Shown here one piece after another: positions 1-64,000 of a stretch of 64,000 nt of DNA. How positions within the stretch are numbered: the first letter of the stretch is position 1; every line of letters starts with the position of its first letter. The stretch comes from Sandaracinaceae bacterium. GTDB lineage: Bacteria > Myxococcota_A > Polyangia > Polyangiales > Sandaracinaceae. The notes below the pieces were generated by a model. It did not search any database. It saw only the letters and a program-made list of their open reading frames with translations, and had not been told where the DNA came from. Both the position numbers and the translations under genes were made by a program. Location: assembly GCA_040218145.1 (NCBI GenBank), contig JAVJQK010000044.1:1-64000 (forward strand), written 5' to 3'.

Positions 1-121
1 AGCTCCGGCCTGATCGCGCGACCTCTTCACCGACCTCAGCGGCCTTCGGGACGCTGGGGTGTGGGCGTTCCGTCTCGGTGAGTGCCGTGGGGCGCTCGGC
101 GGCGTTGAATCGGGCTCAGCG

Positions 122-314
122 GCAGCAGCCTCTCGCCCGTCATCGAGCACCAGACACACGCGCCGTCGCACTTGCCGCAATCGGCCTTGTCGCAGACCCC
201 GGTCCGGCTCTCTGCTCCTCCGCAGCAGCAGCCTCTCGCCCGTCATCGAGCACCAGACACACGCGCCGTCGCACTTGCCGCAATCGGCCTTGTCGCAGAC
301 CCCGGTCCGGCTCT
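122..314. repeat. Direct repeat of about 90 bp, two copies
   Basis: Bases 122-211 and 225-314 are near-identical with an offset of 103 bp. Read on the minus strand, one frame of each copy gives a short Cys-rich peptide containing VCDKADCGKCDGACVWC. This resembles the Cys-rich modules of exported proteins in this window. The frame is lost between the copies, so it is more likely a decayed coding fragment than a working gene. Confidence 0.75.
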
Positions 315-348
315 TGCTCCTCTGCGCGGCTCTTGCTCCTCTGTGCTC

Positions 349-567
349 GCGTTCGCTTCGGTTCGGCTCTTGCTTCGCGCGCAATCGGCCTTGTCACAGA
401 CCCCGGTCCGGCTCTTGCTCCTCTCACATGTTGCTTGCTCCTCTCACATGTTGCTCCGCGCGGTCGGCCGCTGGACCGGCGCGCGGCCGATCCGGCCTTG
501 TCACAGACCCCGGTCCGGCTCTTGCTCCCCGGCCGCGTTCGCTTCGGTTCGGCTCTTGCTTCGCGCG
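349..567. repeat. Interspersed short direct repeats
   Basis: A 33-bp element occurs at 349-381 and 535-567. A 35-bp element with core GACCCCGGTCCGGCTC occurs at 387-421 and 494-529, and also inside the two copies of the larger repeat upstream. A 22-bp element containing CTCACATGTTGCT is repeated in tandem with a 20-bp period at 414-455. The elements are joined in different orders, which suggests repeated local duplication and recombination. Confidence 0.7.
462..492. repeat. Hairpin module, copy 1
   Basis: The arms GGTCGGCCGC (462-471) and GCGGCCGATC (483-492) pair over 10 bp with one G-U wobble around an 11-base loop. The same hairpin recurs at 567-597. Confidence 0.6.
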
Positions 568-597
568 GTCGGCCGCTGGACCGGCGCGCGGCCGATC
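567..597 (-). terminator. Hairpin module, copy 2; possible terminator
   Basis: This is the same 10-bp stem (567-576 with 588-597) as at 462-492. It begins 17 nt after the stop codon of the lipoprotein gene at 614-1516, which is a position suited to transcript termination or 3' end protection. No U-tract follows, so factor-independent termination is not assured. Confidence 0.35.
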
Positions 598-613
598 CAG
601 CGGTCGAATCGCA

Positions 614-1516
614 TCAACGAGCGATGAGCTGGATGCCGTTGACCGCGGCGGTGGGCAGCGTGGCGGCGCCGGTGGCTGCGAGGTCCAGCGTGAGGGTGTC
701 CTCGGTGTGCATCGGCGAGACGTAGTAGTTGCCGCCGTCGCCCGCGCCCTCGAGCAAGTCGTAGGTGCCGTCGAAGGTGGGCATGACCGCGCCCATGACG
801 CTGTCGGAGCCGACGTCGAGGGTGAAGGTGGCCATGTGGCTCGCGGGGAAGCCGCCGCCACGACCGATGTAGACGACGACGTCGTAGCCGTCCGGGAAGT
901 GCGCGTTGAGGTTCTCGATCGTGAACGTGGCGTCGCCCATGCGCTGCCAGGACCGGCAGCCCTGGAACATCATGGTGTGATCCGCTGACGGTCCACCCGA
1001 GAGCGTGGTGGTCTCGATGTCCTGACAGGACCAGCTCACCGCGACGCCAGTGGCGACGCCGTCCGCGCCGACCAGGTCGGCCTTCATGCCATCGTCACCC
1101 TGCCCCGGGCCCGCGCCGAGCGCGTTGTTCCAGCTCGCCGTCGGAGTCTGCCCGGCCTCGTCCGTCTCCTCGAGGGTGGGCGAGTCGTCCCAGCTCACGC
1201 CGATTGTGGACGGGATGGCCGTCTCGCAGGTGTCCCCACGGAAGCCGGTTCCGTCGCAGTCGCAGACCGGCGCGTCTGCCGGGGCGGAGCAGGTGCCGCC
1301 GTTCATGCAGGGGTTCGGGTCACACGGGTCCGGTCGGCCCGCGTCACCGGGACCCGCGTCGTCGTCGCCAGGCCCCGCGTCGTCGTCGCCAGGCCCCGCG
1401 TCGCTCGAGATGCCGGAGTCGTCGCCGACCCCGGTATCCGGGGGGGTCACGACGCCGTCGTCACACCCGCCCAGAAGGAGAAGAATTCCACAAACTAGGA
1501 TTATTACCCTGTACAT
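614..1516 (-). CDS. Lipoprotein with EGF-like domain
   Basis: 300 aa, function unknown. A hydrophobic signal ends in the lipobox LLGGC (Cys18), followed by an Asp/Gly linker with the repeat AGPGDDD. Residues 65-97 form a six-Cys EGF-like module (Cys 65, 70, 76, 85, 87, 97). Residues 105-300 are a beta-rich domain ending in NGIQLIAR, which I do not recognise. The ATG at 1516 is chosen because the signal peptide starts there; the frame stays open upstream only as a shadow of the next gene. The first 20 codons are oddly AT-rich for this genome. The upstream FG-GAP lipoprotein ends 29 bp away on the same strand, so the two probably form an operon. Asp follows the lipid Cys. Confidence 0.8.
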   Translation of the reverse strand: MYRVIILVCGILLLLGGCDDGVVTPPDTGVGDDSGISSDAGPGDDDAGPGDDDAGPGDAGRPDPCDPNPCMNGGTCSAPADAPVCDCDGTGFRGDTCETAIPSTIGVSWDDSPTLEETDEAGQTPTASWNNALGAGPGQGDDGMKADLVGADGVATGVAVSWSCQDIETTTLSGGPSADHTMMFQGCRSWQRMGDATFTIENLNAHFPDGYDVVVYIGRGGGFPASHMATFTLDVGSDSVMGAVMPTFDGTYDLLEGAGDGGNYYVSPMHTEDTLTLDLAATGAATLPTAAVNGIQLIAR

Positions 1517-1545
1517 GAAACCAGGATACAGCAGATCGGGCGAGC

Positions 1546-3948
1546 TCAGAAGAGGATCGAGCAGCTCGCGGTGGTCTCGGCGGTGTTGTTCTCGTCGCGG
1601 CACTCGACCAGCTCCGCGGGGTCGTTGGCGGTGACGCGGAAGCGCTCGTCGCCGCCGGGCTCGCGGCCGGTGCGGTCGAAGGGGACGGCGAAGGCTTCGG
1701 CCTCGCCGGGGAGAAGATCGCGGGTGGTGGTCACGCGGGTGACCAGGGTGAAGCCGCTCGCGTCCTCCACGAAGACGGCGACCTGCGCGCCGGCCGGAGC
1801 CGCGCTCCAGCCCTGGTTCTGCACGCGGAAGTTGAGGGTCATGGCGTCGGGGCAGCCGAGGAGATCGACCGCGAGATCGATCGGGACGAGGTCGGCGAGG
1901 TTGAGGGCGCCGGGCTGCACGTTGAGGCGGAAGTCGTTGAGCGCGGGCACGCTCCAGTTGGGGCGCTCCACGCGCGGGATCTCGCCGCGCTCGCTCACGT
2001 TGGTCACGTGATAGGTGTGCTGGTTCCAGATGCGGCGCGTGCCGACCCAGTCGCGCGTGGGGCTCGCGAAGACGCGGATGCCGTTGGTGCCGAGGTTCTC
2101 TCCCGCGGCGATGCGGCCCATCTCGCACGTGCCGAGCTCGGGGCGGGAGGGGCACGTCGCGAAGCCGCCGCCGTAGTTGTTGGACGCGATGACGATCTCC
2201 GCCGCGCCGTCGGTGTCGACGTCGACGATGACCGGGTACTCCCAGAGGGTCGCGCTCGTGTTGCACATGCAGAAGCGCACGTTGCCGTCACGGCCGTCGT
2301 AGACGCGGAGCCAGTAGTGGTCGCTGTAGACGACCTCGGCCACGCCGTCGCCGTCGAAGTCGAAGACGCTCGAGCCGGTCTTGCGGCTGCTCGCGTCGTC
2401 CGAGGGCGAGGCCCACTTGAGCGTGCCGTCCGCCTCGAACACGGCGTAGGCGTAGGCGCCAGCCGCCGCGATCTCCGGCTCGGCGTCGTCGTCGAAGTTG
2501 GCGATGGTGGGCGGTCCGCCGCCGCCGACGGTGCCCGCCGCGACGTCGCCCGCGGGCGCCATGCCGGCGTTTAGGTCGAACGGGCCCCAGCGATCGGTGC
2601 CGTCTGCGTTCAGGGCGCGCAGCCAGTGGTCGCCCGCGTAGGGCGAGGGCGTGAAGGCGCTGTGCACGACGACGACCTCGGGCGAGCCGTCGCGATCGAG
2701 ATCGCCGATGGCGGGGTAGCCGTCGAGGAAGTCGGCCGTCCGGTCGTAGAGCGTGCTCCCGTCGGCGCGGTAGGCGACGTTGCCGCCGACGACCTCGAGC
2801 TGCCCGTCGCCGTCGAGATCCGCCGCGGTCGTGTAGTCGCAGGGGCTGTGGGCCGCGGTCGCCCAGCCGCCCGTGCCGACGCAGTCGCGGTGCCATTCGA
2901 GCTCACCCGTGACGCCGTCGAGCACGGTGTAGCGGACGAAGACCTCGGCCGTTCCGTCGGCGTCGAGATCGGCGAGCGCGGGCGCGGCCTGTCCACACGC
3001 CGCGCGCGGATCGCTCGCGCGCCAGAGCAGGGTGCCGTCGTGGTTGAAGGCGATCAGCTCACCCTGCCCGTCCGCGTCGGAGCCGCAGCTGACGATCTCG
3101 TTCCACCCGTCTCCGTCGATGTCGCCGATCGCGACCTGCCCGCCCGGCGTGGTGCGGTGCGCGGGATCGGTCACGTCGAACACGCTCGATCCGTCGGCGC
3201 CGCTCACCGCGCGCAGCACGCCATCGGAGGTGTAGTTGCCGCCCGCGAAGGTGTTGAACACCACGTCCGGGATGTCGTCTTCGTCCGCGTCGCCATCGCC
3301 GTCGTCGTCGTTCAGCGAGGCGACCATGGGCGCCATCATGACCTGGCGATAGGTGGGGAGCGCGGCGCCCGTTCCGTCCCAGTGCCACAGGAGCGTGGGC
3401 AGCACCTCGCCGCCGCTCGGCGCGATCTCGCACGCCTCGCCGCCGGGTTGGGGCAAGCACCGGCCGAGGGTCGGCTCGCAGTACTCGCCCGCGCCGCAGT
3501 CGATGAAGTCCTCGCACGGGGTGTCGGGCAGGAAGCACGCGCCGCTCGCGCAGACCTCGCCGTCGCCGCAGCAGGTGTCCTCGCAGCGCACGTTGGCGCC
3601 GCAGTCCACGCGGCAGATCGCGCCCTCGCAGACCTCGCCCGTGCCGCAGCAGACCGTGCCGCAGAGCGACTCGCGCGGGCAGCACGCGTCGTCGGTGCCG
3701 CACACCTCGCCCGCGCCGCAGCACTCCGCGCCGCAGCTCCGCTCACCGGGCGCGCAGCTCATGGTGGGCGCGTCGGTGCCGGCGTCGGTCGCGCCGTCCA
3801 TCGGCGTGTTCATCACGCAGCGGGAGTCCACGCACGAGAACCCGGCGCCGCAGTCGGCCGAGGTCGCGCACTCGGGCTCGGCGGGGCCGGAGCAGTCGCA
3901 GCCGGAGAGGAGCAGGAGCGAGGAAGCGAAGAGCAGGCGAAGAGGCAT
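1546..3948 (-). CDS. Cys-rich FG-GAP repeat lipoprotein
   Basis: 800 aa. The signal peptide ends in LLLSGC with Cys-Asp-Cys following. Residues about 25-185 carry many Cys pairs (repeated CCGxGEVC), a linker type common in secreted myxobacterial proteins. Residues about 200-640 hold repeated DxDGDGxxE/D calcium-binding loops of FG-GAP/VCBS type, predicted to fold as a propeller. Residues about 680-790 resemble a CARDB-type Ig-like domain. A surface adhesion or recognition role is inferred from the family. The ATG at 3948 is preferred to the GTG at 3957 because GAGAG lies 9-13 nt upstream. It probably heads a two-gene operon with the EGF-like lipoprotein. Confidence 0.85.
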   Translation of the reverse strand: MPLRLLFASSLLLLSGCDCSGPAEPECATSADCGAGFSCVDSRCVMNTPMDGATDAGTDAPTMSCAPGERSCGAECCGAGEVCGTDDACCPRESLCGTVCCGTGEVCEGAICRVDCGANVRCEDTCCGDGEVCASGACFLPDTPCEDFIDCGAGEYCEPTLGRCLPQPGGEACEIAPSGGEVLPTLLWHWDGTGAALPTYRQVMMAPMVASLNDDDGDGDADEDDIPDVVFNTFAGGNYTSDGVLRAVSGADGSSVFDVTDPAHRTTPGGQVAIGDIDGDGWNEIVSCGSDADGQGELIAFNHDGTLLWRASDPRAACGQAAPALADLDADGTAEVFVRYTVLDGVTGELEWHRDCVGTGGWATAAHSPCDYTTAADLDGDGQLEVVGGNVAYRADGSTLYDRTADFLDGYPAIGDLDRDGSPEVVVVHSAFTPSPYAGDHWLRALNADGTDRWGPFDLNAGMAPAGDVAAGTVGGGGPPTIANFDDDAEPEIAAAGAYAYAVFEADGTLKWASPSDDASSRKTGSSVFDFDGDGVAEVVYSDHYWLRVYDGRDGNVRFCMCNTSATLWEYPVIVDVDTDGAAEIVIASNNYGGGFATCPSRPELGTCEMGRIAAGENLGTNGIRVFASPTRDWVGTRRIWNQHTYHVTNVSERGEIPRVERPNWSVPALNDFRLNVQPGALNLADLVPIDLAVDLLGCPDAMTLNFRVQNQGWSAAPAGAQVAVFVEDASGFTLVTRVTTTRDLLPGEAEAFAVPFDRTGREPGGDERFRVTANDPAELVECRDENNTAETTASCSILF

Positions 3949-4101
3949 GCCGATCACTCTCGCCCGAGCGGGCCGCCTCGTCTAGCTACCGAGCCCGAAG
4001 GATCTCGAAGCGCGACGGCCCGATTCTCGGTTCGGGGCGACAGGGAATGCGCCAGCATTTCGAGGAGGCCCGGGAGACGAGGCTCCCAGCCGTGGAGCAA
4101 C

Positions 4102-5262
4102 TCAGCGCGCGCAGCTGACCTCCACGCGAACGCGTTCGCCGTCCGCGAGCCGTAGGCGGTCGGCGCCGCTGCCGGGGCGCGCGGCCGGGTCGTCGGTGAG
4201 GTCGTCGGGCGCCAGCAGGGTGGGGGTGGTCGCGAAGCGCGCCGTGCGCCCGATCGGCACCGCGGCGGCGTGGCGACCTGGGCCGTCGACGTCGACGCGG
4301 TACACGACGGAGGGCTGGCCGCCGCGCGCGAGGCCGTAGCTGCGGGCCCAGGTGTCCCACGCGACCTCGGGCTCGGTCGGGACCGGCGGCTGAGGGAAGG
4401 CGTCGTTGAAGTCGAGCTCGGTGTTCGCCTCCACGAAGACCGAGACCGGGCGGCCCGCCGGGACGCGCGCCTCGTAGCGCGCCGGCAGATCGGCGCGCGG
4501 GGTGGCCACCGTGATCGCGTCGAGCTCTGGCATGATCTCGAGCGCGTCGCCGGCGAAGCGACCGACGTCGGGGTGCTCCTCACGCTGAGGCCCCGCGCGA
4601 TCGCGACGCGGCGGATAGGGTGAGTCGAACGGCACCGGCCGCATGCGCGCGCCCGACGCGTCCACGAACGGCTCGACGACGTCGGTCTCGTCCTCTCGCA
4701 GGTAGCGCCCGGACTCACCGCCCCAGAGACTCGCGCAGGTGATCGCGTCCATCCGCTCCACCGCGCCTCTGTGGAACGACATGCAATAGAACGAGTCGAT
4801 CTCGGGACCCCGGGCGTGCCCCGCCGCGAAGCCCTCCGGCCCTTCGAGGAACACGACCGAGCGGAAGGCCCGTCCGCCCGTCTCGAGGCGTCGGCCGGCC
4901 CAGCGCGGCAGGACGTCGAGGCGCCGGCCCATCGGCCAGGCGTAGCCGGTGTTCATCTGCTGCGCGCCGGGGCGGTTCCCGAGGCCGCGGAGAGACGTGG
5001 CCTGCGTGACCGCGACCGTCTCGAGGCGAGCGCCGTCGTCGTGCTCGATCCACACCGCGATCTGAGCCCGGGCCGTGGGCACGAACCCGATGGCGAGCGC
5101 CCACTCCTCGCACCGGAGCGGCGCGCCGCTGTCGGGAGCGCCCGCGTCGGCAGGCGCGCCGTCCGGAGGTCCCCCCGCGTCCCGCGGCTCCATCGAGTGA
5201 CTGCCGCTGCAGCCGACCAGCGCGATCGTCAGCAAGAGAAATGAACGCATTTCGACGTTCAT
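4102..5262 (-). CDS. Lipoprotein of unknown function
   Basis: About 386 aa. The start of the hydrophobic signal is followed by ALVGC and a Pro/Asp/Gly/Ala linker. The mature part has no motif I recognise. It contains the stretch IAVWIEHDDGARLETV, two Trp-rich segments and an acidic middle, and looks like a mostly beta periplasmic protein. The ATG at 5262 is taken as the start; ATG 5250 and GTG 5289 are also possible. The convergent side holds only a 150-bp gap to the FG-GAP gene, with no terminator I could see. Envelope location is inferred from the lipobox. Confidence 0.7.
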   Translation of the reverse strand: MNVEMRSFLLLTIALVGCSGSHSMEPRDAGGPPDGAPADAGAPDSGAPLRCEEWALAIGFVPTARAQIAVWIEHDDGARLETVAVTQATSLRGLGNRPGAQQMNTGYAWPMGRRLDVLPRWAGRRLETGGRAFRSVVFLEGPEGFAAGHARGPEIDSFYCMSFHRGAVERMDAITCASLWGGESGRYLREDETDVVEPFVDASGARMRPVPFDSPYPPRRDRAGPQREEHPDVGRFAGDALEIMPELDAITVATPRADLPARYEARVPAGRPVSVFVEANTELDFNDAFPQPPVPTEPEVAWDTWARSYGLARGGQPSVVYRVDVDGPGRHAAAVPIGRTARFATTPTLLAPDDLTDDPAARPGSGADRLRLADGERVRVEVSCAR

Positions 5263-5339
5263 CTTGCGCGCTATGGCCGACCAAGTCACGCCGCCCGCGC
5301 GCTGGGGCCAACAGCAGGCGAACGGTCAGAGACGCCGGG

Positions 5340-5882
5340 TCACGCCTCCGTGCGGGGGCGCGTGTCCACGTCGCGCAGCACGCCGGGGTCGTCGACGGGG
5401 ACGGGCGTGAACCCGTGCAGGCGCACCAGGCTTCGCGCGCCTTCGTCCCCGTCGAGGGCGCGGAGGGCCGGGTGGTGCACGCGCGCGAAGCGCACGGGGT
5501 GCCCAGGCTGACCGTCGAAGGTGGGGCGGGCGATCGGGGCAGACGCCGAGGCGAGGGCGGAGACGGACGCGGGACGAACGAAGGGCATGTCGCCGAGCGC
5601 GATGAGGACCGCGTCGGCGTCGACGAGGCGCATGCCCGCCGCGATCGACGCGCCCATGCCCCGCTCGGGGTGTGGGTTCGTGATCAGCTGCGCGTCCAGG
5701 CCCGCGAGCGCAGCGCGGACGGCGTCGGCGTCGTGGCCGAGCACGACCGTGGTGGGGAGCGCGGCGAACGACGCGGCGGCGCGGCGGATCATGGGCACGC
5801 CGTCGAGGGGATGGAGCAGCTTGTTCTCCGGCCCGAAGCGCCGCGACGCGCCCGCCGCGAGCAGGATCACGTGGGTCTTCAT
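5340..5882 (-). CDS. MocA-like molybdenum cofactor nucleotidyltransferase
   Basis: 180 aa, the usual length of the MobA/MocA family. The N-terminal LAAGASRRFGPENKLL is the nucleotide-binding loop (GxSxRFG...K). NPHPERGMGASI and ALGDMPF follow, as in MocA/CoxD-like enzymes that add CMP or GMP to molybdopterin. Its ATG overlaps the TGA of the XdhC gene by 4 bp (ATGA), so the two are translationally coupled. This pairing is known for genes that mature xanthine dehydrogenase-family enzymes. No dehydrogenase subunit gene lies in this window. CTP versus GTP specificity cannot be told from the sequence. Confidence 0.85.
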   Translation of the reverse strand: MKTHVILLAAGASRRFGPENKLLHPLDGVPMIRRAAASFAALPTTVVLGHDADAVRAALAGLDAQLITNPHPERGMGASIAAGMRLVDADAVLIALGDMPFVRPASVSALASASAPIARPTFDGQPGHPVRFARVHHPALRALDGDEGARSLVRLHGFTPVPVDDPGVLRDVDTRPRTEA

Positions 5883-6751
5883 CGGCGCCGCTCGCGGATG
5901 AGCTCGGCGAGGATCGACGCGGCGATCTCCGGCGGGGTGCGCGCGCCGATGTCGAGCCCGACCGGACCGTGGAGGCGATCCATCCGCGGGCCGACGATCG
6001 GCGTGAGGCGCTCTCGGCGCGCGGCCTGGTTGCGTCGGCTCCCGAGGGCGCCGACGTAGAACGCGTCGGAGGGGAGCGCGACGCGAAGGGCGTCGTCGTC
6101 GATCTTGGGGTCGTGGGTGAGCACGACGACCGCGGCGCGTGAATGCAGTCGTTCGCGGAGCGCGTCGGCGGGCCAGGCCACGAGGCGCTCGGCGTCGGGG
6201 AAGCGCGCCTCGGTCAGGAAGCGCGCGCGAGGATCGATCACCGTCACGGCGTAGCCGATCTGACGAGCCATCGGCGCGAGGGCCTGCGCGATGTGCACGC
6301 CGCCGACGATGAGCAGCGACCAGTCCCGCCCGATCGGCTGGAGGAACCGGCCCCCCTCCACGCGCGCCTCGCCCGGATCGAAGGCGGTCCAGCGCTCTTC
6401 GAGTGTCTCCAGATCGACGCTGCGCGTGCCCTCGCCCGGGAGCTCGGTGAGCGGGCTCGCCAGCAGCTCCAGCTCGCCGCCGCAGGGGAGCCCGTGCTGC
6501 CACGCCGTGTCGTCGCTGACGCCGACGGTCCAGCGCTGGGGTCCTCTCTCGAGGGAGGCGCGCGCCCGCTCGAGGGCCTCGGCTTCGACGCACCCGCCCG
6601 AGACGGAGCCTGCGAACGTGCCGTCCTCGACGACCACCAGCGCGCTGCCGACCGGGCACGGCGCCGAGCCCCAGGTCCGCAGCACGACGACCCAGGCGAG
6701 GCGGCGCCCGTCGGCGAGCCAGGAGCGCGCGAGGTCGATGGGATCGCTCAC
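5879..6751 (-). CDS. XdhC/CoxI family molybdoenzyme maturation factor
   Basis: 290 aa. The N-terminal region has RTWGSAPCPVGSALVV and SVSGGCVE, the XdhC_CoxI signature. The C-terminal half is Rossmann-like (LLIVGGVHIAQALAPM, VIDPRARF, VVLTHDPKIDD, YVGALGSRRN), typical of the XdhC_C domain. The family inserts sulfurated Mo cofactor into xanthine dehydrogenase-type enzymes in the cytoplasm. It is the first gene of a two-gene operon with the MocA-like gene. The ATG at 6751 is supported by the start of the conserved domain soon after it. Confidence 0.9.
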   Translation of the reverse strand: MSDPIDLARSWLADGRRLAWVVVLRTWGSAPCPVGSALVVVEDGTFAGSVSGGCVEAEALERARASLERGPQRWTVGVSDDTAWQHGLPCGGELELLASPLTELPGEGTRSVDLETLEERWTAFDPGEARVEGGRFLQPIGRDWSLLIVGGVHIAQALAPMARQIGYAVTVIDPRARFLTEARFPDAERLVAWPADALRERLHSRAAVVVLTHDPKIDDDALRVALPSDAFYVGALGSRRNQAARRERLTPIVGPRMDRLHGPVGLDIGARTPPEIAASILAELIRERRR

Positions 6752-6812
6752 CGCCGGAGCGTAGCGTGATGCGACGGCGGGACAGGCGAAGCCTCGGGAC
6801 TACGTCTCGCTC

Positions 6813-6914
6813 ATGGACGGAAGCATTCCCACGCTGCTGGCGATGTTGCTGGCCCTCGTGCCGGTGTGGATCGTCTGGCATCAGCCCCGACACCGCGACC
6901 CGCACGGGGACTGA
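6813..6914 (+). CDS. Small single-span membrane peptide
   Basis: 33 aa. A short acidic N-terminus is followed by about 19 hydrophobic residues (LLAMLLALVPVWIVW) and a His/Arg/Asp tail, giving one predicted membrane helix. It ends 55 bp before the helicase gene. There is no clear Shine-Dalgarno sequence, so translation is uncertain. A similar 24-aa peptide is encoded at 31920-31994. Function unknown. Confidence 0.4.
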   Translation: MDGSIPTLLAMLLALVPVWIVWHQPRHRDPHGD

Positions 6915-6969
6915 GGACGCGAAAGCTCCTTGAACACCGGGGGGGAACCGGTTAGCCCTCTGTCTCCTC

Positions 6970-8985
6970 ATGGTGGCGCTCAACCCCGCTCAAAGTGCAG
7001 CTGTCGAGCACGGCGACGGGCCCTTGCTGGTGCTCGCCGGGGCTGGCAGCGGCAAGACACGCGTGATCACCCATCGCATCGCGCGGCTGTGCGAGCGCGG
7101 CATCCCGCCCGAGCAGATCCTCGCCGTCTCGTTCACGAACAAGGCCGCGGCGGAGATGTCCGAGCGCATGATCCCGCTCGTCGGACGCAACCGCGCCGAC
7201 CGCCTCTGGCTCAGCACCTTCCACAGCTTCGGCGTGCGCTTCCTGAGCGAGGAGACCAAGGCGCTCGGCTACCCGACGCGCTTCGTCATCTTCGACCAGG
7301 GCGACGCGATGGGCGTGGTCCGCGAGATCGTCAAGCGCGAGGGCCTCGCCGAGCGCCAGATGGACCTCTACTCGGTGCACTCCCGGATCTCGCTCTGGAA
7401 GAACCAGGGGATCACGCCCGAGAACGCGCCGCAGAACGACTTCGAGTACGACGTCGTCGCGCGCGAGGTCTACCCGCACTACGAGGCCGCGCTCCGGAAC
7501 ATGTGCGCGGTCGACTTCGACGACCTCGTCTACCTCCCGGTGAAGCTCCTCCAGAGCAAGCCCGCCCTGCGCGAGAAGTGGCGCAACCGCTTCCGCTACA
7601 TGCTCGTCGACGAGTTCCAGGACACCAACCGCATCCAGCTCGATCTCGTGCAAGCGCTCGCGAACGACCGCGGCAACGTCTGCGTGGTCGGCGACGACGA
7701 CCAGTCCATCTACGGCTGGCGCGGCGCGGAGGTCGGCAACATCCTCGACTTCGACCAGCACTTTGGCGGCGCGACGATCATCAAGCTCGAGGACAACTAC
7801 CGCTCGCGCTCGCCGATACTCGAGGTCGCCAACGCCGCCATCGCTCGCTCCAAGCGCAAGCGGCACGACAAGGTCCTGCGCTCGTTCAAGGGCCCGGGCC
7901 CGAAGGTGCGACTCGTGAACCTGACCGATCAGGAGCACGAGGCGAAGTTCGTCGCGCACGAGATCCGCGTGCTCCGCAAAGAGGGCCACGACATCGGCGA
8001 GATGGCGGTGCTCTACCGGTCGAACCTCCAGGCGCGGCCCATCGAGGAGGAGCTCCGCGTGCAGGGGCTGCCCTACCGCCTCTACGGCGGCACGCAGTTC
8101 TTCGATCGCAAGGAGGTCAAGGACGCCGTCGCGTATCTCCGGGTCGTGGTCAACCCGTACGACGAGCTGTCGCTGCGGCGCGTGATCAACTACCCCACCC
8201 GCGGCATCGGCGACACGACCATCCAGCGCATGACGCAGTGGTCGCTCGCGTACGGCAAGAGCTTCGCGGACGCGCTCCGCATGATCGATCAGATCCCCGA
8301 CGTGCCCGATCAGGCCAAGCGCGGCGCGCGCATGCTGAGCGCGGGGCTGGCCCGCGCGCGCGACAACTTCTCGGCCGGGACCAACCTCGCGGGCGCCGCG
8401 CGCCAGCTCTTCACGGACGTGGGGCTCGAGCGGCTCATCAAGGAGGACAAGAACCCCTCCGTGCAGAAGCGATGGGGCAACGTCGAGTACGTGCTGCGCT
8501 CGCTCGAGAAGTACGAGGCGAAGCCGGGCGGCGAGCGGCCGAGCGTCGGCCAGTTCCTGACCCGCATCACGATGAAGATGGACCAGGAGGCCGAGGAGAC
8601 CGGCGCGCGCGTGACGCTCTCGAGCCTTCACGCGAGCAAGGGCCTCGAGTTCGACGTCGTCTTCCTCATCGGGCTCAACGAGGGCCAGCTCCCGCACAGC
8701 CGCACCACCGACCCGAAGGTGACCGAGGCGGCGCCGACCGACGTCGAGGAGGAGCGCCGGCTCTTCTACGTGGGCGTCACGCGCGCCCGCGAGCAGCTCT
8801 ACCTGACCCGCCCCAAGCGCAAGGTCCTGCGCGGCAAGGTCACCCCGCTCGTGCCGACCCGCTTCTTCGAGGGGCTGCCCGAGGAGCACCTGGAGCACTT
8901 CGAGCGAGAGCTCGACGCGCCGGTCGAGGCGGACGAGGCGGTGGCGATCGGCCAGGCGCTCCTCGCGCAGCTCCGCGGCAAGTGA
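6970..8985 (+). CDS. Rep/UvrD-family superfamily 1 DNA helicase
   Basis: 671 aa, the size of Rep/PcrA helicases. Motifs in order: Walker A GAGSGKT (24-30), VSFTNKAAAEM (Ia), LSTFHSFGVRFL, Walker B DEFQDTN, GDDDQSIYGWRGA (III), YRS (IV), LSSLHASKGLEF (V) and VGVTRARE (VI). The family translocates 3' to 5' on single-stranded DNA in repair and replication restart. All catalytic motifs are intact. LNPAQSAAVEHGDGPLLVLAG at the N-terminus matches the Rep subgroup better than UvrD, and the C-terminal extension of UvrD/PcrA is absent. I therefore leave the symbol open. Confidence 0.95.
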   Translation: MVALNPAQSAAVEHGDGPLLVLAGAGSGKTRVITHRIARLCERGIPPEQILAVSFTNKAAAEMSERMIPLVGRNRADRLWLSTFHSFGVRFLSEETKALGYPTRFVIFDQGDAMGVVREIVKREGLAERQMDLYSVHSRISLWKNQGITPENAPQNDFEYDVVAREVYPHYEAALRNMCAVDFDDLVYLPVKLLQSKPALREKWRNRFRYMLVDEFQDTNRIQLDLVQALANDRGNVCVVGDDDQSIYGWRGAEVGNILDFDQHFGGATIIKLEDNYRSRSPILEVANAAIARSKRKRHDKVLRSFKGPGPKVRLVNLTDQEHEAKFVAHEIRVLRKEGHDIGEMAVLYRSNLQARPIEEELRVQGLPYRLYGGTQFFDRKEVKDAVAYLRVVVNPYDELSLRRVINYPTRGIGDTTIQRMTQWSLAYGKSFADALRMIDQIPDVPDQAKRGARMLSAGLARARDNFSAGTNLAGAARQLFTDVGLERLIKEDKNPSVQKRWGNVEYVLRSLEKYEAKPGGERPSVGQFLTRITMKMDQEAEETGARVTLSSLHASKGLEFDVVFLIGLNEGQLPHSRTTDPKVTEAAPTDVEEERRLFYVGVTRAREQLYLTRPKRKVLRGKVTPLVPTRFFEGLPEEHLEHFERELDAPVEADEAVAIGQALLAQLRGK

Positions 8986-9024
8986 CGGCCGCCGAACGGC
9001 CCGTGGTTGTGTGACACTCCGCCG

Positions 9025-9753
9025 ATGCGATCGACCCAAGCGCTCACCTCCCTCGCCCTCTCCGGGCTCCTCTTCGCCTGCGGCGGCGCCTCACCCGGCA
9101 GCGACTCGGCCGACGGCCAGACGCTCAGCGTGGAGGCCACCTGCGATCTGGTGCGCGATCGACTGGGGGTCGTGGGTCGCCGCGTCGAGTCCATCGACAC
9201 GAGCGAGGGCAGCGAGCCGCCGTTCGCCGAATTCGGCGCCTCGTTCCGCGCGCTATCGGGAGAGCTCGATCGACCGGTGGTGGAAGAGGCGCAGCCGATG
9301 ATGAGCGCCTTGCAGGAGCGCGTGACGCGGATCGCCACGGTGAGCGAGGAGCTCGCGGGTCGCACTCCCGGCATGCTGGCGGCCCCGGCGCGATTGGAGG
9401 AGCTCGGACAGGTGCTCGGCGGCGTCGGCGAGGGGCTCCGCGCGGCCTGTCAGCCGCCGACGGACGCCTGCAGGCAGGTCGGCGCCACTCTCCAGAGGAT
9501 GGAGTTCGACACGGGGGCCCTCGACCGCACCATCGAGGGGCTCGAGGCCGTCGCGCCCCCGCCCGAGGAGGACGCGCTCCAGGCCGTCGTTCAGGCCTAC
9601 CTGCCGCCGCTTCGCGAGATGCGCGAGATCGCCCAGGCCCTCGAGGCCTACAACGAAGACCTCGCCGGCTTCCAGGCCGCCATCCGCGCCCTGGAGTCGA
9701 TGCCGGAGGCCGACGCGCTCTGCGGGGAGGAGACGACGGGCGGCGAGGGCTGA
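9025..9753 (+). CDS. Helical lipoprotein of unknown function
   Basis: 242 aa. The signal peptide ends in LLFACGG. The mature part is almost entirely heptad-like helix (LDRTIEGLEAV, LPPLREMREIAQALEAY), with a Cys pair near the middle. It suggests a small helical-bundle envelope protein. The ATG at 9025 is preferred to a TTG at 9007 because the signal peptide begins there. It follows the helicase by about 40 bp but is unlikely to share its function. Confidence 0.65.
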   Translation: MRSTQALTSLALSGLLFACGGASPGSDSADGQTLSVEATCDLVRDRLGVVGRRVESIDTSEGSEPPFAEFGASFRALSGELDRPVVEEAQPMMSALQERVTRIATVSEELAGRTPGMLAAPARLEELGQVLGGVGEGLRAACQPPTDACRQVGATLQRMEFDTGALDRTIEGLEAVAPPPEEDALQAVVQAYLPPLREMREIAQALEAYNEDLAGFQAAIRALESMPEADALCGEETTGGEG

Positions 9754-9842
9754 GCGTCCCGACCCTCACGGTGAGAGCCGCGCTCTCGCATGTGCGGGGG
9801 CTCCTTGCGCGCCGGGCCCCTGATGACAGCCTGCGGTCAGGC

Positions 9843-10328
9843 ATGTTGAGATGGTCGGTCGCGATTCTGCTCGGCGGATGTGTCCCGTCGGTGGTCATGC
9901 CGTCGGGCGAGGCGGAGCGCTCCGCCCCATCGTGCCCGGCCGAGGCGGCGCCGGACGCCTACGTCTGGTCGAGCGTCGAGGTCGTCGACGTGCGCCCCGA
10001 GCGGGAGCTCGTCGGCAAGGCCCGCATCCATCGCACGCGGGGCGCGCGCCTGCTCGTCCGCGCCCCCCACGCCGCCGCGGAGCTCGAGCAACTGGCGCGC
10101 TGCCGCGCGGCGCGCGTCTCCTCGGAGGGGCCGAGCGACGACCCCCTCGCCGTCCCGGGTGTGGAGGTCGAAGTCCGCGACGCCCGCGGCGGCCTCGAGA
10201 TGCGCCTCACCAGCCCCCACCGCGAGCGCGCGCTCGAGCTCGAGCGCCGCGCCGAACGCGCCAAGGAGCGCGGCCGATGGCCCCCTGTGGTCAGTTCGAG
10301 CGGACGACGACGCCCAGAACGGTTGTGA
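9843..10328 (+). CDS. Small lipoprotein of unknown function
   Basis: 161 aa. MLRWSVAILLGGC is a short lipoprotein signal. The mature region is beta-like (VWSSVEVVDVRPERELVGKA) and then Arg/Glu-rich and helical (HRERALELERRAERAKER). The last 38 bp overlap the convergent porin gene end at 10291. The start is chosen at 9843 because an upstream in-frame ATG (9771) would bury the signal peptide. Confidence 0.55.
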   Translation: MLRWSVAILLGGCVPSVVMPSGEAERSAPSCPAEAAPDAYVWSSVEVVDVRPERELVGKARIHRTRGARLLVRAPHAAAELEQLARCRAARVSSEGPSDDPLAVPGVEVEVRDARGGLEMRLTSPHRERALELERRAERAKERGRWPPVVSSSGRRRPERL

Positions 10329-11595
10329 ACGCGGCCTCGTCGATGTCGCCGGTGGACGGGTCCTGGAAGCCGTCGCCTTCGTCGGTCACGGCGTCGACGC
10401 GGTTGTCGAGGCGGATGATGATGTTCTCGGTGGGCGTGACCTCGATGGTGGCGGTGCCGGTGACGAGGCCGCTGCCGGTGTCCGGGTCGCCGATGTACTC
10501 GCCGCGCAGCGCCAGGCCGAAGTGATCCGAGAGGCCCAGGCGGCCGGCCAGCATGACGCCCCAGAGCTGATCGTAGCTGCCGCCGCCGAGGTCCTCGGCG
10601 CTGTAGTCCGCGTTGGCGCTGATCGTGAGCGCCCCGAGGTCGAGGCCGACGACGACGTCGCCGAAGTGGCGCCACAGCTCGTTCTCGCCATCACCCTCCG
10701 GGCCGCCGAGGTAGCCGGCGCTGACGGTGAGCGCGCCCTCGGAGTAGCTGAGCTGCGCGCCGAAGCTCTTCATATCGTTGTTGTCGATGACGTTGTTCCA
10801 GCCGTTGACCGCGAGCCCGGTGAGGGTGACGGACTCGGTCGGCGCGTACGAGACGCGGAAGCCCGTGTGATAGAAAGGCTGGACGAGGTTGTAGAGCGCA
10901 CCTCGACTGTACGTCGGGTTCTGCCAGCTCTCCGACACCTCGGCGCCGTAGATGGTGTCGAACTGGCCGAAGTCGATCTGGAAGCGGTCCACCGGACGCC
11001 AGGAGACGAAGGCCTGCTTCACGAACTGCATGCCGTCCGGCAGGCCGCTGGTGGGCCCGAGCAGGCGCGGCGTCGAGGTGCCGAAGCGGAGGTTCACGGT
11101 CGCGCCGATGGGGCCGTCCTCATACGCGACGTCGAGGCCGAGGAACGAGAGCGTCAGCCCGCCCACGTGCGTGAAGGGGCGGTGCGAGAGCATCATGCCG
11201 CGGTCACCGCCGAACGGATCGTTCGCGGTCCAGATGGCCTGCGCGTAGCCGTCGGCGAAGAGCGAGAGGGAGAGGTCGTCGGTCCACGCGGCCTCGGGCG
11301 CGGGCGGGGTCGCCTCGGCGGCCGGCTCGGGCGGCTCCTCGGGCGCGGCGGCGGGGGGGACGGGCTCGGCGTCCGCCGCGTCGGCGACCGGGGCCTGCTC
11401 GATCGCGGCCGTCGGCGCGGGGAGCGTCGCCTCCGGCGCGGGCTCGGGCGTCACGTCCGCCTCCAGCTCTGCCACCGTCGTGATGGCGGGCTCTGCTTCC
11501 TCGGCCGGCGTGTCCAGGTCGACCTCCTGCGCGTACGCAGGGAGCGCGACACCACACGTGAAGGCGAGGCTGAGCAATCGGTTCGTGAGCTTCAT
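10291..11595 (-). CDS. Outer membrane porin, BBP2 type
   Basis: 434 aa. The signal peptide ends ALPAYAQ. A Pro/Ala/Glu-rich segment of about 75 residues (25-100) precedes a beta-barrel of alternating strands containing FGQFDTIYGAEVSESWQNP and YNLVQPFYHTGFRVSY, as in the BBP2 porin family. Barrels of this family form outer-membrane channels. The Pro/Ala/Glu stretch is not part of the barrel and may span the periplasm or contact peptidoglycan (inference). A strong AGGAGG lies 7 nt before the ATG at 11595. The gene is divergent from mgtE across a 276-bp intergenic region. Its 3' end overlaps the small lipoprotein gene by 38 bp. Confidence 0.85.
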   Translation of the reverse strand: MKLTNRLLSLAFTCGVALPAYAQEVDLDTPAEEAEPAITTVAELEADVTPEPAPEATLPAPTAAIEQAPVADAADAEPVPPAAAPEEPPEPAAEATPPAPEAAWTDDLSLSLFADGYAQAIWTANDPFGGDRGMMLSHRPFTHVGGLTLSFLGLDVAYEDGPIGATVNLRFGTSTPRLLGPTSGLPDGMQFVKQAFVSWRPVDRFQIDFGQFDTIYGAEVSESWQNPTYSRGALYNLVQPFYHTGFRVSYAPTESVTLTGLAVNGWNNVIDNNDMKSFGAQLSYSEGALTVSAGYLGGPEGDGENELWRHFGDVVVGLDLGALTISANADYSAEDLGGGSYDQLWGVMLAGRLGLSDHFGLALRGEYIGDPDTGSGLVTGTATIEVTPTENIIIRLDNRVDAVTDEGDGFQDPSTGDIDEAAFTTVLGVVVRSN

Positions 11596-11794
11596 GGTCT
11601 CCTCCTGGTCGAGCGCAAGGGCCTCGAACGGGCAGGAGAATGGGCGTCGCTCGTTTCGAATCGATTTCGCGATCGCCAACTGTCGCGAACAACGACGCAA
11701 TGCGTCATCGCAAACCTCGGTGCGCCTCGTCGGGCGACGGACGCACCGGTGCACCGCGACGCCCGGTGAGAGGTCGCGGGCAGCCTGCTGGCGC

Positions 11795-11836
11795 TTCTTT
11801 TCCAACCGGTTTCGGGTTGGAAAGAAACCCGGTTTC
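11795..11836 (+). promoter_or_regulatory. Structured leader upstream of mgtE
   Basis: A 12-bp stem with one bulged T pairs 11795-11807 with 11815-11826 around the loop GGTTTCG. Immediately downstream, 11824-11836 is a second inverted repeat (GAAACC, one base, GGTTTC). GAAACC can pair either with GGTTTC in the first loop, as a pseudoknot, or with the GGTTTC that follows. These mutually exclusive folds lie about 36 nt before the mgtE start. Whether this is RNA regulation or a DNA-level operator is not decided by sequence alone. Confidence 0.45.
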
Positions 11837-11871
11837 GTGGCGCGGGGCGGCCGTTCGGCCAGAATGCGGCC

Positions 11872-13254
11872 ATGCGGCTCGCGACTCTTCTCGGCCCGGA
11901 CCTCAAGGACGCGCTCCAGACGGATCCGGCGGCGCTCCACGAAGCTCTCGAGGAATTCCACCCCGAGGACATCGCGGAGATCGTCGAGGACATCGAGCTC
12001 GACGACGCGGTGTCCCTCTTCCGCGCGCTCCCCGACGACTGGGGCGCCGACGTGCTCGAGCGCCTGCCCTTCGAGGTGCAGACCGGCATCATCGGCAAGC
12101 TCTCGGTCGAGGAGGCGGCCGGCGTCCTGAGCGAGATGTCCCCCGACGATCTCGTCGACGTCGTGCAGGAGCTGAGGGAAGAGCAGCAGGAGCTCGTCAC
12201 GGAGCTGCTCGTCCACTTCGAGGAGCACGAGCCCGAGGTCGCCGAAGAGGTCCGCGAGCTGAGCGCGTACGCGGAGGACGTCGCCGGCGGTCTGATGACG
12301 CCGGACTACGTCGCCCTGCCGCCGGAGACGAAGTGCTGGGAGGCCATCGAGGAGGTCCGCAGGCTCAGCCGCGCCGAAGAGGTCGAGACCATCTACTACA
12401 TCTACGTCATCTACGGGCAGGTCCTGGTCGGCGTGGTCTCGCTGCGCGATCTCATCCTCGGCGACCCCGGCGAGACGCTCTCCGACGTGATGGCGGAGAA
12501 CGTCGTCACGGTGCGCGACTCCGACGACCAGGAGGAGGTGGCGAGCGCGATCGCGAAGTACGACTTCAACGCCATCCCGGTCGTCGACGAGCACGGCAAC
12601 ATGCTCGGCGTGGTCACCGTCGACGACGTGGTCGACGTCGTGATCGAAGAGGCCACCGAAGACGCGCACATGATGGGCGCCGTCGATCCGATCGACGACA
12701 CCTACTTCGAGACGAACCTGTTCGGGCTGTTCCGCTCGCGGGTCACCTGGCTCAGCCTGCTCTTCGTCGGCGGCTTCTTGACCACCACGGTCATGGAGAG
12801 CTTCCAGCAGCAGCTGAGCACCATGCTCACGCTCGCGCTCTTCGTGCCGCTGATCATCTCGTCCGGCGGCAACGCCGGCTCGCAGTCCGCCTCCTTGATC
12901 ATCCGGGCCCTCGCGGTCGGCGACGTCGAGCCGTCCGACTGGGGGCGCGTGTTCGGGCGGGAGCTCGTCGTCAGCGTGGCGCTCGGCCTCGTGCTGGGCT
13001 TCCTCGGCTTCGCGCGCGCCTACTTCGCGGCCGACGGCGGACAGGACCCGGTCACGCTCGGGCTCGCGGTCAGCCTCTCCACCGTCGGCGTGGTGCTCGT
13101 GGGCAGCCTGGTCGGCTCGCTCCTGCCCCTCGCGATCCAGCGCATCGGCCTCGACCCCGCGGTCAGCTCCACGCCCTTCATCGCGTCTCTCGTGGACGTG
13201 GTGGGCTTGTTGATCTACCTGTCGGCGGGCGCCGCCATCCTGGGCATGGCCTGA
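11872..13254 (+). CDS. mgtE: Magnesium transporter MgtE
   Basis: 460 aa, full family length. Residues 1-125 are the acidic superhelical N domain (EEFHPEDIAEIVEDIELDD). Residues about 130-258 are two CBS domains (GGLMTPDYVALP; VVTVRDSDDQEEVASAIAKY). Residues about 285-460 carry five membrane helices with the conserved pore segment PLIISSGGNAGSQSASLIIR. The protein is a homodimeric Mg2+ channel gated by cytosolic Mg2+ bound to the N and CBS domains. The ATG at 11872 starts the N domain directly. The upstream leader contains two alternative hairpins. An aldo/keto reductase gene follows 8 bp downstream. Confidence 0.97.
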   Translation: MRLATLLGPDLKDALQTDPAALHEALEEFHPEDIAEIVEDIELDDAVSLFRALPDDWGADVLERLPFEVQTGIIGKLSVEEAAGVLSEMSPDDLVDVVQELREEQQELVTELLVHFEEHEPEVAEEVRELSAYAEDVAGGLMTPDYVALPPETKCWEAIEEVRRLSRAEEVETIYYIYVIYGQVLVGVVSLRDLILGDPGETLSDVMAENVVTVRDSDDQEEVASAIAKYDFNAIPVVDEHGNMLGVVTVDDVVDVVIEEATEDAHMMGAVDPIDDTYFETNLFGLFRSRVTWLSLLFVGGFLTTTVMESFQQQLSTMLTLALFVPLIISSGGNAGSQSASLIIRALAVGDVEPSDWGRVFGRELVVSVALGLVLGFLGFARAYFAADGGQDPVTLGLAVSLSTVGVVLVGSLVGSLLPLAIQRIGLDPAVSSTPFIASLVDVVGLLIYLSAGAAILGMA

Positions 13255-13262
13255 GTCGACTC

Positions 13263-14195
13263 ATGAACACACGCAGCCTCGGACGCACGGACCTCCGCCT
13301 CAGCGAGATCGCCCTCGGCACGTGGGGCCTCGCCTCTGGCGCCTACGGCCCCGTCACGCCGGAGCGCGTCGACGAGACCCTGAAGGCGGCCATCGACGCG
13401 GGGGTGACCACCTTCGACGTCTCGCCCGTGTGGGGCGAAGCGGAGGCGCGGGTGGGCGCGGCGATCGAGGACGCGAAGATCGACGCGGTGGTGATCACGC
13501 GCGCCGGCGCGCGCCTCGTCGACGGCGAGCTCCAGCAGAGCTTCGAGACCGACGCGTTGATCGCGGACTGCGAGGCCTCGCTCGAGCGGCTCGGTCGCGA
13601 GCAGATCGATCTCTGGCTCCTCCACAACCCCGGGGACGTGACGCTCCGGCGCGAGACCTTCCAGGAGGCGGTGGCGCAGCTCGAGGAGGAGGGGAAGATC
13701 CGCGCTTGGGGGGTCAGCGTGGGCGACGCCGAGGAGGCGCGCCTCGCCATCGCCGCCGGCGCCCAGGCCATCTGTCTGACCTACAACCTGCTCCGGCCCG
13801 GCGCGCTCGATGACCTCACGACGGAGCTCGCCACCAACGGCTGCGGCGTGCTGGCGCGCTCGCCCTTGATGTACGGGATGCTCGGCGGGCAGTGGCACGA
13901 GTCGCGCGTCTTCTCCGAGGACGATCACCGCAAGCGGCGCTGGTCGAGCGAGGCGTTCCTCGAGCGGCTGCGGCACGTGGCCGCGATGCGCTTCCTGGTC
14001 GGCGACGACCATCCGGACCTCGCCACCGCGGCGCTGCGCTTCGTGCTCGCCCAGCCGCAGGTGAGCACCGCGCTCGTCGGCGCGCGCGCGCCCCGCCAGA
14101 TCCGCAGCGCGGTCGAGGCCGCCACCGGGTCGCCCTGGATCGGCGACGAGGACGCCGTCCGGCTCGCGAAGATCCGCAGCCAGCTCGGCATCTGA
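13263..14195 (+). CDS. Aldo/keto reductase
   Basis: 310 aa (beta/alpha)8-barrel. MNTRSLGRTDLRLSEIALGTW is the usual N-terminus. FDVSPVWGEAE holds the D-x3-Y region, but the catalytic Tyr position reads Trp (SPVW where many members have TAxxYG). WLLHNP carries the conserved His, and VSTALVGARAPRQIRSAVEA is the NADPH-binding C-terminus. NADPH-dependent carbonyl reduction is the family role. The possible Tyr-to-Trp change and the KR-to-TR change (VVITRAGARL) make activity uncertain. It starts 8 bp after mgtE, so it is probably co-transcribed with it. Confidence 0.85.
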   Translation: MNTRSLGRTDLRLSEIALGTWGLASGAYGPVTPERVDETLKAAIDAGVTTFDVSPVWGEAEARVGAAIEDAKIDAVVITRAGARLVDGELQQSFETDALIADCEASLERLGREQIDLWLLHNPGDVTLRRETFQEAVAQLEEEGKIRAWGVSVGDAEEARLAIAAGAQAICLTYNLLRPGALDDLTTELATNGCGVLARSPLMYGMLGGQWHESRVFSEDDHRKRRWSSEAFLERLRHVAAMRFLVGDDHPDLATAALRFVLAQPQVSTALVGARAPRQIRSAVEAATGSPWIGDEDAVRLAKIRSQLGI

Positions 14196-14205
14196 GACCT
14201 CGCGT

Positions 14206-15090
14206 ATGCTCGGTGGCGTGGAGGCCACACCCATCGCGGAGATCGAGAGCGGCGCGCGGGTGCGCGTGGCGGGCCGCGTGCGCCAGGCGGCCTCCTCGCC
14301 GCTGCGCTCGAAGCTCTCCGATCGCGAGTGCGTCTACTGGGACGTTCGGGCCGACGCGGCGGACGCGCCGCTCGAGTCCGACGCGCAGGACTTCTGGGTC
14401 GAGGACGCGACCGGCCGGGCGCTCGTGCGCGCCGGGGCGCTCTCGGTGCGCCTGCGACAGCACCGTCGCGAGGACTACCTCGAGCAGATCGTGTCCGACG
14501 TCGACGCGGTCGGCGTTCGCATCCGCGAGCTGAAGGATCAGCTGCGAGAGCAGGGACCGGACCACGCGCGGCTGACCGCCGAGCGCCGCCGCCTCGCCAA
14601 GGTGGCCACCCTGCTCTGCGCGATGCGCGCCGAGGCCAACGGGAACGTGCACCTCGGGGGCGACGCGAACGGGCAGCGCGCGTGGATCGAGCGAAACGCG
14701 CACCTCGCGGACGACGGCCCCGGCGCGGCGTCCGTGAAGATGCGGGTGAAGCGGCGGGTCGAGCGGCTCGAGGTCGCGCTCGAGGTCGGACAGCGCGTCG
14801 AGGTGGAGGGCTTCGCCGAGGTCACCCCCGTCCCCGCGGGGTACGGCGGCGCGAGCGGCGGCTACCGCACCGCGCCGACCTGCCTGACGCTCCGCGCGGA
14901 CGACCGCCCGGTCCTCGTCCTCGGCGTCGGCGAGGCGGCGCCCGCTCCCCGCGAAGCCCCGCCCGCGCGCACGACCGCCGCCCCCTCTCCGCGGCCAGCA
15001 GAAGACGCGGGCGTGGACCGGCGCCTCTACGGTCTCTTGGCCGTCACCCTGCTGCTGGCCGCGCTGAGCTTCCTCATCACGCGCGGCTGA
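14206..15090 (+). CDS. GIDE-like membrane protein
   Basis: 294 aa. The N-terminal 80 residues (GARVRVAGRVRQAASSPLRSKLSDRECVYWDVRA ... FWVEDATGRALVRAG, quoted in pieces) resemble the GIDE domain shared with mitochondrial MUL1-type proteins. A charged helix (residues about 85-150) and a second beta segment follow (VEVEGFAEVTPVPAGYGG). There is then a Pro/Ala linker and one C-terminal membrane helix (LYGLLAVTLLLAALSFLI), so it is tail-anchored with its bulk in the cytoplasm. Bacterial members lack the RING domain and their role is unknown. It follows the aldo/keto reductase by 10 bp. Confidence 0.6.
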   Translation: MLGGVEATPIAEIESGARVRVAGRVRQAASSPLRSKLSDRECVYWDVRADAADAPLESDAQDFWVEDATGRALVRAGALSVRLRQHRREDYLEQIVSDVDAVGVRIRELKDQLREQGPDHARLTAERRRLAKVATLLCAMRAEANGNVHLGGDANGQRAWIERNAHLADDGPGAASVKMRVKRRVERLEVALEVGQRVEVEGFAEVTPVPAGYGGASGGYRTAPTCLTLRADDRPVLVLGVGEAAPAPREAPPARTTAAPSPRPAEDAGVDRRLYGLLAVTLLLAALSFLITRG

Positions 15091-15105
15091 CCGGTCCGCG
15101 CTCGG

Positions 15106-15642
15106 TCAGCGGCGCAGGACGACGCCCAGCCGCGCGCGGACCTCGAGCTCGGCCAGTCGGGGATAGCCGGCGTGCACCGCTTCGAGGCCCACCGGCTCCC
15201 ACTCGTAGCCGATGCCCGCGATGACCTCGCTCGCGCCGCCGGTCGAGATCACGAGCCGACCGGGATCGTTGAGCACGCCGGGCGCCGCGTCGAAGCAGAC
15301 CACGCCCTCGGTGAGGTGGCTCGCGCGCATCCCCGTGTTGGCTCGGATGAGGGCGACCTCGGCGAGGCAGAAGCGGCCGGAAGGCACACGCACCACCTGC
15401 ACGTCGTCTCGAGACTCGAGCCCCTCCACGTCGAAGCACGCGTTGGTGTTCTCCTGCTCGCAGAAGGTCAGCCCGCCGATGAAGTCCTCCGAGCGCACCC
15501 GCAGCGCCACGAGCGCCTCGCCGGGCTCCAACCGGACGCGCTCGTCCGCGCGCACCGCCGCGCCCACCCCCGCGCAGCCCGCCATCGCCATCACGGTCGC
15601 CATCGAGGCCGCGACCCGCACCCACTCCAGCGCTCGTGTCAT
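15106..15642 (-). CDS. Lipoprotein of unknown function
   Basis: 178 aa. The signal ends MAMAGCAG. The mature domain is beta-rich with four Cys (FCEQENTNAC; RFCLAEV; VVCFDA), which could form two disulfides. It loosely recalls small DUF2846-type periplasmic proteins, but I cannot assign it. The ATG at 15642 begins the signal. It ends 15 bp from the convergent GIDE-like gene. Confidence 0.65.
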   Translation of the reverse strand: MTRALEWVRVAASMATVMAMAGCAGVGAAVRADERVRLEPGEALVALRVRSEDFIGGLTFCEQENTNACFDVEGLESRDDVQVVRVPSGRFCLAEVALIRANTGMRASHLTEGVVCFDAAPGVLNDPGRLVISTGGASEVIAGIGYEWEPVGLEAVHAGYPRLAELEVRARLGVVLRR

Positions 15643-15698
15643 TCTTCCCCCCGCCGCCCAACGATGGAGCTCACCGGACTGTTCCGCCGCTCGCGCCT

Positions 15699-16016
15699 CT
15701 ACCACCGCAGCCGAAGCGCCACTCCGACGTCGCCCGGCCCGGGGGCGAGCGCGGCGGAGGCCTCGTCGGCGTCGCCGTCGGTCAGGTCGAGCGCGAGGAG
15801 CGTCAGGCCCGCGCCGAGGGCGGCGATGGACACCGGGAGCAAGACGTCGGTCGCCACCGCCAGCCCCTGGCCGAGGTCGACGTCGGACTGGTAGCCCGGC
15901 GGGCACGCCGCTCCATCCGGGCCGCAGCGCTCGGCCAGCGAGTCGTGCACGGAGACCGCGACCACCCCGGTGACGATCGCGCCGATCCCCGAGAGGACGC
16001 CCACGCCGGTCAGCAC
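15699..16016 (-). CDS. Two-helix membrane segment, possibly a frameshifted tail
   Basis: 105 aa if begun at GTG 16016. Two membrane helices (THVLTGVGVLSGIGAIVTGV; ATDVLLPVSIAALGAGLTLL) flank a loop with CGPDGAACPPGYQSDVDLGQ. This is the C-terminal module commonly found at the end of PEGA/TPR-type myxobacterial envelope proteins. Here it sits in a different frame from the lipoprotein 5' of it, whose stop lies 7 bp inside this reading frame. It is either a coupled gene or the displaced 3' part of one frameshifted gene. Confidence 0.5.
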   Translation of the reverse strand: MLTGVGVLSGIGAIVTGVVAVSVHDSLAERCGPDGAACPPGYQSDVDLGQGLAVATDVLLPVSIAALGAGLTLLALDLTDGDADEASAALAPGPGDVGVALRLRW

Positions 16017-16222
16017 GTGAGTCGCTCGTCCACCGTGGCGTCCACCCCCCCGTCGCCGCTCGCGTCCAGGGCCGCGTCCAGCTCGACCTGCCCGTCCATC
16101 GGCGCGCCCGCGTCCTCGCCCTCGCCGGAGAAACGACCGAAGCCGAGCACTTCGGTGCACCCCGCACAGGCGACCAAGACAGCGAGCGCCGCGCCGACTT
16201 CTACCCCCCGAGTCGTTCGCAT
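16010..16222 (-). CDS. Short lipoprotein, possibly truncated
   Basis: 70 aa. The signal ends VACAGCTEVLGFG. The rest is only a low-complexity Asp/Gly/Ala linker (DAALDASGDGGVDATVDE) and a terminal Cys. This is what a normal lipoprotein of this group has before its folded domain, so the domain seems missing or moved to the other frame (15699-16016). The CTEVLGF motif after the lipid Cys is common in short myxobacterial lipoproteins. Confidence 0.5.
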   Translation of the reverse strand: MRTTRGVEVGAALAVLVACAGCTEVLGFGRFSGEGEDAGAPMDGQVELDAALDASGDGGVDATVDERLTC

Positions 16223-16287
16223 CCGCGAGAAGGTAGCGAGAGCGCGGTCCCGGAATCAATGCGGTTGACGGAGCGCGCGCGCCGCTG

Positions 16288-17367
16288 TCAGAGCCAGAGG
16301 CAGCCGGCCCACATCAACGCCATGACCGCCAGGCTCGCGACGGCGAACCACACGGCGTCGCTGCGCTGCGCCGAGGCCGCGCGGGGGGAGTCACCGCGGG
16401 GTCGCGGCTCGGCGCCCTCGGCGAAGGGCAGGTCGTCGGCGCTCGGCTCGCGGCGAGCGGGCGGGATGGTCACGATGGCCGCCTTCGAGTCGCGAGCCGC
16501 CTCGCGGAGGCGGGCGACGAAGGCGGACGCGGTGCTCGGGCGCTCGGCAGGATCGCGCGAGAGCGCTCGTACGAAGAGCGCCTCCACCGACGCCGCGAAC
16601 GCGGTCCCTCCGCGCTCGGACAGGCTCGGTGCGGACTCGTGGACCTTCGCCGTGAGCACGCCCATGGTCGTGTCGGCGTGGTAGGGCACGCGCCCCGTCA
16701 GCATCTTGTACGCGACACAAGCGAGCGCGTAGATGTCGCTTCGCGGGCCGCCAGCCTCCCCCTCCGCGCACTCGGGGGCCATGTAGTGCGGCGTCCCCAC
16801 GAGCGTGCCCTGGAGCGTCAGCTTCGTGGCCCGGTCGGCGCCGGAGTCGTCTCGGAGGGCGGCGACGCCGAAGTCGAGCAGCTTCGTCGTCGTGCCCCCC
16901 GCCGTCCTGGCTCGGAACATGTTCGCCGGCTTGACGTCGCGGTGGATGATGCCGCCCGCGTGCGCCGCGTCGAGGGCGCCGGCCACCGGCGCGAGCCACT
17001 CGCACGTGTCCTCCACCGAGAACGAGCCTCGGCCCGCGAGCGCGTCGTCCACGGTCTGTCCCTCGAGCTTCTCCATCACGAAGTAAGGAGAGGCGTCCGA
17101 AAGACGACCGACGTCCAGGATGCGCACGACGCCCTCGTGATCCAGCTCGGCGGCGGAGCGCGCCTCGCGCAAGAATCGCCTGACGACGACGTCGCTCCGG
17201 CTCACCTCGGCGCGCAGCGTCTTGACGACCACGGGTCGGCCGAGGCTCAGCTGGGTGGCGTTCCACACGCGCCCCATCCCCCCCTGCCCGAGCAGCCCGT
17301 CGATCCGGTAGCGTCCCTCGAGGGTCACTCCCGGCGTGAGCTCGACCTGCTGATCCGAGCGCTCCAT
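16288..17367 (-). CDS. Membrane-anchored Ser/Thr protein kinase
   Basis: 359 aa Hanks-type kinase. It has the glycine loop GQGGMGRVW (27-35), ATP lysine K49 (VVVKTL), catalytic loop HRDVKPANM, DFG, and GTPHYMAPE, all intact. The domain ends near residue 280. An acidic/Pro linker follows, then one C-terminal membrane helix (AVWFAVASLAVMALMWAGCLWL), so the kinase faces the cytoplasm and there is no extracellular sensor domain. The ATG at 17367 is chosen because upstream residues are shadow-like. No cognate phosphatase or target gene is adjacent. Confidence 0.9.
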   Translation of the reverse strand: MERSDQQVELTPGVTLEGRYRIDGLLGQGGMGRVWNATQLSLGRPVVVKTLRAEVSRSDVVVRRFLREARSAAELDHEGVVRILDVGRLSDASPYFVMEKLEGQTVDDALAGRGSFSVEDTCEWLAPVAGALDAAHAGGIIHRDVKPANMFRARTAGGTTTKLLDFGVAALRDDSGADRATKLTLQGTLVGTPHYMAPECAEGEAGGPRSDIYALACVAYKMLTGRVPYHADTTMGVLTAKVHESAPSLSERGGTAFAASVEALFVRALSRDPAERPSTASAFVARLREAARDSKAAIVTIPPARREPSADDLPFAEGAEPRPRGDSPRAASAQRSDAVWFAVASLAVMALMWAGCLWL

Positions 17368-17575
17368 CGGTGGGTCCACAGTGCGGCGTTCTCCCACGCG
17401 GCCGACTGCTTTTGTACTCGGTCGGATGCATGAACGCCAGTCGTCCTCGCGCGCCGGCAGCCGATCGTGCAAAAATGACTTCCGATCGATCGGCGCGGCG
17501 CGTAGTGTCCGGCGCCGGACGTAATCAAGAAATAATCCGCTTTGGCGGCACTCGCTGCGCTCACGCTCGCTCACG
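17368..17575. other. Intergenic, upstream of kinase gene
   Basis: This stretch holds the kinase upstream region with the window's more AT-rich patches (TTTTGTACTC near 17410; GCAAAAATGA near 17468). I cannot name a promoter with confidence. Bases 17548-17580 are a low-complexity CTCGCTGCGCTCACGCTCGC tract that borders the gene remnant. Confidence 0.4.
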
Positions 17576-17950
17576 GCCTCGGTCAGCGCCGGGTTCTACT
17601 CGGGCACGCTCGCCCAGTACTCGATGCAGTGCGGCGAGGTGATCCTCACCGCGGATGGCAGCGGCGGCTGGACGACCTCGATCGGCGCTGGCGCCCGCGT
17701 GCCCGCGAGCGGCGTGCGCGGGGTCTGGACGTTCACCGGGTCGTCGATGACGGCGTCGTGCCCCACGGGCGAGGCCGTGGTCGGCGTCGCTGGCCAAGCC
17801 TCCGGCGGAGAGGTCCGGATCCTCACCCTGCGCTGCGCGCCGGTGACGGTGACGGGGGACGAGACCGCTGGCTTCTCGAGCGCGTTCGGAACGGCTCAGC
17901 GCGGCGCGCACACCTCGCGGACGAACACGGTGTCGGCGCCGGCCGCGTAG
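17576..17950 (+). pseudogene. Remnant of a secreted beta-domain gene
   Basis: The frame reads ASVSAGFYSGTLAQYS...CGEVILTADGSGGWTT...SCPTGEAVVGVAGQ...VRILTLRCAPVTV. The C-P-x-G-x-x-V-V-G-V-x-G ... L-R-C-A pattern is a repeat type found in secreted myxobacterial proteins. Upstream the frame runs to a stop at 17522 with no convincing start codon and no signal peptide. Downstream it passes into the 3' end of the opposite-strand gene. Both ends therefore look lost by deletion. Confidence 0.45.
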
Positions 17951-18831
17951 ATGCGGCCCCCGCCTCCCAGCACCACGCTGACGCGCGATTCACCGCCGAG
18001 CAGCACGCGGTCCCACGACGCTCCGTCGTCCGTCGTCTCGAGGAACTCGCGTTCGTCGGTGGCGACGTAGACGTGGGTCTCGTCTTCGAAGACGGAGGGA
18101 CGCGCGTGGAGCCGGCCCTCCGCGAAACCGTCGGGGAGCGGGAGCCAGCGCTCACGCGCGGTCGACCAGAGCCGCCAGCCAGCGGCGCACCGCACGACGC
18201 GATCCCAGGGCGTGTGTCTGCCGCAGCGCTCGTCGGGCCGTGGGGTGCGAGGGAGCACCTCTGGGCAGCGCAGGGCCTCCCGCGAGACGCGCCGCCACGC
18301 CCCGTCCGGGCCGCGGACCCCGCCCACCTCGACGCGCGCCTCGAGCTGTCCTTCGCAGTCGCGGATCGAGCCGTACAGAAAGCGTCGCGGGCCGAGGCTG
18401 ACGTCCTGGTGTTCGAGGCTCCACGCGACGCCGTCCCAGCGGAGCACCGTGAGGCGGGTGCCCACGACGTAGACGTCGCCGTCGAACGAGGCGGCGTCCT
18501 GGAAGACCACCCGGCGGTCGCGGCCGAGCTCGATCTCCGGCACCGACGCCTCCACCCACTCACCCTCCACGGCCACCGCGGCGTAACCCCAGGCGAGCGC
18601 CACGAGGCGTCCGTCCGCGGTCGCGACGAGGGCGCCGAGCGGCGGGGTGGACATGAACGGCCGCCACTCCGGGTCGCACGGCGGCGGCGCGTACTTGCTC
18701 TCATCGCGGGGCCCGAGCGGCACCATCGGCGGGCCCGCGTCGAGCATGGCCGTGGGCGCGGCGGACGGAGGCGTCGTCTCACAGCCCCAGGCCAGCGAGG
18801 CCGCCAGCGCGATCCGAGCTGCCGTGCGCAT
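17896..18831 (-). CDS. Lipoprotein with BNR/propeller-like repeats
   Basis: 311 aa. The signal ends LAWGCETT. The mature part has propeller-like repeats: VATADGRLVALAWG, FDGDVYVVGTRLTVLRWDG, and ETTDDGASWDRVLLG, an Asp-box/BNR-type motif (S/T-x-D-x-G-x-x-W). Six Cys are spread through the middle. Asp-box propellers occur in sialidases and photosystem-assembly factors, but catalytic residues are not evident, so I call only the fold. The 3' end meets the gene remnant of the opposite strand. Confidence 0.7.
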   Translation of the reverse strand: MRTAARIALAASLAWGCETTPPSAAPTAMLDAGPPMVPLGPRDESKYAPPPCDPEWRPFMSTPPLGALVATADGRLVALAWGYAAVAVEGEWVEASVPEIELGRDRRVVFQDAASFDGDVYVVGTRLTVLRWDGVAWSLEHQDVSLGPRRFLYGSIRDCEGQLEARVEVGGVRGPDGAWRRVSREALRCPEVLPRTPRPDERCGRHTPWDRVVRCAAGWRLWSTARERWLPLPDGFAEGRLHARPSVFEDETHVYVATDEREFLETTDDGASWDRVLLGGESRVSVVLGGGGRIYAAGADTVFVREVCAPR

Positions 18832-18888
18832 GCGGCATGCGAATGCGCGGGGTGGGTCAGTCCATTCCCCGGCAGAAGGCAGGCGAGG

Positions 18889-19284
18889 CTATCTGCGCGT
18901 GAACACCTGCTGCGGCTGGACGGGATCGACCAGCACGTTGCCGACCACGAACTCGTCTTCGGATACGGAGATCAAGTCGAAGCCCACGTTCAGGTTCCCG
19001 GGGCAATCGGTCGTGCTCGACTTCGCCATGCTGATCGAGTGCCACAAGGCGTCGTCGGTGAAGAGCCAGTTGATCGGCACCGGAGTCGGGCAGCTCCGCT
19101 CGAGGAGGAACACGGAGTCCGTCTCGCCCGTCCCGTCGGCCGCGAAGGTGACCGAGCCGCCTCCCTCCGCGGTCCACGTCCCCACCGCGACGGTGTCGAA
19201 CGGCACGCCGCTCGTGCCATCGGGCGAGCAGGCGGGGAGGGTCACGAGGAGGGCGGCGAAGGAGATCCAGGAGGCGATGCGCAT
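18889..19284 (-). CDS. Small beta lipoprotein
   Basis: 131 aa. The signal ends LVTLPACSP. The mature domain has the pattern GTWTAEGGGSVTFAADGTG, typical of small lipocalin-like or META-type beta barrels in lipoproteins, then two Cys (SCPTP, TDCPG). The ATG at 19284 opens the signal peptide. It lies 57 bp downstream of the BNR-type lipoprotein gene on the same strand's opposite side, with no overlap. Confidence 0.65.
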   Translation of the reverse strand: MRIASWISFAALLVTLPACSPDGTSGVPFDTVAVGTWTAEGGGSVTFAADGTGETDSVFLLERSCPTPVPINWLFTDDALWHSISMAKSSTTDCPGNLNVGFDLISVSEDEFVVGNVLVDPVQPQQVFTRR

Positions 19285-19361
19285 CGCGCGATGATCGGCC
19301 CTGCCGTACCGCGACACAAGCGCCTTCGCTGAAACGCCGCACGTGGCGCCAGAGCGACGAC

Positions 19362-20600
19362 TCAGCTCGGGCCGGTGCAGGCGGCGAGGACGCGCTGAAA
19401 ACGCCAGGGCTCGCTCGTGTCGTGGGCCCAGCGGCGGACGCAGAAGATGGGCGTCGCGTCGTGCATGCCCAGGCCGTCGCGCGACAGCACGTAGTCGAAG
19501 GTCAGCCGCGCGACCCGCGCGTTGCCGTCGCTGAACGGGCAGAGGACACCGAGATCCATGTAGACACGGGCCGCGCGCGACATCGGAGGCACCGCGTCGT
19601 CCGTCGCGTCGGCCAGCACCTGCGCCAGACGCTGCTCGAGGTCCTTGGGACGCGCGTAGCGCTCACCGCCGTCCCTCGACGTGACCTCGCCCCGTCGCAG
19701 GGTGAAGTCACTCGACACCAGCGCGATCTCGAGCCACTCGCGCAGCAGGCCCTGGTCGAGCTTCAGGCGCTGCTTGGCCCCGTAGCGCGCGCGGACGAGG
19801 GCCCGCGTCATCGCGTCGGCGCGGACGGTGGACCGGGGGCGATCGTGGAGGCGGATGAACTGGCGGTGGGCGTCGCGCTCGGTCGGGCGATAGCCGGCTG
19901 GCGTCGGGATCCCCCAGGGCGACGCTGCGCGCACCGCCCACCACGCCTCGAGCGCGTCGCCCTCGAACGGCGGCCGGTCGCGGACGGCGAGCGCGAGCGC
20001 GAGCTCCTCGACCAGCGCCTGCGCCGCGGCGCTCGACGGCGCGACGCCCCGCTCGACCTGGCCTTCGATCGCGGTCGCGATGAGCTCGCTGAGGTCTTCG
20101 TTCGCGCGGCCGCACGCCTGGACGTACCAGCTCATCACGTTCGCGAAGGTCCGGGACCAGTCGCCCTGCGCCGAGGTCCGCTCGAGCACGACGGGCAGCA
20201 GCTCGCGCCCCGCGTGCACCAGCGCGTCGACCTCGTCGCCGTCGGGGTCGGCGGGCAGCGCCTCGAACCGCTCGCGCAGCGCGCCGAGCCAGGCCTGCCA
20301 GTCCTCGAGCGCCTCCACGACGCGCCCCGCGGTCAGCTCGTCGTCGTCGCCGACGCTGGCCGCGCCGTCCCAGACGAGGCTCGCGCCCCCTGTGCGCACG
20401 GGATCGTGCCAACCGCTGCACCACGCGCCGAGCGCGGTCCAGACCAGGAACCGGAGCTCACGCTCGGCGAGCTCGCGGCCGCTCTGCGTCCGCCCTCGCT
20501 TGCGTTTCAGCGCGGCCACCGCCCGCTCGCGCGCGTCCTCGAGGTCGGGCGCGGCGCGCCGAGCCGGGTCCAGCTCGCTCCAGGGCAGGCGAAAGTCCAT
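19362..20600 (-). CDS. Fic-domain protein with variant motif
   Basis: 412 aa. Residues 345-366 (RVYMDLGVLCPFSDGNARVARL, in two pieces) align with the Fic core HxFx(D/E)GNGRxxR. Position 354 is Cys (TGC at 19541-19539) instead of the catalytic His, and the second Gly of GNGR is Ala. Fic enzymes use the His as general base for AMPylation; the phosphate-binding DGN and the final Arg are kept. Residues 1-340 are helical with no inhibitory (S/T)xxxE(G/N) helix that I can see. It may be a pseudoenzyme, a cofactor-like adaptor or a Fic enzyme with altered chemistry. Confidence 0.75.
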   Translation of the reverse strand: MDFRLPWSELDPARRAAPDLEDARERAVAALKRKRGRTQSGRELAERELRFLVWTALGAWCSGWHDPVRTGGASLVWDGAASVGDDDELTAGRVVEALEDWQAWLGALRERFEALPADPDGDEVDALVHAGRELLPVVLERTSAQGDWSRTFANVMSWYVQACGRANEDLSELIATAIEGQVERGVAPSSAAAQALVEELALALAVRDRPPFEGDALEAWWAVRAASPWGIPTPAGYRPTERDAHRQFIRLHDRPRSTVRADAMTRALVRARYGAKQRLKLDQGLLREWLEIALVSSDFTLRRGEVTSRDGGERYARPKDLEQRLAQVLADATDDAVPPMSRAARVYMDLGVLCPFSDGNARVARLTFDYVLSRDGLGMHDATPIFCVRRWAHDTSEPWRFQRVLAACTGPS

Positions 20601-20661
20601 CGAGACCGAGTGTGTTCGCTCGCCCGCGCCGAGGTCCAGCTCCGAGATCGACGAACCCTGG

Positions 20662-22239
20662 CTATCGCAGCGTGAGGTGAAGCCCGCCGAAGGTCATGGC
20701 GTCCAATCGACCGCCGTCGCCGGAGTGGGTCATCGGCGCGTCGTCGGCTCCCGCCACCACCAGTCGGTTGGTGAAGGGCTCGACGGCGTAGGCGAGGGCA
20801 TGGCGGCTCGCCGAGGGCCGGTCGAAGGCGGCCACCGCGAGGTCGCCGTCCGACGGATCGAGCCAGACCACCCAGGGATCGGATCCCCTCGAGACGCTCA
20901 TCCCGCCGGGCCAACGGTCCCAGTCGGTGGCCCCCGCCGTCAAGATGCCAGCCTCGGTCCAGCGGACCGCGAGGAAGAGGTCGCCGCGCCCGCGGTCGAG
21001 GTGCCGCTCGAGGCGGGTCGCGCCCGACGCGCGGTCGAGCACCGCCAGGAGGCCGTCGAAGGCGACCATGTCGGGTGCACCTCCAGGGCGGGACGGATAG
21101 AGACGCGGCCCCTCCGCGCCGTCCGCCTCCGCCACCGTCCCCACGACGACCACCGCGCCGTCCCGCGCGTCGAGGTCGTGCACCCCGTAGTAGTGGCCGC
21201 CAGCGGGCACGAATGTGTGTGAGCCGAGGCGGTCTCCCTCGGCCGAGAACGCGGTGAAGAAGAACGGCAGGACGCGGGACTCGACGTTCCCCGTGGCCTC
21301 CTCGAAGCAGCGCTGCCGCGTGAACTCGGAATACTGACGTCGGGCCGCGTCGCAGCGGCTCTGGGTCCAGGTGCGGCCCACCACGATCGCGCCGTCTTCC
21401 GGATCCACCGCGAGGAGCGGGCGGGTCAGCACGTCGGTGAAGCGGAACTCGTCGTAGCTCCACAACGGAGGCTCCACGCGGTGCCGCCCGTCCACGAGGC
21501 GCGTCCAGCGCGCGCTCCACGCCTCGCCCCTCCACGAGAGCGCGCTCACGGCCGAGACCAGGTCGGACGCGTCGGCGGCGACGAGGGACTGGAACACGAC
21601 GACCAGGTCCTCCCCTCGGGCGACCAGTCGGACCCAGCCCTGCCCGAGCGCCCCGATCGGGCGCGCCCTCCCCAGCCACGGCGGATCGGGGAGGCCGGGC
21701 TCGAGGTCCGACGTGGGCAGGGGGGCTGACGGCAGAGGGGCTCGGCTCCTCACCTCGCCGTCCGGGCCCGACCGCACCAGGGAGAACCCGTCGCGCGCTC
21801 GGCGGGTGTCCTCCACGGCGAGGGTGAGATCTCCGGACGGGTGCACGACGACGTCGTGGAAGACCTCCCCTTCGGCTTCGATCCACTCCCACACGCCACG
21901 CAGCGAGACGCGGCGCCGGTGGGCGTACGTCGCGTCGCGGGTCACCTCGAGTGCCAGCTCGCGCTCGCCGAGACCGCGCACGGCCAGGGTCGCGAACGCC
22001 GGCCGCGCCGACACCCGCTCTTCGAGCTCGGGCTCGACGATCCGGTCGCGCACAGTGCGCGCGCCTCCGTCCAGGGGCCCGCCATCCGTCGGGCCCGCGG
22101 CCGGGCCACACGACGCCATCCCCAGGGCACACGCCAGCACCGCGGAGCAGGCACGGCCGGGGCGACGAGGTCGGTCCCGCCGGCGAGGCGACGGGAGCGG
22201 TCTCGAGAAATGCCGCAGGGACAGAAGCCAGAGACGCAC
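20662..22239 (-). CDS. Lipoprotein, propeller-like, unknown function
   Basis: 525 aa. The start is GTG at 22239, fixed by AGGAGG five nt upstream; the ATG-like starts further up are shadow. An unusually long basic N-region (about 30 residues, many Arg) precedes the hydrophobic core and lipobox GMASC. The mature part has repeated beta segments (LLAVDPEDGAIVVGRTW, GAVVVVGTVAEADG, LLVVAGADDAPMTHSGDGG), as in bacterial delta-60-type propellers that report values. Role unknown. A 61-bp gap separates it from the Fic-like gene. Confidence 0.65.
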   Translation of the reverse strand: MRLWLLSLRHFSRPLPSPRRRDRPRRPGRACSAVLACALGMASCGPAAGPTDGGPLDGGARTVRDRIVEPELEERVSARPAFATLAVRGLGERELALEVTRDATYAHRRRVSLRGVWEWIEAEGEVFHDVVVHPSGDLTLAVEDTRRARDGFSLVRSGPDGEVRSRAPLPSAPLPTSDLEPGLPDPPWLGRARPIGALGQGWVRLVARGEDLVVVFQSLVAADASDLVSAVSALSWRGEAWSARWTRLVDGRHRVEPPLWSYDEFRFTDVLTRPLLAVDPEDGAIVVGRTWTQSRCDAARRQYSEFTRQRCFEEATGNVESRVLPFFFTAFSAEGDRLGSHTFVPAGGHYYGVHDLDARDGAVVVVGTVAEADGAEGPRLYPSRPGGAPDMVAFDGLLAVLDRASGATRLERHLDRGRGDLFLAVRWTEAGILTAGATDWDRWPGGMSVSRGSDPWVVWLDPSDGDLAVAAFDRPSASRHALAYAVEPFTNRLVVAGADDAPMTHSGDGGRLDAMTFGGLHLTLR

Positions 22240-22382
22240 GCGCACCTCCTGCCTGAATCCAGGCGAGTGTCGGGCCCATTTCCCCAACCGCCAGTGGCCC
22301 GTGCGCGCCCACCCACGCACCGTCAACTCCGAATACGCCGCGCGGGCTCGACCGCGTGCCGTTCTTCGCTCACGCTGGGGAC

Positions 22383-22856
22383 ATGCGCCGCGCCCTCCCC
22401 GCCCTGGCCGTGCTGCTCCTCAGCGGCGCCGCTCACGCCGCTCCCGTCGGCGCGCCCGCGCCCTCGGTGGAGGTCGTGATCCCGAACGCCACCGGCGCGC
22501 CGGGCATCGACCCGACCCTCCTGACGATCGCGCACCAGCAGGTGAGCCGAACGCTCCAGGACCACCCGGCGCTGCTCGTGGTCTCGGCCGGCGCGCCGCG
22601 CTCCGCAGGTCGGCCGCGCTACACGGTGCAGACGAGCGTGGAGGAGGTCCGCTGGAGGACGGGGCGGCACGTGAGCGTGCGCCTGCGGCTCACCTTCGCC
22701 AGCGGAGGGAGCCCCGTGCTCGCGCTCTCGGGTCGAGCCCGCGTGGACCAGCGCGGCGGTGGACCACGCGCCATCGAGGGCGAGGCCGTGCGCGGCGCCG
22801 CCCGCAGCTGCATGTCTTCGTTCGACCGCGTCGCGCTGCCCCGCCTGCGCCCGTGA
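22383..22856 (+). CDS. Secreted protein of unknown function
   Basis: 157 aa with a Sec signal ending AAHAAPVG (no lipobox). The mature region has SVEVVIPNATGAPGIDPTLL and a beta-rich core (YTVQTSVEEVRWRTGRHVSVRLRLTF), with one C-terminal Cys. It is periplasmic by signal. The pattern recalls small exported myxobacterial proteins that test for tensile or outer-membrane assembly factors, but I cannot place it in a family. The ATG at 22383 is preferred to 22356, which lacks a signal-like start. Confidence 0.6.
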   Translation: MRRALPALAVLLLSGAAHAAPVGAPAPSVEVVIPNATGAPGIDPTLLTIAHQQVSRTLQDHPALLVVSAGAPRSAGRPRYTVQTSVEEVRWRTGRHVSVRLRLTFASGGSPVLALSGRARVDQRGGGPRAIEGEAVRGAARSCMSSFDRVALPRLRP

Positions 22857-23064
22857 GCCGACGGCGTCGCGCCGTTCCGCAGAAGGCGACGCAGATTCGC
22901 TGGCACCTGAAAGGACGACCATCGTCCGACGCGGTGTGTCGTGTGAGACATCCCAGCCGAATTCCACAGGAGATGGATTCATCCTCTACCGGTGTGCAAG
23001 TGTGCCTCGGCTCGACGGCCGAAGCGCGACGCTTGGCCCGAGCGCATCAACCCCAGGAGGGTGC

Positions 23065-24690
23065 ATGAAGCACTTACAGCTACTCGGAATCATGACTTCG
23101 CTCGCGCTCGGCGTGGGCTGCGGCGGCGGGAACGACAACCCGGAGCCTTCGTGCACCATCACCGACAACGGGGACGGCTCCCACGTCATCACCTGCGGTG
23201 AGGACAGCGTCACGGTCGGCGGCGGCGAGACGCCGATGGACACGAGCTGCACGGTCACCGACAACGGTGACGGCACCCAGACGGTCGCTTGCCCCGACGG
23301 CAACGACGTCACCGTCGGCAACGACAACAGCTGCACCGTCGCGGACAACGGCGACGAGACCTTCACCCTCACCTGCGACGACGGGACGAGCGCGACCTTC
23401 GGCGGCGAGAGCGTGGCCACCGTGTCGGGCACCATCGCGGCGGGCGGCACCCTCTCGCTCACCCACGGCTTCAGCGACGCGTTCGTCAACGCGCAGTACA
23501 CCGAGGCGGGCGAGGTCCGCGCCCTGGCCGACTACGTGAACCTGCACTCGCCGATCGTCGGCACGCCGGTCCGCAACTTCTCCACCGATGGGAGCCTCAA
23601 CAGCCACGACGGCATCGTGCTCGCGAACGGCAACTACGTCCTCTACGACACCGACGAGTTCCTGATCGTGCAGCCCGACGGCACCGAGGTGCTGGCCTGG
23701 ACGACCGTGCCCTCCGCCAACGGCGACCTGACCGCGGCCGTGGTCGGCGACGGATTCGTGGTCGGCTTCGACGACGGCTCGGGCGGCTTCTCCACGCCCA
23801 GCAACTTCATCGTGCGGCGCTACGACAACATGGGCACGGACATCGGCTTCGCGGGTGCGCCGGAGCTGAGCCTGGCGAGCTACGACGGCACGGCGGAGAT
23901 CACCGCGACCAACGCCGGCGGCTTCGCCATCGCGGGCTTCTTCCAGAACGCCGCCGGCGAGCGGCAGCGCCGCGTCATGCGCTTCGACGCCGACGCGACG
24001 CCGGTCGGGACCGACTTCGAGGCGCCCACCTCCGGCAACAGCAGCTACGTGGGCGTCCGCGCCCTCGGCGGCGACCTCCTCGTCATGGTCTACAAGGAGG
24101 ACAACGCGGACAGCGACGACGCGATCCGCGCTTCGGTCATCGACGCGGCCGGCACCGAGATGATGGTGCACGAGCTGGGCGGGACCTACCTCGGCGACCA
24201 CGTCGGGATCGAGCGGGCGCCGAACGGCCACGTCATCACGGCCTACGAGCTGGGCGGCCCCGACGCGTTCGCCTTCGCGGTGTTCGACGACATGGGCAAC
24301 ATGCTCGCCGGCCCGACCACCATCACGGGCTACGAGCCCGACGAGATCTCGGTCGGCGTCTTCGGCGACGGAGACTTCCTCGTCGGCATGGTCGAGGACG
24401 ACAGCAGCGCGGGCCTCGCCTGGAACGTGCGCAACGACGGCCGGCTCGTGCACAGCGTGCCGATGCACTTCGGCGGTGGCTTCGAGCCGGACTACCGCTG
24501 GTTCATGGCGCCGAGCGGCGACCACGAGGTCACGATGACCTACGACGTGTACTCGGACCCCAGCAGCTACATGGTCCGGATCAACAAGAACTACCTCACG
24601 CTGGACATCACCTCGGCCACCGAGGCGACGGTCACGAACTTCAGCGCCAGCGACGTCGACGTCGTGATCGGCGCGTTCGGCTCGAACTGA
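23065..24690 (+). CDS. Lipoprotein with TDNGDG repeats and beta-propeller
   Basis: 541 aa. AGGAGG lies before the ATG at 23065. The signal ends LGVGCGGGN. Residues about 28-118 hold three copies of a 30-residue Cys repeat, SCTxTDNGDGxxxxxC, each with a Cys pair. Residues about 130-540 are made of Gly/Asp-rich beta repeats (FVVGFDDGSGGFST; FDADATPVGTDFEAP; FDDMGNMLAGPTTITG) that suggest a propeller. Similar Cys repeats occur in lipoproteins of Deltaproteobacteria-type predators. A UUCG hairpin follows the stop codon by about 20 bp. Confidence 0.8.
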   Translation: MKHLQLLGIMTSLALGVGCGGGNDNPEPSCTITDNGDGSHVITCGEDSVTVGGGETPMDTSCTVTDNGDGTQTVACPDGNDVTVGNDNSCTVADNGDETFTLTCDDGTSATFGGESVATVSGTIAAGGTLSLTHGFSDAFVNAQYTEAGEVRALADYVNLHSPIVGTPVRNFSTDGSLNSHDGIVLANGNYVLYDTDEFLIVQPDGTEVLAWTTVPSANGDLTAAVVGDGFVVGFDDGSGGFSTPSNFIVRRYDNMGTDIGFAGAPELSLASYDGTAEITATNAGGFAIAGFFQNAAGERQRRVMRFDADATPVGTDFEAPTSGNSSYVGVRALGGDLLVMVYKEDNADSDDAIRASVIDAAGTEMMVHELGGTYLGDHVGIERAPNGHVITAYELGGPDAFAFAVFDDMGNMLAGPTTITGYEPDEISVGVFGDGDFLVGMVEDDSSAGLAWNVRNDGRLVHSVPMHFGGGFEPDYRWFMAPSGDHEVTMTYDVYSDPSSYMVRINKNYLTLDITSATEATVTNFSASDVDVVIGAFGSN

Positions 24691-24709
24691 GCCACGGGTA
24701 GCAGCGAGG

Positions 24710-24741
24710 GCGCGCGCCTCTTCGGAGGTGCGCGCTTTCTC
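24710..24741 (+). terminator. Intrinsic terminator with UUCG loop
   Basis: An 11-bp stem (24710-24720 with 24725-24735, one G-U pair) closes on a UUCG tetraloop and is followed by TTTCTC. It lies 20 bp after the stop of the 541-aa lipoprotein gene. It is the only clear factor-independent terminator I can recognise in the window. Confidence 0.8.
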
Positions 24742-24781
24742 AATTCTGGTGGGCGGTGTCCAGGTCCTGCAGGCTCACTGC

Positions 24782-26719
24782 ATGACTCGATCCTTCGTCA
24801 CCGGCGCCACGGGGCTCATCGGGCGCCACCTCGTCGACCGACTGCTCGCGCGCGGAGGCGCGGTGTCGATCCTCCTGCGGCCCGGATCTCGCGCGAGCCG
24901 CCGCGCCGCACTCGAGCGCTGGGGTGAGCGCGTGGAGGTCTGGCCCGGCGACGTGACCGAGCCCGGGCTCGGGCTCTCCGACGCGCACGCGGCGGCGCTG
25001 GCAGACATCGACCACGTCTTCCACGTGGCGGGCTACTACGACCTCGAGGGCGCGCCCGCGCAGATGGAGGCGGTCAACGTCGAGGGCACGCGGCGCCTGC
25101 TCGCGCTGCTCGAGGGCCGGGGCTTCGCCGGGGTGCTTCACCACGTCAGCTCGGTCGCGGTGGCGGGCACGCACGACGGCGCGTTCGGCGAGGACATGCT
25201 CGACGAGGGGCAGCGCTTCGCGCATCCCTACCACCGCAGCAAGCACGCCTCGGAGACGCTCGTGCGGAGCTCGACGCTTCGCTGGCGCGTCTACCGGCCG
25301 AGCGCCGTGGTCGGTCACTCGAAGACCGGTCAGATGGACCGGATCGACGGGCCGTATTTCCTCTTTCGCGCCATCCATGCCCTGCGGAACGCGCTGCCGC
25401 CCTGGGTCACCTTGCCGGGCTTCGAGGGCCCGGCGCTGAACATGGTCCCGGTGGACTTCGTGGCGGACGCGATCGCCGCCATCGCGTCTCAGCCGGGGCT
25501 CGATGCACGGGGCTTCCACCTCGTGGATCCTGCGCCGCCCGGGTTCCGGCAGACCTTCAACCTGATCGCGGACGCGGCCGGCGCGCCCAAGCTGGGCAAG
25601 GCGCGGCTCGGCAAGCTCACCCGGATGCTCCCGGGCGCGAATCACGTGATCGCCCAGCTCGAGAGCCTGCGCTTCATGCGGCGCGAGCTGGCGGCGGACT
25701 TTGGCGTCCCTGCGTCGGTCCGCGCGGCGGCGAACCCGGACGTGACCTACGAGACGACGAACGTGGAGGCGGCCCTGGCCAGCACGGGGATCCGCTGCCC
25801 TCCGCAGTCTGCGTACGTCGAAGCCCTCTGGGACTACTACCTGCGGAACCTCGACCCGAAGCGCGACCGGAAGAAGCGCTACGCCGCCGCGTTCGCAGGC
25901 AAGCGCGCGCTGGTGACCGGGGCCTCGAGCGGGATCGGGCGGGCGATGGCGCTGACGCTGGCCGAAGCGGGCGCGCACGTGGTGCTCGTGGCGAGGCGGC
26001 GCGCGGAGCTGGAGCAGCTGCGAGACGAGATCGAGACGGCGGGCGGCGAGGCGACCGTGGCGCCAGCCGATCTGACCGACCACGCGGCGGTCGACGCGAT
26101 GATGGCGCGCGCGCTGCCGGTGGACCTGCTGATCAACAACGCCGGCAAGTCGATCCGCCGCCCGCTCGCGGAGAGCCTCGAGCGCTTCCACGATCTGGAG
26201 CGCGTGATGCAGATCAACTTCTTCGCGCCCGCGCGCCTGATCCGGAGCGCGCTGCCGAGCATGCGTGAGCGGGGCGGGCACATCGTCAACGTGCTGAGCG
26301 CGGGAGCCCACTTCCCGAGCCCCCGCTTCGGCGCGTACACCGCGAGCAAGGCGGCGCTGAGCCAGCTGGGCGACGTGCTCGCGGCGGAGCACCTCCACGA
26401 GAACGTGCGCGTGACCAACGCCTACCTCCACTGGGTCCGCACGCCGATGATGGACGCCACCGGCAAGTACGAGGACACCCGCGCGATGACGCCCGAAGAG
26501 GCGACGGCGATGGTGCTCGACGGCGTGCTCGACCGAAAGCAGCACGTGGCGCGCGGCACCGACGTGAGGCGCTTCGCCCTGGCTCGCATCCATCCCAGCG
26601 GCCTGGCCCGGATCCTCAATGTCCTCTACCGCATCTACGCCGACGATCCGGCGACCCACCCCGAGCTGGAGCTCGACCGCCAGGTGCTGAAGCGCTTCGT
26701 CCGCGGACGGCTCCTCTGA
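24782..26719 (+). CDS. Two-domain SDR oxidoreductase, acyl-CoA reductase-like
   Basis: 645 aa. Residues 1-370 are an extended SDR: TGATGLIGRHLV nucleotide loop, then YHRSK (Tyr/Lys pair). Residues about 380-640 are a classical SDR: VTGASSGIGRAMAL, LLINNAGKS, and YTASKAAL (Y-x3-K). This fusion is known from actinobacterial and proteobacterial proteins related to fatty-acyl-CoA reductases that make fatty alcohols for wax esters. The first half has a fatty acyl-CoA reductase-like NAD-binding signature. Both active-site pairs are intact. The ATG at 24782 lies 41 bp past the upstream terminator, so it has its own promoter. Confidence 0.85.
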   Translation: MTRSFVTGATGLIGRHLVDRLLARGGAVSILLRPGSRASRRAALERWGERVEVWPGDVTEPGLGLSDAHAAALADIDHVFHVAGYYDLEGAPAQMEAVNVEGTRRLLALLEGRGFAGVLHHVSSVAVAGTHDGAFGEDMLDEGQRFAHPYHRSKHASETLVRSSTLRWRVYRPSAVVGHSKTGQMDRIDGPYFLFRAIHALRNALPPWVTLPGFEGPALNMVPVDFVADAIAAIASQPGLDARGFHLVDPAPPGFRQTFNLIADAAGAPKLGKARLGKLTRMLPGANHVIAQLESLRFMRRELAADFGVPASVRAAANPDVTYETTNVEAALASTGIRCPPQSAYVEALWDYYLRNLDPKRDRKKRYAAAFAGKRALVTGASSGIGRAMALTLAEAGAHVVLVARRRAELEQLRDEIETAGGEATVAPADLTDHAAVDAMMARALPVDLLINNAGKSIRRPLAESLERFHDLERVMQINFFAPARLIRSALPSMRERGGHIVNVLSAGAHFPSPRFGAYTASKAALSQLGDVLAAEHLHENVRVTNAYLHWVRTPMMDATGKYEDTRAMTPEEATAMVLDGVLDRKQHVARGTDVRRFALARIHPSGLARILNVLYRIYADDPATHPELELDRQVLKRFVRGRLL

Positions 26720-26827
26720 GGCAGCAGCTCATTTTCGCGACGCGCGACCGTTGACCTTCCAGCACCGGCGCTTTCGCTCATTGGTGCCTTGCGCCCTCCC
26801 CGAACGGCGCCACACCCACTCGAGCCG

Positions 26828-28090
26828 ATGCGCAGCTCCCTCCATCCCCCGGCGCCCACCGAGGCGCTCCCCGCCGCGGCGGAGATCGACACCCCGCTGT
26901 CGATCTCGACCGCCGAGCTGGTGACGATGGTGGCGGCGCTGATGGCGCTCAACGCGCTCGCCATCGACATCATGCTGCCCGCGCTGGACGCCATCGCGAC
27001 GGACCTCGGGGTCGTGGGCGGCAACGACCAGCAGCTGGTGGTCGTCGCCTACATCCTCGGGTTCGGGGTGCCGCAGCTGGTGTGGGGCCCGCTCTCGGAC
27101 CGCTTCGGGCGCCGACCGGTGCTCTTCGTCTCGCTCATCGGCTACACGCTGGCGGGGCTCGCGTGCCTCGCCACGCAGAGCTTCGAGCAGCTGCTCATGG
27201 CGCGCTTCGTCCATGGCGTCTTCGCCTCGGGTTGCCGGGTGGTCGCCGTCGCCGTCGTGCGCGATCTGTTCGCGGGCCGCGGCATGGCGCGCATCATGTC
27301 GCTGGTGATGACCATCTTCATGGTCGTCCCGATCCTCGCGCCGATGCTGGGGCAAGGGGTCCTGTTGATCGCTCCGTGGCGCTGGACGTTCGGGGTCCTG
27401 GTGCTGGCCGGCTTCGGCATGCTGGCGTGGACGTTCCTCCGGCTGCGCGAGACCGTCGACATGGACGACCGCGAGCCGCTGAGCGTGCGGGCCACCCTGC
27501 GCGCCTACCTCGCCGTGGTGAAGAGCCGCGTGACGTTCGGCTACATGGTGGCCAGCGGCGTCGTCTTCGGCGCGCTCTTCGCGTTCATCTCCGCGTCGGA
27601 GCAGGTCTTCCGCGAGGTCTTCGGCAAGGGCGACACCTTCGTCTTCTGGTTCGCGGGCGTGGCGCTCGCGCTGAGCTGCGCCAACTTCGCCAACTCGCGG
27701 CTCGTCGAGCGGTTCGGCATGCGGCGCCTCAGCCACGTGGCGCTCGTCGGCTTCATCGCCGTCTCGCTCTCGCTCGTGGCGGTGATGCACTTCGTGGGCG
27801 AGGAGCTCTGGCTCTTCTTCCCCATGTTCGCCGTGGTCTTCGCGCTCTTCGGGCTCATCGGCGCCAACTTCAACGCGCTCGCCATGGAGCCGCTCGGCAA
27901 GATCGCCGGCACCGCGTCCGCGGCGTACGGCTTCGCCACTACGTCGGTGAGCGGCCTGCTCGGCGGCCTCATCGGCCGCGCCTACGACGGCACGACCACG
28001 CCGCTGCTGCTCGGGTTCGCCGCGCTGGGCGTCGCGAGCCTGATCGCGGTCGCGGTCACCGAGCGCGGCCGGCTCTTCTCGAGCGCCTGA
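26828..28090 (+). CDS. MFS exporter, Bcr/CflA-like
   Basis: 420 aa with 12 predicted membrane helices. DIMLPALDAIATDLGV and WGPLSDRFGRRPVLF (motif A of loop 2-3) identify the Bcr/CflA drug-resistance branch. RFVHGVFASGCRVVAVAVVRDLF follows, as in the family. It exports drugs or small hydrophilic solutes by proton antiport. The ATG at 26828 is chosen over 26789. The C-terminal half carries GKIAGTASAAYGF, also typical. It ends 4 bp from the convergent receiver/J/TPR gene. Confidence 0.9.
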   Translation: MRSSLHPPAPTEALPAAAEIDTPLSISTAELVTMVAALMALNALAIDIMLPALDAIATDLGVVGGNDQQLVVVAYILGFGVPQLVWGPLSDRFGRRPVLFVSLIGYTLAGLACLATQSFEQLLMARFVHGVFASGCRVVAVAVVRDLFAGRGMARIMSLVMTIFMVVPILAPMLGQGVLLIAPWRWTFGVLVLAGFGMLAWTFLRLRETVDMDDREPLSVRATLRAYLAVVKSRVTFGYMVASGVVFGALFAFISASEQVFREVFGKGDTFVFWFAGVALALSCANFANSRLVERFGMRRLSHVALVGFIAVSLSLVAVMHFVGEELWLFFPMFAVVFALFGLIGANFNALAMEPLGKIAGTASAAYGFATTSVSGLLGGLIGRAYDGTTTPLLLGFAALGVASLIAVAVTERGRLFSSA

Positions 28091-28094
28091 CCCG

Positions 28095-29927
28095 CTACGC
28101 GTCGAGCTGCTCGAGCTGCTGGCGCGCCTCGACGTCCTTCGGATCCAGGGACAGCGCCTTCTCGAGGGCGCGCTTGGCGCTGGCCGGCTTGTTCGCGGCG
28201 GCGAAGCTCATGCCGAGCAGGCGGTGGCCGCTCGCGGCGTCGGGCCGAAGCTCCACCGCGCGCTTGGCGTAGCGGGCGGCCAGCGGCAGCTCGTTGGCGC
28301 GGAGGGCGGCGTTCGCGGCGTGCTCCTGTGGCTCGGCCTCGTTCGGGCGCGCGTCGGCCACCTTCGCCCAGCACTTGGCGGCCTCCTCCCAGCGCATGCG
28401 CTCCTGGGCGTACCGCGCGCGCTTCTCGAACGCCTCCGCCTTGCTCCGAACCGCTTGCCAGCGGAGCCGCTCCGCGTCGGCCTTCAGCGTCTCGTCGTCC
28501 GGCCGCCACGCGACGGCGATCCGCAGCGCCTCCGCCGCGCCGGCGAAGTTGCCCTTCTTCTCCGCGTCGCGCGCGTCGGCGATCAGGCGGTCGGCCCGAT
28601 CGAGGCGACCCGACGACCGAGACACCTGGGTCAGCGCCCGGCTGAGTGACCGCAGCGGGTCGGGCTTGTCCGCGGGCGCGGCCGGGGGCGGCGCCGCGTT
28701 GCGGCGGTTGGCGCGCAGGTCCCGCAGGCGGTGGTCGGCGATCGCGCGCATCGTCTCGGAGCGCGTGCGCCGCGGCTTCTGGCTCGAGGCGGAGGCCGGC
28801 GGGGCAGCTGGCTCGGGCGGCGGCTCGGGCTCGGGCGGCGTCGCCTCGTCCAGCCCCGCCGTCTCCCGCACCGCGCCCAGGTACTCGTCGTATTCGCGCC
28901 GACGCTTCGACTTGCCGAGCACGTCGTACGCCTCGGTGATCGCGTGGAACACACGGTCCATCTTGTGGCGATAATCACCGAGCTCGACGCCGTAGAGGGT
29001 GTCGGTGTGGAAGAGCTTCGCGAGCGCGAAGTACGCCTCGCGGATGTCCTTGCGCGTCGCGTCGCGCGGCACGCCGAGCAGCTCGTAGTGATCGGCCTCG
29101 TCCGCGAGCGCGTAGGCGTCGTCGATCTGCCGCTTGCGCTCGGCCGTGAAGCGCGCGCCCGACGCCTCCACGGCGGGCTCCGCGGCGGGGGCGGGCTCGG
29201 ACGGAGGCGCCGCGGGCTCGGCGGGCGGGGGCGTGGAGGGCACCGCGGGCACCGCGGGCCACGAGGGCGACGAGATCGCGACCGGCGGCGGTGGCGGCGG
29301 GAGGCTCGGGTGGGGGGCCTGCCAGCTCACCGCGCCCAGGTCGGAGAGGCGCCGCAGCATCTTGCGCGCCTGGGCCGGAGGCGATCCCAGCACGCTGCAG
29401 AGCTCGTCGACCCCCATCGCGCCGTCGAGGATCGACAGGAGATAGGCCTCCGCCGGCTCGATCGGCAGGGTCATCAGGTCGATGTGAGAGAGCCGGCGCG
29501 GCGGGACGCTCGGCAGGCTGGGCGCGGCGGGCGGAGGCGGCGGCGGCGGCAGGGAGGGCGCCTCGTTCATCCAGAAGAACTTGATGGCCGCCACGATGCC
29601 CATGAAGTCGCCCTCGTCGCGCGGCCGAGGGAAGACGTAGTCGGCCGCCTCGTCGGGGATGGCCGAGAGCGCGATCAGCGGGAGCTTTCGAGGGGCGCTC
29701 GCCGCGCGGAGCCGGTCCAGGAAGCCGCTCCCCACGAGCTCCAGATCCACCAACAGGACGTCCTGGCCACCGTTCGCGAGCGCGCCGAGCGCCGCGTCGC
29801 GCGCGCCGAACGCGTGGACCTCGGCCGGCAGACCGGCCAGCTCGAGGCTGCTGCGAGCGAGCTCCACCATGGCCGAGTCGCGCTCGATCATCATGATCTC
29901 GATCGGTCTGGCGAAGCTGCTGGCCAT
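28095..29927 (-). CDS. Receiver-like/J-domain/TPR fusion protein
   Basis: 610 aa. Residues 10-115 resemble a receiver domain (LLVDLEL with Asp61 in the acceptor position). Residues 150-205 are a small helical domain found in myxobacterial DUF4388-like proteins. After a Pro-rich linker, residues 278-350 are a J domain (DHYELLGVPRDATRKDIREAY). Its HPD loop reads HTD (307-309), so the Pro is Thr. Another linker precedes TPR repeats (about 450-610). It probably acts in signalling or chaperone scaffolding in the cytoplasm. The changed HPD loop makes stimulation of DnaK doubtful. Confidence 0.8.
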   Translation of the reverse strand: MASSFARPIEIMMIERDSAMVELARSSLELAGLPAEVHAFGARDAALGALANGGQDVLLVDLELVGSGFLDRLRAASAPRKLPLIALSAIPDEAADYVFPRPRDEGDFMGIVAAIKFFWMNEAPSLPPPPPPPAAPSLPSVPPRRLSHIDLMTLPIEPAEAYLLSILDGAMGVDELCSVLGSPPAQARKMLRRLSDLGAVSWQAPHPSLPPPPPPVAISSPSWPAVPAVPSTPPPAEPAAPPSEPAPAAEPAVEASGARFTAERKRQIDDAYALADEADHYELLGVPRDATRKDIREAYFALAKLFHTDTLYGVELGDYRHKMDRVFHAITEAYDVLGKSKRRREYDEYLGAVRETAGLDEATPPEPEPPPEPAAPPASASSQKPRRTRSETMRAIADHRLRDLRANRRNAAPPPAAPADKPDPLRSLSRALTQVSRSSGRLDRADRLIADARDAEKKGNFAGAAEALRIAVAWRPDDETLKADAERLRWQAVRSKAEAFEKRARYAQERMRWEEAAKCWAKVADARPNEAEPQEHAANAALRANELPLAARYAKRAVELRPDAASGHRLLGMSFAAANKPASAKRALEKALSLDPKDVEARQQLEQLDA

Positions 29928-30059
29928 GGCCGGAGGACGAAGGATGGCCGGCCTGGGCCCCCTTCGACAATGGTTCGTTGCGCGATCTTTGCGTCGATCG
30001 GGTGGCGCGAGCCGCGACGATGCCTCATAGCAGGGGGCTTCCTCTGCCCCCGAGGCCCC

Positions 30060-31826
<1,767 letters not shown>

Positions 31827-31919
31827 CCCTCGCGGGTGACGAGAGGCGCCGCACACGCTTTCTGGAAGGCGTGCGCTGGATGTGCGTATCCTGGCCCGCG
31901 CTGGGGCTGGAGGGCTGAC

Positions 31920-31994
31920 ATGCTGTGGATGATCATCGGAGGCGCGGTCGCGATCGCGGCGCTCGCCTGGCTCGGGTCGAACGAGCACATCTGA
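31920..31994 (+). CDS. Very small membrane peptide
   Basis: 24 aa: MLWMIIGGAVAIAAL followed by AWLGSNEHI, one predicted membrane helix with a charged C-terminus. GGAGGG lies 5 nt before the ATG, which supports translation. It sits between the helicase gene and the pectinacetylesterase-like gene. Function unknown. Confidence 0.45.
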   Translation: MLWMIIGGAVAIAALAWLGSNEHI

Positions 31995-32038
31995 TCCGAT
32001 TGCGGTCCTGCATGCGTATTGGGCCTATGCTGCCCGCC

Positions 32039-33226
32039 ATGCGCGCCACCGCACCCTCGGCTACGGCCCTCCTCGCTTGCCTCCTCTCGCTCGCCGGCTG
32101 CGACGGGGAGACCGAGCCCACGTACGACGACGGCCTGCCGTCCCGCGCCGAGCGGGGCGCGTGGATCGAGATCGAGCCGGGCGGCGAGACCGTGTGCGCG
32201 CGCGACACCGAGTACCGGTTCTTCGCGCGCGGCGGGGACCCGAACAAGGTCATCATCGACTTCCAGGGCGGCGGCGCCTGCTGGAACGACACGACCTGCG
32301 GCTTCGCCGACGCGCTCTTCAGCGACTCGACCGGCGACCTCGGCGAGTTCACCGACTTGATCGACCGCGGCGTGCTCGGCGGGATCTTCGATCCCGACGG
32401 CCCCTTCGCCGACTACACGATCATCCACATCCCGTACTGCACGGGCGACATCCACTGGGGCAACGCGCGCGTCGAGTACGCGGACGGCCTGGTCATCGAG
32501 CACAAGGGCTTCGTCAACGCGAGCACCGCGCTCGACTGGGTCTACACGCGCTATCCGGCCGCGAGCACGATCCTCGTCAGCGGCTGCAGCGCGGGCGCGT
32601 ACGGCGCCGCCCTCCACTCCGCGTACGTCGCGCGGCAGTACCCGGACGCCACCATCGCGGTGCTGGCCGACTCCGGCGCCGGCATCATCACGGACACGTT
32701 CCTCGAGGAGAGCCTGCCGAACTGGAACGCGGAGGAGGCGCTGCCGAGCTTCGTCCCCGGGCTCGACCGCCCGCTGACGGAGCTGTCCTTGCCCGACCTC
32801 TACATCCAGATCGGCCGCGCCTTCCCCGACCTGCGCATGGCGCAGACCGCCACCGCGTACGACGCCGACCAGATCTTCTTCTACACCGCGATGGGCGGCG
32901 ACCCGATGGACTGGCCGGGCCTCTTCCGCGGGAGCCTCGCGAGCATCCAGGCGGAGCTGCCGACCTTCCGCGCCTACGTCCCCCCCGGCTCGGTGCACTG
33001 CGTGACGCCCTACACCCTCTTCGACGAGCGCGAGGTCAACGGCGTCGCGCTCAACGACTGGACGGTGCAGCTGGTCGAGGGGGAGAGCCCGCCCGAGAGC
33101 CAGGCGTGTGAGGGCGCGGAGTGCTGCGAAGACCCCGCGTGCGACGCGTGCCTCGCCGGCGCCGACGAGCCCTACTGCCGCTTCTGCGACCTCTGGCCGC
33201 CCAGCTGGAGCGAGTGCGCTCCCTGA
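32039..33226 (+). CDS. Pectinacetylesterase-like lipoprotein
   Basis: 395 aa. The signal ends LLSLAGCDGE, with Asp after the lipid Cys. The mature part matches the pectinacetylesterase/NOTUM family: FQGGGACWNDTTCG oxyanion region and VSGCSAGAYG with nucleophile Ser184, with later Asp and His expected (PPGSVHCVTPYT). The family deacetylates polysaccharides or, in NOTUM, removes lipid from Wnt. A Cys-rich tail (CCEDPACDACL ... YCRFC) follows. A surface-anchored polysaccharide esterase is the likely role. The start is ATG 32039 (32027 also possible). It ends 8 bp from the convergent beta-helix gene. Confidence 0.85.
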   Translation: MRATAPSATALLACLLSLAGCDGETEPTYDDGLPSRAERGAWIEIEPGGETVCARDTEYRFFARGGDPNKVIIDFQGGGACWNDTTCGFADALFSDSTGDLGEFTDLIDRGVLGGIFDPDGPFADYTIIHIPYCTGDIHWGNARVEYADGLVIEHKGFVNASTALDWVYTRYPAASTILVSGCSAGAYGAALHSAYVARQYPDATIAVLADSGAGIITDTFLEESLPNWNAEEALPSFVPGLDRPLTELSLPDLYIQIGRAFPDLRMAQTATAYDADQIFFYTAMGGDPMDWPGLFRGSLASIQAELPTFRAYVPPGSVHCVTPYTLFDEREVNGVALNDWTVQLVEGESPPESQACEGAECCEDPACDACLAGADEPYCRFCDLWPPSWSECAP

Positions 33227-33233
33227 GGGGCGC

Positions 33234-34646
33234 TCAGGTGCAGGTCGTGCCCGGCTTCCAGTAGACGTCGGGCCCGTTCCCGCGCACCGAGACGCCGCCC
33301 ACCTTGTAGTCGTCTCCGACGTAGACGGCGTGCCGGTTCCCCGTGCTGCCGATGCCGCTGATCGTGTTGTCGTGCACGGTCACGTTCGAGGCGCAGTCGT
33401 GGGGCGTGTACTGGTCCATCACGAGAATGCCCTGGGCCCACGGGTCGCGGATCACGTTGCGCTCGATGTGCACGTCGCGGCCGCTCAGGTGGATGCCGTG
33501 GTTGCCGCTCCGGAGGATGGTGTTCCCGGTCACCCAGATGTCCTGGTACGTGAAGCCGTGGCCGTTGTGGTAGGCGGTGATCCCGTCCGCGACCGGGCCC
33601 CCGTAGGCGCGGTTCCGCCCGTTGTCTTCGATGCGGTTGCCGGTGATCTGGGCGCCGAGGGTGCCGGTGAAGTCGATCCCCGCCGTCAAGACGTCACGCA
33701 CCGTGTTGTCATGCACGCTCAGGGTCCGCGCGCGCTCCAGGTACATGCCCGCGCACACGCCCGTCCAGCTCGTCCCCGAGACCTTCGGGTAGCCGATGCG
33801 CTCGATGGTGTTGTCGCGGATGGTGACGCGGGTGCTTGCCGTGAGGACGAGGCCGTGGCAGCGCGGGTTGGATCCAGAGGGATAGGCGTTGCGGGTGTCG
33901 TAGAGGTGACTGCGCAGCACGCTGACGTCGGAGACGCCGCCGCCCTGCAGTAGGTGGTGCGCGTTGCGCCCGCCGTCGAGAGCGAGATCGCGCACCGTGA
34001 CGCCATCGGCGACGAGGACGAGCGCCCGGCCCATCACGCCCCGGCCCGCGCGCAAGATCGCGCCGCTCGTGCCCGCGAGGGTGACGCGCGCCGGGAGCCG
34101 GATCTGCGACTCCGTGACGTAGGCGCCCGCGTCGACGAGGCGCACGGTGTCTCCGGGCCCGGCGCAGGTGAGCACCGCAGCGAGGCTGCCCGACAGGCTG
34201 GCGTCACCGTGGTCGGCGATCGCGCCCCGACGCACGTCGAGGGAGGTCCGCGGGACGCACGACCCGCCGGAACACACCTCGCAGGTCCCGCAGTCCGCGT
34301 CGCCCGTGCACTCGGGCGGCGGCGGCGGTGGCGGAGGCGGCGGCGGCGGCGGAGGTGGCGGCGGCGGCGGCGGAGTGCTCGAGTCGGACCCGGCGTCGAA
34401 GCTCGTCGACGCGTCGCCGGCTGGCGGCGGACCCGCGTCGGGCTCGCTCGCGTCTGGCGGCGGTCGGCGGCCCGCGTCGCGCGTGGGCGCCGCGTCCGGG
34501 CCCGCGTCCCGCGCAGGCGGGGCGGCGTCGGAGGGCGCCGGGCCGACCACACCGACGCGGCCGGGGGTCGCGTCGCAGCCGGTCAGCAAGAGCAGCGAGA
34601 GGAAGAGGTGGGACGACGAGAACTGCGGTCGCACTCGACAGAGCAT
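33234..34646 (-). CDS. Beta-helix lipoprotein with polyproline run
   Basis: 470 aa. The signal ends LLLTGCDATPG, with Asp after the lipid Cys. An Asp/Ala/Pro linker runs into exactly 20 consecutive prolines (codons at 34314-34373), then a Cys module (CTGDADCGTCEVCSGGSC). Residues about 150-465 are a right-handed parallel beta-helix with repeated turns such as VTIRDNTIERIG and VHIERNVIRDPW. Such folds bind or cleave polysaccharides; no lyase residues are evident. The Pro rod may hold the helix clear of the cell surface. The ATG at 34646 begins the signal. It is divergent from the NAGPA gene. Confidence 0.85.
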   Translation of the reverse strand: MLCRVRPQFSSSHLFLSLLLLTGCDATPGRVGVVGPAPSDAAPPARDAGPDAAPTRDAGRRPPPDASEPDAGPPPAGDASTSFDAGSDSSTPPPPPPPPPPPPPPPPPPPPECTGDADCGTCEVCSGGSCVPRTSLDVRRGAIADHGDASLSGSLAAVLTCAGPGDTVRLVDAGAYVTESQIRLPARVTLAGTSGAILRAGRGVMGRALVLVADGVTVRDLALDGGRNAHHLLQGGGVSDVSVLRSHLYDTRNAYPSGSNPRCHGLVLTASTRVTIRDNTIERIGYPKVSGTSWTGVCAGMYLERARTLSVHDNTVRDVLTAGIDFTGTLGAQITGNRIEDNGRNRAYGGPVADGITAYHNGHGFTYQDIWVTGNTILRSGNHGIHLSGRDVHIERNVIRDPWAQGILVMDQYTPHDCASNVTVHDNTISGIGSTGNRHAVYVGDDYKVGGVSVRGNGPDVYWKPGTTCT

Positions 34647-34854
34647 GACAGGTTCGGACGCTCCGTGTCATGGCTGACGGATGCGCCACCGGTGGAGCGT
34701 GCCGCGCTCCAGGGCCCCGCAGCACGAACGCCACACTGTCCAGGATCTGATCGGCCCCGTGATGGGGCGCGTGGTCGGGCGGTGATCGGCGCCGGCGCGC
34801 TGCGATCTCGAGTCCGCAGGCCCGACCGGCCCGTCCCTTGCTCCAGGGGAGGAC

Positions 34855-37395
34855 GTGCCACCTCGTCTCCTCCCGCTTCTGCTCCTCCTCGTCACCGCTC
34901 CCGCCTCGGCGCAGACGATCACCAGCCGCTCCTGGTCGGATCCGCGCCCCGGCGTGCGCGTGCTCGAGGGCCGCACCTCCGGACCCACGACGCGCTTCTA
35001 CGCGACGTTCGTGGATCTCTGCGCGGACTACGTGCACGTCGACGCCACCGCGCGCCCGACGAGCCGGAGGAGCGCGGCGAGCTGGGGCGCGGCGGCCGGC
35101 GCGACGGTGGCGACGAACGGCGACTTCTTCCTCTACGACTCGCCGCCGCCCGTCTACGGCCTCGCGGTGGGGGGAGGCGCGGCCTGGCCCGTGGCGCAGA
35201 CCGGCGAGAGCGCCGCCGCGATGAGCTCCTGGTACCACCGCCGCTATGGCTGGATCGCCTTCGGGGACGGGTGGGTGGAGTTCAACCACACGCGCTGGGT
35301 GAAGAACAATCGAAGCCCGAGCGCCGGCTTCCGCCCGGGCACGGTCACGTCCGACATCCCGGCCGGCACGCAGGCGCTCGTCAGCGGCTTCCCCGAGCTC
35401 GTCACCGAGGGGACGCGCTACACCTGCGGGAGCCCGACGGCGTCCACTTGTTTTCCGGACCGCGGCGACATGCGTCAGCGCCACCCCCGCACGGCCATGG
35501 GGCTGACCGAAGATCGGCAGACCTTCATCCTGCTCGTGGTCGACGGCCGCTCGAGCAGCTCCGCCGGCATGTACGGAACGGAGCTCGCCAGCCTCATGCA
35601 CCAGCTCGGCGCGTGGCAGGCGTTCAACCTCGACGGCGGCGGCTCGAGCCAGATGTGGGTGGCGGGCCGCGGCACCATCAACCGGCCCTCGGACGGCACG
35701 CCGCGCTCGGTGGCGAACCACTGGGGCGTCTTCGCGGGCGCGGGCGGCGGACGCTCCCGCGCGCCGGGCAGCTGCGTCGCCGAGTACGACGAGTGCTTCC
35801 GGCGCAACCCGGACGGAGACGGCTGCGAGGTGGAGCAGGCCCTCTTCGACACGGCGGTGACGGGGGGCGACACGACCAGCGACGTCGACGGGGACGGTAT
35901 GGCGGACGCGTGCATCCGGAGCGGCGACGACCTCCGCTGCCGCGTCTCCAACGCGGAGTCCTGGGGCGGCTTCCACTGGCGCAACGACGCCTTCGGCGAC
36001 GACGACGGCTTCGACGCGCCGATGCGCTGGTCGACGGTCCGGATGGGCGACCTGAGCGGCGACGGGCTCGCCGACGTCTGCGCGCGCTTCGCCGCGGGCG
36101 TGCGCTGCTGGCCTTCGACGCCGGACGGAATGGGCGCGCCCTTCGACGGACCGACGCTCGCCGACGCGGGAGGCTGGCGGGGCGCGCCCTATGGCTCGAC
36201 CCTGCGCGTGGCCGACTTCGACGGAGACGGCCTCGACGATCTCTGCGTGCGGCGCTCGACCGACCTGCGCTGCTTCCGCTCGACGGGCGAGGGCTTCGAG
36301 GAGCCGGTGATCGGGCCCGCGTGGAGTGACGCGGACGGCTTCGACCAGCCCGCGCAGTACGCGACGATCCGGATGGGCGACCTGGACGGAGACGGCCGCG
36401 CGGACGTGTGCGCGCGACGCGCGAGCGGGGTCGAGTGTCACCTCTCCACGGGGGACGCGTTCGGGCCCGCGATCGCCGGACCGGCCTGGAACAACCGGCT
36501 CGGCTTCGACCGCGTTCGCTACTGGAGCACGATGCGCATGGCGGACGTGAACGGCGACGGGCGCGCCGATCTCTGCATCCGCACCTCGACCGACCTCCGC
36601 TGCCACTTCTTCGACGGCGCGGCGTTCGGGGACGCGGTGATCGTCGGCGATCTCGCCGATGACCGGGGCTGGGCCCAGCACGACAACTACGCCACGATCC
36701 GCGCGGGCGACGTCGACGGCGACGGCGCCGACGAGCTGTGCGCGCGGGCCAACGCCGGGATCCGATGCTGGCGCTGGAGCGGCGTGGACGCCGAGCCCGC
36801 GTTCAGCCGCTTCAACGGCCCCGCGCTCTCGAACGCCGACGGCTGGGGCGACCCGAAGTACTACCTGTCGCTCCGGCTGGCGGACATGAACGGGGATCGC
36901 CGCGCGGACCTCTGCGCCCGCGGAGCCGCCGGGCTTCGCTGCTGGCCCTCGACGGGCCTGGGGTTCGGCGACGCGGTCGCCGTCGACGGCTTCGACGACG
37001 CGCGCGGCTTCGACGTCCCCGCGCGCTACGCTTCGTTCACGGTGGCCGGCCCGCGCTGCATGCCCGTGGCCGAGACGTGCAACGGCCGCGACGACGACTG
37101 CGACCGCCTGATCGACGAGGGCGCGTGCGGCGACGACGACGCGGGGGCGGCCTCGGGCGACGCGAGCGCGCCCACGAGGGACGGCGGCGCCACCGCGCGC
37201 GACGGCGGCTCCGCGCCTCTCCGCGACGCGGGCCCGGACGTGCCGCTCTCCAGCGGGTGCAGCTGCCGCGCGGCCGTCCCGCACGGAGCGCCGGGGGCGA
37301 CGCTCGGGATGCTCCTCGCGCTCGGAGCCCTGCTCCTGCGGGTCAGGCGCTCCGCGCGCGCGTCTGCGCCTCGTGATGCGCGATCGCCTCGCTGA
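34855..37395 (+). CDS. NAGPA-domain/FG-GAP protein with MYXO-CTERM tail
   Basis: 846 aa. The start is GTG at 34855 after GGGGAGG. The Sec signal ends APASAQ. Residues about 22-300 match the NAGPA phosphodiester glycosidase domain (ATNGDFFLYD; FNLDGGGSSQMW). Residues about 335-735 hold FG-GAP/VCBS repeats with calcium loops (GDLDGDGRADVCARR). CNGRDDDCDRLIDEG is a MopE-type motif found in copper-binding secreted proteins. After an Asp/Gly/Ala linker, GCSCRAA, a membrane helix (GMLLALGALLL) and RVRRSAR form a MYXO-CTERM sorting tail. It is probably cleaved and anchored at the surface. Its last 53 bp overlap the STAS-like gene on the opposite strand. Confidence 0.85.
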   Translation: MPPRLLPLLLLLVTAPASAQTITSRSWSDPRPGVRVLEGRTSGPTTRFYATFVDLCADYVHVDATARPTSRRSAASWGAAAGATVATNGDFFLYDSPPPVYGLAVGGGAAWPVAQTGESAAAMSSWYHRRYGWIAFGDGWVEFNHTRWVKNNRSPSAGFRPGTVTSDIPAGTQALVSGFPELVTEGTRYTCGSPTASTCFPDRGDMRQRHPRTAMGLTEDRQTFILLVVDGRSSSSAGMYGTELASLMHQLGAWQAFNLDGGGSSQMWVAGRGTINRPSDGTPRSVANHWGVFAGAGGGRSRAPGSCVAEYDECFRRNPDGDGCEVEQALFDTAVTGGDTTSDVDGDGMADACIRSGDDLRCRVSNAESWGGFHWRNDAFGDDDGFDAPMRWSTVRMGDLSGDGLADVCARFAAGVRCWPSTPDGMGAPFDGPTLADAGGWRGAPYGSTLRVADFDGDGLDDLCVRRSTDLRCFRSTGEGFEEPVIGPAWSDADGFDQPAQYATIRMGDLDGDGRADVCARRASGVECHLSTGDAFGPAIAGPAWNNRLGFDRVRYWSTMRMADVNGDGRADLCIRTSTDLRCHFFDGAAFGDAVIVGDLADDRGWAQHDNYATIRAGDVDGDGADELCARANAGIRCWRWSGVDAEPAFSRFNGPALSNADGWGDPKYYLSLRLADMNGDRRADLCARGAAGLRCWPSTGLGFGDAVAVDGFDDARGFDVPARYASFTVAGPRCMPVAETCNGRDDDCDRLIDEGACGDDDAGAASGDASAPTRDGGATARDGGSAPLRDAGPDVPLSSGCSCRAAVPHGAPGATLGMLLALGALLLRVRRSARASAPRDARSPR

Positions 37396-37711
37396 CCGAG
37401 GCGAACATGTGCAGGCTGTTTCCGAGCACGAGCCGCGCGGCCGATCCGGCGAAGCGGACCGTCGGGCTGCTCGAGGCCACGTAGATCCGCATCAGATCGG
37501 CCCGGTGCCGCTTGATCACCTGGAGGTAGCCCTGGACGACCTCGGTCGAGAACGAGCGCACCGGACCGGTGGCGTCGAAGAGGATCGCGACCGGGCCAGG
37601 CACGGAAGCGACCAAGCGCTCGATCGAGGTCAGGAGCTCGGTGATCCCCTCGGCCTCCTGGGGCGCCGAGTCCGTCACCCACAGCCCCGGACTCATCTCC
37701 ATCCACTCCAT
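37343..37711 (-). CDS. STAS-like single-domain protein
   Basis: 122 aa, no signal peptide. The core has beta-alpha-beta alternation (VAILFDATGPVRSFSTEVVQGY; LMRIYVASSSPTVRFAGSAA; LVLGNSLHMFASVSEAIAHH), as in STAS/SpoIIAA-like proteins of myxobacteria. A phosphorylatable Ser in the DxxG... position cannot be fixed. It may be a regulatory partner of an unlinked factor. The ATG at 37711 is taken; ATGs at 37702 and 37696 are also possible. The 3' 53 bp lie inside the opposite-strand NAGPA gene. Confidence 0.6.
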   Translation of the reverse strand: MEWMEMSPGLWVTDSAPQEAEGITELLTSIERLVASVPGPVAILFDATGPVRSFSTEVVQGYLQVIKRHRADLMRIYVASSSPTVRFAGSAARLVLGNSLHMFASVSEAIAHHEAQTRARSA

Positions 37712-37773
37712 CACGGAATGGATACGGCGAGACCGGCCGCGACTGTGGGGTTCGAGCGTCCGCCCCGCGAAGA

Positions 37774-39780
37774 TCAGTCCGGTCCGCCGATCACGGGGGG
37801 CGACGGCGGCACGAGGAAGAAGACGTCGCGGCTGTCGAGCTCCGTGAATCCGTCGCCGATGACGCGCACCGTGGCCCGGAAGATCTGGGGCTCGCTCGAG
37901 GCCTCGACCGTGTCGTTCTGTCGGACGTAGATGTCGAAGCAGACGCGCGTGTCGGTGGTGACGGACGGGAAGGTGTCGAGCACCCCGTCGTCGTCCCGGT
38001 CCTCGGCGCGGCGCCGCGTGCAGCCGCGGACGCGGTCGCCCATCGGGTTCGCTTCGAGGTGGTCGAAGAACGCCGCCTCGGTGTCCACGGCGTCGGTCGG
38101 GTCGTCGACGAACTGCGCCGTGATGTCGAGGCGGCTCTGCTCGGCGAGGATCTGGATGTTGTTGACCACGCCGGCCGAGATCATGCCGCCCGTGTAGTCC
38201 TCGACGAGCGGCCGGCCCATGAAGTCGGTGGTGCCGGTGTCCCGCGCGAGCGCCTCGAGGTCGGCGCGCGCGCCGCCGCCGAAGCCGCCGGTCTGGGCGA
38301 TGCCCGTGATGCGGACCCGGTTCGCGTTGGCCTGCGCGACCACGTCGTCGTAGTCGACCGCGCCGGGCACGCCGCTGTACGGCTCGGAGCCCATGGGCCC
38401 GTTGTGCATCTGGATGTCGCTGATGAGCACGATGATCGGCACCGCGTCGTTCCGGAAGCAGGCGTAGCCGAAGGTGTCCATGCGGCAGGGGCCGAAGCGC
38501 GAGTCCGCCCGCGCCGGCACGCCGTTGAGCGAGTTGCCCGTCACCGCCGACCACACCGCCTGGCCGTGGCTCTCCGGGCCGTCACCGCCGCCCGCCGGCT
38601 CGTACGAGGCGTTCGCCGCGCCCATCGCCATCGCGGTGTCGTTGGTCATGTCCAGGTAGTGCTCGTAGGGCAGGTCGCCGGACGAGCCGTAGCTGCCGAT
38701 GGGGTAGTCGCGGAAGCCGCCGAGCCCGAACCACGCGTCCGGGATCACGCCGCGGATCCGGGTGATGAGGTCCGCGATGCCGGTCTTGAGCGAGTCGATC
38801 GACGAGCCCATCGAGCCCGTCTCGTCCATCAGGAAGTAGACGTCCGCCTTGGCGATGCTCGTCGCGAAGTCGAGCGTGTCCTGCGGCGGCATCGGCGCCT
38901 CCATGTAGGGCACGACGAAGACGAAGTCGCCGAGGTTGCGCGGGTTGTCCATCGGGTCGAGCGGATCGGTGCCCGCGGCGCGCTCGATGAGATCGGTGAC
39001 GCCGTCGCCGTCGCTGTCCGCGCGGGTGGGGTCGAGACCGATCTCCCACTCGAGCCGATCCGAGAGGCCGTCGTCGTCGCTGTCCGGATCGCGGAAGTCG
39101 GGGATGGTGTCGCCGTCCGAGTCGACGGGCGGCGAGAAGACGTCGTCGTCCCCCGCCTCGACCGCGTCGGGGATGCCGTCGTCGTCGCTGTCGAGGTCCT
39201 CGTGGTCGAGCAGGCCGTCGCGGTCGGTGTCCGGACCGAACTCGTCGCCGTCCATGATGAGGTCGTTGTCGGAGTCGGGGTCCCGGTAGTTCGGCCGCTC
39301 GTCTCCGTCGCTGTCGGCGGGCGGGTCGAGCACGCCGGCGAGCTCCTGCTCGTCGCGGACGAGATCGTTGTCGTCGTCGAGATCCGCGTAGTTGGGGATG
39401 CGGTCGAGGTCGAAGTCGCCCACGCCCTCGATCTGATCGGGGTAGCCGTTGTTGTCCGAGTCGAGGTCGAGGTAGTCGGGGCGCGTGTCGAGGTCGGAGT
39501 CGCGCGGCTCGGTCGCGAGGTCGGTGTCGCCCGCCTCGTCCCGGTCGAGGATGCCGTCACCGTCCGAGTCGTCGTCGAGGTAATCCGGTGTGCCGTCCCC
39601 GTCGGTGTCGCGCCGGAGGGCACGCCCCTCGTCCTCGTCGGAGATGAAGTCACCGTCCGAGTCGGCGCCGGGGGGCACCGCGCCGTCGCCGAGGCCAGCG
39701 TCGCCTACGGCGCCGCCGTTGTCACACCCGCCCAGGACCAGGAGAAGAAGGAAGATCGAGCCGAGTGGCATGCGTCGCAT
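37774..39780 (-). CDS. Thrombospondin-3 repeat/VWA lipoprotein
   Basis: 668 aa. The signal ends LVLGGCDNGG, with Asp after the lipid Cys. Residues about 40-280 are about ten thrombospondin type 3 calcium repeats (DSDGDGTPD, DLDSDDDGIPD), rich in Asp. Residues about 310-560 are a von Willebrand A domain with MIDAS DETGSMGSS. A Cys-containing beta domain follows. The Asp-rich rod would stiffen with Ca2+ and present the VWA domain. Adhesion at the cell surface is inferred. No operon partner is evident; the next gene upstream, for the PQQ/VIT/VWA protein, ends 55 bp away on the same strand. Confidence 0.9.
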   Translation of the reverse strand: MRRMPLGSIFLLLLVLGGCDNGGAVGDAGLGDGAVPPGADSDGDFISDEDEGRALRRDTDGDGTPDYLDDDSDGDGILDRDEAGDTDLATEPRDSDLDTRPDYLDLDSDNNGYPDQIEGVGDFDLDRIPNYADLDDDNDLVRDEQELAGVLDPPADSDGDERPNYRDPDSDNDLIMDGDEFGPDTDRDGLLDHEDLDSDDDGIPDAVEAGDDDVFSPPVDSDGDTIPDFRDPDSDDDGLSDRLEWEIGLDPTRADSDGDGVTDLIERAAGTDPLDPMDNPRNLGDFVFVVPYMEAPMPPQDTLDFATSIAKADVYFLMDETGSMGSSIDSLKTGIADLITRIRGVIPDAWFGLGGFRDYPIGSYGSSGDLPYEHYLDMTNDTAMAMGAANASYEPAGGGDGPESHGQAVWSAVTGNSLNGVPARADSRFGPCRMDTFGYACFRNDAVPIIVLISDIQMHNGPMGSEPYSGVPGAVDYDDVVAQANANRVRITGIAQTGGFGGGARADLEALARDTGTTDFMGRPLVEDYTGGMISAGVVNNIQILAEQSRLDITAQFVDDPTDAVDTEAAFFDHLEANPMGDRVRGCTRRRAEDRDDDGVLDTFPSVTTDTRVCFDIYVRQNDTVEASSEPQIFRATVRVIGDGFTELDSRDVFFLVPPSPPVIGGPD

Positions 39781-39834
39781 GGCCTGACTCTACTCCCGCT
39801 GCCGGGTCCGTTCGAGAGGCGTCGGCGCGATGGC

Positions 39835-42800
39835 TCACTCGTCGCGTCGGACGGCGGGCGGGGCGCGTCTCAGGCGTGCGATCGGGAACGGCTTCCAGGT
39901 CGCGGTCTTGCGCGCTCCTGCCCCGAGACGCCGCAGACAGTCCGCGAGCGCCGCCTGATCGATCGTGCCGTCGGCGCGGCGCGCCTGCTCGGTGCAGCGC
40001 CTCCGCGCGTCGTCGGCTCCCGATCCAGCTCGGTCCCCGCGCGGCTCGGACTCCGAGGGCTCGGCCTCGGCCGCGGGCGGGTCCACGTCGGGGGTGACCG
40101 GCGACGCGGTGGCGCCCCCGATCGTCCCGAGGCCGCCCAGGCCGATGGTGCCCTCGCCCACGCCTCCGCCGCCTCGCCCATAGCCCGTGCCGGAGCCCGA
40201 GCCGTAGCCGAGCGCGTCGAGCTGTCCCCGCAGCGCGCGTCGCGCGGGTGCGGCGGGTCGCGGAGCCAGGGAGGGAGTCGGCGACGGACCGCGTGAGGTC
40301 GTCGACCCGCGGCTGCCCTGGGCGTTCGCCTCCCGGGCGCGCTCCTGCCCGGCCGGGCTCTGCTGCGGCTGGTGCACCGTCGCCTGCGCCGGCTCGTCCA
40401 CCCGGTAGCCCTCGTCGATGGCCAGGAACGCCGTCCACTGCGTCAGCAGGTGATGCCGCAGGCCGAGCTGCGTGACCTCCTCCTGCAGCGCCTCGTTCGG
40501 CTGCAGCGCCATCGCGGTCATCAGGTCGCGGATGCGGGTGCGGGCCCAGACGGATCCGAGCTCCGGGCGCGCTTCGCCCTCGGAGGGGAGCGACACCGAG
40601 ACGCGCTGCGTGAACGGGCGGCCCGCGAGCCGACCGCGGATCGTGATCTCACCCCGCCCACCCGAGGCGTAGCGGCCGTGGACCACGAGCGGCCGGTCCG
40701 CATAGAGGTCCGGCAGCCGGCGCGGGTAGGCGCCCTGCACCTCGAGGTCGCCCCAGTCCACGCGGAGATCGGTCAGGTAGGGGCTGGCGATGCGCTCGTG
40801 GAAGCGGTCGGCCGCCGCCTCGGGCGACTCGTCGAGCGTGACCACCTGCACGTCGCCGCGCCCCACCTCGGCCAGCCGCGTCAGGAGGTAGCGGTTGACG
40901 GCGGAGCCCACGCCGAAGCCGAAGACACGCGACTGCCCGAGCCGCTGATGCACCTCCCGGAAGACTTCGGTCTCGTTCCCGATGAAGCCGTCCGTCATCA
41001 ACAGCACCACGCGCATCCGGCCGTCCTCGGCCTCCGGCTCGAGGGCCGCGCGCACGCCGCGCAGCATCTCGGTCGCGCCGAGGGCGCGCATCTCGTCCAC
41101 GAAGCGCCTCGCGCGGGACAGGTTCTCCTCGCTCGCAGGGAGCGCCGCGTCCGAGAGCGCGCTGGTGGTGTCCGAGAAGCTGAGCACGCGGAAGGTGTCG
41201 GTCGGGCGCAGCCCCCCGAGCGCGCGCTGCATCGCGGCCTTGGCCAGCTCCATCGGCCGGCCGTGCATCGAGCTCGACGTGTCCACCACGAAGACGACCT
41301 CGCGCGGCATGACCTCGTCCTCGGGCACGTTCAGGCGCGGGTGCAGGGCGAGCGAGAAGTGGCCGCGCTCCCCCTCCTCGGGCGGGCTCGCGAGCACGGA
41401 GACGGTCGGCGCCTCGCCCGCGATGGCGAAGCGCACGTCGAGATCGCGGTCCGGCGCCGCGGCCTCGGCGAGCGAGACGTGCGCCGCGCGGCCGCGCCGC
41501 TCCACCTCGATCTCGTGGGTGGGCGAGCGCACGCCGCGGAGCTCCGCGCCGACGTCGGCGTCGATGGTGACCTCCACGCGATCGGGCCGCTCCCCGCCCG
41601 GCGCGAGCACGACCTGGCGGGTCGGCGCGTCGTCGCTCGCGCCCTGCTCGGGCTGGTAGCGCGCGCCCGCGACCATCGGATAGACGAAGCGGTAGCTGCC
41701 CTCCTCGTAGGGCAGGACCTGCGTGTAGTGGAGCGTGACCCGGATGGCGTCGCCGGGCCGGATGTTGGCCACCGACTGGCGGAAGAGGTTCGGGCGCTCC
41801 TGCTCGAGCAAGCTCGCGAGCACCCCGCGCTCTCGCGCGTCCTCGTATCGCTCCCGCGCCTCCTGGCGGCGGTGGATCTGCGCGCGCACCACGCGGTCGC
41901 CGGCCCGCATCTCCATCGCGTCCACCGCCGCGTCGTCCGGGAGCGGGAAGAGATAGACCGCCTCGACCGCGCGGTCGTAGGGGTTCTGAAAAGTCTGCTC
42001 GACGCGCACCCGGGCCACGAAGCCGCTGACGTCGGCGTGCACGCGCGTGCCCTGCAGCGGGAAGCCGGCGATCTCCTCGTCCCGGGGCTCCTCGTTCAGC
42101 TGCAAGGTGCCTTCACTCGGCCGCTCGTCCTCCTCGGCCGGCGGCTCGGTCGCGAGCACGCGCCCGTTGTGCTGCGCGTTGCCACCCCACATGTGCCAGC
42201 CGTCGAAGCTCACGTCCGAGACCTCGAGGCCGACCACGCCCCCGCGCGCGGTGCTCGCGTAGACCCAGCCGTGCCCGACGGTGGGCTGCGCCGCGATCGG
42301 CTCGCCGACGTCGTACGCCCAGGCGGTCATGCCCGTGTCGATGTCGAGGCCGAAGAGGTGACCGTCCTGCGTGCCGAAGACGAGCTGACTCCCCGCCACG
42401 GCCGGCGGGCTCGCTGGACGCGAGCGCGTGTCGTTCGTGTAGCGGCGGCGCCAGAGCAGCTCCCCCGACTCGGCGTCCCGGCAGTGCACCTCGTTCCCGA
42501 TGGTCTGGTAGGCGCGCCCCTCGATCACCGTCGCGCGGGATCCCTCGTATCGCCAGCCGCGTTGCACGTCCGGATCCGGTCGTCCCGCCACGTACGCCGC
42601 GGGCACCGGGTCGTGCTCCCGCTCGGTCCGCCCGTTCGCCTTGGCGAGCACGACGGCGCGCTCCACCACCTGCCGCTCGCCTTCGAGGGCCTCGCGGCGC
42701 CGCACCGTGACGTGCACCTCGTCGTGATGGATCCACGGCGCGCTCGTCGCGTGGACGCGCCGACGCCAGCGCACCCGGCCCGTGCGCTGGTCCACGCGAT

Positions 42801-43680
42801 AGACCGTGCCGCGCATGGTCGTGAAGTACGCGTCGCCGTCCATCAGGATCGGCGCGTTCATCACGTCGCCGTCGACCGGGATGCTCCAGCGCGGCGCCCC
42901 GTTTCCGAGCGCGAGCGCGGTGAAGCCGTAGCGCCGCCCGTCCCCCGTGCCCCAGCCGGTGGTGCCGGCCTCGAGCCCGCCGGGCGACTGGCCGTCGATG
43001 AGGTGACCGGAGAACACGAGGCCGTTGGCCGCGGCGGGCTGGCTCATCAGCGGGTCGCCGAGCCAGCGACTCCAGCGCTGCCGCCCGGTGTCCGCGTCCA
43101 CCGCGAACAGGGTGCAGCTCTCGGTGTTGAAGAGGATCTTGCCGTCCTCGAGGATGGCGGCCGAGGGCCCCCCGTCGGGCGCGGACGCGGTCCACTCGCT
43201 CTCGCCGGTGCGCGCGTCGTAGGCGAAGACCTGGTGGCTCGAGAAGCCGCCGCCCACGTAGACCTTCCCGCCGCCGTAGATGGGCGTGAGCAGATGCTGC
43301 AGGCCGCCGCGCGTGCGCGCGAACCAGCCGCGGTGGTAGCCGTCGAAGGTGAACCGGCTGGTCTGCCCGACGTGGGTGGTCGGGATGTTCAGCGCCCGCG
43401 GGGCCATGCGGCTGGTGAGCGCGACGGTGTCGGCGGGCACGGCGGGCTCGAGCGGCGCCTCGGCGGCCCCGGCCAGCTCCTCCACGTCGGGAGGAGGCAC
43501 GACCTCGTCCCCCGTGGTGACGCGCGCCTCGTTCTGTCGCGACGAGGGTGAATCAGAGGCGCCCTGCGGCGTCCCACTGCTCGTGCCGCACCCGATCGCG
43601 ACCGCGATCAGCGAGAGCGTCTGGCACGCACGTGTCCAACCGCGGCGGGCGCTCCGCCGTCCAAGAGTGCTTCGGTTCAT
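39835..43680 (-). CDS. PQQ-propeller/VIT/VWA fusion lipoprotein
   Basis: 1281 aa, the largest gene here. GGAGGAGAGGG precedes the ATG at 43680. The lipobox is VAIGCGTSS. Residues about 95-480 are PQQ-type propeller repeats (VYVGGGFSSHQVFAYDARTG; FGTQDGHLFGLDIDTG). Residues about 545-665 are a VIT domain, and about 790-970 a VWA domain with MIDAS DTSSSMHGRP. After a helical region the Gly-rich motif GYGSGSGTGYGRGGGGVGEG and GTIGLGGLGTIGG follow, like AgmX/PglI-type myxobacterial motility proteins. The tail is Arg-rich. VIT-VWA pairs occur in inter-alpha-inhibitor-like proteins; the PQQ half is unusual. Confidence 0.85.
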   Translation of the reverse strand: MNRSTLGRRSARRGWTRACQTLSLIAVAIGCGTSSGTPQGASDSPSSRQNEARVTTGDEVVPPPDVEELAGAAEAPLEPAVPADTVALTSRMAPRALNIPTTHVGQTSRFTFDGYHRGWFARTRGGLQHLLTPIYGGGKVYVGGGFSSHQVFAYDARTGESEWTASAPDGGPSAAILEDGKILFNTESCTLFAVDADTGRQRWSRWLGDPLMSQPAAANGLVFSGHLIDGQSPGGLEAGTTGWGTGDGRRYGFTALALGNGAPRWSIPVDGDVMNAPILMDGDAYFTTMRGTVYRVDQRTGRVRWRRRVHATSAPWIHHDEVHVTVRRREALEGERQVVERAVVLAKANGRTEREHDPVPAAYVAGRPDPDVQRGWRYEGSRATVIEGRAYQTIGNEVHCRDAESGELLWRRRYTNDTRSRPASPPAVAGSQLVFGTQDGHLFGLDIDTGMTAWAYDVGEPIAAQPTVGHGWVYASTARGGVVGLEVSDVSFDGWHMWGGNAQHNGRVLATEPPAEEDERPSEGTLQLNEEPRDEEIAGFPLQGTRVHADVSGFVARVRVEQTFQNPYDRAVEAVYLFPLPDDAAVDAMEMRAGDRVVRAQIHRRQEARERYEDARERGVLASLLEQERPNLFRQSVANIRPGDAIRVTLHYTQVLPYEEGSYRFVYPMVAGARYQPEQGASDDAPTRQVVLAPGGERPDRVEVTIDADVGAELRGVRSPTHEIEVERRGRAAHVSLAEAAAPDRDLDVRFAIAGEAPTVSVLASPPEEGERGHFSLALHPRLNVPEDEVMPREVVFVVDTSSSMHGRPMELAKAAMQRALGGLRPTDTFRVLSFSDTTSALSDAALPASEENLSRARRFVDEMRALGATEMLRGVRAALEPEAEDGRMRVVLLMTDGFIGNETEVFREVHQRLGQSRVFGFGVGSAVNRYLLTRLAEVGRGDVQVVTLDESPEAAADRFHERIASPYLTDLRVDWGDLEVQGAYPRRLPDLYADRPLVVHGRYASGGRGEITIRGRLAGRPFTQRVSVSLPSEGEARPELGSVWARTRIRDLMTAMALQPNEALQEEVTQLGLRHHLLTQWTAFLAIDEGYRVDEPAQATVHQPQQSPAGQERAREANAQGSRGSTTSRGPSPTPSLAPRPAAPARRALRGQLDALGYGSGSGTGYGRGGGGVGEGTIGLGGLGTIGGATASPVTPDVDPPAAEAEPSESEPRGDRAGSGADDARRRCTEQARRADGTIDQAALADCLRRLGAGARKTATWKPFPIARLRRAPPAVRRDE

Positions 43681-43740
43681 CCCTCTCCTCCGGAGCGGTG
43701 CAACCGCGCAGACCGGAGACAGCTTGGGTACGGTTCGGCG

Positions 43741-44433
43741 ATGGACGAGATCACCGTCGACGACCGACTGGACGAGTGGGCGGACGCGTGGCGTGCGTGC
43801 CGGCTCCAGGCGCCGGCCGATCAGTGGCGCGCCGAGTGCGAAGCCGACTGGGCGGAGGACGCGGTCCTGCACCTCGAGTCGCTGGACACCCCCGACTGGC
43901 GGGCGGCCCGGGTCGAGCGTGACGCGCTCGCGCGATCGGCGGACGCGTGGTTCGCGGCGCTCGCGCTGGCGCTCCGCGATCGGCGACATCGGGTCTGGAC
44001 CGGCGCGCTCGACGCGCTCACCGAGCTGGGGCCATCGCGACGGGCGGAGCTGGAGAGCGCGCTGTGCAGCCTCGTCGAGACCCCGCCGCCGGCGGCCTAC
44101 GAGGGCGCGCCGGCCTCCATCGCGTCACGCCATCGCGGCGTCACCGGGCACCCTTGGTCGGCCGACGGGCTGGCCCGCCTGGCGGAGCTGACACGCGATC
44201 CGCGCCCCGTGGTCGCGGCGGGCGCCGCCTTCGTGCTGGGACGACCGCGGTTCCTCGCGGAGGGGATGGAGGCGCTGTCGGCGTGGAGTCTGCGCGACGA
44301 TCTCCCCGAGAGCGCGCTCGACCTCCTCGAGCACCTCGTCCCCGCGCTCGAGAGTCACCTCGGCGCGCCCCGGAGCGGCGACGCCCGGATCGAGCGGCTG
44401 CGCTCCTTGCTCGCTACATCTGCGAGCGGTTGA
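43741..44433 (+). CDS. HEAT-like helical protein
   Basis: 230 aa, no signal or membrane segment. Repeated helical pairs (AWFAALALALRDRRHRVW; LARLAELTRDPRPVVAAGAAFVLG) suggest HEAT-type repeats and a cytoplasmic scaffold role. It is divergent from the large VWA gene with 60 bp between starts. The last 20 bp overlap the opposite-strand lipoprotein gene. Confidence 0.5.
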   Translation: MDEITVDDRLDEWADAWRACRLQAPADQWRAECEADWAEDAVLHLESLDTPDWRAARVERDALARSADAWFAALALALRDRRHRVWTGALDALTELGPSRRAELESALCSLVETPPPAAYEGAPASIASRHRGVTGHPWSADGLARLAELTRDPRPVVAAGAAFVLGRPRFLAEGMEALSAWSLRDDLPESALDLLEHLVPALESHLGAPRSGDARIERLRSLLATSASG

Positions 44434-44860
44434 GGCGGCCGTGCGCCGTGATGCCGGCGTTCGTGTAGTGGAACTCGAGCACGTTCGGATCGTTGGTCGC
44501 GCGGAGCTCCACGCGGCCGCCCTGCGGACAGCGCTCGTGCCCGAAGCGCACCGACTCCTGCACGATGAGCGACGGCTGTCCGAAGCCGCTCGTGCAGGTC
44601 CACGTGCCGCTGCAGCCGATGGCGCCGTACTCGAACGTGCCGCACTGCCCGCCGCCCTCGACGATCGTGGCGTCGATGTCCATCTCGGTCGGCGCGTTGG
44701 GCATGGCCGAGGTGACCTCGGCCAGCCCGCGCCAGTGCCCCGAGTAGTGATCGGAGGGCGCGGCCTGCACGGGCGCCGCCGTCTGGGGAGGCGGCGCGGC
44801 TTCGGAGGATCCACACGCGACGAGCAGCAGCGCGGCGAAGAGCGAGAGTCGTGTCGACAT
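44414..44860 (-). CDS. Small lipoprotein
   Basis: 148 aa. The signal ends LLLVACGSS. An Ala/Pro linker follows, then a beta domain with four Cys (GGGQCGTFEYGAIGCSGTWTC; HERCPQGG) and the motif GHWRGLAEVTSAMP. It probably forms two disulfides. The fold resembles small barrel lipoproteins; function unknown. It overlaps the HEAT-like gene by 20 bp. Confidence 0.65.
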   Translation of the reverse strand: MSTRLSLFAALLLVACGSSEAAPPPQTAAPVQAAPSDHYSGHWRGLAEVTSAMPNAPTEMDIDATIVEGGGQCGTFEYGAIGCSGTWTCTSGFGQPSLIVQESVRFGHERCPQGGRVELRATNDPNVLEFHYTNAGITAHGRLNRSQM

Positions 44861-44985
44861 GGGGGCGAGGATACCAGGGCCGAGCGCTGGACGGACCTCG
44901 AGAAAGGCGGCCGCGCTGGCGAATGGTCAGCCGTGCCTACTTCGACACCATGTGCCTTCGCCCTTCGGCTCGAGCGCGGTGATCC

Positions 44986-45867
44986 GTGGAGCGCGTCGAC
45001 GCTCGCTGGGGCGGGGTGCGACGAGAGCGTCTCACCATCGGCGGCGACCAGGTCGTGTGTCGCGTCGCGGGCGAGGGCCCCGTGCTCTTGCTCGTGCACG
45101 GAATGGCGGGGAGCTCCGAGACGTGGCGATTCGTGATGCCCGCGCTCGCCGAGCGCTTCACCGTGATCGCCCCCGACCTCCTGGGGCAGGGTGAGTCGGA
45201 CAAGCCGCGCGGCGAGTACTCGCTGGGCGCGCACGTCGACACCCTGCAGCGCGTCCTGGACGAGCTGGGGCACGATCGCGCCACCCTCGTCGGCCAGTCG
45301 CTCGGCGGTGGTGTGGCGATGCAGTTCGCCCATCAGCTCCCGGCTCGCTGCGAGCGGCTCGTCCTCGTCAACGCCGGCGGCCTCGGTCGCGAGGTCAGCG
45401 CGTACCTCCGGCTGTTGACCCTGCCCGGCGCCGAGCGGCTCTTCCCCCTCCTGTCTCCGGCTTGGGTGCGAGGCGTGGGGGAGCGCGTGTTCGCGCGGCT
45501 GGAGCGAATGGGCGTGCAGCCATCGCCCGCCGCCAGCGAGATCTGGCGGAGCTACCTGTCGCTCACGGACCCCGCCAGCCGCCACGCCTTCTTCCGCAGC
45601 CTCCACGACGTCATCGACCTGGGCGGGCAGGCGGTGAGCGCCCTCTCCTGGGTCGCGCGCACGACGCACCTCCCGACCTTGATCGTCTGGGGCGCCACCG
45701 ACCCCTTCATCCCACCCAGTCATGGTGAAGTCGCGCACGCCGCCATGCGGGGAAGTCGCCTCGTGGTGTTCGAGGACGTCGGGCACTACCCGCACTGCGA
45801 GGCGCCCGACCGGTTCGTCGCGGTCGTGCGGGAGTTCCTCGACGCCACCGGCCTCCCACCCGGGTGA
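44986..45867 (+). CDS. Alpha/beta-fold hydrolase
   Basis: 293 aa. The canonical triad is visible: Ser105 in GQSLGGG, Asp239 in WGATDPF, His267 in VGHYPHCEAPD. The oxyanion HGMAGSS (39-45) is intact. FVMPALAERFTVIAPDLLGQGESDKP is typical of the lipase/epoxide-hydrolase branch. Substrate cannot be assigned. GTG at 44986 is taken as the start, with only weak upstream support. It stands apart from its neighbours. Confidence 0.85.
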   Translation: MERVDARWGGVRRERLTIGGDQVVCRVAGEGPVLLLVHGMAGSSETWRFVMPALAERFTVIAPDLLGQGESDKPRGEYSLGAHVDTLQRVLDELGHDRATLVGQSLGGGVAMQFAHQLPARCERLVLVNAGGLGREVSAYLRLLTLPGAERLFPLLSPAWVRGVGERVFARLERMGVQPSPAASEIWRSYLSLTDPASRHAFFRSLHDVIDLGGQAVSALSWVARTTHLPTLIVWGATDPFIPPSHGEVAHAAMRGSRLVVFEDVGHYPHCEAPDRFVAVVREFLDATGLPPG

Positions 45868-45969
45868 ATCCGCGCCAGGGCGGCGCCAGAGAGGGGCTGT
45901 TCTGGCCGCGCCGAGCGCGTACGTCCTCTCCGTGTCGCGCGCCGTGGGCGCCGGAGAACGGGGGACGAG

Positions 45970-46365
45970 ATGAGGACGCACCGAGCCGTCATGGGGCTGC
46001 TGGCCGGACTGAGCACGGCGGCGGCGCTCGTCGCCGTGGGCTGCGGTGGCGCGGCTCCGCCTCATCGCGCGCAGGCCGAGACGATGGCCGCGATGCGCAG
46101 CGCCCACGATCTGGGCGCGGACGCGCAGCCGCAGGCCTCGTACCACCTCGAGCTCGCGGAGGAGCAGCGCTCCGAGGCGGAGCGAGCGATCGAGCGAGGT
46201 CAGATGCTGCGCGCCGAGCGCTTGCTGCGTCAGGCCGAAGCCGACGCCGAGCTGGCCATCGCGCTCACCCGAGAGGCGTCGATGGAGCGCGAAGCCGCGG
46301 AGGCCCGCGACCGCATCCGTCAGATGCGGTCGCGGCATCTTCAGGGCCCCGAAGAGGGCTCGTAG
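45970..46365 (+). CDS. DUF4398 lipoprotein
   Basis: 131 aa. The signal ends VAVGCGGAA. The mature region is a single helix pair: MRSAHDLGADAQPQASYHLELAEEQ and the heptads ERAIERGQMLRAERLLRQAEADAELAIA match the DUF4398 signature (x-A-P-x-x-x-x-x-A). It probably packs as a coiled coil in the periplasm. The DUF4398-OmpA gene follows 44 bp downstream on the same strand, so the two likely form an operon and may bind each other. Confidence 0.8.
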   Translation: MRTHRAVMGLLAGLSTAAALVAVGCGGAAPPHRAQAETMAAMRSAHDLGADAQPQASYHLELAEEQRSEAERAIERGQMLRAERLLRQAEADAELAIALTREASMEREAAEARDRIRQMRSRHLQGPEEGS

Positions 46366-46408
46366 AGACGCTCGTAGAGACAGAGCAGCAGGTTCGCAGG
46401 AGGACCCG

Positions 46409-47392
46409 ATGACCCGTATTCAACACGCCGCGCTGACGGCTCTCGCGATCGCAGTCGGAGGATGCGGGGCCAGCATCTCACCGCGGCTCGTCGAGGCGCG
46501 AGGCACGCTGAGCGACGCCGAGGGGAGCCTGGCCGCGCGCCTCGAGCCGGACGAGCTACTCGAGGCACAGCGGCTGCTCGCGCTCGCGGAGCAGCAAGCG
46601 GACGGCTCCGAGGCGGAGCGACACTACGCCTACCTCGCCGACCGTCACGCGCAGGTCGCGATGGCGCATGCGCGGACCGCTCACCTGCGCGCCCAGGTCA
46701 CCGCAGAACAGGACGCGTACATCGACGAGCTCGAGGACACGACCATCGCGCGGAGCCGGGCCCTCGACGCGCAGGGGCGCGCGCTCGCCGACGTGCAGAG
46801 CCAGCTCTCGGACGTGCGCACCGCGCTCGGCGAGCGGGGGAGCACCCTCGACGCGCAGACCCGCGAGCTGCGGGAGCGAGAGCGGGAGCTCGCGCAGCGC
46901 GAGGCCGAGCTGCGGGCGGAGCGTGAGCGGCGCGAGGAAGCGGAGCGCCGCGCGGCGGAGGCGATGGCGCGCCTCAGCGAGCTGGCGCAGATCCGTGAAG
47001 AGGCGAACGAGACGGTCATCACGCTGAGCGGCGAGGTGCTCTTCGAGACCAACCGCGCCGAGGTTCGGGGCACGGCGCAGCGGCGGCTCGAGGCCGTGGC
47101 GGCGGCGCTGCAGGCGCAGCCCGACCGTCGCATCACGGTGGTGGGCCACACGGACACCCGCGGCAGCGCCACGCACAACGAGGAGCTGTCACGCCGTCGC
47201 GCGGAGGCGGTGATGGGCTTCCTCGTCGAGCAGGGCATCCCCGCCGAGCGCATCTCCGCCCTCGGGCGCGGGGAGAGTCAGCCGATCGCGCCGAACGACA
47301 CCCCGGAGGGGCGCGCGAACAACCGCCGGGTCGAGATCGTGCTGAGCGCCCGCGCGGAGGCGGCCTCACAAGAAGCCGCAGAGGCGCGGTGA
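46409..47392 (+). CDS. DUF4398-OmpA family lipoprotein
   Basis: 327 aa. The AGGAGG Shine-Dalgarno sets the ATG at 46409. The signal ends AIAVGGCGAS. Residues about 28-90 are DUF4398-like, 90-205 a long coiled coil (RELRERERELAQREAELRAE), and 210-318 an OmpA domain (VLFETNRAEVRGTAQRRL; GHTDTRGSATHNEELSRRRA; NNRRVEIVL), which binds peptidoglycan. The layout fits a lipid-anchored strut linking the membrane and the cell wall. It ends 4 bp from the convergent beta-helix gene. Confidence 0.9.
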   Translation: MTRIQHAALTALAIAVGGCGASISPRLVEARGTLSDAEGSLAARLEPDELLEAQRLLALAEQQADGSEAERHYAYLADRHAQVAMAHARTAHLRAQVTAEQDAYIDELEDTTIARSRALDAQGRALADVQSQLSDVRTALGERGSTLDAQTRELRERERELAQREAELRAERERREEAERRAAEAMARLSELAQIREEANETVITLSGEVLFETNRAEVRGTAQRRLEAVAAALQAQPDRRITVVGHTDTRGSATHNEELSRRRAEAVMGFLVEQGIPAERISALGRGESQPIAPNDTPEGRANNRRVEIVLSARAEAASQEAAEAR

Positions 47393-47396
47393 TCCC

Positions 47397-49301
47397 TCAC
47401 TCGGCGTACTCGAACGCGCCGAGGGTGAACGGGGCCACGCGCGGCACACCGTGGAAGTCGGTGGCCGCGTGCTCGCTCCACCCCGCGGGGTCGGCGCCCA
47501 CGTCGAGCGACCCGCCGGCGGGCCGGGCGTCTCCTTCGGCGAAGGGCGCGTCATGCGTGCTCACCTCGACGGCGTCGTAGCCGCCGAAGTCGGAGAAGCC
47601 CGAGCCGCTCACGTTGACGTGATCGAAGCGCGTGGCCGGGTCGAGCGAGAACCCGAGCTCCTCGTTCGCGAAGCCATCGACGCCCGCGAAGACGCAGTTG
47701 AGCAGCTCGGTTCCGTCGTTGCCGCGGCGGACGCGGAAGAGCCGCGAGCCGCCGATGAAGGTCGAGTGGATGAAGCGATTGCGGGACGCGACGCCGGCGC
47801 CGCCCTGGTCACGAAAGAACACGTTGTACTGACAGTCGCGCACGATCAGGTTCACGAAGTCGTTGTCGTGCCCGGCGTCGACCAGATCTCCGGCCGACTC
47901 GTCGCCCGCGCCGTCGTCCCAGTCGTTGAAGACCACGCCCGCGTAGGCGTCCGTGACGACGATGTTCTGGAAGAGGTTGTCGCTCGCGCCGTTGGAGAGC
48001 GTGATGGCGGTGCTCCACTCGACCGGGCTGTCCCGCCGCACGACGCCGTTCTTGATGGTGTTGCGCTGACAGCCGCCGAACTGGAGCTCGACGTTCGTGT
48101 TCGTCACCGTGAAGCCGTCGACGACGTTGTCCGCCGCGTCGGCGCCGACCGGCTTGATGACGATGCCGTGTCCGAGGTGCGAGATCCCCGGCGTCCGGTA
48201 GACGTGGATCCGTGAGGCGTGGTTCCGGTTGCCGTTGAACAGGAAGTAGTAGTCCATGTCGTTGGCGGTGTCGGTCCCGACCACCTCGATGTCGCGGTAG
48301 ACGCCGTCCGCGCCCTGCACCGTCACGCCCTGCGCGCCGGCGTCCCGCACGAAGCACCGCTCCATGGTCACGCCGTCCCCGGTCACGGTGATGCCCCACC
48401 CGTCGTAGTCCGTGAAGCCGCCGCTCCCGGTGAAGTTCCCGTGGTAGTCGCTCACCAGGTTCCGCAGCACGGGCCGCGCGCCCCAGATCTCGAAGCCGGC
48501 GGAGTAGCGGGTGACCTGGAAGCTCTCGAGGTGCACGTGGTCGCCGCGCACGCGGAAGCCGGTGCCACGACCGATCTCGCCCTCGAGCACGCCGCGGAGC
48601 ATCGGCATCAGGCTCGGGTCGAGGGGCTCGGTCCCGGTCACGCTGGCCCGCCCGTGCGGGCGCACCAGGTTCCACTCCGGGTCGGTCCCGATGAAGCGAA
48701 TCGGCGCCTCGGCCGTGCCGTCCGTGGTCTGGTCGAGGCGGAGGTCGCCGTAGTCGCCCGCCTGCACGAACACCGTCGTGCCGGGCCCGGCGGCCGAGAC
48801 CGCGTGGGCGAGCGACCAGGCCGTGGCCGCGGTGAGACCGTCGGCGTCGGCCGAGCCCGCGGTCGTCACGTAGCGCACCTCGGCCGCGCACTCGGGCCCG
48901 CCACCGCCGGCCGGATCCGGGACGCAGTCCGGCGCGGACCGAGTGCACGGCGCGTGGGCCGCCTCGCACGCGGCGACGTCGGCGAAGCCCGCCGTGCAGC
49001 CCGGGCCGATGCACGTGCAGCCGGAGAGCGACACGCACGCCGCGCCGTCCCAGAACACCCCGAGCGGGCGTCCGCAGTCTCCCTCGGCGATCACGCCCTG
49101 CGTCTCGCACGCGCTCGCGGGGGGCAGGCCCGCGTCGCCCTCGACGGCTCCGTCGGCGGCCGCGGCGTCCCTCACGCCTGCGTCGGTGGTCGGCGGCGGC
49201 GTCCCCGCGTCGCCTGCGTCGACCGAGGCAGGGAGCTCGTCACACCCGGCGAGGGCCGAGGAGAGCGCGAGGAGCACGAGCAGGCGGGCGGCGTGATGCA
49301 T
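47397..49301 (-). CDS. Cys-rich beta-helix lipoprotein
   Basis: 634 aa. The signal ends SALAGCDELP, with Asp after the lipid Cys. Residues about 60-135 are a Cys-rich module (CTCIGPGC; ECAAEVRYV). The rest, about 140-630, is a right-handed beta-helix (AGSADADGLTAATAWSL start pattern typical of DUF1565/beta-helix proteins; many NT/DNxF turns). Related folds bind or cut polysaccharides, e.g. chondroitinase B. No catalytic residues can be named. The ATG at 49301 starts the signal. Confidence 0.85.
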   Translation of the reverse strand: MHHAARLLVLLALSSALAGCDELPASVDAGDAGTPPPTTDAGVRDAAAADGAVEGDAGLPPASACETQGVIAEGDCGRPLGVFWDGAACVSLSGCTCIGPGCTAGFADVAACEAAHAPCTRSAPDCVPDPAGGGGPECAAEVRYVTTAGSADADGLTAATAWSLAHAVSAAGPGTTVFVQAGDYGDLRLDQTTDGTAEAPIRFIGTDPEWNLVRPHGRASVTGTEPLDPSLMPMLRGVLEGEIGRGTGFRVRGDHVHLESFQVTRYSAGFEIWGARPVLRNLVSDYHGNFTGSGGFTDYDGWGITVTGDGVTMERCFVRDAGAQGVTVQGADGVYRDIEVVGTDTANDMDYYFLFNGNRNHASRIHVYRTPGISHLGHGIVIKPVGADAADNVVDGFTVTNTNVELQFGGCQRNTIKNGVVRRDSPVEWSTAITLSNGASDNLFQNIVVTDAYAGVVFNDWDDGAGDESAGDLVDAGHDNDFVNLIVRDCQYNVFFRDQGGAGVASRNRFIHSTFIGGSRLFRVRRGNDGTELLNCVFAGVDGFANEELGFSLDPATRFDHVNVSGSGFSDFGGYDAVEVSTHDAPFAEGDARPAGGSLDVGADPAGWSEHAATDFHGVPRVAPFTLGAFEYAE

Positions 49302-49374
49302 GGCGCCATCCTGACGGTCGCACGCGCGCGGCGGTCGGTTCCGAATCGTACGCCGTACGAAGCGTCGCGCGCCT

Positions 49375-50283
49375 TCACCCCCAGACGACGCTCCGCATGG
49401 AGATGGAGCCGGCGTCGAAGCCCTCCACCGCGAAGCGCGCCGGCTCGGAGTCGGCGCTCGCGGCGTAGGCGTAGAGGAGCGGGAGCCAGTGCTCGGGCGT
49501 GGGGTGGGCGCGGCGTCCGTCGTCGCTCTGTTGCCACCGGGTGAGGAGCGCGTCGCCGTCGCGCTGGCGCAGGGCCTCGGCCGTGTCCGCGTCGAAGCGC
49601 CGCGCCCAGTCGGGGGTCACGCTCGGTGACGCGCTCCGCATGCGGCCGAAGGCGTCGCGGAGGTTGTGCACGATGTTGCCGCTCCCGAGGATGAGCACGC
49701 CCTCGTCGCGGAGCGGCGCGAGCGCGCGGCCGATCTCCATGTGGCGCCGCGCGTCGAGGTGGCGGTCCAGGCTGAGCTGGATCACGGGCACGTCCGCCTC
49801 GGGGACCATCCAGCGCAGCACGCTCCAGGTGCCGTGGTCGAGGCCCCACTCGCTGCGCGCGTCGGCGTCGTGTGCGGCGAGGAGCGCGCGCACCCGTCGG
49901 GCGAGCTCCGGCTGGCCCGGGGCCGGGTACTGCACCTCGTGCAGCGCGGGCGGGAAGCCACCGAAGTCGTGGATGGTCTCGGGCCGCGGCTGCGCGGTGA
50001 GGTAGGTCCCGCCGACGAACCAGTGGGCGGAGACGGCGAGGATGGCGCGCGGGCGCGGCAGGGCCTGGCCGAGGGCGGTGAAGCCGCGGCTCCAGCGGTT
50101 GTCTTCGATGGCGTTCATCGGGGAGCCGTGCCCGACGAACACGACCGGCATGCGCTCTTCGCGGGTCTCGCTCATGGCCTCTCCCTCCTGTCCCTCTCGG
50201 TGCGCGGAGCGGCGCCCGCACCCGAGGGGCACGAGCGCCGCGGCGGAGGCGAGCCCCCGCAAGAACGCGCGGCGCCCGGTCAC
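49375..50283 (-). CDS. ygiD: LigB-type extradiol dioxygenase (4,5-DOPA dioxygenase-like)
   Basis: 302 aa. The GTG at 50283 overlaps the YceI stop by 4 bp (GTGA). The N-terminus has a twin-arginine-like signal (TGRRAFLRGLASAAAL) with a lipobox-like PLGC, then a typical YgiD core: FVGHGSPMNAIEDN, ILAVSAHWFVGG, GLDHGTWSVLRWM, and GSGNIVHNLRDAF. The His residues bind the metal for ring opening of catechols. An exported, possibly lipid-anchored form is unusual for this cytoplasmic family. An internal ATG (MSETREERM) at 50175 could give a cytosolic form instead. Confidence 0.85.
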   Translation of the reverse strand: MTGRRAFLRGLASAAALVPLGCGRRSAHREGQEGEAMSETREERMPVVFVGHGSPMNAIEDNRWSRGFTALGQALPRPRAILAVSAHWFVGGTYLTAQPRPETIHDFGGFPPALHEVQYPAPGQPELARRVRALLAAHDADARSEWGLDHGTWSVLRWMVPEADVPVIQLSLDRHLDARRHMEIGRALAPLRDEGVLILGSGNIVHNLRDAFGRMRSASPSVTPDWARRFDADTAEALRQRDGDALLTRWQQSDDGRRAHPTPEHWLPLLYAYAASADSEPARFAVEGFDAGSISMRSVVWG

Positions 50284-50855
50284 GCGGCGTGCTCGTCCGC
50301 GGGCTGCGCTTCCTTCACCGCGACGGCCTGCACCTCGATCTCGATCTCGACCTTCTCACCCACCAGGACGCCTCCGGCCTCGAGCACCTGGTTCCACTCT
50401 AGCCCGAAGTCGCGGCGGTCGACCGACGCGCTCGCCTGGAAGGCGACCCGCTGGTTGCCCCACGGGTCCTTGCCCGCGCCGAGGAAGCGCGCGTCGAGCA
50501 CCACGTCGCGGGTGACGTCGCGAATGGTCAACGCGCCGTGCACGCGCAGCTCCCCGCCGTCGTTCTGCTCGACCCGGGTGCTCTCGAAGCGCAGGGCCTC
50601 GAAGCGCTCCACGTCGAAGAAGTCGGCCGAGCGGAGGTGCGCGTCGCGGTCCGGGACGCCGGTGTCGATGCTGCTCGCGTCGATGGTGACCTCCACGCGT
50701 CCGCCGGTCGGGTGAGCCGGGTCGAGCTGCACCAGCCCGCTCCACCTGGCGAAGCGCCCCCGGACCTTCGCGAAGACCATGTGGCGGACCGAGAAGCCGA
50801 TGCCCGAGTGGGTGGTGTCGATGTTCCAGCGCTGCGCGTTCGTGTTCGTGGTCAT
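50280..50855 (-). CDS. YceI family lipid-binding protein
   Basis: 191 aa. WNIDTTHSGIGFSVRHMVFAKVRGRF is the family N-terminus (quoted in part), with the lipocalin-like strand pattern ending in EWNQVLEAGGVLVGEKVEIEIEVQAV. YceI proteins bind isoprenoid-type lipids. This one lacks a signal peptide, so it is probably cytoplasmic, unlike E. coli YceI. GAGGAG lies 7 nt before the ATG at 50855. It is the first gene of an operon with the dioxygenase and is divergent from the lysR gene across 117 bp. Confidence 0.93.
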   Translation of the reverse strand: MTTNTNAQRWNIDTTHSGIGFSVRHMVFAKVRGRFARWSGLVQLDPAHPTGGRVEVTIDASSIDTGVPDRDAHLRSADFFDVERFEALRFESTRVEQNDGGELRVHGALTIRDVTRDVVLDARFLGAGKDPWGNQRVAFQASASVDRRDFGLEWNQVLEAGGVLVGEKVEIEIEVQAVAVKEAQPADEHAA

Positions 50856-50902
50856 GTCCGTCTCCTCTTTCGTTGGTGCCTGACGTAGACGAACCTAGCG
50901 AC

Positions 50903-50918
50903 ATCCCACGCACGGGAT
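50903..50918. promoter_or_regulatory. LysR-type operator 1
   Basis: The inverted repeat ATCCC-N6-GGGAT lies 48 bp upstream of the yceI start. It is nearly identical to the operator at 50943-50958; the shared frame is CATCCC-N6-GGGAT-x-A. Confidence 0.7.
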
Positions 50919-50942
50919 TAGACCCTGCTTTCAGGAGACTTC

Positions 50943-50958
50943 ATCCCGCATACGGGAT
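50943..50958. promoter_or_regulatory. LysR-type operator 2
   Basis: A second ATCCC-N6-GGGAT palindrome sits 40 bp from the first, about four helical turns, and 14 bp before the lysR start. The pair fits binding of a LysR tetramer and autoregulation. Confidence 0.7.
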
Positions 50959-50972
50959 AATGTTCGAACGAG

Positions 50973-51878
50973 ATGAGTGGGACCGACGCCAACGCGATCC
51001 TGGTCTTCGCGAAGGTCGTCGAGGCGGGCAGCTTCGTCGGCGCCTCGCGCGAGCTGGACATGCCGACCACGACGGTGAGCCGCAAAGTCTCGGACCTCGA
51101 GGCGCAGCTCGGCGCCAGGCTCCTCCAGCGCACCACGCGCTCGCTCAGCCTCACCGACGTGGGCCGCGCGTACTACGCCCACGCCGCGCGCGTGGCGGCC
51201 GAGGTCGAGGAAGCGGAGCTCGCCGTCACCCGCCTGCAGGCCGCGCCGCGGGGCCGCCTGCGCGTCACCATGCCGCTCAACTTCGGCTTCCTCGCCTCGG
51301 CCGTGGCGACCTACATGGAGCGCTACCCCGACGTCGAGGTGGAGCTGGTCGGCGCCGACCGCGTGGTGGACCTCGTGCAAGAGGGCTTCGACGTGGCCGT
51401 GCGCGCGGGGGCCCTCTCGGACTCCACCCTGGTCGCCCGTCGCCTCGGCGCGCTCCAGAGCTTCCTCGTCGCGAGCCCCGCCTACCTGGAGCGGGCGGGC
51501 GAGCCCGGGACCCCCGCCGACCTCGAGCGCACGGACTGCCTCGTCTTCGGCGCCGGCCAGCTCGGGCGCTGGACCCTCGAGCGAGAGGACGAGCGCGTCA
51601 CGGTCGACGTGCGCGCGCGCCTCGTGGTCAACGACTTCGACTTCCTCGAAGAGGCGGCGCGCGCCGGCCTCGGCGTCGCGATGCTGCCCGCCTTCCGCGC
51701 CCTCCCCGGCGGCGCCCTCCGCCGCGTCCTCCCCACGTGGAGCTCACCCGCGGTGCCCCTGCACGCCGTCTACCCCAGCACCCGCCACCTCTCCCCCAAG
51801 GTCACCACCTTCCTCGACCACCTCCAGACCGCGATGACGCCCCCACCCTGGGAGGCCAGGGACGGTGTTTACTTGTGA
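50973..51878 (+). CDS. LysR-family transcription regulator
   Basis: 301 aa. Residues 8-65 are the winged HTH (VFAKVVEAGSFVGASREL ... TVSRKVSDLEAQLGARLLQRTTR in pieces). Residues 90-295 are the substrate-binding domain, with the DVAVRAGAL region of the CrgA/PecT-type branch. It is divergent from the YceI/dioxygenase operon and probably controls it through the two palindromes between them. The inducer is unknown, perhaps a quinone or catechol given the dioxygenase. The last 135 bp overlap the 3' end of an opposite-strand gene. Confidence 0.93.
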   Translation: MSGTDANAILVFAKVVEAGSFVGASRELDMPTTTVSRKVSDLEAQLGARLLQRTTRSLSLTDVGRAYYAHAARVAAEVEEAELAVTRLQAAPRGRLRVTMPLNFGFLASAVATYMERYPDVEVELVGADRVVDLVQEGFDVAVRAGALSDSTLVARRLGALQSFLVASPAYLERAGEPGTPADLERTDCLVFGAGQLGRWTLEREDERVTVDVRARLVVNDFDFLEEAARAGLGVAMLPAFRALPGGALRRVLPTWSSPAVPLHAVYPSTRHLSPKVTTFLDHLQTAMTPPPWEARDGVYL

Positions 51879-52685
51879 CCGGACTTTTTGCATACCCACA
51901 GACAGAGACGACAGCCAGGCGGGGTCCATCGTGAACGCGTGCAGGACCACCATTCCGAGCGTCAGGTCGGCGAAGTCGATCAACACCAACAAAGAAAGGT
52001 GCATGCCGAGCATCGCCGCCCAGAGCCACGGTCGCGCGCGCCTCCACATCGCCAGCGGCGCGAAGAGCACCTCGAGCGCCAGCGTCCCCCAGCTCGCCGC
52101 GTGCAAGAGCGCCGGCTGCGTCAGCAGCCACTCCCGCAGCCCGTGATCGCGAGCCAGCGGGTTCGCGAGGATGTGCGCCACCGCGCTCCCGTCGATCCAG
52201 GAAGGCGCCCCGAGCTTCGTCAACCCGCTGTACGAGTACCCGACCGCCATCACGATCCAGACCGCCTGATGAAAGCGCGCCGGCATCCGCCAGCCTGGCT
52301 TGCGAGTGTCCAGACACGCGTGCACGAGCAGGAGCAGCCCGACGTACGGGAGGCTCGGGTTGGTGATCAGCGGGTTGCGCCCCAGCAGACACGCCCAGAC
52401 GAACCAGATCCCGATCGCGGCCGCCCGATCGCGCCAGCCCAGGATCAACGGGAAGCAGAGCGTGGCGCCCGTCGCCACGAACGCCCAGACGAAGCCCGGA
52501 CCGTCGATCCAGCTGAGCACGTTGGGGAACGCGTGGGCGATCGGGCTCAGCGTCGCGTCGGGCAGCATGCCCTCGTGGCTGAAGAGCTCCGCCGCCGACG
52601 GCAGGAGCTGCGCGAAGTGCACCAGCAGATAGAGCCCGAGCCCGATGCGGAAGAGCCCGTACCGTCGCGCGTCCCAGCCGGTCAC
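51744..52685 (-). CDS. HTTM-type integral membrane protein
   Basis: 313 aa with about seven membrane helices (YGLFRIGLGLYLLVHFAQLLP; PYVGLLLLVHACLD; LWAAMLGMHLSLLVLIDF). The pattern resembles the HTTM domain shared with vitamin K-dependent gamma-carboxylase. The GTG at 52685 overlaps the upstream gene's stop by 4 bp (GTGA), which fixes the start. The last 45 codons run antisense through the lysR gene and look less like protein, so a recent stop-codon loss is possible. Confidence 0.75.
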   Translation of the reverse strand: MTGWDARRYGLFRIGLGLYLLVHFAQLLPSAAELFSHEGMLPDATLSPIAHAFPNVLSWIDGPGFVWAFVATGATLCFPLILGWRDRAAAIGIWFVWACLLGRNPLITNPSLPYVGLLLLVHACLDTRKPGWRMPARFHQAVWIVMAVGYSYSGLTKLGAPSWIDGSAVAHILANPLARDHGLREWLLTQPALLHAASWGTLALEVLFAPLAMWRRARPWLWAAMLGMHLSLLVLIDFADLTLGMVVLHAFTMDPAWLSSLSVGMQKVRSQVNTVPGLPGWGRHRGLEVVEEGGDLGGEVAGAGVDGVQGHRG

Positions 52686-53188
52686 CGCTCGCACTCCACG
52701 GTCAACGCGCGCGGCACGTGCGGCGGCGTGTCGGCGCGCGGCGCGTAGCGGAGCGTGATCGGCGAGGCGACGCGCGATGGGTCCACCCCGAGCTCTCGGA
52801 GCAGCGGCGCGTCTCCACAGAGACCATGTCGCGCGACCGCGTCGACCATCGGCCACAGCAGCGGCCGGCCCTTCAGCGCGGGCCCACCCGCCACCGCCGC
52901 GCCGTACGCGTTGCGCCGATTGTACGCCCCCTCGACGCGCGCGTAGACGGCGGGGCTCAGCTCGAGCGAGCGCGCCTCGCCGCCCGTGTCCTCGTACTCG
53001 ACGAAGAAGCGCGTGGAGAAGCCCTCGTAGCCGTCGATCGTCGTGAAGACCCGCGGGTGCGGAGACGCCGCCGTCGCCGCGGCGAGCCCCTGCAACACAG
53101 GCACATTCATTGCCGCCCCCAGCATCTGCGCGAGGCCCAGCGCGACCACGGCGATGGGACCCCAGCGCTCGAACCCACGCGCCCTCAC
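52682..53188 (-). CDS. Small exported protein linked to desaturase operon
   Basis: 168 aa. The GTG at 53188 overlaps the desaturase stop as GTGA. The N-terminus WGPIAVVALGLAQMLGAAMNVPV is a membrane anchor or signal. The rest is soluble (FTTIDGYEGFSTRFFVEYEDTGG; ALTVECER) with a Cys near the end. Unknown family. It is always read with its neighbours here, sitting between the desaturase and the HTTM protein. Confidence 0.65.
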   Translation of the reverse strand: MRARGFERWGPIAVVALGLAQMLGAAMNVPVLQGLAAATAASPHPRVFTTIDGYEGFSTRFFVEYEDTGGEARSLELSPAVYARVEGAYNRRNAYGAAVAGGPALKGRPLLWPMVDAVARHGLCGDAPLLRELGVDPSRVASPITLRYAPRADTPPHVPRALTVECER

Positions 53189-53892
53189 TCGATCACCTCG
53201 CCGCGCAGCATCGCGCCGAGCCGCCGCTCGTCCTCGAAGCCGCAGTCGCCCTCGTAGCGCGCCGGGTTGTCGAACGTGCCGAAGAGCAGATCCCAGAGCG
53301 GCAGGTCCGAGTAGTTCGAGCGGTGCCGGCGGCGCGCGTGGTGCACGCGGTGCATCTCGGGCCGCTGGATCAGCCACCCGAGCCAGCGCGGGGTGGAGAC
53401 GTTCCAGTGATAGAAGAGCTCCGCCAGCCCGGTCATCAGCACCGCGTACGTGGCCGCCTCCGGACCCAGCCCCACCAGGAGGTAGAGCACCGCGCTCGAG
53501 AGCACGCCGTTGATCGCGACCTCGATGGGATGCTTGTAGAAGCTCGCGATCACCTCGATGCGCGAGGGGCTGTGATGCACCTGATGCACCCACCGCCACA
53601 GGAAGGGCACCTCGTGGCGCGCGCGGTGCCAGAAGTAATAGACGAACGTGATGGCGAGGTAGCCGACCAGCGCGCCGCCGTAGGGACCGAGCGCGTCGAG
53701 CGACCACGGCCGGCTCGCGCGCATCCAGTCCTCCCAGAGCACACCGCCGATGAAGACCATGGCCGCCTGGGCGCCGTTGAGCAGGATCGCGCGCGGCCAC
53801 CAGCCCGGCACCTTCGCCCAGCGCCGCCCGGGGCGGACGCGCTCGACGAGCATCATGAGCAGCCCGCAGGCCAGGACGAGGAGAGGCACCAT
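53185..53892 (-). CDS. Sterol desaturase/fatty acid hydroxylase
   Basis: 235 aa. The eight-His diiron motif is complete: HRARH (89-93), HQVHH (103-107) and HRVHH near residue 192. Four membrane helices flank it (MVPLLVLACGLLMMLVE; LVGYLAITFVYYFW; NGVLSSAVLYLLVGLG). The family hydroxylates or desaturates sterols, carotenoids or fatty acids using O2. The ATG at 53892 is taken; GTG 53943 is the longer option. It leads the three-gene operon joined by GTGA overlaps. Confidence 0.9.
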   Translation of the reverse strand: MVPLLVLACGLLMMLVERVRPGRRWAKVPGWWPRAILLNGAQAAMVFIGGVLWEDWMRASRPWSLDALGPYGGALVGYLAITFVYYFWHRARHEVPFLWRWVHQVHHSPSRIEVIASFYKHPIEVAINGVLSSAVLYLLVGLGPEAATYAVLMTGLAELFYHWNVSTPRWLGWLIQRPEMHRVHHARRRHRSNYSDLPLWDLLFGTFDNPARYEGDCGFEDERRLGAMLRGEVIE

Positions 53893-53998
53893 GCACGGCC
53901 CTGGAGCGAGGCGCGTGCCAGCCGCGCGCGCGGCCCAGGTCACGCGCCGTCGCGCGGGTCACGTACATCGCGTGCACGCCGCACGCAGCGCGTGTTTG

Positions 53999-54769
53999 CT
54001 ACGGGAGGGTCGAGAGGCCGGGCGGCAGCGCGTCGGACCGGGGCTCGCAGCGCGGCTCGAGGAGCGCGGCGCAGGGGCCGTCCGCGACGCTCGTCCCCAC
54101 CACCTCGCCGTCGGCCTCGTGGTGCAGCCGCAGCGTCCCGGCCTCGAGCTCGGCGCGCGACATCCGACCCTCCTCACGGACCGTGATGAGACGACCCGCC
54201 GCGTCGCGCTCGATCTCGACCTGCGCGAACGCCTCCGCGCCCTCCTCCGGGCCCTCGATCGTCATCACGCGAACCAGGCGGCCCGCGTCGTCGCGAACGC
54301 AGCGTCGCGCCTCGAGCCACTCGTCGTCTTCGTAGACCGTGAAGCCGTCCGGACGCCCGCCCGCGTCGAGGGTCCAGACGACCGACCGCGGCGTCGCGCC
54401 CTCCGCCTCTTGCCGCACCAGCACCCGAGCTCCCTCGCGAGACACGCGGAGCACGCCCTCGTCTCGGTCTTCGCCGAAGTCGACCGTGAAGCGGATCTCC
54501 TCCGGGCCGTACGTCCAGCGCGCGCTCAGCGCGGGGCCATCGGAGAGCGCGGCGTGACTCACCCAGCGCCCCGCTTCGTCGCGGACCCAGTCCTCTTCGG
54601 CTCCCATCATGTCCGGGTCCGCGGCGTCGTGCCGGACGCTGCATCGAAGCGGCGCCGCCTGGGTCACTTCGGTCTCCCCGGTCTCCTCGGTCTCCTCGGG
54701 CGCCGGCTGGGTGGGGGCGGGGTTCGCCGAGCCGCAGCCGAGGAGGCACATCCAGATCAACACACGCAT
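53999..54769 (-). CDS. Lipoprotein of unknown function
   Basis: 256 aa. A short signal ends CLLGCGSAN, followed by a Pro/Glu/Thr linker (QPAPEETEETGETE). The mature part is a chain of repeated beta-hairpin units (VRDEAGRWVSHAAL; VTRDDAGRLVRV; VEIERDAAGRLITV), recalling YD/RHS-like short repeats (xxDxxGRxxxV). That resemblance is only to the repeat pattern. Probably surface or periplasmic. Confidence 0.65.
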   Translation of the reverse strand: MRVLIWMCLLGCGSANPAPTQPAPEETEETGETEVTQAAPLRCSVRHDAADPDMMGAEEDWVRDEAGRWVSHAALSDGPALSARWTYGPEEIRFTVDFGEDRDEGVLRVSREGARVLVRQEAEGATPRSVVWTLDAGGRPDGFTVYEDDEWLEARRCVRDDAGRLVRVMTIEGPEEGAEAFAQVEIERDAAGRLITVREEGRMSRAELEAGTLRLHHEADGEVVGTSVADGPCAALLEPRCEPRSDALPPGLSTLP

Positions 54770-54829
54770 CCGGCCGAGCTTCGCACATCGACGGTGGCGA
54801 CGGAACGCGCGTGGATCCAGCCAGGGACC

Positions 54830-55201
54830 ATGAAAGCTCGACCGACCTCCGACCTCGCCAACATGCCCACCTCACGCAAGCTGGGCTACGGCGCCCTCGC
54901 GCTCCTCCCCGCGCTGCTGCTCGCCGTCTCCGGGCTCTCCGCCGTCGTGGCCGACCTCGGCACCGCCGCGCAGCTGCTCTACGTGCACGTCGCGGCGCAG
55001 TTCATCGTGCTGCTCATGTTCGGTGATCTGCTGATGAAGAGCCGGGCCATGGACAGCACGGGCCGCGTCCTGTGGGGCGCCTACTTCCTGCTCCTCGCCC
55101 CGGCGGCCGTGCTCTCCTTCTGGTACGTGCACGTCTGGTCCGCGGGCGACCTGCGCCGCCCCCGCCGCGTCCGCACCCTCGAGCTGACGCTGACCGACTG
55201 A
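54830..55201 (+). CDS. Small three-helix membrane protein
   Basis: 123 aa. Three hydrophobic segments (GYGALALLPALLLAVSGLSAV; LLYVHVAAQFIVLLMFGDLL; WGAYFLLLAPAAVLSFWYVHVW) end in a basic, Arg-rich cytoplasmic tail. No family recognised. The ATG at 54830 is preceded by CCAGGGACC, a weak Shine-Dalgarno. It ends 16 bp from the convergent VWA gene. Confidence 0.55.
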   Translation: MKARPTSDLANMPTSRKLGYGALALLPALLLAVSGLSAVVADLGTAAQLLYVHVAAQFIVLLMFGDLLMKSRAMDSTGRVLWGAYFLLLAPAAVLSFWYVHVWSAGDLRRPRRVRTLELTLTD

Positions 55202-55217
55202 TTCCCCGGACCCCGCG

Positions 55218-56432
55218 TCAGATCAGGATCACGTCGCAGGGGAACGAAGCCTCGAGGGTGGCGCCCGGGCCGCTCTGCAATCTCGTGCAGGCCTCGCCCT
55301 GGAGCTCGATGTGGCTCTCGTCGAGCACACGCCAGCCGTCGGGGTCGTCGCAGCTCAGCGCGGTGCCGTTCAGGCGCACCGTGCCCGCGCACGCGTCGTC
55401 GAGGTTCTGGATGCGGCCCTCGAGCGTGACCACGCAGCTCAGCTCGCCCGCGACGATGTCGGTGAGCGCGGTGCGTAGGCCGGCGTCGTCACCCGCCTCC
55501 CAGAACTCCGCGTCGGCGTCGCCCGCGCCGCGGCCGAGACCTGCGTTGGCCATGTCCTGGAGATGACGCTCGCTGATCGTGCCCTCACCGACGCTGATGA
55601 TGAAGGTGCGGATGCCCATGCGATAGGCGCGCTCCGCCGCCGCGAGCGCCTCGGGCTGGCCCTCCTGAGGGTTGGGCTGCGCGCAGGTGTCGGGCTCGCC
55701 GTCGGTGGCGAGGATGAAGATGGTCGGGTCGGCGCTCGGATCGGGCGACATCGCGAGGAAATCGAGCACCGAGTCGATGCTCGCGCCGGTCGGCGTCTCG
55801 TCGATGGGATCCGCCGGGCCGTAGACGGCCTGGAGCGCGCCGTGGTTGTCGAGCGCAGGGCCGACCCACTCGACGAGCGGGCACATGCCCGGCACCGGGT
55901 CGCTCGAGTTCCCGTCCGCCTCGGCGCTGTAGAGGGCCAACCCGAAGCGCACCGAGGACTGCAGCGAGTAGACGAGCCCGTCCGGCTCGTCCATCAGCGA
56001 GTCGCGCAGCGCGTCCCAGCGGTCGCGCCCGCCCGCGAAGTCCGCCGTCATGCTCCCGGACTGATCGACGATGAGGATCACGTTCGGCGTCACGCGCCGC
56101 GCCTGCACGCGCACGTCGGCGCAGATGCCGGTGGCGTCGACGTCGGCGTCCGGGCGGCTGAGCGAGACGCAGCGGCCGTCTTCCTGGCAGAGGCCACGCG
56201 GGCAGCCCTCGGCCGGCCTCAGCGGATCGCAGTCCGCCGTACAGACGCCCTGGTCCGCGCAGTAGTAGGCGCCCTCGCAGGGCATCTCCGCGCTGCACGG
56301 CACGTCACAGGTGTCCGGCGGCCGCGGCCCCGCGCACGGGCCGCCCGCGTTGTGCGGGCCGCTGCAGTCGCAGCCAATCGCGAGGAGCGCCCAGAAGAGC
56401 GCACCCATCCAACACCACACGACACGCGTCAT
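55218..56432 (-). CDS. VWA-domain lipoprotein with Cys-rich head
   Basis: 404 aa. The signal (MTRVVWCWMGALFWALLAIGC) gives lipidated Cys followed by Asp-Cys. Residues about 25-100 are Cys-rich (CDVPCSAEMPCEGAYYCADQG). Residues about 110-330 are a von Willebrand A domain with MIDAS DQSGSMTAD and later ATDGEPDTC. A beta tail with Cys pairs follows. A surface adhesion or protein-binding role is inferred. The ATG at 56432 is preferred to the upstream ORF start. Confidence 0.88.
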   Translation of the reverse strand: MTRVVWCWMGALFWALLAIGCDCSGPHNAGGPCAGPRPPDTCDVPCSAEMPCEGAYYCADQGVCTADCDPLRPAEGCPRGLCQEDGRCVSLSRPDADVDATGICADVRVQARRVTPNVILIVDQSGSMTADFAGGRDRWDALRDSLMDEPDGLVYSLQSSVRFGLALYSAEADGNSSDPVPGMCPLVEWVGPALDNHGALQAVYGPADPIDETPTGASIDSVLDFLAMSPDPSADPTIFILATDGEPDTCAQPNPQEGQPEALAAAERAYRMGIRTFIISVGEGTISERHLQDMANAGLGRGAGDADAEFWEAGDDAGLRTALTDIVAGELSCVVTLEGRIQNLDDACAGTVRLNGTALSCDDPDGWRVLDESHIELQGEACTRLQSGPGATLEASFPCDVILI

Positions 56433-56622
56433 CGAGACCTCCGACCCCGACAGAGTGCCAGTCGACGCCGCCACGCATCGTCCGGCGGCAACCCTGTCCC
56501 AGGAAAAGGACACACCACCACGAGAGTCGTATGTTCCACGACATGTGCCAGCGAGCCCAGCGGCAGTTTTGCAAGTCGACCGCGAACACGGAGCGCTCCG
56601 CGCGCCATGGCAGACTCAGCCC

Positions 56623-58023
56623 GTGAGCCGTGACGACGAAGTGGATCGACCGCGACTGTGGCTCTCCGCGGAGCGGATGCGCGCGCTCGGCTACCGGGTG
56701 GTCGACGCGCTCGTCGAGCGCTGGGCGGGGCTGGCCGACGCGCCGATCCCGTCGCCGCCCGATCGCGCGGCGCTGCGGGCGAAGCTGTCGGAGCCGCTCC
56801 CCCGAGAAGGGCGCGCCCCCGAGGACGTGATCGCGCGCGCGCTGGATGACGTGCTCGCGGAGGCAGCGCCGACCGGGCACCCGCGCTTCTTCGGCTTCAT
56901 CCCCGCGCCCAGCAACTTCATCGCGGTGCTCGCCGACGCGCTGGTGGCCGGCTTCAACCCCTTCGGCGGCAACTGGGTCGAGGCGCCGGGCCCGCACGAG
57001 CTGGAGCGGGTCACGATCGGCTGGATCGCCGCGGCCTGCGGCTTCCCCGAGCAGGCCGCGGGCCTCTTCGTCAGCGGCGGCTCGATGGCGAACCTCACCG
57101 CGCTCACCGCGGCGCGGGAGGAGCGCGGGATCGAGGTCGACCGCGCGCGGATCTACACCTCCGACCAGACGCACGGCTCCGTGGCCAAGGCGCTGCGCGT
57201 GATCGGCTTCCCGGAGGCGGCGCTCGTCGTCGTGCCCACGGGCGACGACTTCGCGATGCGCCTCGACGCGCTCGACGAGGCCATCGCGCGCGACCTGGCA
57301 CGAGGCGACGCGCCCTTCGCCGTCGTCGCGACCGCGGCCACCACGAGCACGGGGGCCGTCGACCCGCTCGACGCCATCGCGGATCGCTGCGCCGAGCACG
57401 GGATCTGGATGCACGTCGACGGCGCCTACGGCGCGGCGGGCATGTTCTCGGCCGGCACGCGCGCGCGGCTCACGGGGCTCGGGCGCGCCGACTCGCTCTC
57501 GCTCGATCCGCACAAGTGGCTCTTCACGCCGTACGAGTGCGCCTGCGTGCTCGTGCGGGACGGCGACGTCCTGACCCGCGCGTTCGCGCGCCACGCGGAC
57601 TACCTCACCGATGTCAGCACCGACGAGCCCGACTTCCAGGACATGGGGATCCAGCTCACGCGCTCGTTCCGGGCCCTGAAGGTGTGGATGACCTTCCAGG
57701 TGTTCGGCGCCGACGCGATCGACGCCGCCATCGACGCGGGGGTGAGCCGGGCCGAGCACATGGCCTCGCGCATCGAGGCGATGCCTGGCTGGTCCCTCGC
57801 GGCGCCCGCCTCGATGGGGATCGTCGCCTTCCGGTGCGACGACCTCGACGACGCGGCTCACGCGGCGCTCGTGCACCGCCTGGTCGACACACACGAGGCG
57901 ATGGTCAGCTCCACCGTGCTCCGCGGCCGCCGACACCTCCGCGCCTGCACGCTCAACCCACGCACCACCGACGCCGACGTCGAGCGCACCCTCGCCCTGC
58001 TCGACCGCCTCGCGCGGGGATGA
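56623..58023 (+). CDS. PLP-dependent group II amino acid decarboxylase
   Basis: 466 aa, family length for aromatic/glutamate-type decarboxylases. FVSGGSMANLTAL binds the PLP phosphate; His184 (SDQTHGSVAKA) stacks on the ring; D266 in HVDGAYG pairs with N1; Lys298 in DPHKWLFTPYEC forms the Schiff base. All are intact. Aromatic L-amino acid or related substrates are likely. GTG at 56623 is taken as the start (GTG 56641 possible). The 190 bp upstream include the divergent VWA promoter. It ends 8 bp from the convergent gene. Confidence 0.92.
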   Translation: MSRDDEVDRPRLWLSAERMRALGYRVVDALVERWAGLADAPIPSPPDRAALRAKLSEPLPREGRAPEDVIARALDDVLAEAAPTGHPRFFGFIPAPSNFIAVLADALVAGFNPFGGNWVEAPGPHELERVTIGWIAAACGFPEQAAGLFVSGGSMANLTALTAAREERGIEVDRARIYTSDQTHGSVAKALRVIGFPEAALVVVPTGDDFAMRLDALDEAIARDLARGDAPFAVVATAATTSTGAVDPLDAIADRCAEHGIWMHVDGAYGAAGMFSAGTRARLTGLGRADSLSLDPHKWLFTPYECACVLVRDGDVLTRAFARHADYLTDVSTDEPDFQDMGIQLTRSFRALKVWMTFQVFGADAIDAAIDAGVSRAEHMASRIEAMPGWSLAAPASMGIVAFRCDDLDDAAHAALVHRLVDTHEAMVSSTVLRGRRHLRACTLNPRTTDADVERTLALLDRLARG

Positions 58024-58030
58024 TCACGCC

Positions 58031-58504
58031 TCACGGCGACATCTCCTCCCACAGGAACTGCGCGAGTCGCCCGAGCGCGCCGCACGGGCCTGCCTCCGCC
58101 GCGTCCTCCGGCAGATGCCCGTCGTGGGTCATCTCGCCCAGCTGAATCCGATACGGACGGCTCATCGACCCGTGCGCGATGGGCTCGCACCGTGGCATGC
58201 CCCGGACGGCCTCGAGAAGCGCGTCGAGGCGCCGGGACGAGGGCGCGTCGAGCCGGACGCGGCGGGTCCTTCGGCAGGCGCCGCGGACGACCGCGTGACA
58301 CCCCTCGAGCAGCCAGCGGCCGTTGGGCGTGCGCTCGACGGTCACGTTCGCGTAGCGAGATCGGTGCCCCACCCGCGGGCCTTCGATCACCGCGCTGAAA
58401 CGAGAGGGCGCGGCCGCGCCGTCCTGCGCGTGCGCCGCGCCAGTGGAGCCCGCGGTCAGGAGCAAGGCGACGACGAGGCAGCGGAGGTGCAGGTGCATGC
58501 GCAT
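58031..58504 (-). CDS. Small secreted protein
   Basis: 157 aa. The Sec signal ends TGAAHAQDG without a lipobox. Mature part: FSAVIEGPRVGHRSRYANVTVER, a Cys pair region (GCHAVVRGACRRTRRVRLD) and a C-terminal Trp (FLWEEMSP). The ATG at 58504 gives a good signal; 58525 and 58498 are also open. No family recognised. Confidence 0.6.
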   Translation of the reverse strand: MRMHLHLRCLVVALLLTAGSTGAAHAQDGAAAPSRFSAVIEGPRVGHRSRYANVTVERTPNGRWLLEGCHAVVRGACRRTRRVRLDAPSSRRLDALLEAVRGMPRCEPIAHGSMSRPYRIQLGEMTHDGHLPEDAAEAGPCGALGRLAQFLWEEMSP

Positions 58505-58620
58505 CGGAGCGCCGAGCGGGTGCATTCCTTGGCGCCGAACGTCCCGCCGTCGCCGCTCGGGCGCGCCGGGGGAAGGCGCGTCCAGCGGAGGGCGTAGGTC
58601 GTCTCCGAAAGGAACACATC

Positions 58621-58812
58621 ATGCTCAGGAAGACGATGCTCACTCTCCTCCTCGTCGCGGGCGCCGCGACCTTCGCGACCGGCTGCACGGAGATGTGCGA
58701 GGACGATTGCGAAGAGCAGCACGACATCAACAGCTGCGCCGAAGGCGACGAGGATTGCATGGTGCGCGTGGGGCAGGAGCTGCTCACCTGCGTCCAGGCC
58801 TGCAACGAGTAG
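58621..58812 (+). CDS. Small Cys-rich lipoprotein
   Basis: 63 aa. The signal ends AATFATGCTEM. The mature 41 residues hold six Cys in C-x3-C pairs (MCEDDCEEQ; SCAEGDEDC; LTCVQAC) and many acidic residues, so a tiny disulfide-bonded metal-binding or regulatory lipoprotein is plausible. GAAAGGAAC lies near -10. It ends 3 bp from the yaeQ stop. Confidence 0.65.
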   Translation: MLRKTMLTLLLVAGAATFATGCTEMCEDDCEEQHDINSCAEGDEDCMVRVGQELLTCVQACNE

Positions 58813-58815
58813 CGC

Positions 58816-59358
58816 TCAGAGGGCGAGGCGCTCGGGGGTGCCCTCGAACGTCTCGTCGCCGTGCTGCACGTAGAGGCGTCCATCCGAGACGGTCACGCTC
58901 CAGCTCACGTTGCGATCCAGGCGAGCCTCGAGCGGCTCGAGCAGCTCCGCGGGCAGCGACCAGGCCTCGATCTCGTCCTTGCGGTGAATCGTCGCCTTGG
59001 CCATCTCGGCGATCCACGGCGCGGCACCCTTGGGCGCGTAGACGTAGACGAAGACGCGCGCCCCGGTCTTCGACGCGCGGTGGAGCCGCGTCGCGGCGGG
59101 GAAGCCGACGTCGATCCACGCCGTGACCTCCCCCCGGAGGTCCTTCACCCAGAGCGCGGGCTCCTCCACCGTGGAGAGCCCGCGCCCGAAGTCGATGCCC
59201 TCCTCGTGTCGGAGCGCGTACGCCAGGACCCGCGCCAGCATGCGCTGCGCGCTCTCGGAGGGATGCTGCGCGACCCGCAGGTCGAGCGACTCGTAGACGC
59301 CGCGGTCGACGTCGGAGAGCTGGATCTGGAATCGATGGATCGTCGAGGTGAGCGCCAC
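58816..59358 (-). CDS. yaeQ: YaeQ family protein
   Basis: 180 aa, exact family length. HRFQIQLSDVDRGVYESLDLRVAQHPSES is the YaeQ start (quoted in part), followed by LARVLAYALRHEEGIDFGRGLS and WIDVGFP. YaeQ has a PD-(D/E)xK-like nuclease fold, but its role is unsettled. The ATG at 59358 is family-typical. It is convergent with the small lipoprotein gene. Confidence 0.95.
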   Translation of the reverse strand: MALTSTIHRFQIQLSDVDRGVYESLDLRVAQHPSESAQRMLARVLAYALRHEEGIDFGRGLSTVEEPALWVKDLRGEVTAWIDVGFPAATRLHRASKTGARVFVYVYAPKGAAPWIAEMAKATIHRKDEIEAWSLPAELLEPLEARLDRNVSWSVTVSDGRLYVQHGDETFEGTPERLAL

Positions 59359-59394
59359 GGGGTGGCTATGTCACATCGGCGAGCGACGCGCCGA

Positions 59395-60741
59395 TCAGCG
59401 CGTGAGGGCGCGGCGGAGGAACGCTGCCATCTGCGCGCGGCTGACGGGCGTGCTCGGGCAATAGCGGCGCGGCCCGCACCCGTTGGTGATCCCGGCCGCC
59501 GCGACCGAATCGATGGCCGGCTCGTGCACGCCGCCGTCGTCGTCGAACGCGTCGGGGCCGGGCGGGAGCTCGAAGGCGTTGGCCACGAAGGTCGCCATGG
59601 CCGCGCGGCTGACGAGCGCGTTGGGGCAGAAGCGCCGCTCGCCACACCCGCCCGTGATGCCCGCGTGGGCGAGCGCGTCGATCTCGCGCTCGAGCGGGTT
59701 GCCGTCGTCGTCGTCGAACGCGTCGGGGCCGTCCGGCAGCTCCAGCGCGCGGGCGAGGAACGCCGCCATCTGCGCCCGGCTGATCGCGCGGTCGGGACAG
59801 AACTCGGTCTCGCTGCAGCCCCGCGTGATGCCTCGATCGACGAGCCAGACGATGTCGTCCTCGAAGAGCGTGTCGCAGATGTCCCGGAAGGGCGCGTCGC
59901 AGGCGTAGAGGCGCTCGACGCCCGCGATGTCGCCCGGGCTGAGCGTGCTCTGGTCCTCGATGAGGCTGCCGTCGCGGCGGGTGATCGTCGGCTCCCCGTC
60001 GGTGGAGAACGCGAGCGAGTGGTAGTGCATGACCGAGCGCGTGTCGTAGGCGCCGACGTCCTGGCCGCCGTAGCCCTGCTCTTCGTACGTCTGGAACGCG
60101 AAGTGGTAGCCCTCGTCGATGCGGTCCCAGTGCACGACGACGTGCGCGTCTCGATCGCTCCGCGACTGCTCGTGCCAGAAGCCGAGCGTGTGCCCGATCT
60201 CGTGCACCACGACCCCCGCGTCGCAGGCGGGCGCCAGATAGACGAACTGCTGCGCCCCGCGGTGACCGAGATCGGCCGAGCATCCGTCGCCCGTGGTGAA
60301 GGTGACGTAACCCTCCTCGGTCGTCCGCTCGCGGAACCGGATCGGCGTCTCGGATTCCCAGTGCGCCATCGCGTCGTGCACGCGCCCGGGGTCGGGGAGC
60401 GCGGGATCGATCGTGAAGACGACCACTCCGTCGGGCCAGAGCCACCGGTCCTCGAGCGCGGCCAGCGCGTCCGTGCGCAGGCCCTCTTCCGTCGGGAGCG
60501 CGCGCAGCCGCTCGGCCGCGAGGTGCATGTCACCCTGATACACGAGAGCGTCGTCGTAGCGCTCGTAGGCGATCACGGCCGGCCGCCCCATCACGTCGTA
60601 CACGCCGCGCTCCACCACGCCGCGCTCGCCGGGGAACGCCTGCAGTGTGGAGAGCTCGGGGCCCGCGGGTCCGTCGACGGGCTCTCCGCAAGCCATGCCG
60701 AGACAGAGTGAGCCGATCATCGTCCACGCGCGGTACTGCAT
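59395..60741 (-). CDS. Astacin-family zinc protease with SLH repeats
   Basis: 448 aa. The signal ends LGMACGEP. Residues about 95-290 are an astacin (M12A) domain: zinc site HEIGHTLGFWHEQSR with His180, Glu181, His184 and His190, and Met-turn SVMHYHSLAF. Residues about 300-448 carry three SLH-type repeats (DDIVWLVDRGITRGC; EIDALAHAGITGGC; AIDSVAAAGITNGC). SLH repeats anchor proteins to the envelope in Gram-positive bacteria; here they sit after a lipid anchor. The enzyme is probably active, with a propeptide region between 25 and 95. A secreted, surface-held protease is the likely role. Confidence 0.9.
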   Translation of the reverse strand: MQYRAWTMIGSLCLGMACGEPVDGPAGPELSTLQAFPGERGVVERGVYDVMGRPAVIAYERYDDALVYQGDMHLAAERLRALPTEEGLRTDALAALEDRWLWPDGVVVFTIDPALPDPGRVHDAMAHWESETPIRFRERTTEEGYVTFTTGDGCSADLGHRGAQQFVYLAPACDAGVVVHEIGHTLGFWHEQSRSDRDAHVVVHWDRIDEGYHFAFQTYEEQGYGGQDVGAYDTRSVMHYHSLAFSTDGEPTITRRDGSLIEDQSTLSPGDIAGVERLYACDAPFRDICDTLFEDDIVWLVDRGITRGCSETEFCPDRAISRAQMAAFLARALELPDGPDAFDDDDGNPLEREIDALAHAGITGGCGERRFCPNALVSRAAMATFVANAFELPPGPDAFDDDGGVHEPAIDSVAAAGITNGCGPRRYCPSTPVSRAQMAAFLRRALTR

Positions 60742-60777
60742 CGGCCCCGATCTTCCACGGGCGGGCCACGAGGTTCA

Positions 60778-60845
60778 ACACCTGCCCGGACGCAGGCGTA
60801 GCCGCGCGAGATGTCCTGGCCATGAACGGGTCCATGTTCCTCGGG
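60778..60845. repeat. Left imperfect repeat flanking SMI1 gene
   Basis: About 70 bp resemble 61974-62046, with the strongest match over CGAGATxTCC...ATGAACGxGTCCATGTTC. The copy contains an orphan start (ATG at 60822) with the first seven codons of a gene like that at 62022. Confidence 0.5.
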
Positions 60846-60871
60846 GACGAGCGCCGAACGACGTCTGGCGC

Positions 60872-61837
60872 CTATCCGGGGTCGTGGCCGTCGTACATCT
60901 GCCGAACCCAACCTCGGTTTCGGGTCCACCAGCGCTCGAGCCCCGCCGCGGAGGTGAGGCTCGATCGCGCGCTCCGCTTGGCAGCGAGCTCGGGGATGAG
61001 GCTCGCCTCGCGCCAGGCGGCGAGCCACTCGGAGAACGACGCGGCCCGGTGCTCGATCTCGCCGTCGCACAGCGCGACCACGATGTTCGGCTCCGCGTCC
61101 GCGAAGTCGAAGGCGAAGTACTCGTCGTCGCCGAAGCGAAAGAAGGGCATGAAGTCGCCGTCGGTCCGATCGGTGAGCCAGCTTCCCCGGTATAGGTGGT
61201 TCGTCACCGCCTTCGCCGGGAGGAGCACCGGGCCCAGGGGGGACCTGTCTCCGTCCTCGATGACCTCGATTCGCAGCGCGCCGACCTCCCGAAGAAACGT
61301 CAGGTAGTCGGCCGGCAGGTCGCGTCCGAAGCGCTCGCGCACCGTCTCCTCGAGCGCCTGGAGGTCGTGGGGCTTGGTGCGCGCCGTCGCGACGACGAGC
61401 GATGCGGCGGGGAGCAGGCCGCAGTGGTGGCGGATCGCGTCCACGAGATCCTGGTCGATGACCCGCCGGTCCTCGCACACGGTCCCCAGCCAGGCGGCGA
61501 ACCCTGCGGCGTCGAGCGTCGAGGCGGCTCGGCGCCGGCTGGGGCGGTCGGCCTCGAGGCACGTGGGCGACGCGGTCAGCTCGACCTCGCGTGCCTGGCC
61601 ACTGACGCTCTCGGCCAGGGCGAGCGCGAGCTCCTTCGCCAACCGGCGCTCCCACGCCGGGCTCTCGTCCCCGGGTGCGACGACGAGCAGCTCGGTCACC
61701 GCCCACGCCGGATCGACATGCGCGGAGATCGACGGGTCCGAGCGATCGACGCGGATCAACCGCGTCTGGCCGAGCGACAGCTCACCGAAGTCGCGCTTCG
61801 GCGGTGCGCCCTTGAAGCCGAGGACGAGCCAACTCAT
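60872..61837 (-). CDS. SMI1/KNR4-type domain protein
   Basis: 321 aa, no signal peptide. Residues about 185-300 match SMI1/KNR4 (SUKH): RDLPADYLTFLREVGALRI, then FMPFFRFGDDEYFAFDF and SEWLAAWREA. In bacteria such domains often act as immunity proteins for polymorphic toxins, but other roles exist. The N-terminal 170 residues (PAWAVTELLVVAPGDESPAWE) are unrecognised. The start is ATG 61837. The gene is bracketed by imperfect direct repeats, which suggests it moved as a unit. Confidence 0.75.
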   Translation of the reverse strand: MSWLVLGFKGAPPKRDFGELSLGQTRLIRVDRSDPSISAHVDPAWAVTELLVVAPGDESPAWERRLAKELALALAESVSGQAREVELTASPTCLEADRPSRRRAASTLDAAGFAAWLGTVCEDRRVIDQDLVDAIRHHCGLLPAASLVVATARTKPHDLQALEETVRERFGRDLPADYLTFLREVGALRIEVIEDGDRSPLGPVLLPAKAVTNHLYRGSWLTDRTDGDFMPFFRFGDDEYFAFDFADAEPNIVVALCDGEIEHRAASFSEWLAAWREASLIPELAAKRSARSSLTSAAGLERWWTRNRGWVRQMYDGHDPG

Positions 61838-61973
61838 CGGCGGTCGAGCTACGGCATTCGGCCGGGCCTCGCAAGCCCTCGGCCGCGCCACGGGCGGACG
61901 CCGCCGCGGGCGATTGCCTGTGCACCCCGTCGGAGGGCCCGGCCGCGGCCAGAGCGCCGGACCCGCGGCCGGG

Positions 61974-62046
61974 GACCTGGCCCGGGATAGCGGCGTCGAG
62001 CGACCCGAGATATCCCGTGGCATGAACGCGTCCATGTTCGTCGCCA
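61974..62046. repeat. Right imperfect repeat flanking SMI1 gene
   Basis: Matches 60778-60845 imperfectly and includes the start codon (62022) and first codons of the next gene. The pair brackets the SMI1/KNR4 gene. Confidence 0.5.
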
Positions 62047-62561
62047 GCTGGAGCGACGTGCCGCTCCCTCGCGAGCATCTCGCTGCTCTCGTTCAGCGCT
62101 CGAGCGCGGACCGGTCCACCGAGGCGCCTTCTGGCTTCGCGCATCACGGCGTGGGGGGCGAAGCGCTCTCGAGCGAGCTCGCCCGCATGCTCTCGTGCCC
62201 CGCCTTCGACCAGGCCGCGAGCGCGACGTTCGTGCCCTGCGCGATCGAAGGAGGCGTCGAGCGCCACGAGATCGACGGCGCGGTCCACCTCGTGATCGGC
62301 GCCGAACACCTGCGCGCGTCCTGGCCGGCGGAGCGCGACGAAGCCTATCGACGCGCGGTCGCCGAGGCGTGTCGCGCCGTGCGGCGAGGCGCGCCTTCGG
62401 CGATGGAGCACGTGCTCTGGCTCGAGCACTTCCTCATCGAGCGGCTGCTGCGCGTGGCCGCCCCGCTGCGCCTCCCGGTCGTCATCATCTGGCCCGAGCG
62501 CCGCCCGTCGATCGAGCTCGAGCGCATGCTGGACGGCGCCCTGTCGAGCTGGGGCGATTGA
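62022..62561 (+). CDS. Protein of unknown function beside radical SAM gene
   Basis: 179 aa, no signal peptide and no family I recognise. It is mixed alpha/beta (AIEGGVERHEIDGAVHLVIGAEHLRASW; LRLPVVIIWPERRPSIELERML) with two Cys. The ATG at 62022 lies in the right repeat. The radical SAM gene starts 113 bp downstream on the same strand, so a functional link is possible but unproven. Confidence 0.5.
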   Translation: MNASMFVASWSDVPLPREHLAALVQRSSADRSTEAPSGFAHHGVGGEALSSELARMLSCPAFDQAASATFVPCAIEGGVERHEIDGAVHLVIGAEHLRASWPAERDEAYRRAVAEACRAVRRGAPSAMEHVLWLEHFLIERLLRVAAPLRLPVVIIWPERRPSIELERMLDGALSSWGD

Positions 62562-62674
62562 GCCTCCGCGACCGCGGCGCCCTCGCTGACTGCGCCGGCG
62601 CGTGCCGATGGAGGCCCGAGCCGGGGCCCCCGACCCTACTCGAGCCAACGCAAGCGGACTACCATGTTGAGGCC

Positions 62675-64000
62675 GTGAGACCCGCCGCCTACTCTCAGCT
62701 CCGAGCCCATCCGCTGGACGGGTCTCTGCTCCTCTTTCGCCCCTCGACCGGCGAGTCGCTCCGGATCGAGTCGCGCGCGACGAGACGCTTGCGAGCACAG
62801 GCGCCGCGCGCCGTCTTCGTGGGACTCTCGAACGCCTGCAACCTGAGGTGCGAGTTCTGCTCACGGGACGCGTCGATCCGGGAGCGCTGGGCGGCGAACG
62901 ACATGGTCGCCCTGCTCAGCGCCCTGGCCGAGGCGGGCACACTCGAGGTCGCGTTCGGCGGCGGCGAGCCGCTGGCCTACGCAGGCTTCCCGGAGCTGCT
63001 GGCGCGCCTCGCCGAGGAGACGCCCCTCGCGCTCCACTTGACCACGAACGGCACGCTCATCGACGACACGACGGTACGCGCTCTCGCTCCCCATGTGACC
63101 GAAGCACGCGTGTCGGTGTACGCGGAGACCGACTGGGCGACCGCCATGCGCCGGCTGGTCGACGCGGGTGTACGGACCTCCGCGAACTTGCTCGTCCAAG
63201 GTCAGATGCTCGCAGGGCTCCCGTCGATCCTCGACGAGCTCGCCGAAGTGGGGGTGGCTGACGTAGCGCTGCTGCGCCGAGTGGGAGGCGCGCAACTTTG
63301 GGGCGAGGAGTGGCTCACGCTCGAGCGGTGCGTCCGCGCGAGCCCGGTGCCGGTGAAGCTCTCGCGTTGCTTCGCCGACCGGATGCCGACGCTGCCACGG
63401 CTCTCGACGTCCTCCGACTGTGGCGCCGGCCGCGAATACCTCGTCATCGACCCCGACGCGCGCATCCGGCCCTGCTCGTTCCACGACGCCGGGTCGTCAT
63501 TCTCGAGTCCGGAGGAGCTCCTCGCCACGTATCGCGCCCTCCCGACAGCGTGGCGCGACCCGTCGACCCGCTCGGGATGCGCGCGTGCGGTGCCATTCCA
63601 GATCACCTCGCCGCCCGCGGGGCGAACGGCCACGGTGCGCGCCTACCAGGGCTACGCGTCGAACAACAGCGGCGACACCGTCCTGGTCGCGCGCTTCGTC
63701 GAGGCCAAGGAGGCGGCCGAAATCGTCGACGCTCTGCGAGGCGTCGATCCGGAGGTGCACCAACACGCGCTTCGCAGCTTCCTGCTCGCGGAGGGGTGCG
63801 ACCTCAGCGGTACCCACTGGGATGCGGAGCTCGCCTCGGTCGGAAGGATGCTCCTCGCCACGGGGTACGACCCCTCCGACGCGTTGGGCGCCGTCCGCGA
63901 GGTCGCGACGCGGCGCGGGGCCGAGGTGCTTCACTCGGCGGTCCACAGCCACGACCCGCCAACGCTGCTGATCGCGACGCAGGCTCGCGGCCCGGTCGAC
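62675..64000 (+). CDS. Radical SAM protein, cut by window end
   Basis: 442 codons to the edge with no stop. GTG at 62675 starts the frame. Residues 55-62 (CNLRCEFC, Cys 55, 59, 62) are the CxxxCxxC site for the SAM [4Fe-4S] cluster; GGGEPL (about 98) contacts SAM. Later Cys (SDCGAGREYLVIDPDARIRPCSF; SGCARA) look like a SPASM/twitch-type auxiliary cluster region. Residues about 320-442 are an extra domain (AYQGYASNNSGDTVLVARF; HSAVHSHDPPTLLIAT) that I do not recognise. SPASM enzymes often modify peptides. No precursor peptide is visible here. Confidence 0.85.
   Translation, partial: MRPAAYSQLRAHPLDGSLLLFRPSTGESLRIESRATRRLRAQAPRAVFVGLSNACNLRCEFCSRDASIRERWAANDMVALLSALAEAGTLEVAFGGGEPLAYAGFPELLARLAEETPLALHLTTNGTLIDDTTVRALAPHVTEARVSVYAETDWATAMRRLVDAGVRTSANLLVQGQMLAGLPSILDELAEVGVADVALLRRVGGAQLWGEEWLTLERCVRASPVPVKLSRCFADRMPTLPRLSTSSDCGAGREYLVIDPDARIRPCSFHDAGSSFSSPEELLATYRALPTAWRDPSTRSGCARAVPFQITSPPAGRTATVRAYQGYASNNSGDTVLVARFVEAKEAAEIVDALRGVDPEVHQHALRSFLLAEGCDLSGTHWDAELASVGRMLLATGYDPSDALGAVREVATRRGAEVLHSAVHSHDPPTLLIATQARGPVD

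Follow-up and report, generated by a model that had tools for sequence, protein, structure and literature searches.

The radical SAM gene at the edge of the window (the whole 64,000-nucleotide stretch analysed, G000:C44:1-64000, from a Sandaracinaceae contig that runs on to 78,623 bp) encodes an enzyme fused to a conserved partner, referred to here as the NNS domain. It is held with high confidence that the enzyme core and this domain form a real enzyme-partner pair, and linkage, fusion and co-occurrence show the NNS domain to be an obligate partner. The pair is proposed to function as a radical SAM modification enzyme in two parts, fused in the window, with the NNS domain serving as an obligate accessory at the active site (probability approximately 0.55). 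More tentatively, and at somewhat less than even odds, the pair may represent an undescribed superfamily in which a radical SAM enzyme and a DUF6375/NNS partner have been repeatedly fused and the partner loop lies at the radical active site, with one branch serving Avs2-like STAND sensors on mobile plasmids and the other, including the window gene, being self-contained in Myxococcota. The pairing of a radical SAM enzyme with an NNS/DUF6375 partner is undescribed; literature searches returned nothing for DUF6375, nor for Avs2 in combination with radical SAM and STAND. An apparently random extra domain thereby becomes part of a conserved enzyme-partner system, the Pfam family DUF6375 gains a predicted partner and a context, radical SAM chemistry other than that of viperin would be linked to STAND-type immune sensors, and the fused form, being a single polypeptide, offers a reagent for identifying the reaction.

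An earlier, sequence-only reading of the window had stated that the open reading frame leaves its end, and this was confirmed: the gene is complete on the contig, extending from a GTG codon at 62675 to a stop codon at 64693 (672 aa), and the window cuts it (Table 1). With this start, the earliest conserved positions in the family alignment (R10 and L14-D15) fall close to the N terminus. A scan of contigs for relatives of the gene gave a single return, a MAG of the same species (SHBB01000098.1; L038/L136), the radical SAM gene of which differs at three nucleotides; one of these differences places a stop codon at residue 274, and the window copy is intact. The sole Pfam finding in the protein is Radical_SAM (PF04055; E=3.5e-13, residues 51-143), and no Pfam family matches its C-terminal half. 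Single-sequence AlphaFold predictions were too poor for use with the full protein (pLDDT 44) and too poor for fold searches with the NNS domain (pLDDT 51).

Table 1. Features of the radical SAM locus and its upstream flank (contig coordinates)
Feature	Position	Strand	Basis or remark
SUKH-domain gene	60872-61837	minus	further upstream, opposite strand to radical SAM gene
Orphan gene of 179 aa, outside the system	62022..62561	+	without conserved linkage
Radical SAM and twitch core, residues 1-315	62675..63619	+	PF04055, alignment A1, family HMM
CxxxCxxC motif C55/C59/C62, predicted SAM-binding [4Fe-4S] cluster	62837..62860	+	invariant in A1
Auxiliary-cluster cysteines C232, C249, C267, C302, twitch-like	63368..63580	+	invariant in 45/45 type A proteins
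Fused partner (NNS domain), putative distant DUF6375 relative; extent approximate	63629..63964	+	NNS model, hhalign
Asn330-Asn331-Ser332 loop, invariant	63662..63670	+	literal NNS in 43/45 domains
His-x-His motif H424-S-H426	63944..63952	+	HxH in about two thirds of partner domains, at the matching place in DUF6375
Remaining C-terminal region, residues ~431-672	63965..64000, on to contig 64693 past the window	+	without Pfam family

The CxxxCxxC motif and the Radical_SAM domain place the protein in the radical SAM superfamily. Its core is 37-45% identical to relatives in alignment A1 and is scored at 420 bits by the family HMM in its own genome; ahead of the core, an N-terminal stretch, LDGALLLFDRxTGxNxL, is common to the family. 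The CxxxCxxC motif is invariant both in the 45 proteins of the window family (type A) and in all seven of a plasmid sister family (type B), and with the four auxiliary cysteines it accounts for the seven cysteines that are invariant across the 45 type A members. The SPASM domain carries a seven-cysteine motif, CX9-15GX4C - CX2CX5CX3C - C. Its first half, the twitch arrangement, is resembled by the core pattern CGAGxxFxxIxxDxxxxxCSF, and the four auxiliary cysteines fit a predicted one-cluster twitch pattern (C-x(n)-C plus a later C). Since only these four invariant cysteines follow the SAM motif, the initial assignment of the enzyme as SPASM/twitch-like is retained for the twitch-like half and not for a full SPASM domain. 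The same cysteines are present in none or one of the seven type B proteins, and therefore the chemistry of type B may differ from that of type A.

With NCBIfam, 60 radical SAM families were matched, none of them near its cut-off among the best 25, in agreement with the earlier view that the enzyme is unlike any known maturase. The SPASM/twitch enzymes MoaA, PqqE, BlsE and SkfB share the CxxxCxxC core and a twitch-like auxiliary region; the window family differs from them in its four-cysteine pattern and dedicated NNS partner, and it reaches no equivalog model.

The partner was recognized from the organization of related loci. Searching 56 relatives at the protein level yielded 15 matches with E<=2e-48, after which there was a gap to approximately 5e-13. 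Half of the newly found loci have a stand-alone core gene (about 335 aa) and, after it, a separate gene that begins like "MRIRLFRAFASNNSGSYTIVGTF". In the remaining half, to which the window belongs, this segment continues inside the core reading frame; in the window, the NNS model matches at 63632-63760 (E=2.3e-16). The extra C-terminal domain had been described as unrecognised, which holds with respect to Pfam, but the real partner proved to be this fused domain, which about half of the relatives encode as a separate adjacent gene.

A core profile search found 42 genomes among 289 of the class, and a search of the phylum added two with strong matches. In 43 of 47 core genes from Myxococcota (including one from the other MAG of the window species; the related-loci set numbers 45), the NNS domain is either fused or lies no more than 136 nt downstream. 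Of the exceptions, L115 has it one gene further, L119 directly upstream and L046 on another contig, and L135 runs off its contig. Searched alone in the same 289 genomes, the NNS domain was found in 44 as strong or truncated matches, and 41 of these are core genomes (Fisher p=5e-45, not corrected for relatedness). The only genome with a core alone, G206, has it at a contig edge; those with an NNS domain alone comprise an apparent remnant (G234) and two contig-edge cases (G193 and G251, the latter joined to the end of a core). Weaker NNS matches at L175 and L177-L179 were dismissed as chance, covering only model positions 14-41 and lacking the loop.

Among the first set of partners, the Asn-Asn-Ser sequence, one Leu and one Gly alone are invariant, making NNS the sole invariant contiguous motif, and this within domains of which the overall identity falls to 16-18%. 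One of the two domains without a literal NNS, of the 45 compared, is a truncated frame. Some 90-110 residues past the loop in about two thirds of partners is the HxH motif, which is missing from BRCT-type and some fused partners; its counterpart in DUF6375 is SAHxHP. The separate partners end in a domain like the C-terminal domain of ribosomal L7/L12 (PF00542, to E=1.5e-11) or in BRCT domains. The former was observed at L049, L041, L112 and L107; BRCT domains replace it in the partners of L052, L114, L122 and L128.

Invariance of the loop in a domain that otherwise diverges so far could also mean that the NNS domain serves as the substrate, with the radical SAM enzyme modifying its Asn-Asn-Ser loop, in cis when fused. 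Consistent with this, the domain practically never occurs without the enzyme, and the change of the loop from NNS to EHS in type B is accompanied by loss of the auxiliary cysteines. We consider this reading doubtful. The fused and separate states on the tree, counted by hand, imply that enzyme and partner became fused independently at least twice, and an accessory role is preferred for this reason, as such repeated fusion fits a stoichiometric accessory more easily than a single-turnover substrate; in addition, many partners conserve the HxH motif and carry extra C-terminal modules. For the preferred two-part enzyme, the N-terminal core would be expected from its radical SAM/twitch class to cleave SAM at the C55/C59/C62 cluster, while one auxiliary Fe-S cluster, held by the four invariant cysteines, may help to start radical chemistry on the substrate. 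The Asn-Asn-Ser loop is most likely at or near the active site, where it would position or recognise the substrate, and the variable C-terminal modules (L7/L12-like, BRCT and unassigned) may recruit the target.

Profile comparison and gene order suggest that the NNS domain is a distant homologue of DUF6375. Several NNS domains give sub-threshold matches to PF19902 at the same place; the window domain scores 12.5-13.5 bits and the best relative 21, below the gathering score of 27.5, and the only DUF6375 match in the 11-Mb window genome, a weak one (E=1.4), falls exactly on the NNS domain. Comparison of the C-terminal domain by profiles, which the sequence-only reading had advised, thus linked it to DUF6375 at the profile-profile level (hhalign probability 91%, E=9e-7, 124 columns with both ends matched), with single sequences remaining below the Pfam cut-off. 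The radical SAM profiles of types A and B likewise aligned over 276 columns (E=5e-33).

DUF6375 was found on 16 of 72,556 plasmids, and a sister radical SAM gene is adjacent on all 16; searching with the sister radical SAM enzyme returned the identical 16 plasmids. The DUF6375 query was a consensus sequence that matches PF19902 at E=1e-53, and annotated DUF6375 genes lie under the hits. At the five plasmid loci read, the DUF6375 gene comes after the radical SAM gene and overlaps it by 4 bp. A tree that included other radical SAM proteins grouped the window family as one clade (support 100/98) and the plasmid and viral family as another (100/100), the two being sisters with moderate support (85/81). 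The window family has the organization of a DUF6375-type pair, with the partner encoded together with a related radical SAM enzyme. The plasmid pair (Vibrio, Deinococcus, Synechococcus and Picosynechococcus) resembles that of the window family in the order of enzyme gene and partner gene, the end-to-end match of the partner profiles and the sister position of the enzymes; it differs in being unfused in the loci seen, in its [SA]EHS loop in place of NNS, in the loss of the auxiliary cysteines and in usually being followed by an Avs2-like STAND NTPase. Outside Myxococcota, sampling covered plasmids, phages, E. coli genomes and viral contigs; a tblastn search of plasmids with type A proteins returned nothing relevant, and the Vibrio pair had no match in the phage and E. 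coli collections.

The third gene of the type B loci suggests a context of biological conflict. Of five distinct plasmid loci, the four from Synechococcus, Deinococcus sp. QL22, Picosynechococcus and Vibrio have an Avs2-like STAND NTPase of approximately 1,300 aa in this place; at the fifth, in D. peraridilitoris, IS genes stand there instead. In one Myxococcota genome, too, the type B pair has a similar Avs2-like gene after it, truncated at the contig end or by its frame, and this locus also holds a match to the MADS mad8 model. Matches of the third gene to Avs2 models have E values of 1e-71 to 1e-113. The operon of radical SAM, DUF6375 and Avs2-like genes was observed at L182, L183, L184, L185 and L180, which belong to plasmids from Vibrio, Deinococcus and cyanobacteria and to the Myxococcota genome. 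On a viral contig (L084:3536-10728), DUF2971, DUF6375 (E=2e-11) and radical SAM genes lie beside those for type III restriction and a methylase, with the DUF6375 and radical SAM genes in reverse order. The known Avs1-Avs4 proteins are nucleases that sense phage packaging proteins (PMC12931631). An FtsH ternary conflict system with a radical SAM effector has been reported (PMC7159879). The third gene matches Avs2 (AVAST) models over about 900 aa, although mainly in their N-terminal two thirds. The operon is a candidate anti-phage system. Because the genes of the sister version occur together with those for Avs2-like STAND NTPases or next to restriction-modification genes, the module is probably part of the biological-conflict repertoire. 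Avs2 is not a neighbour in the window and no Avs-like gene recurs at type A loci; a defence role for the window gene would therefore derive from its relatives only.

The proximity of type B to Avs2-like genes could also suit a viperin- or BlsE-like enzyme acting on a small molecule, such as a nucleotide, which with its accessory domain would produce an antiviral or signalling metabolite. PADLOC models of prokaryotic viperins (pVip) do match both the window protein (E=5e-12) and type B (1e-19), and the best single-sequence match in the PDB is cytosylglucuronate decarboxylase. This reading is nevertheless judged unlikely: the matches lie mainly in the generic SAM-binding part, the window protein scores 36.9 bits with the prokaryotic viperin equivalog NF038283 against a cut-off of 180, and there are also matches to MoaA, PqqE and others. 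Prokaryotic viperins and the window family have the radical SAM core in common, and the sister family shares their defence context, but the viperin model remains far below its cut-off for the window protein, and viperins are not known to have an NNS-like partner domain.

Radical SAM enzymes of the SPASM/twitch class are commonly RiPP maturases, and partial matches were obtained to many maturase models, which would accommodate an enzyme acting on a small precursor peptide with the extra domain as its peptide-recognition element. It had further been supposed that the product and any peptide substrate might lie past position 64000. No small peptide gene is conserved beside the 45 loci, leaving the precursor-peptide idea unsupported, and no complete pathway follows downstream. 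As biosynthetic neighbours do not recur either, and no maturase model comes near its cut-off among the 25 listed, maturation of a RiPP is thought very unlikely. The downstream genes look like those for a membrane protein and GNAT-like, ATP-grasp-like and hydrolase-like proteins, and none of the four types recurs at other family loci. The possibility that the first 170 nt downstream hold a structured RNA was also rejected (z=-0.2).

The 179-aa gene upstream of the core, suggested earlier to be the partner, was rejected as such. Its single relative among 56 related genomes (G002; 43-52% identity) has no radical SAM family gene nearby, and the gene lies upstream of no other family member. It gives a sub-threshold match to DUF982 and, being near the SUKH-domain gene, is possibly immunity-like. 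Serine/threonine-kinase-like genes, near 11 loci, are the only widely recurring neighbour and were judged to be background, as they are abundant in the genomes concerned. The gene clusters of four loci belong to members of a single genus. A TPR-like gene (about 750-890 aa) directly follows the partner at three loci (L052:9887-12562, L114:1105-3687 and L128:7077-9317), and its product at L052 bears a lysine/threonine-rich, histone-H1-like tail.
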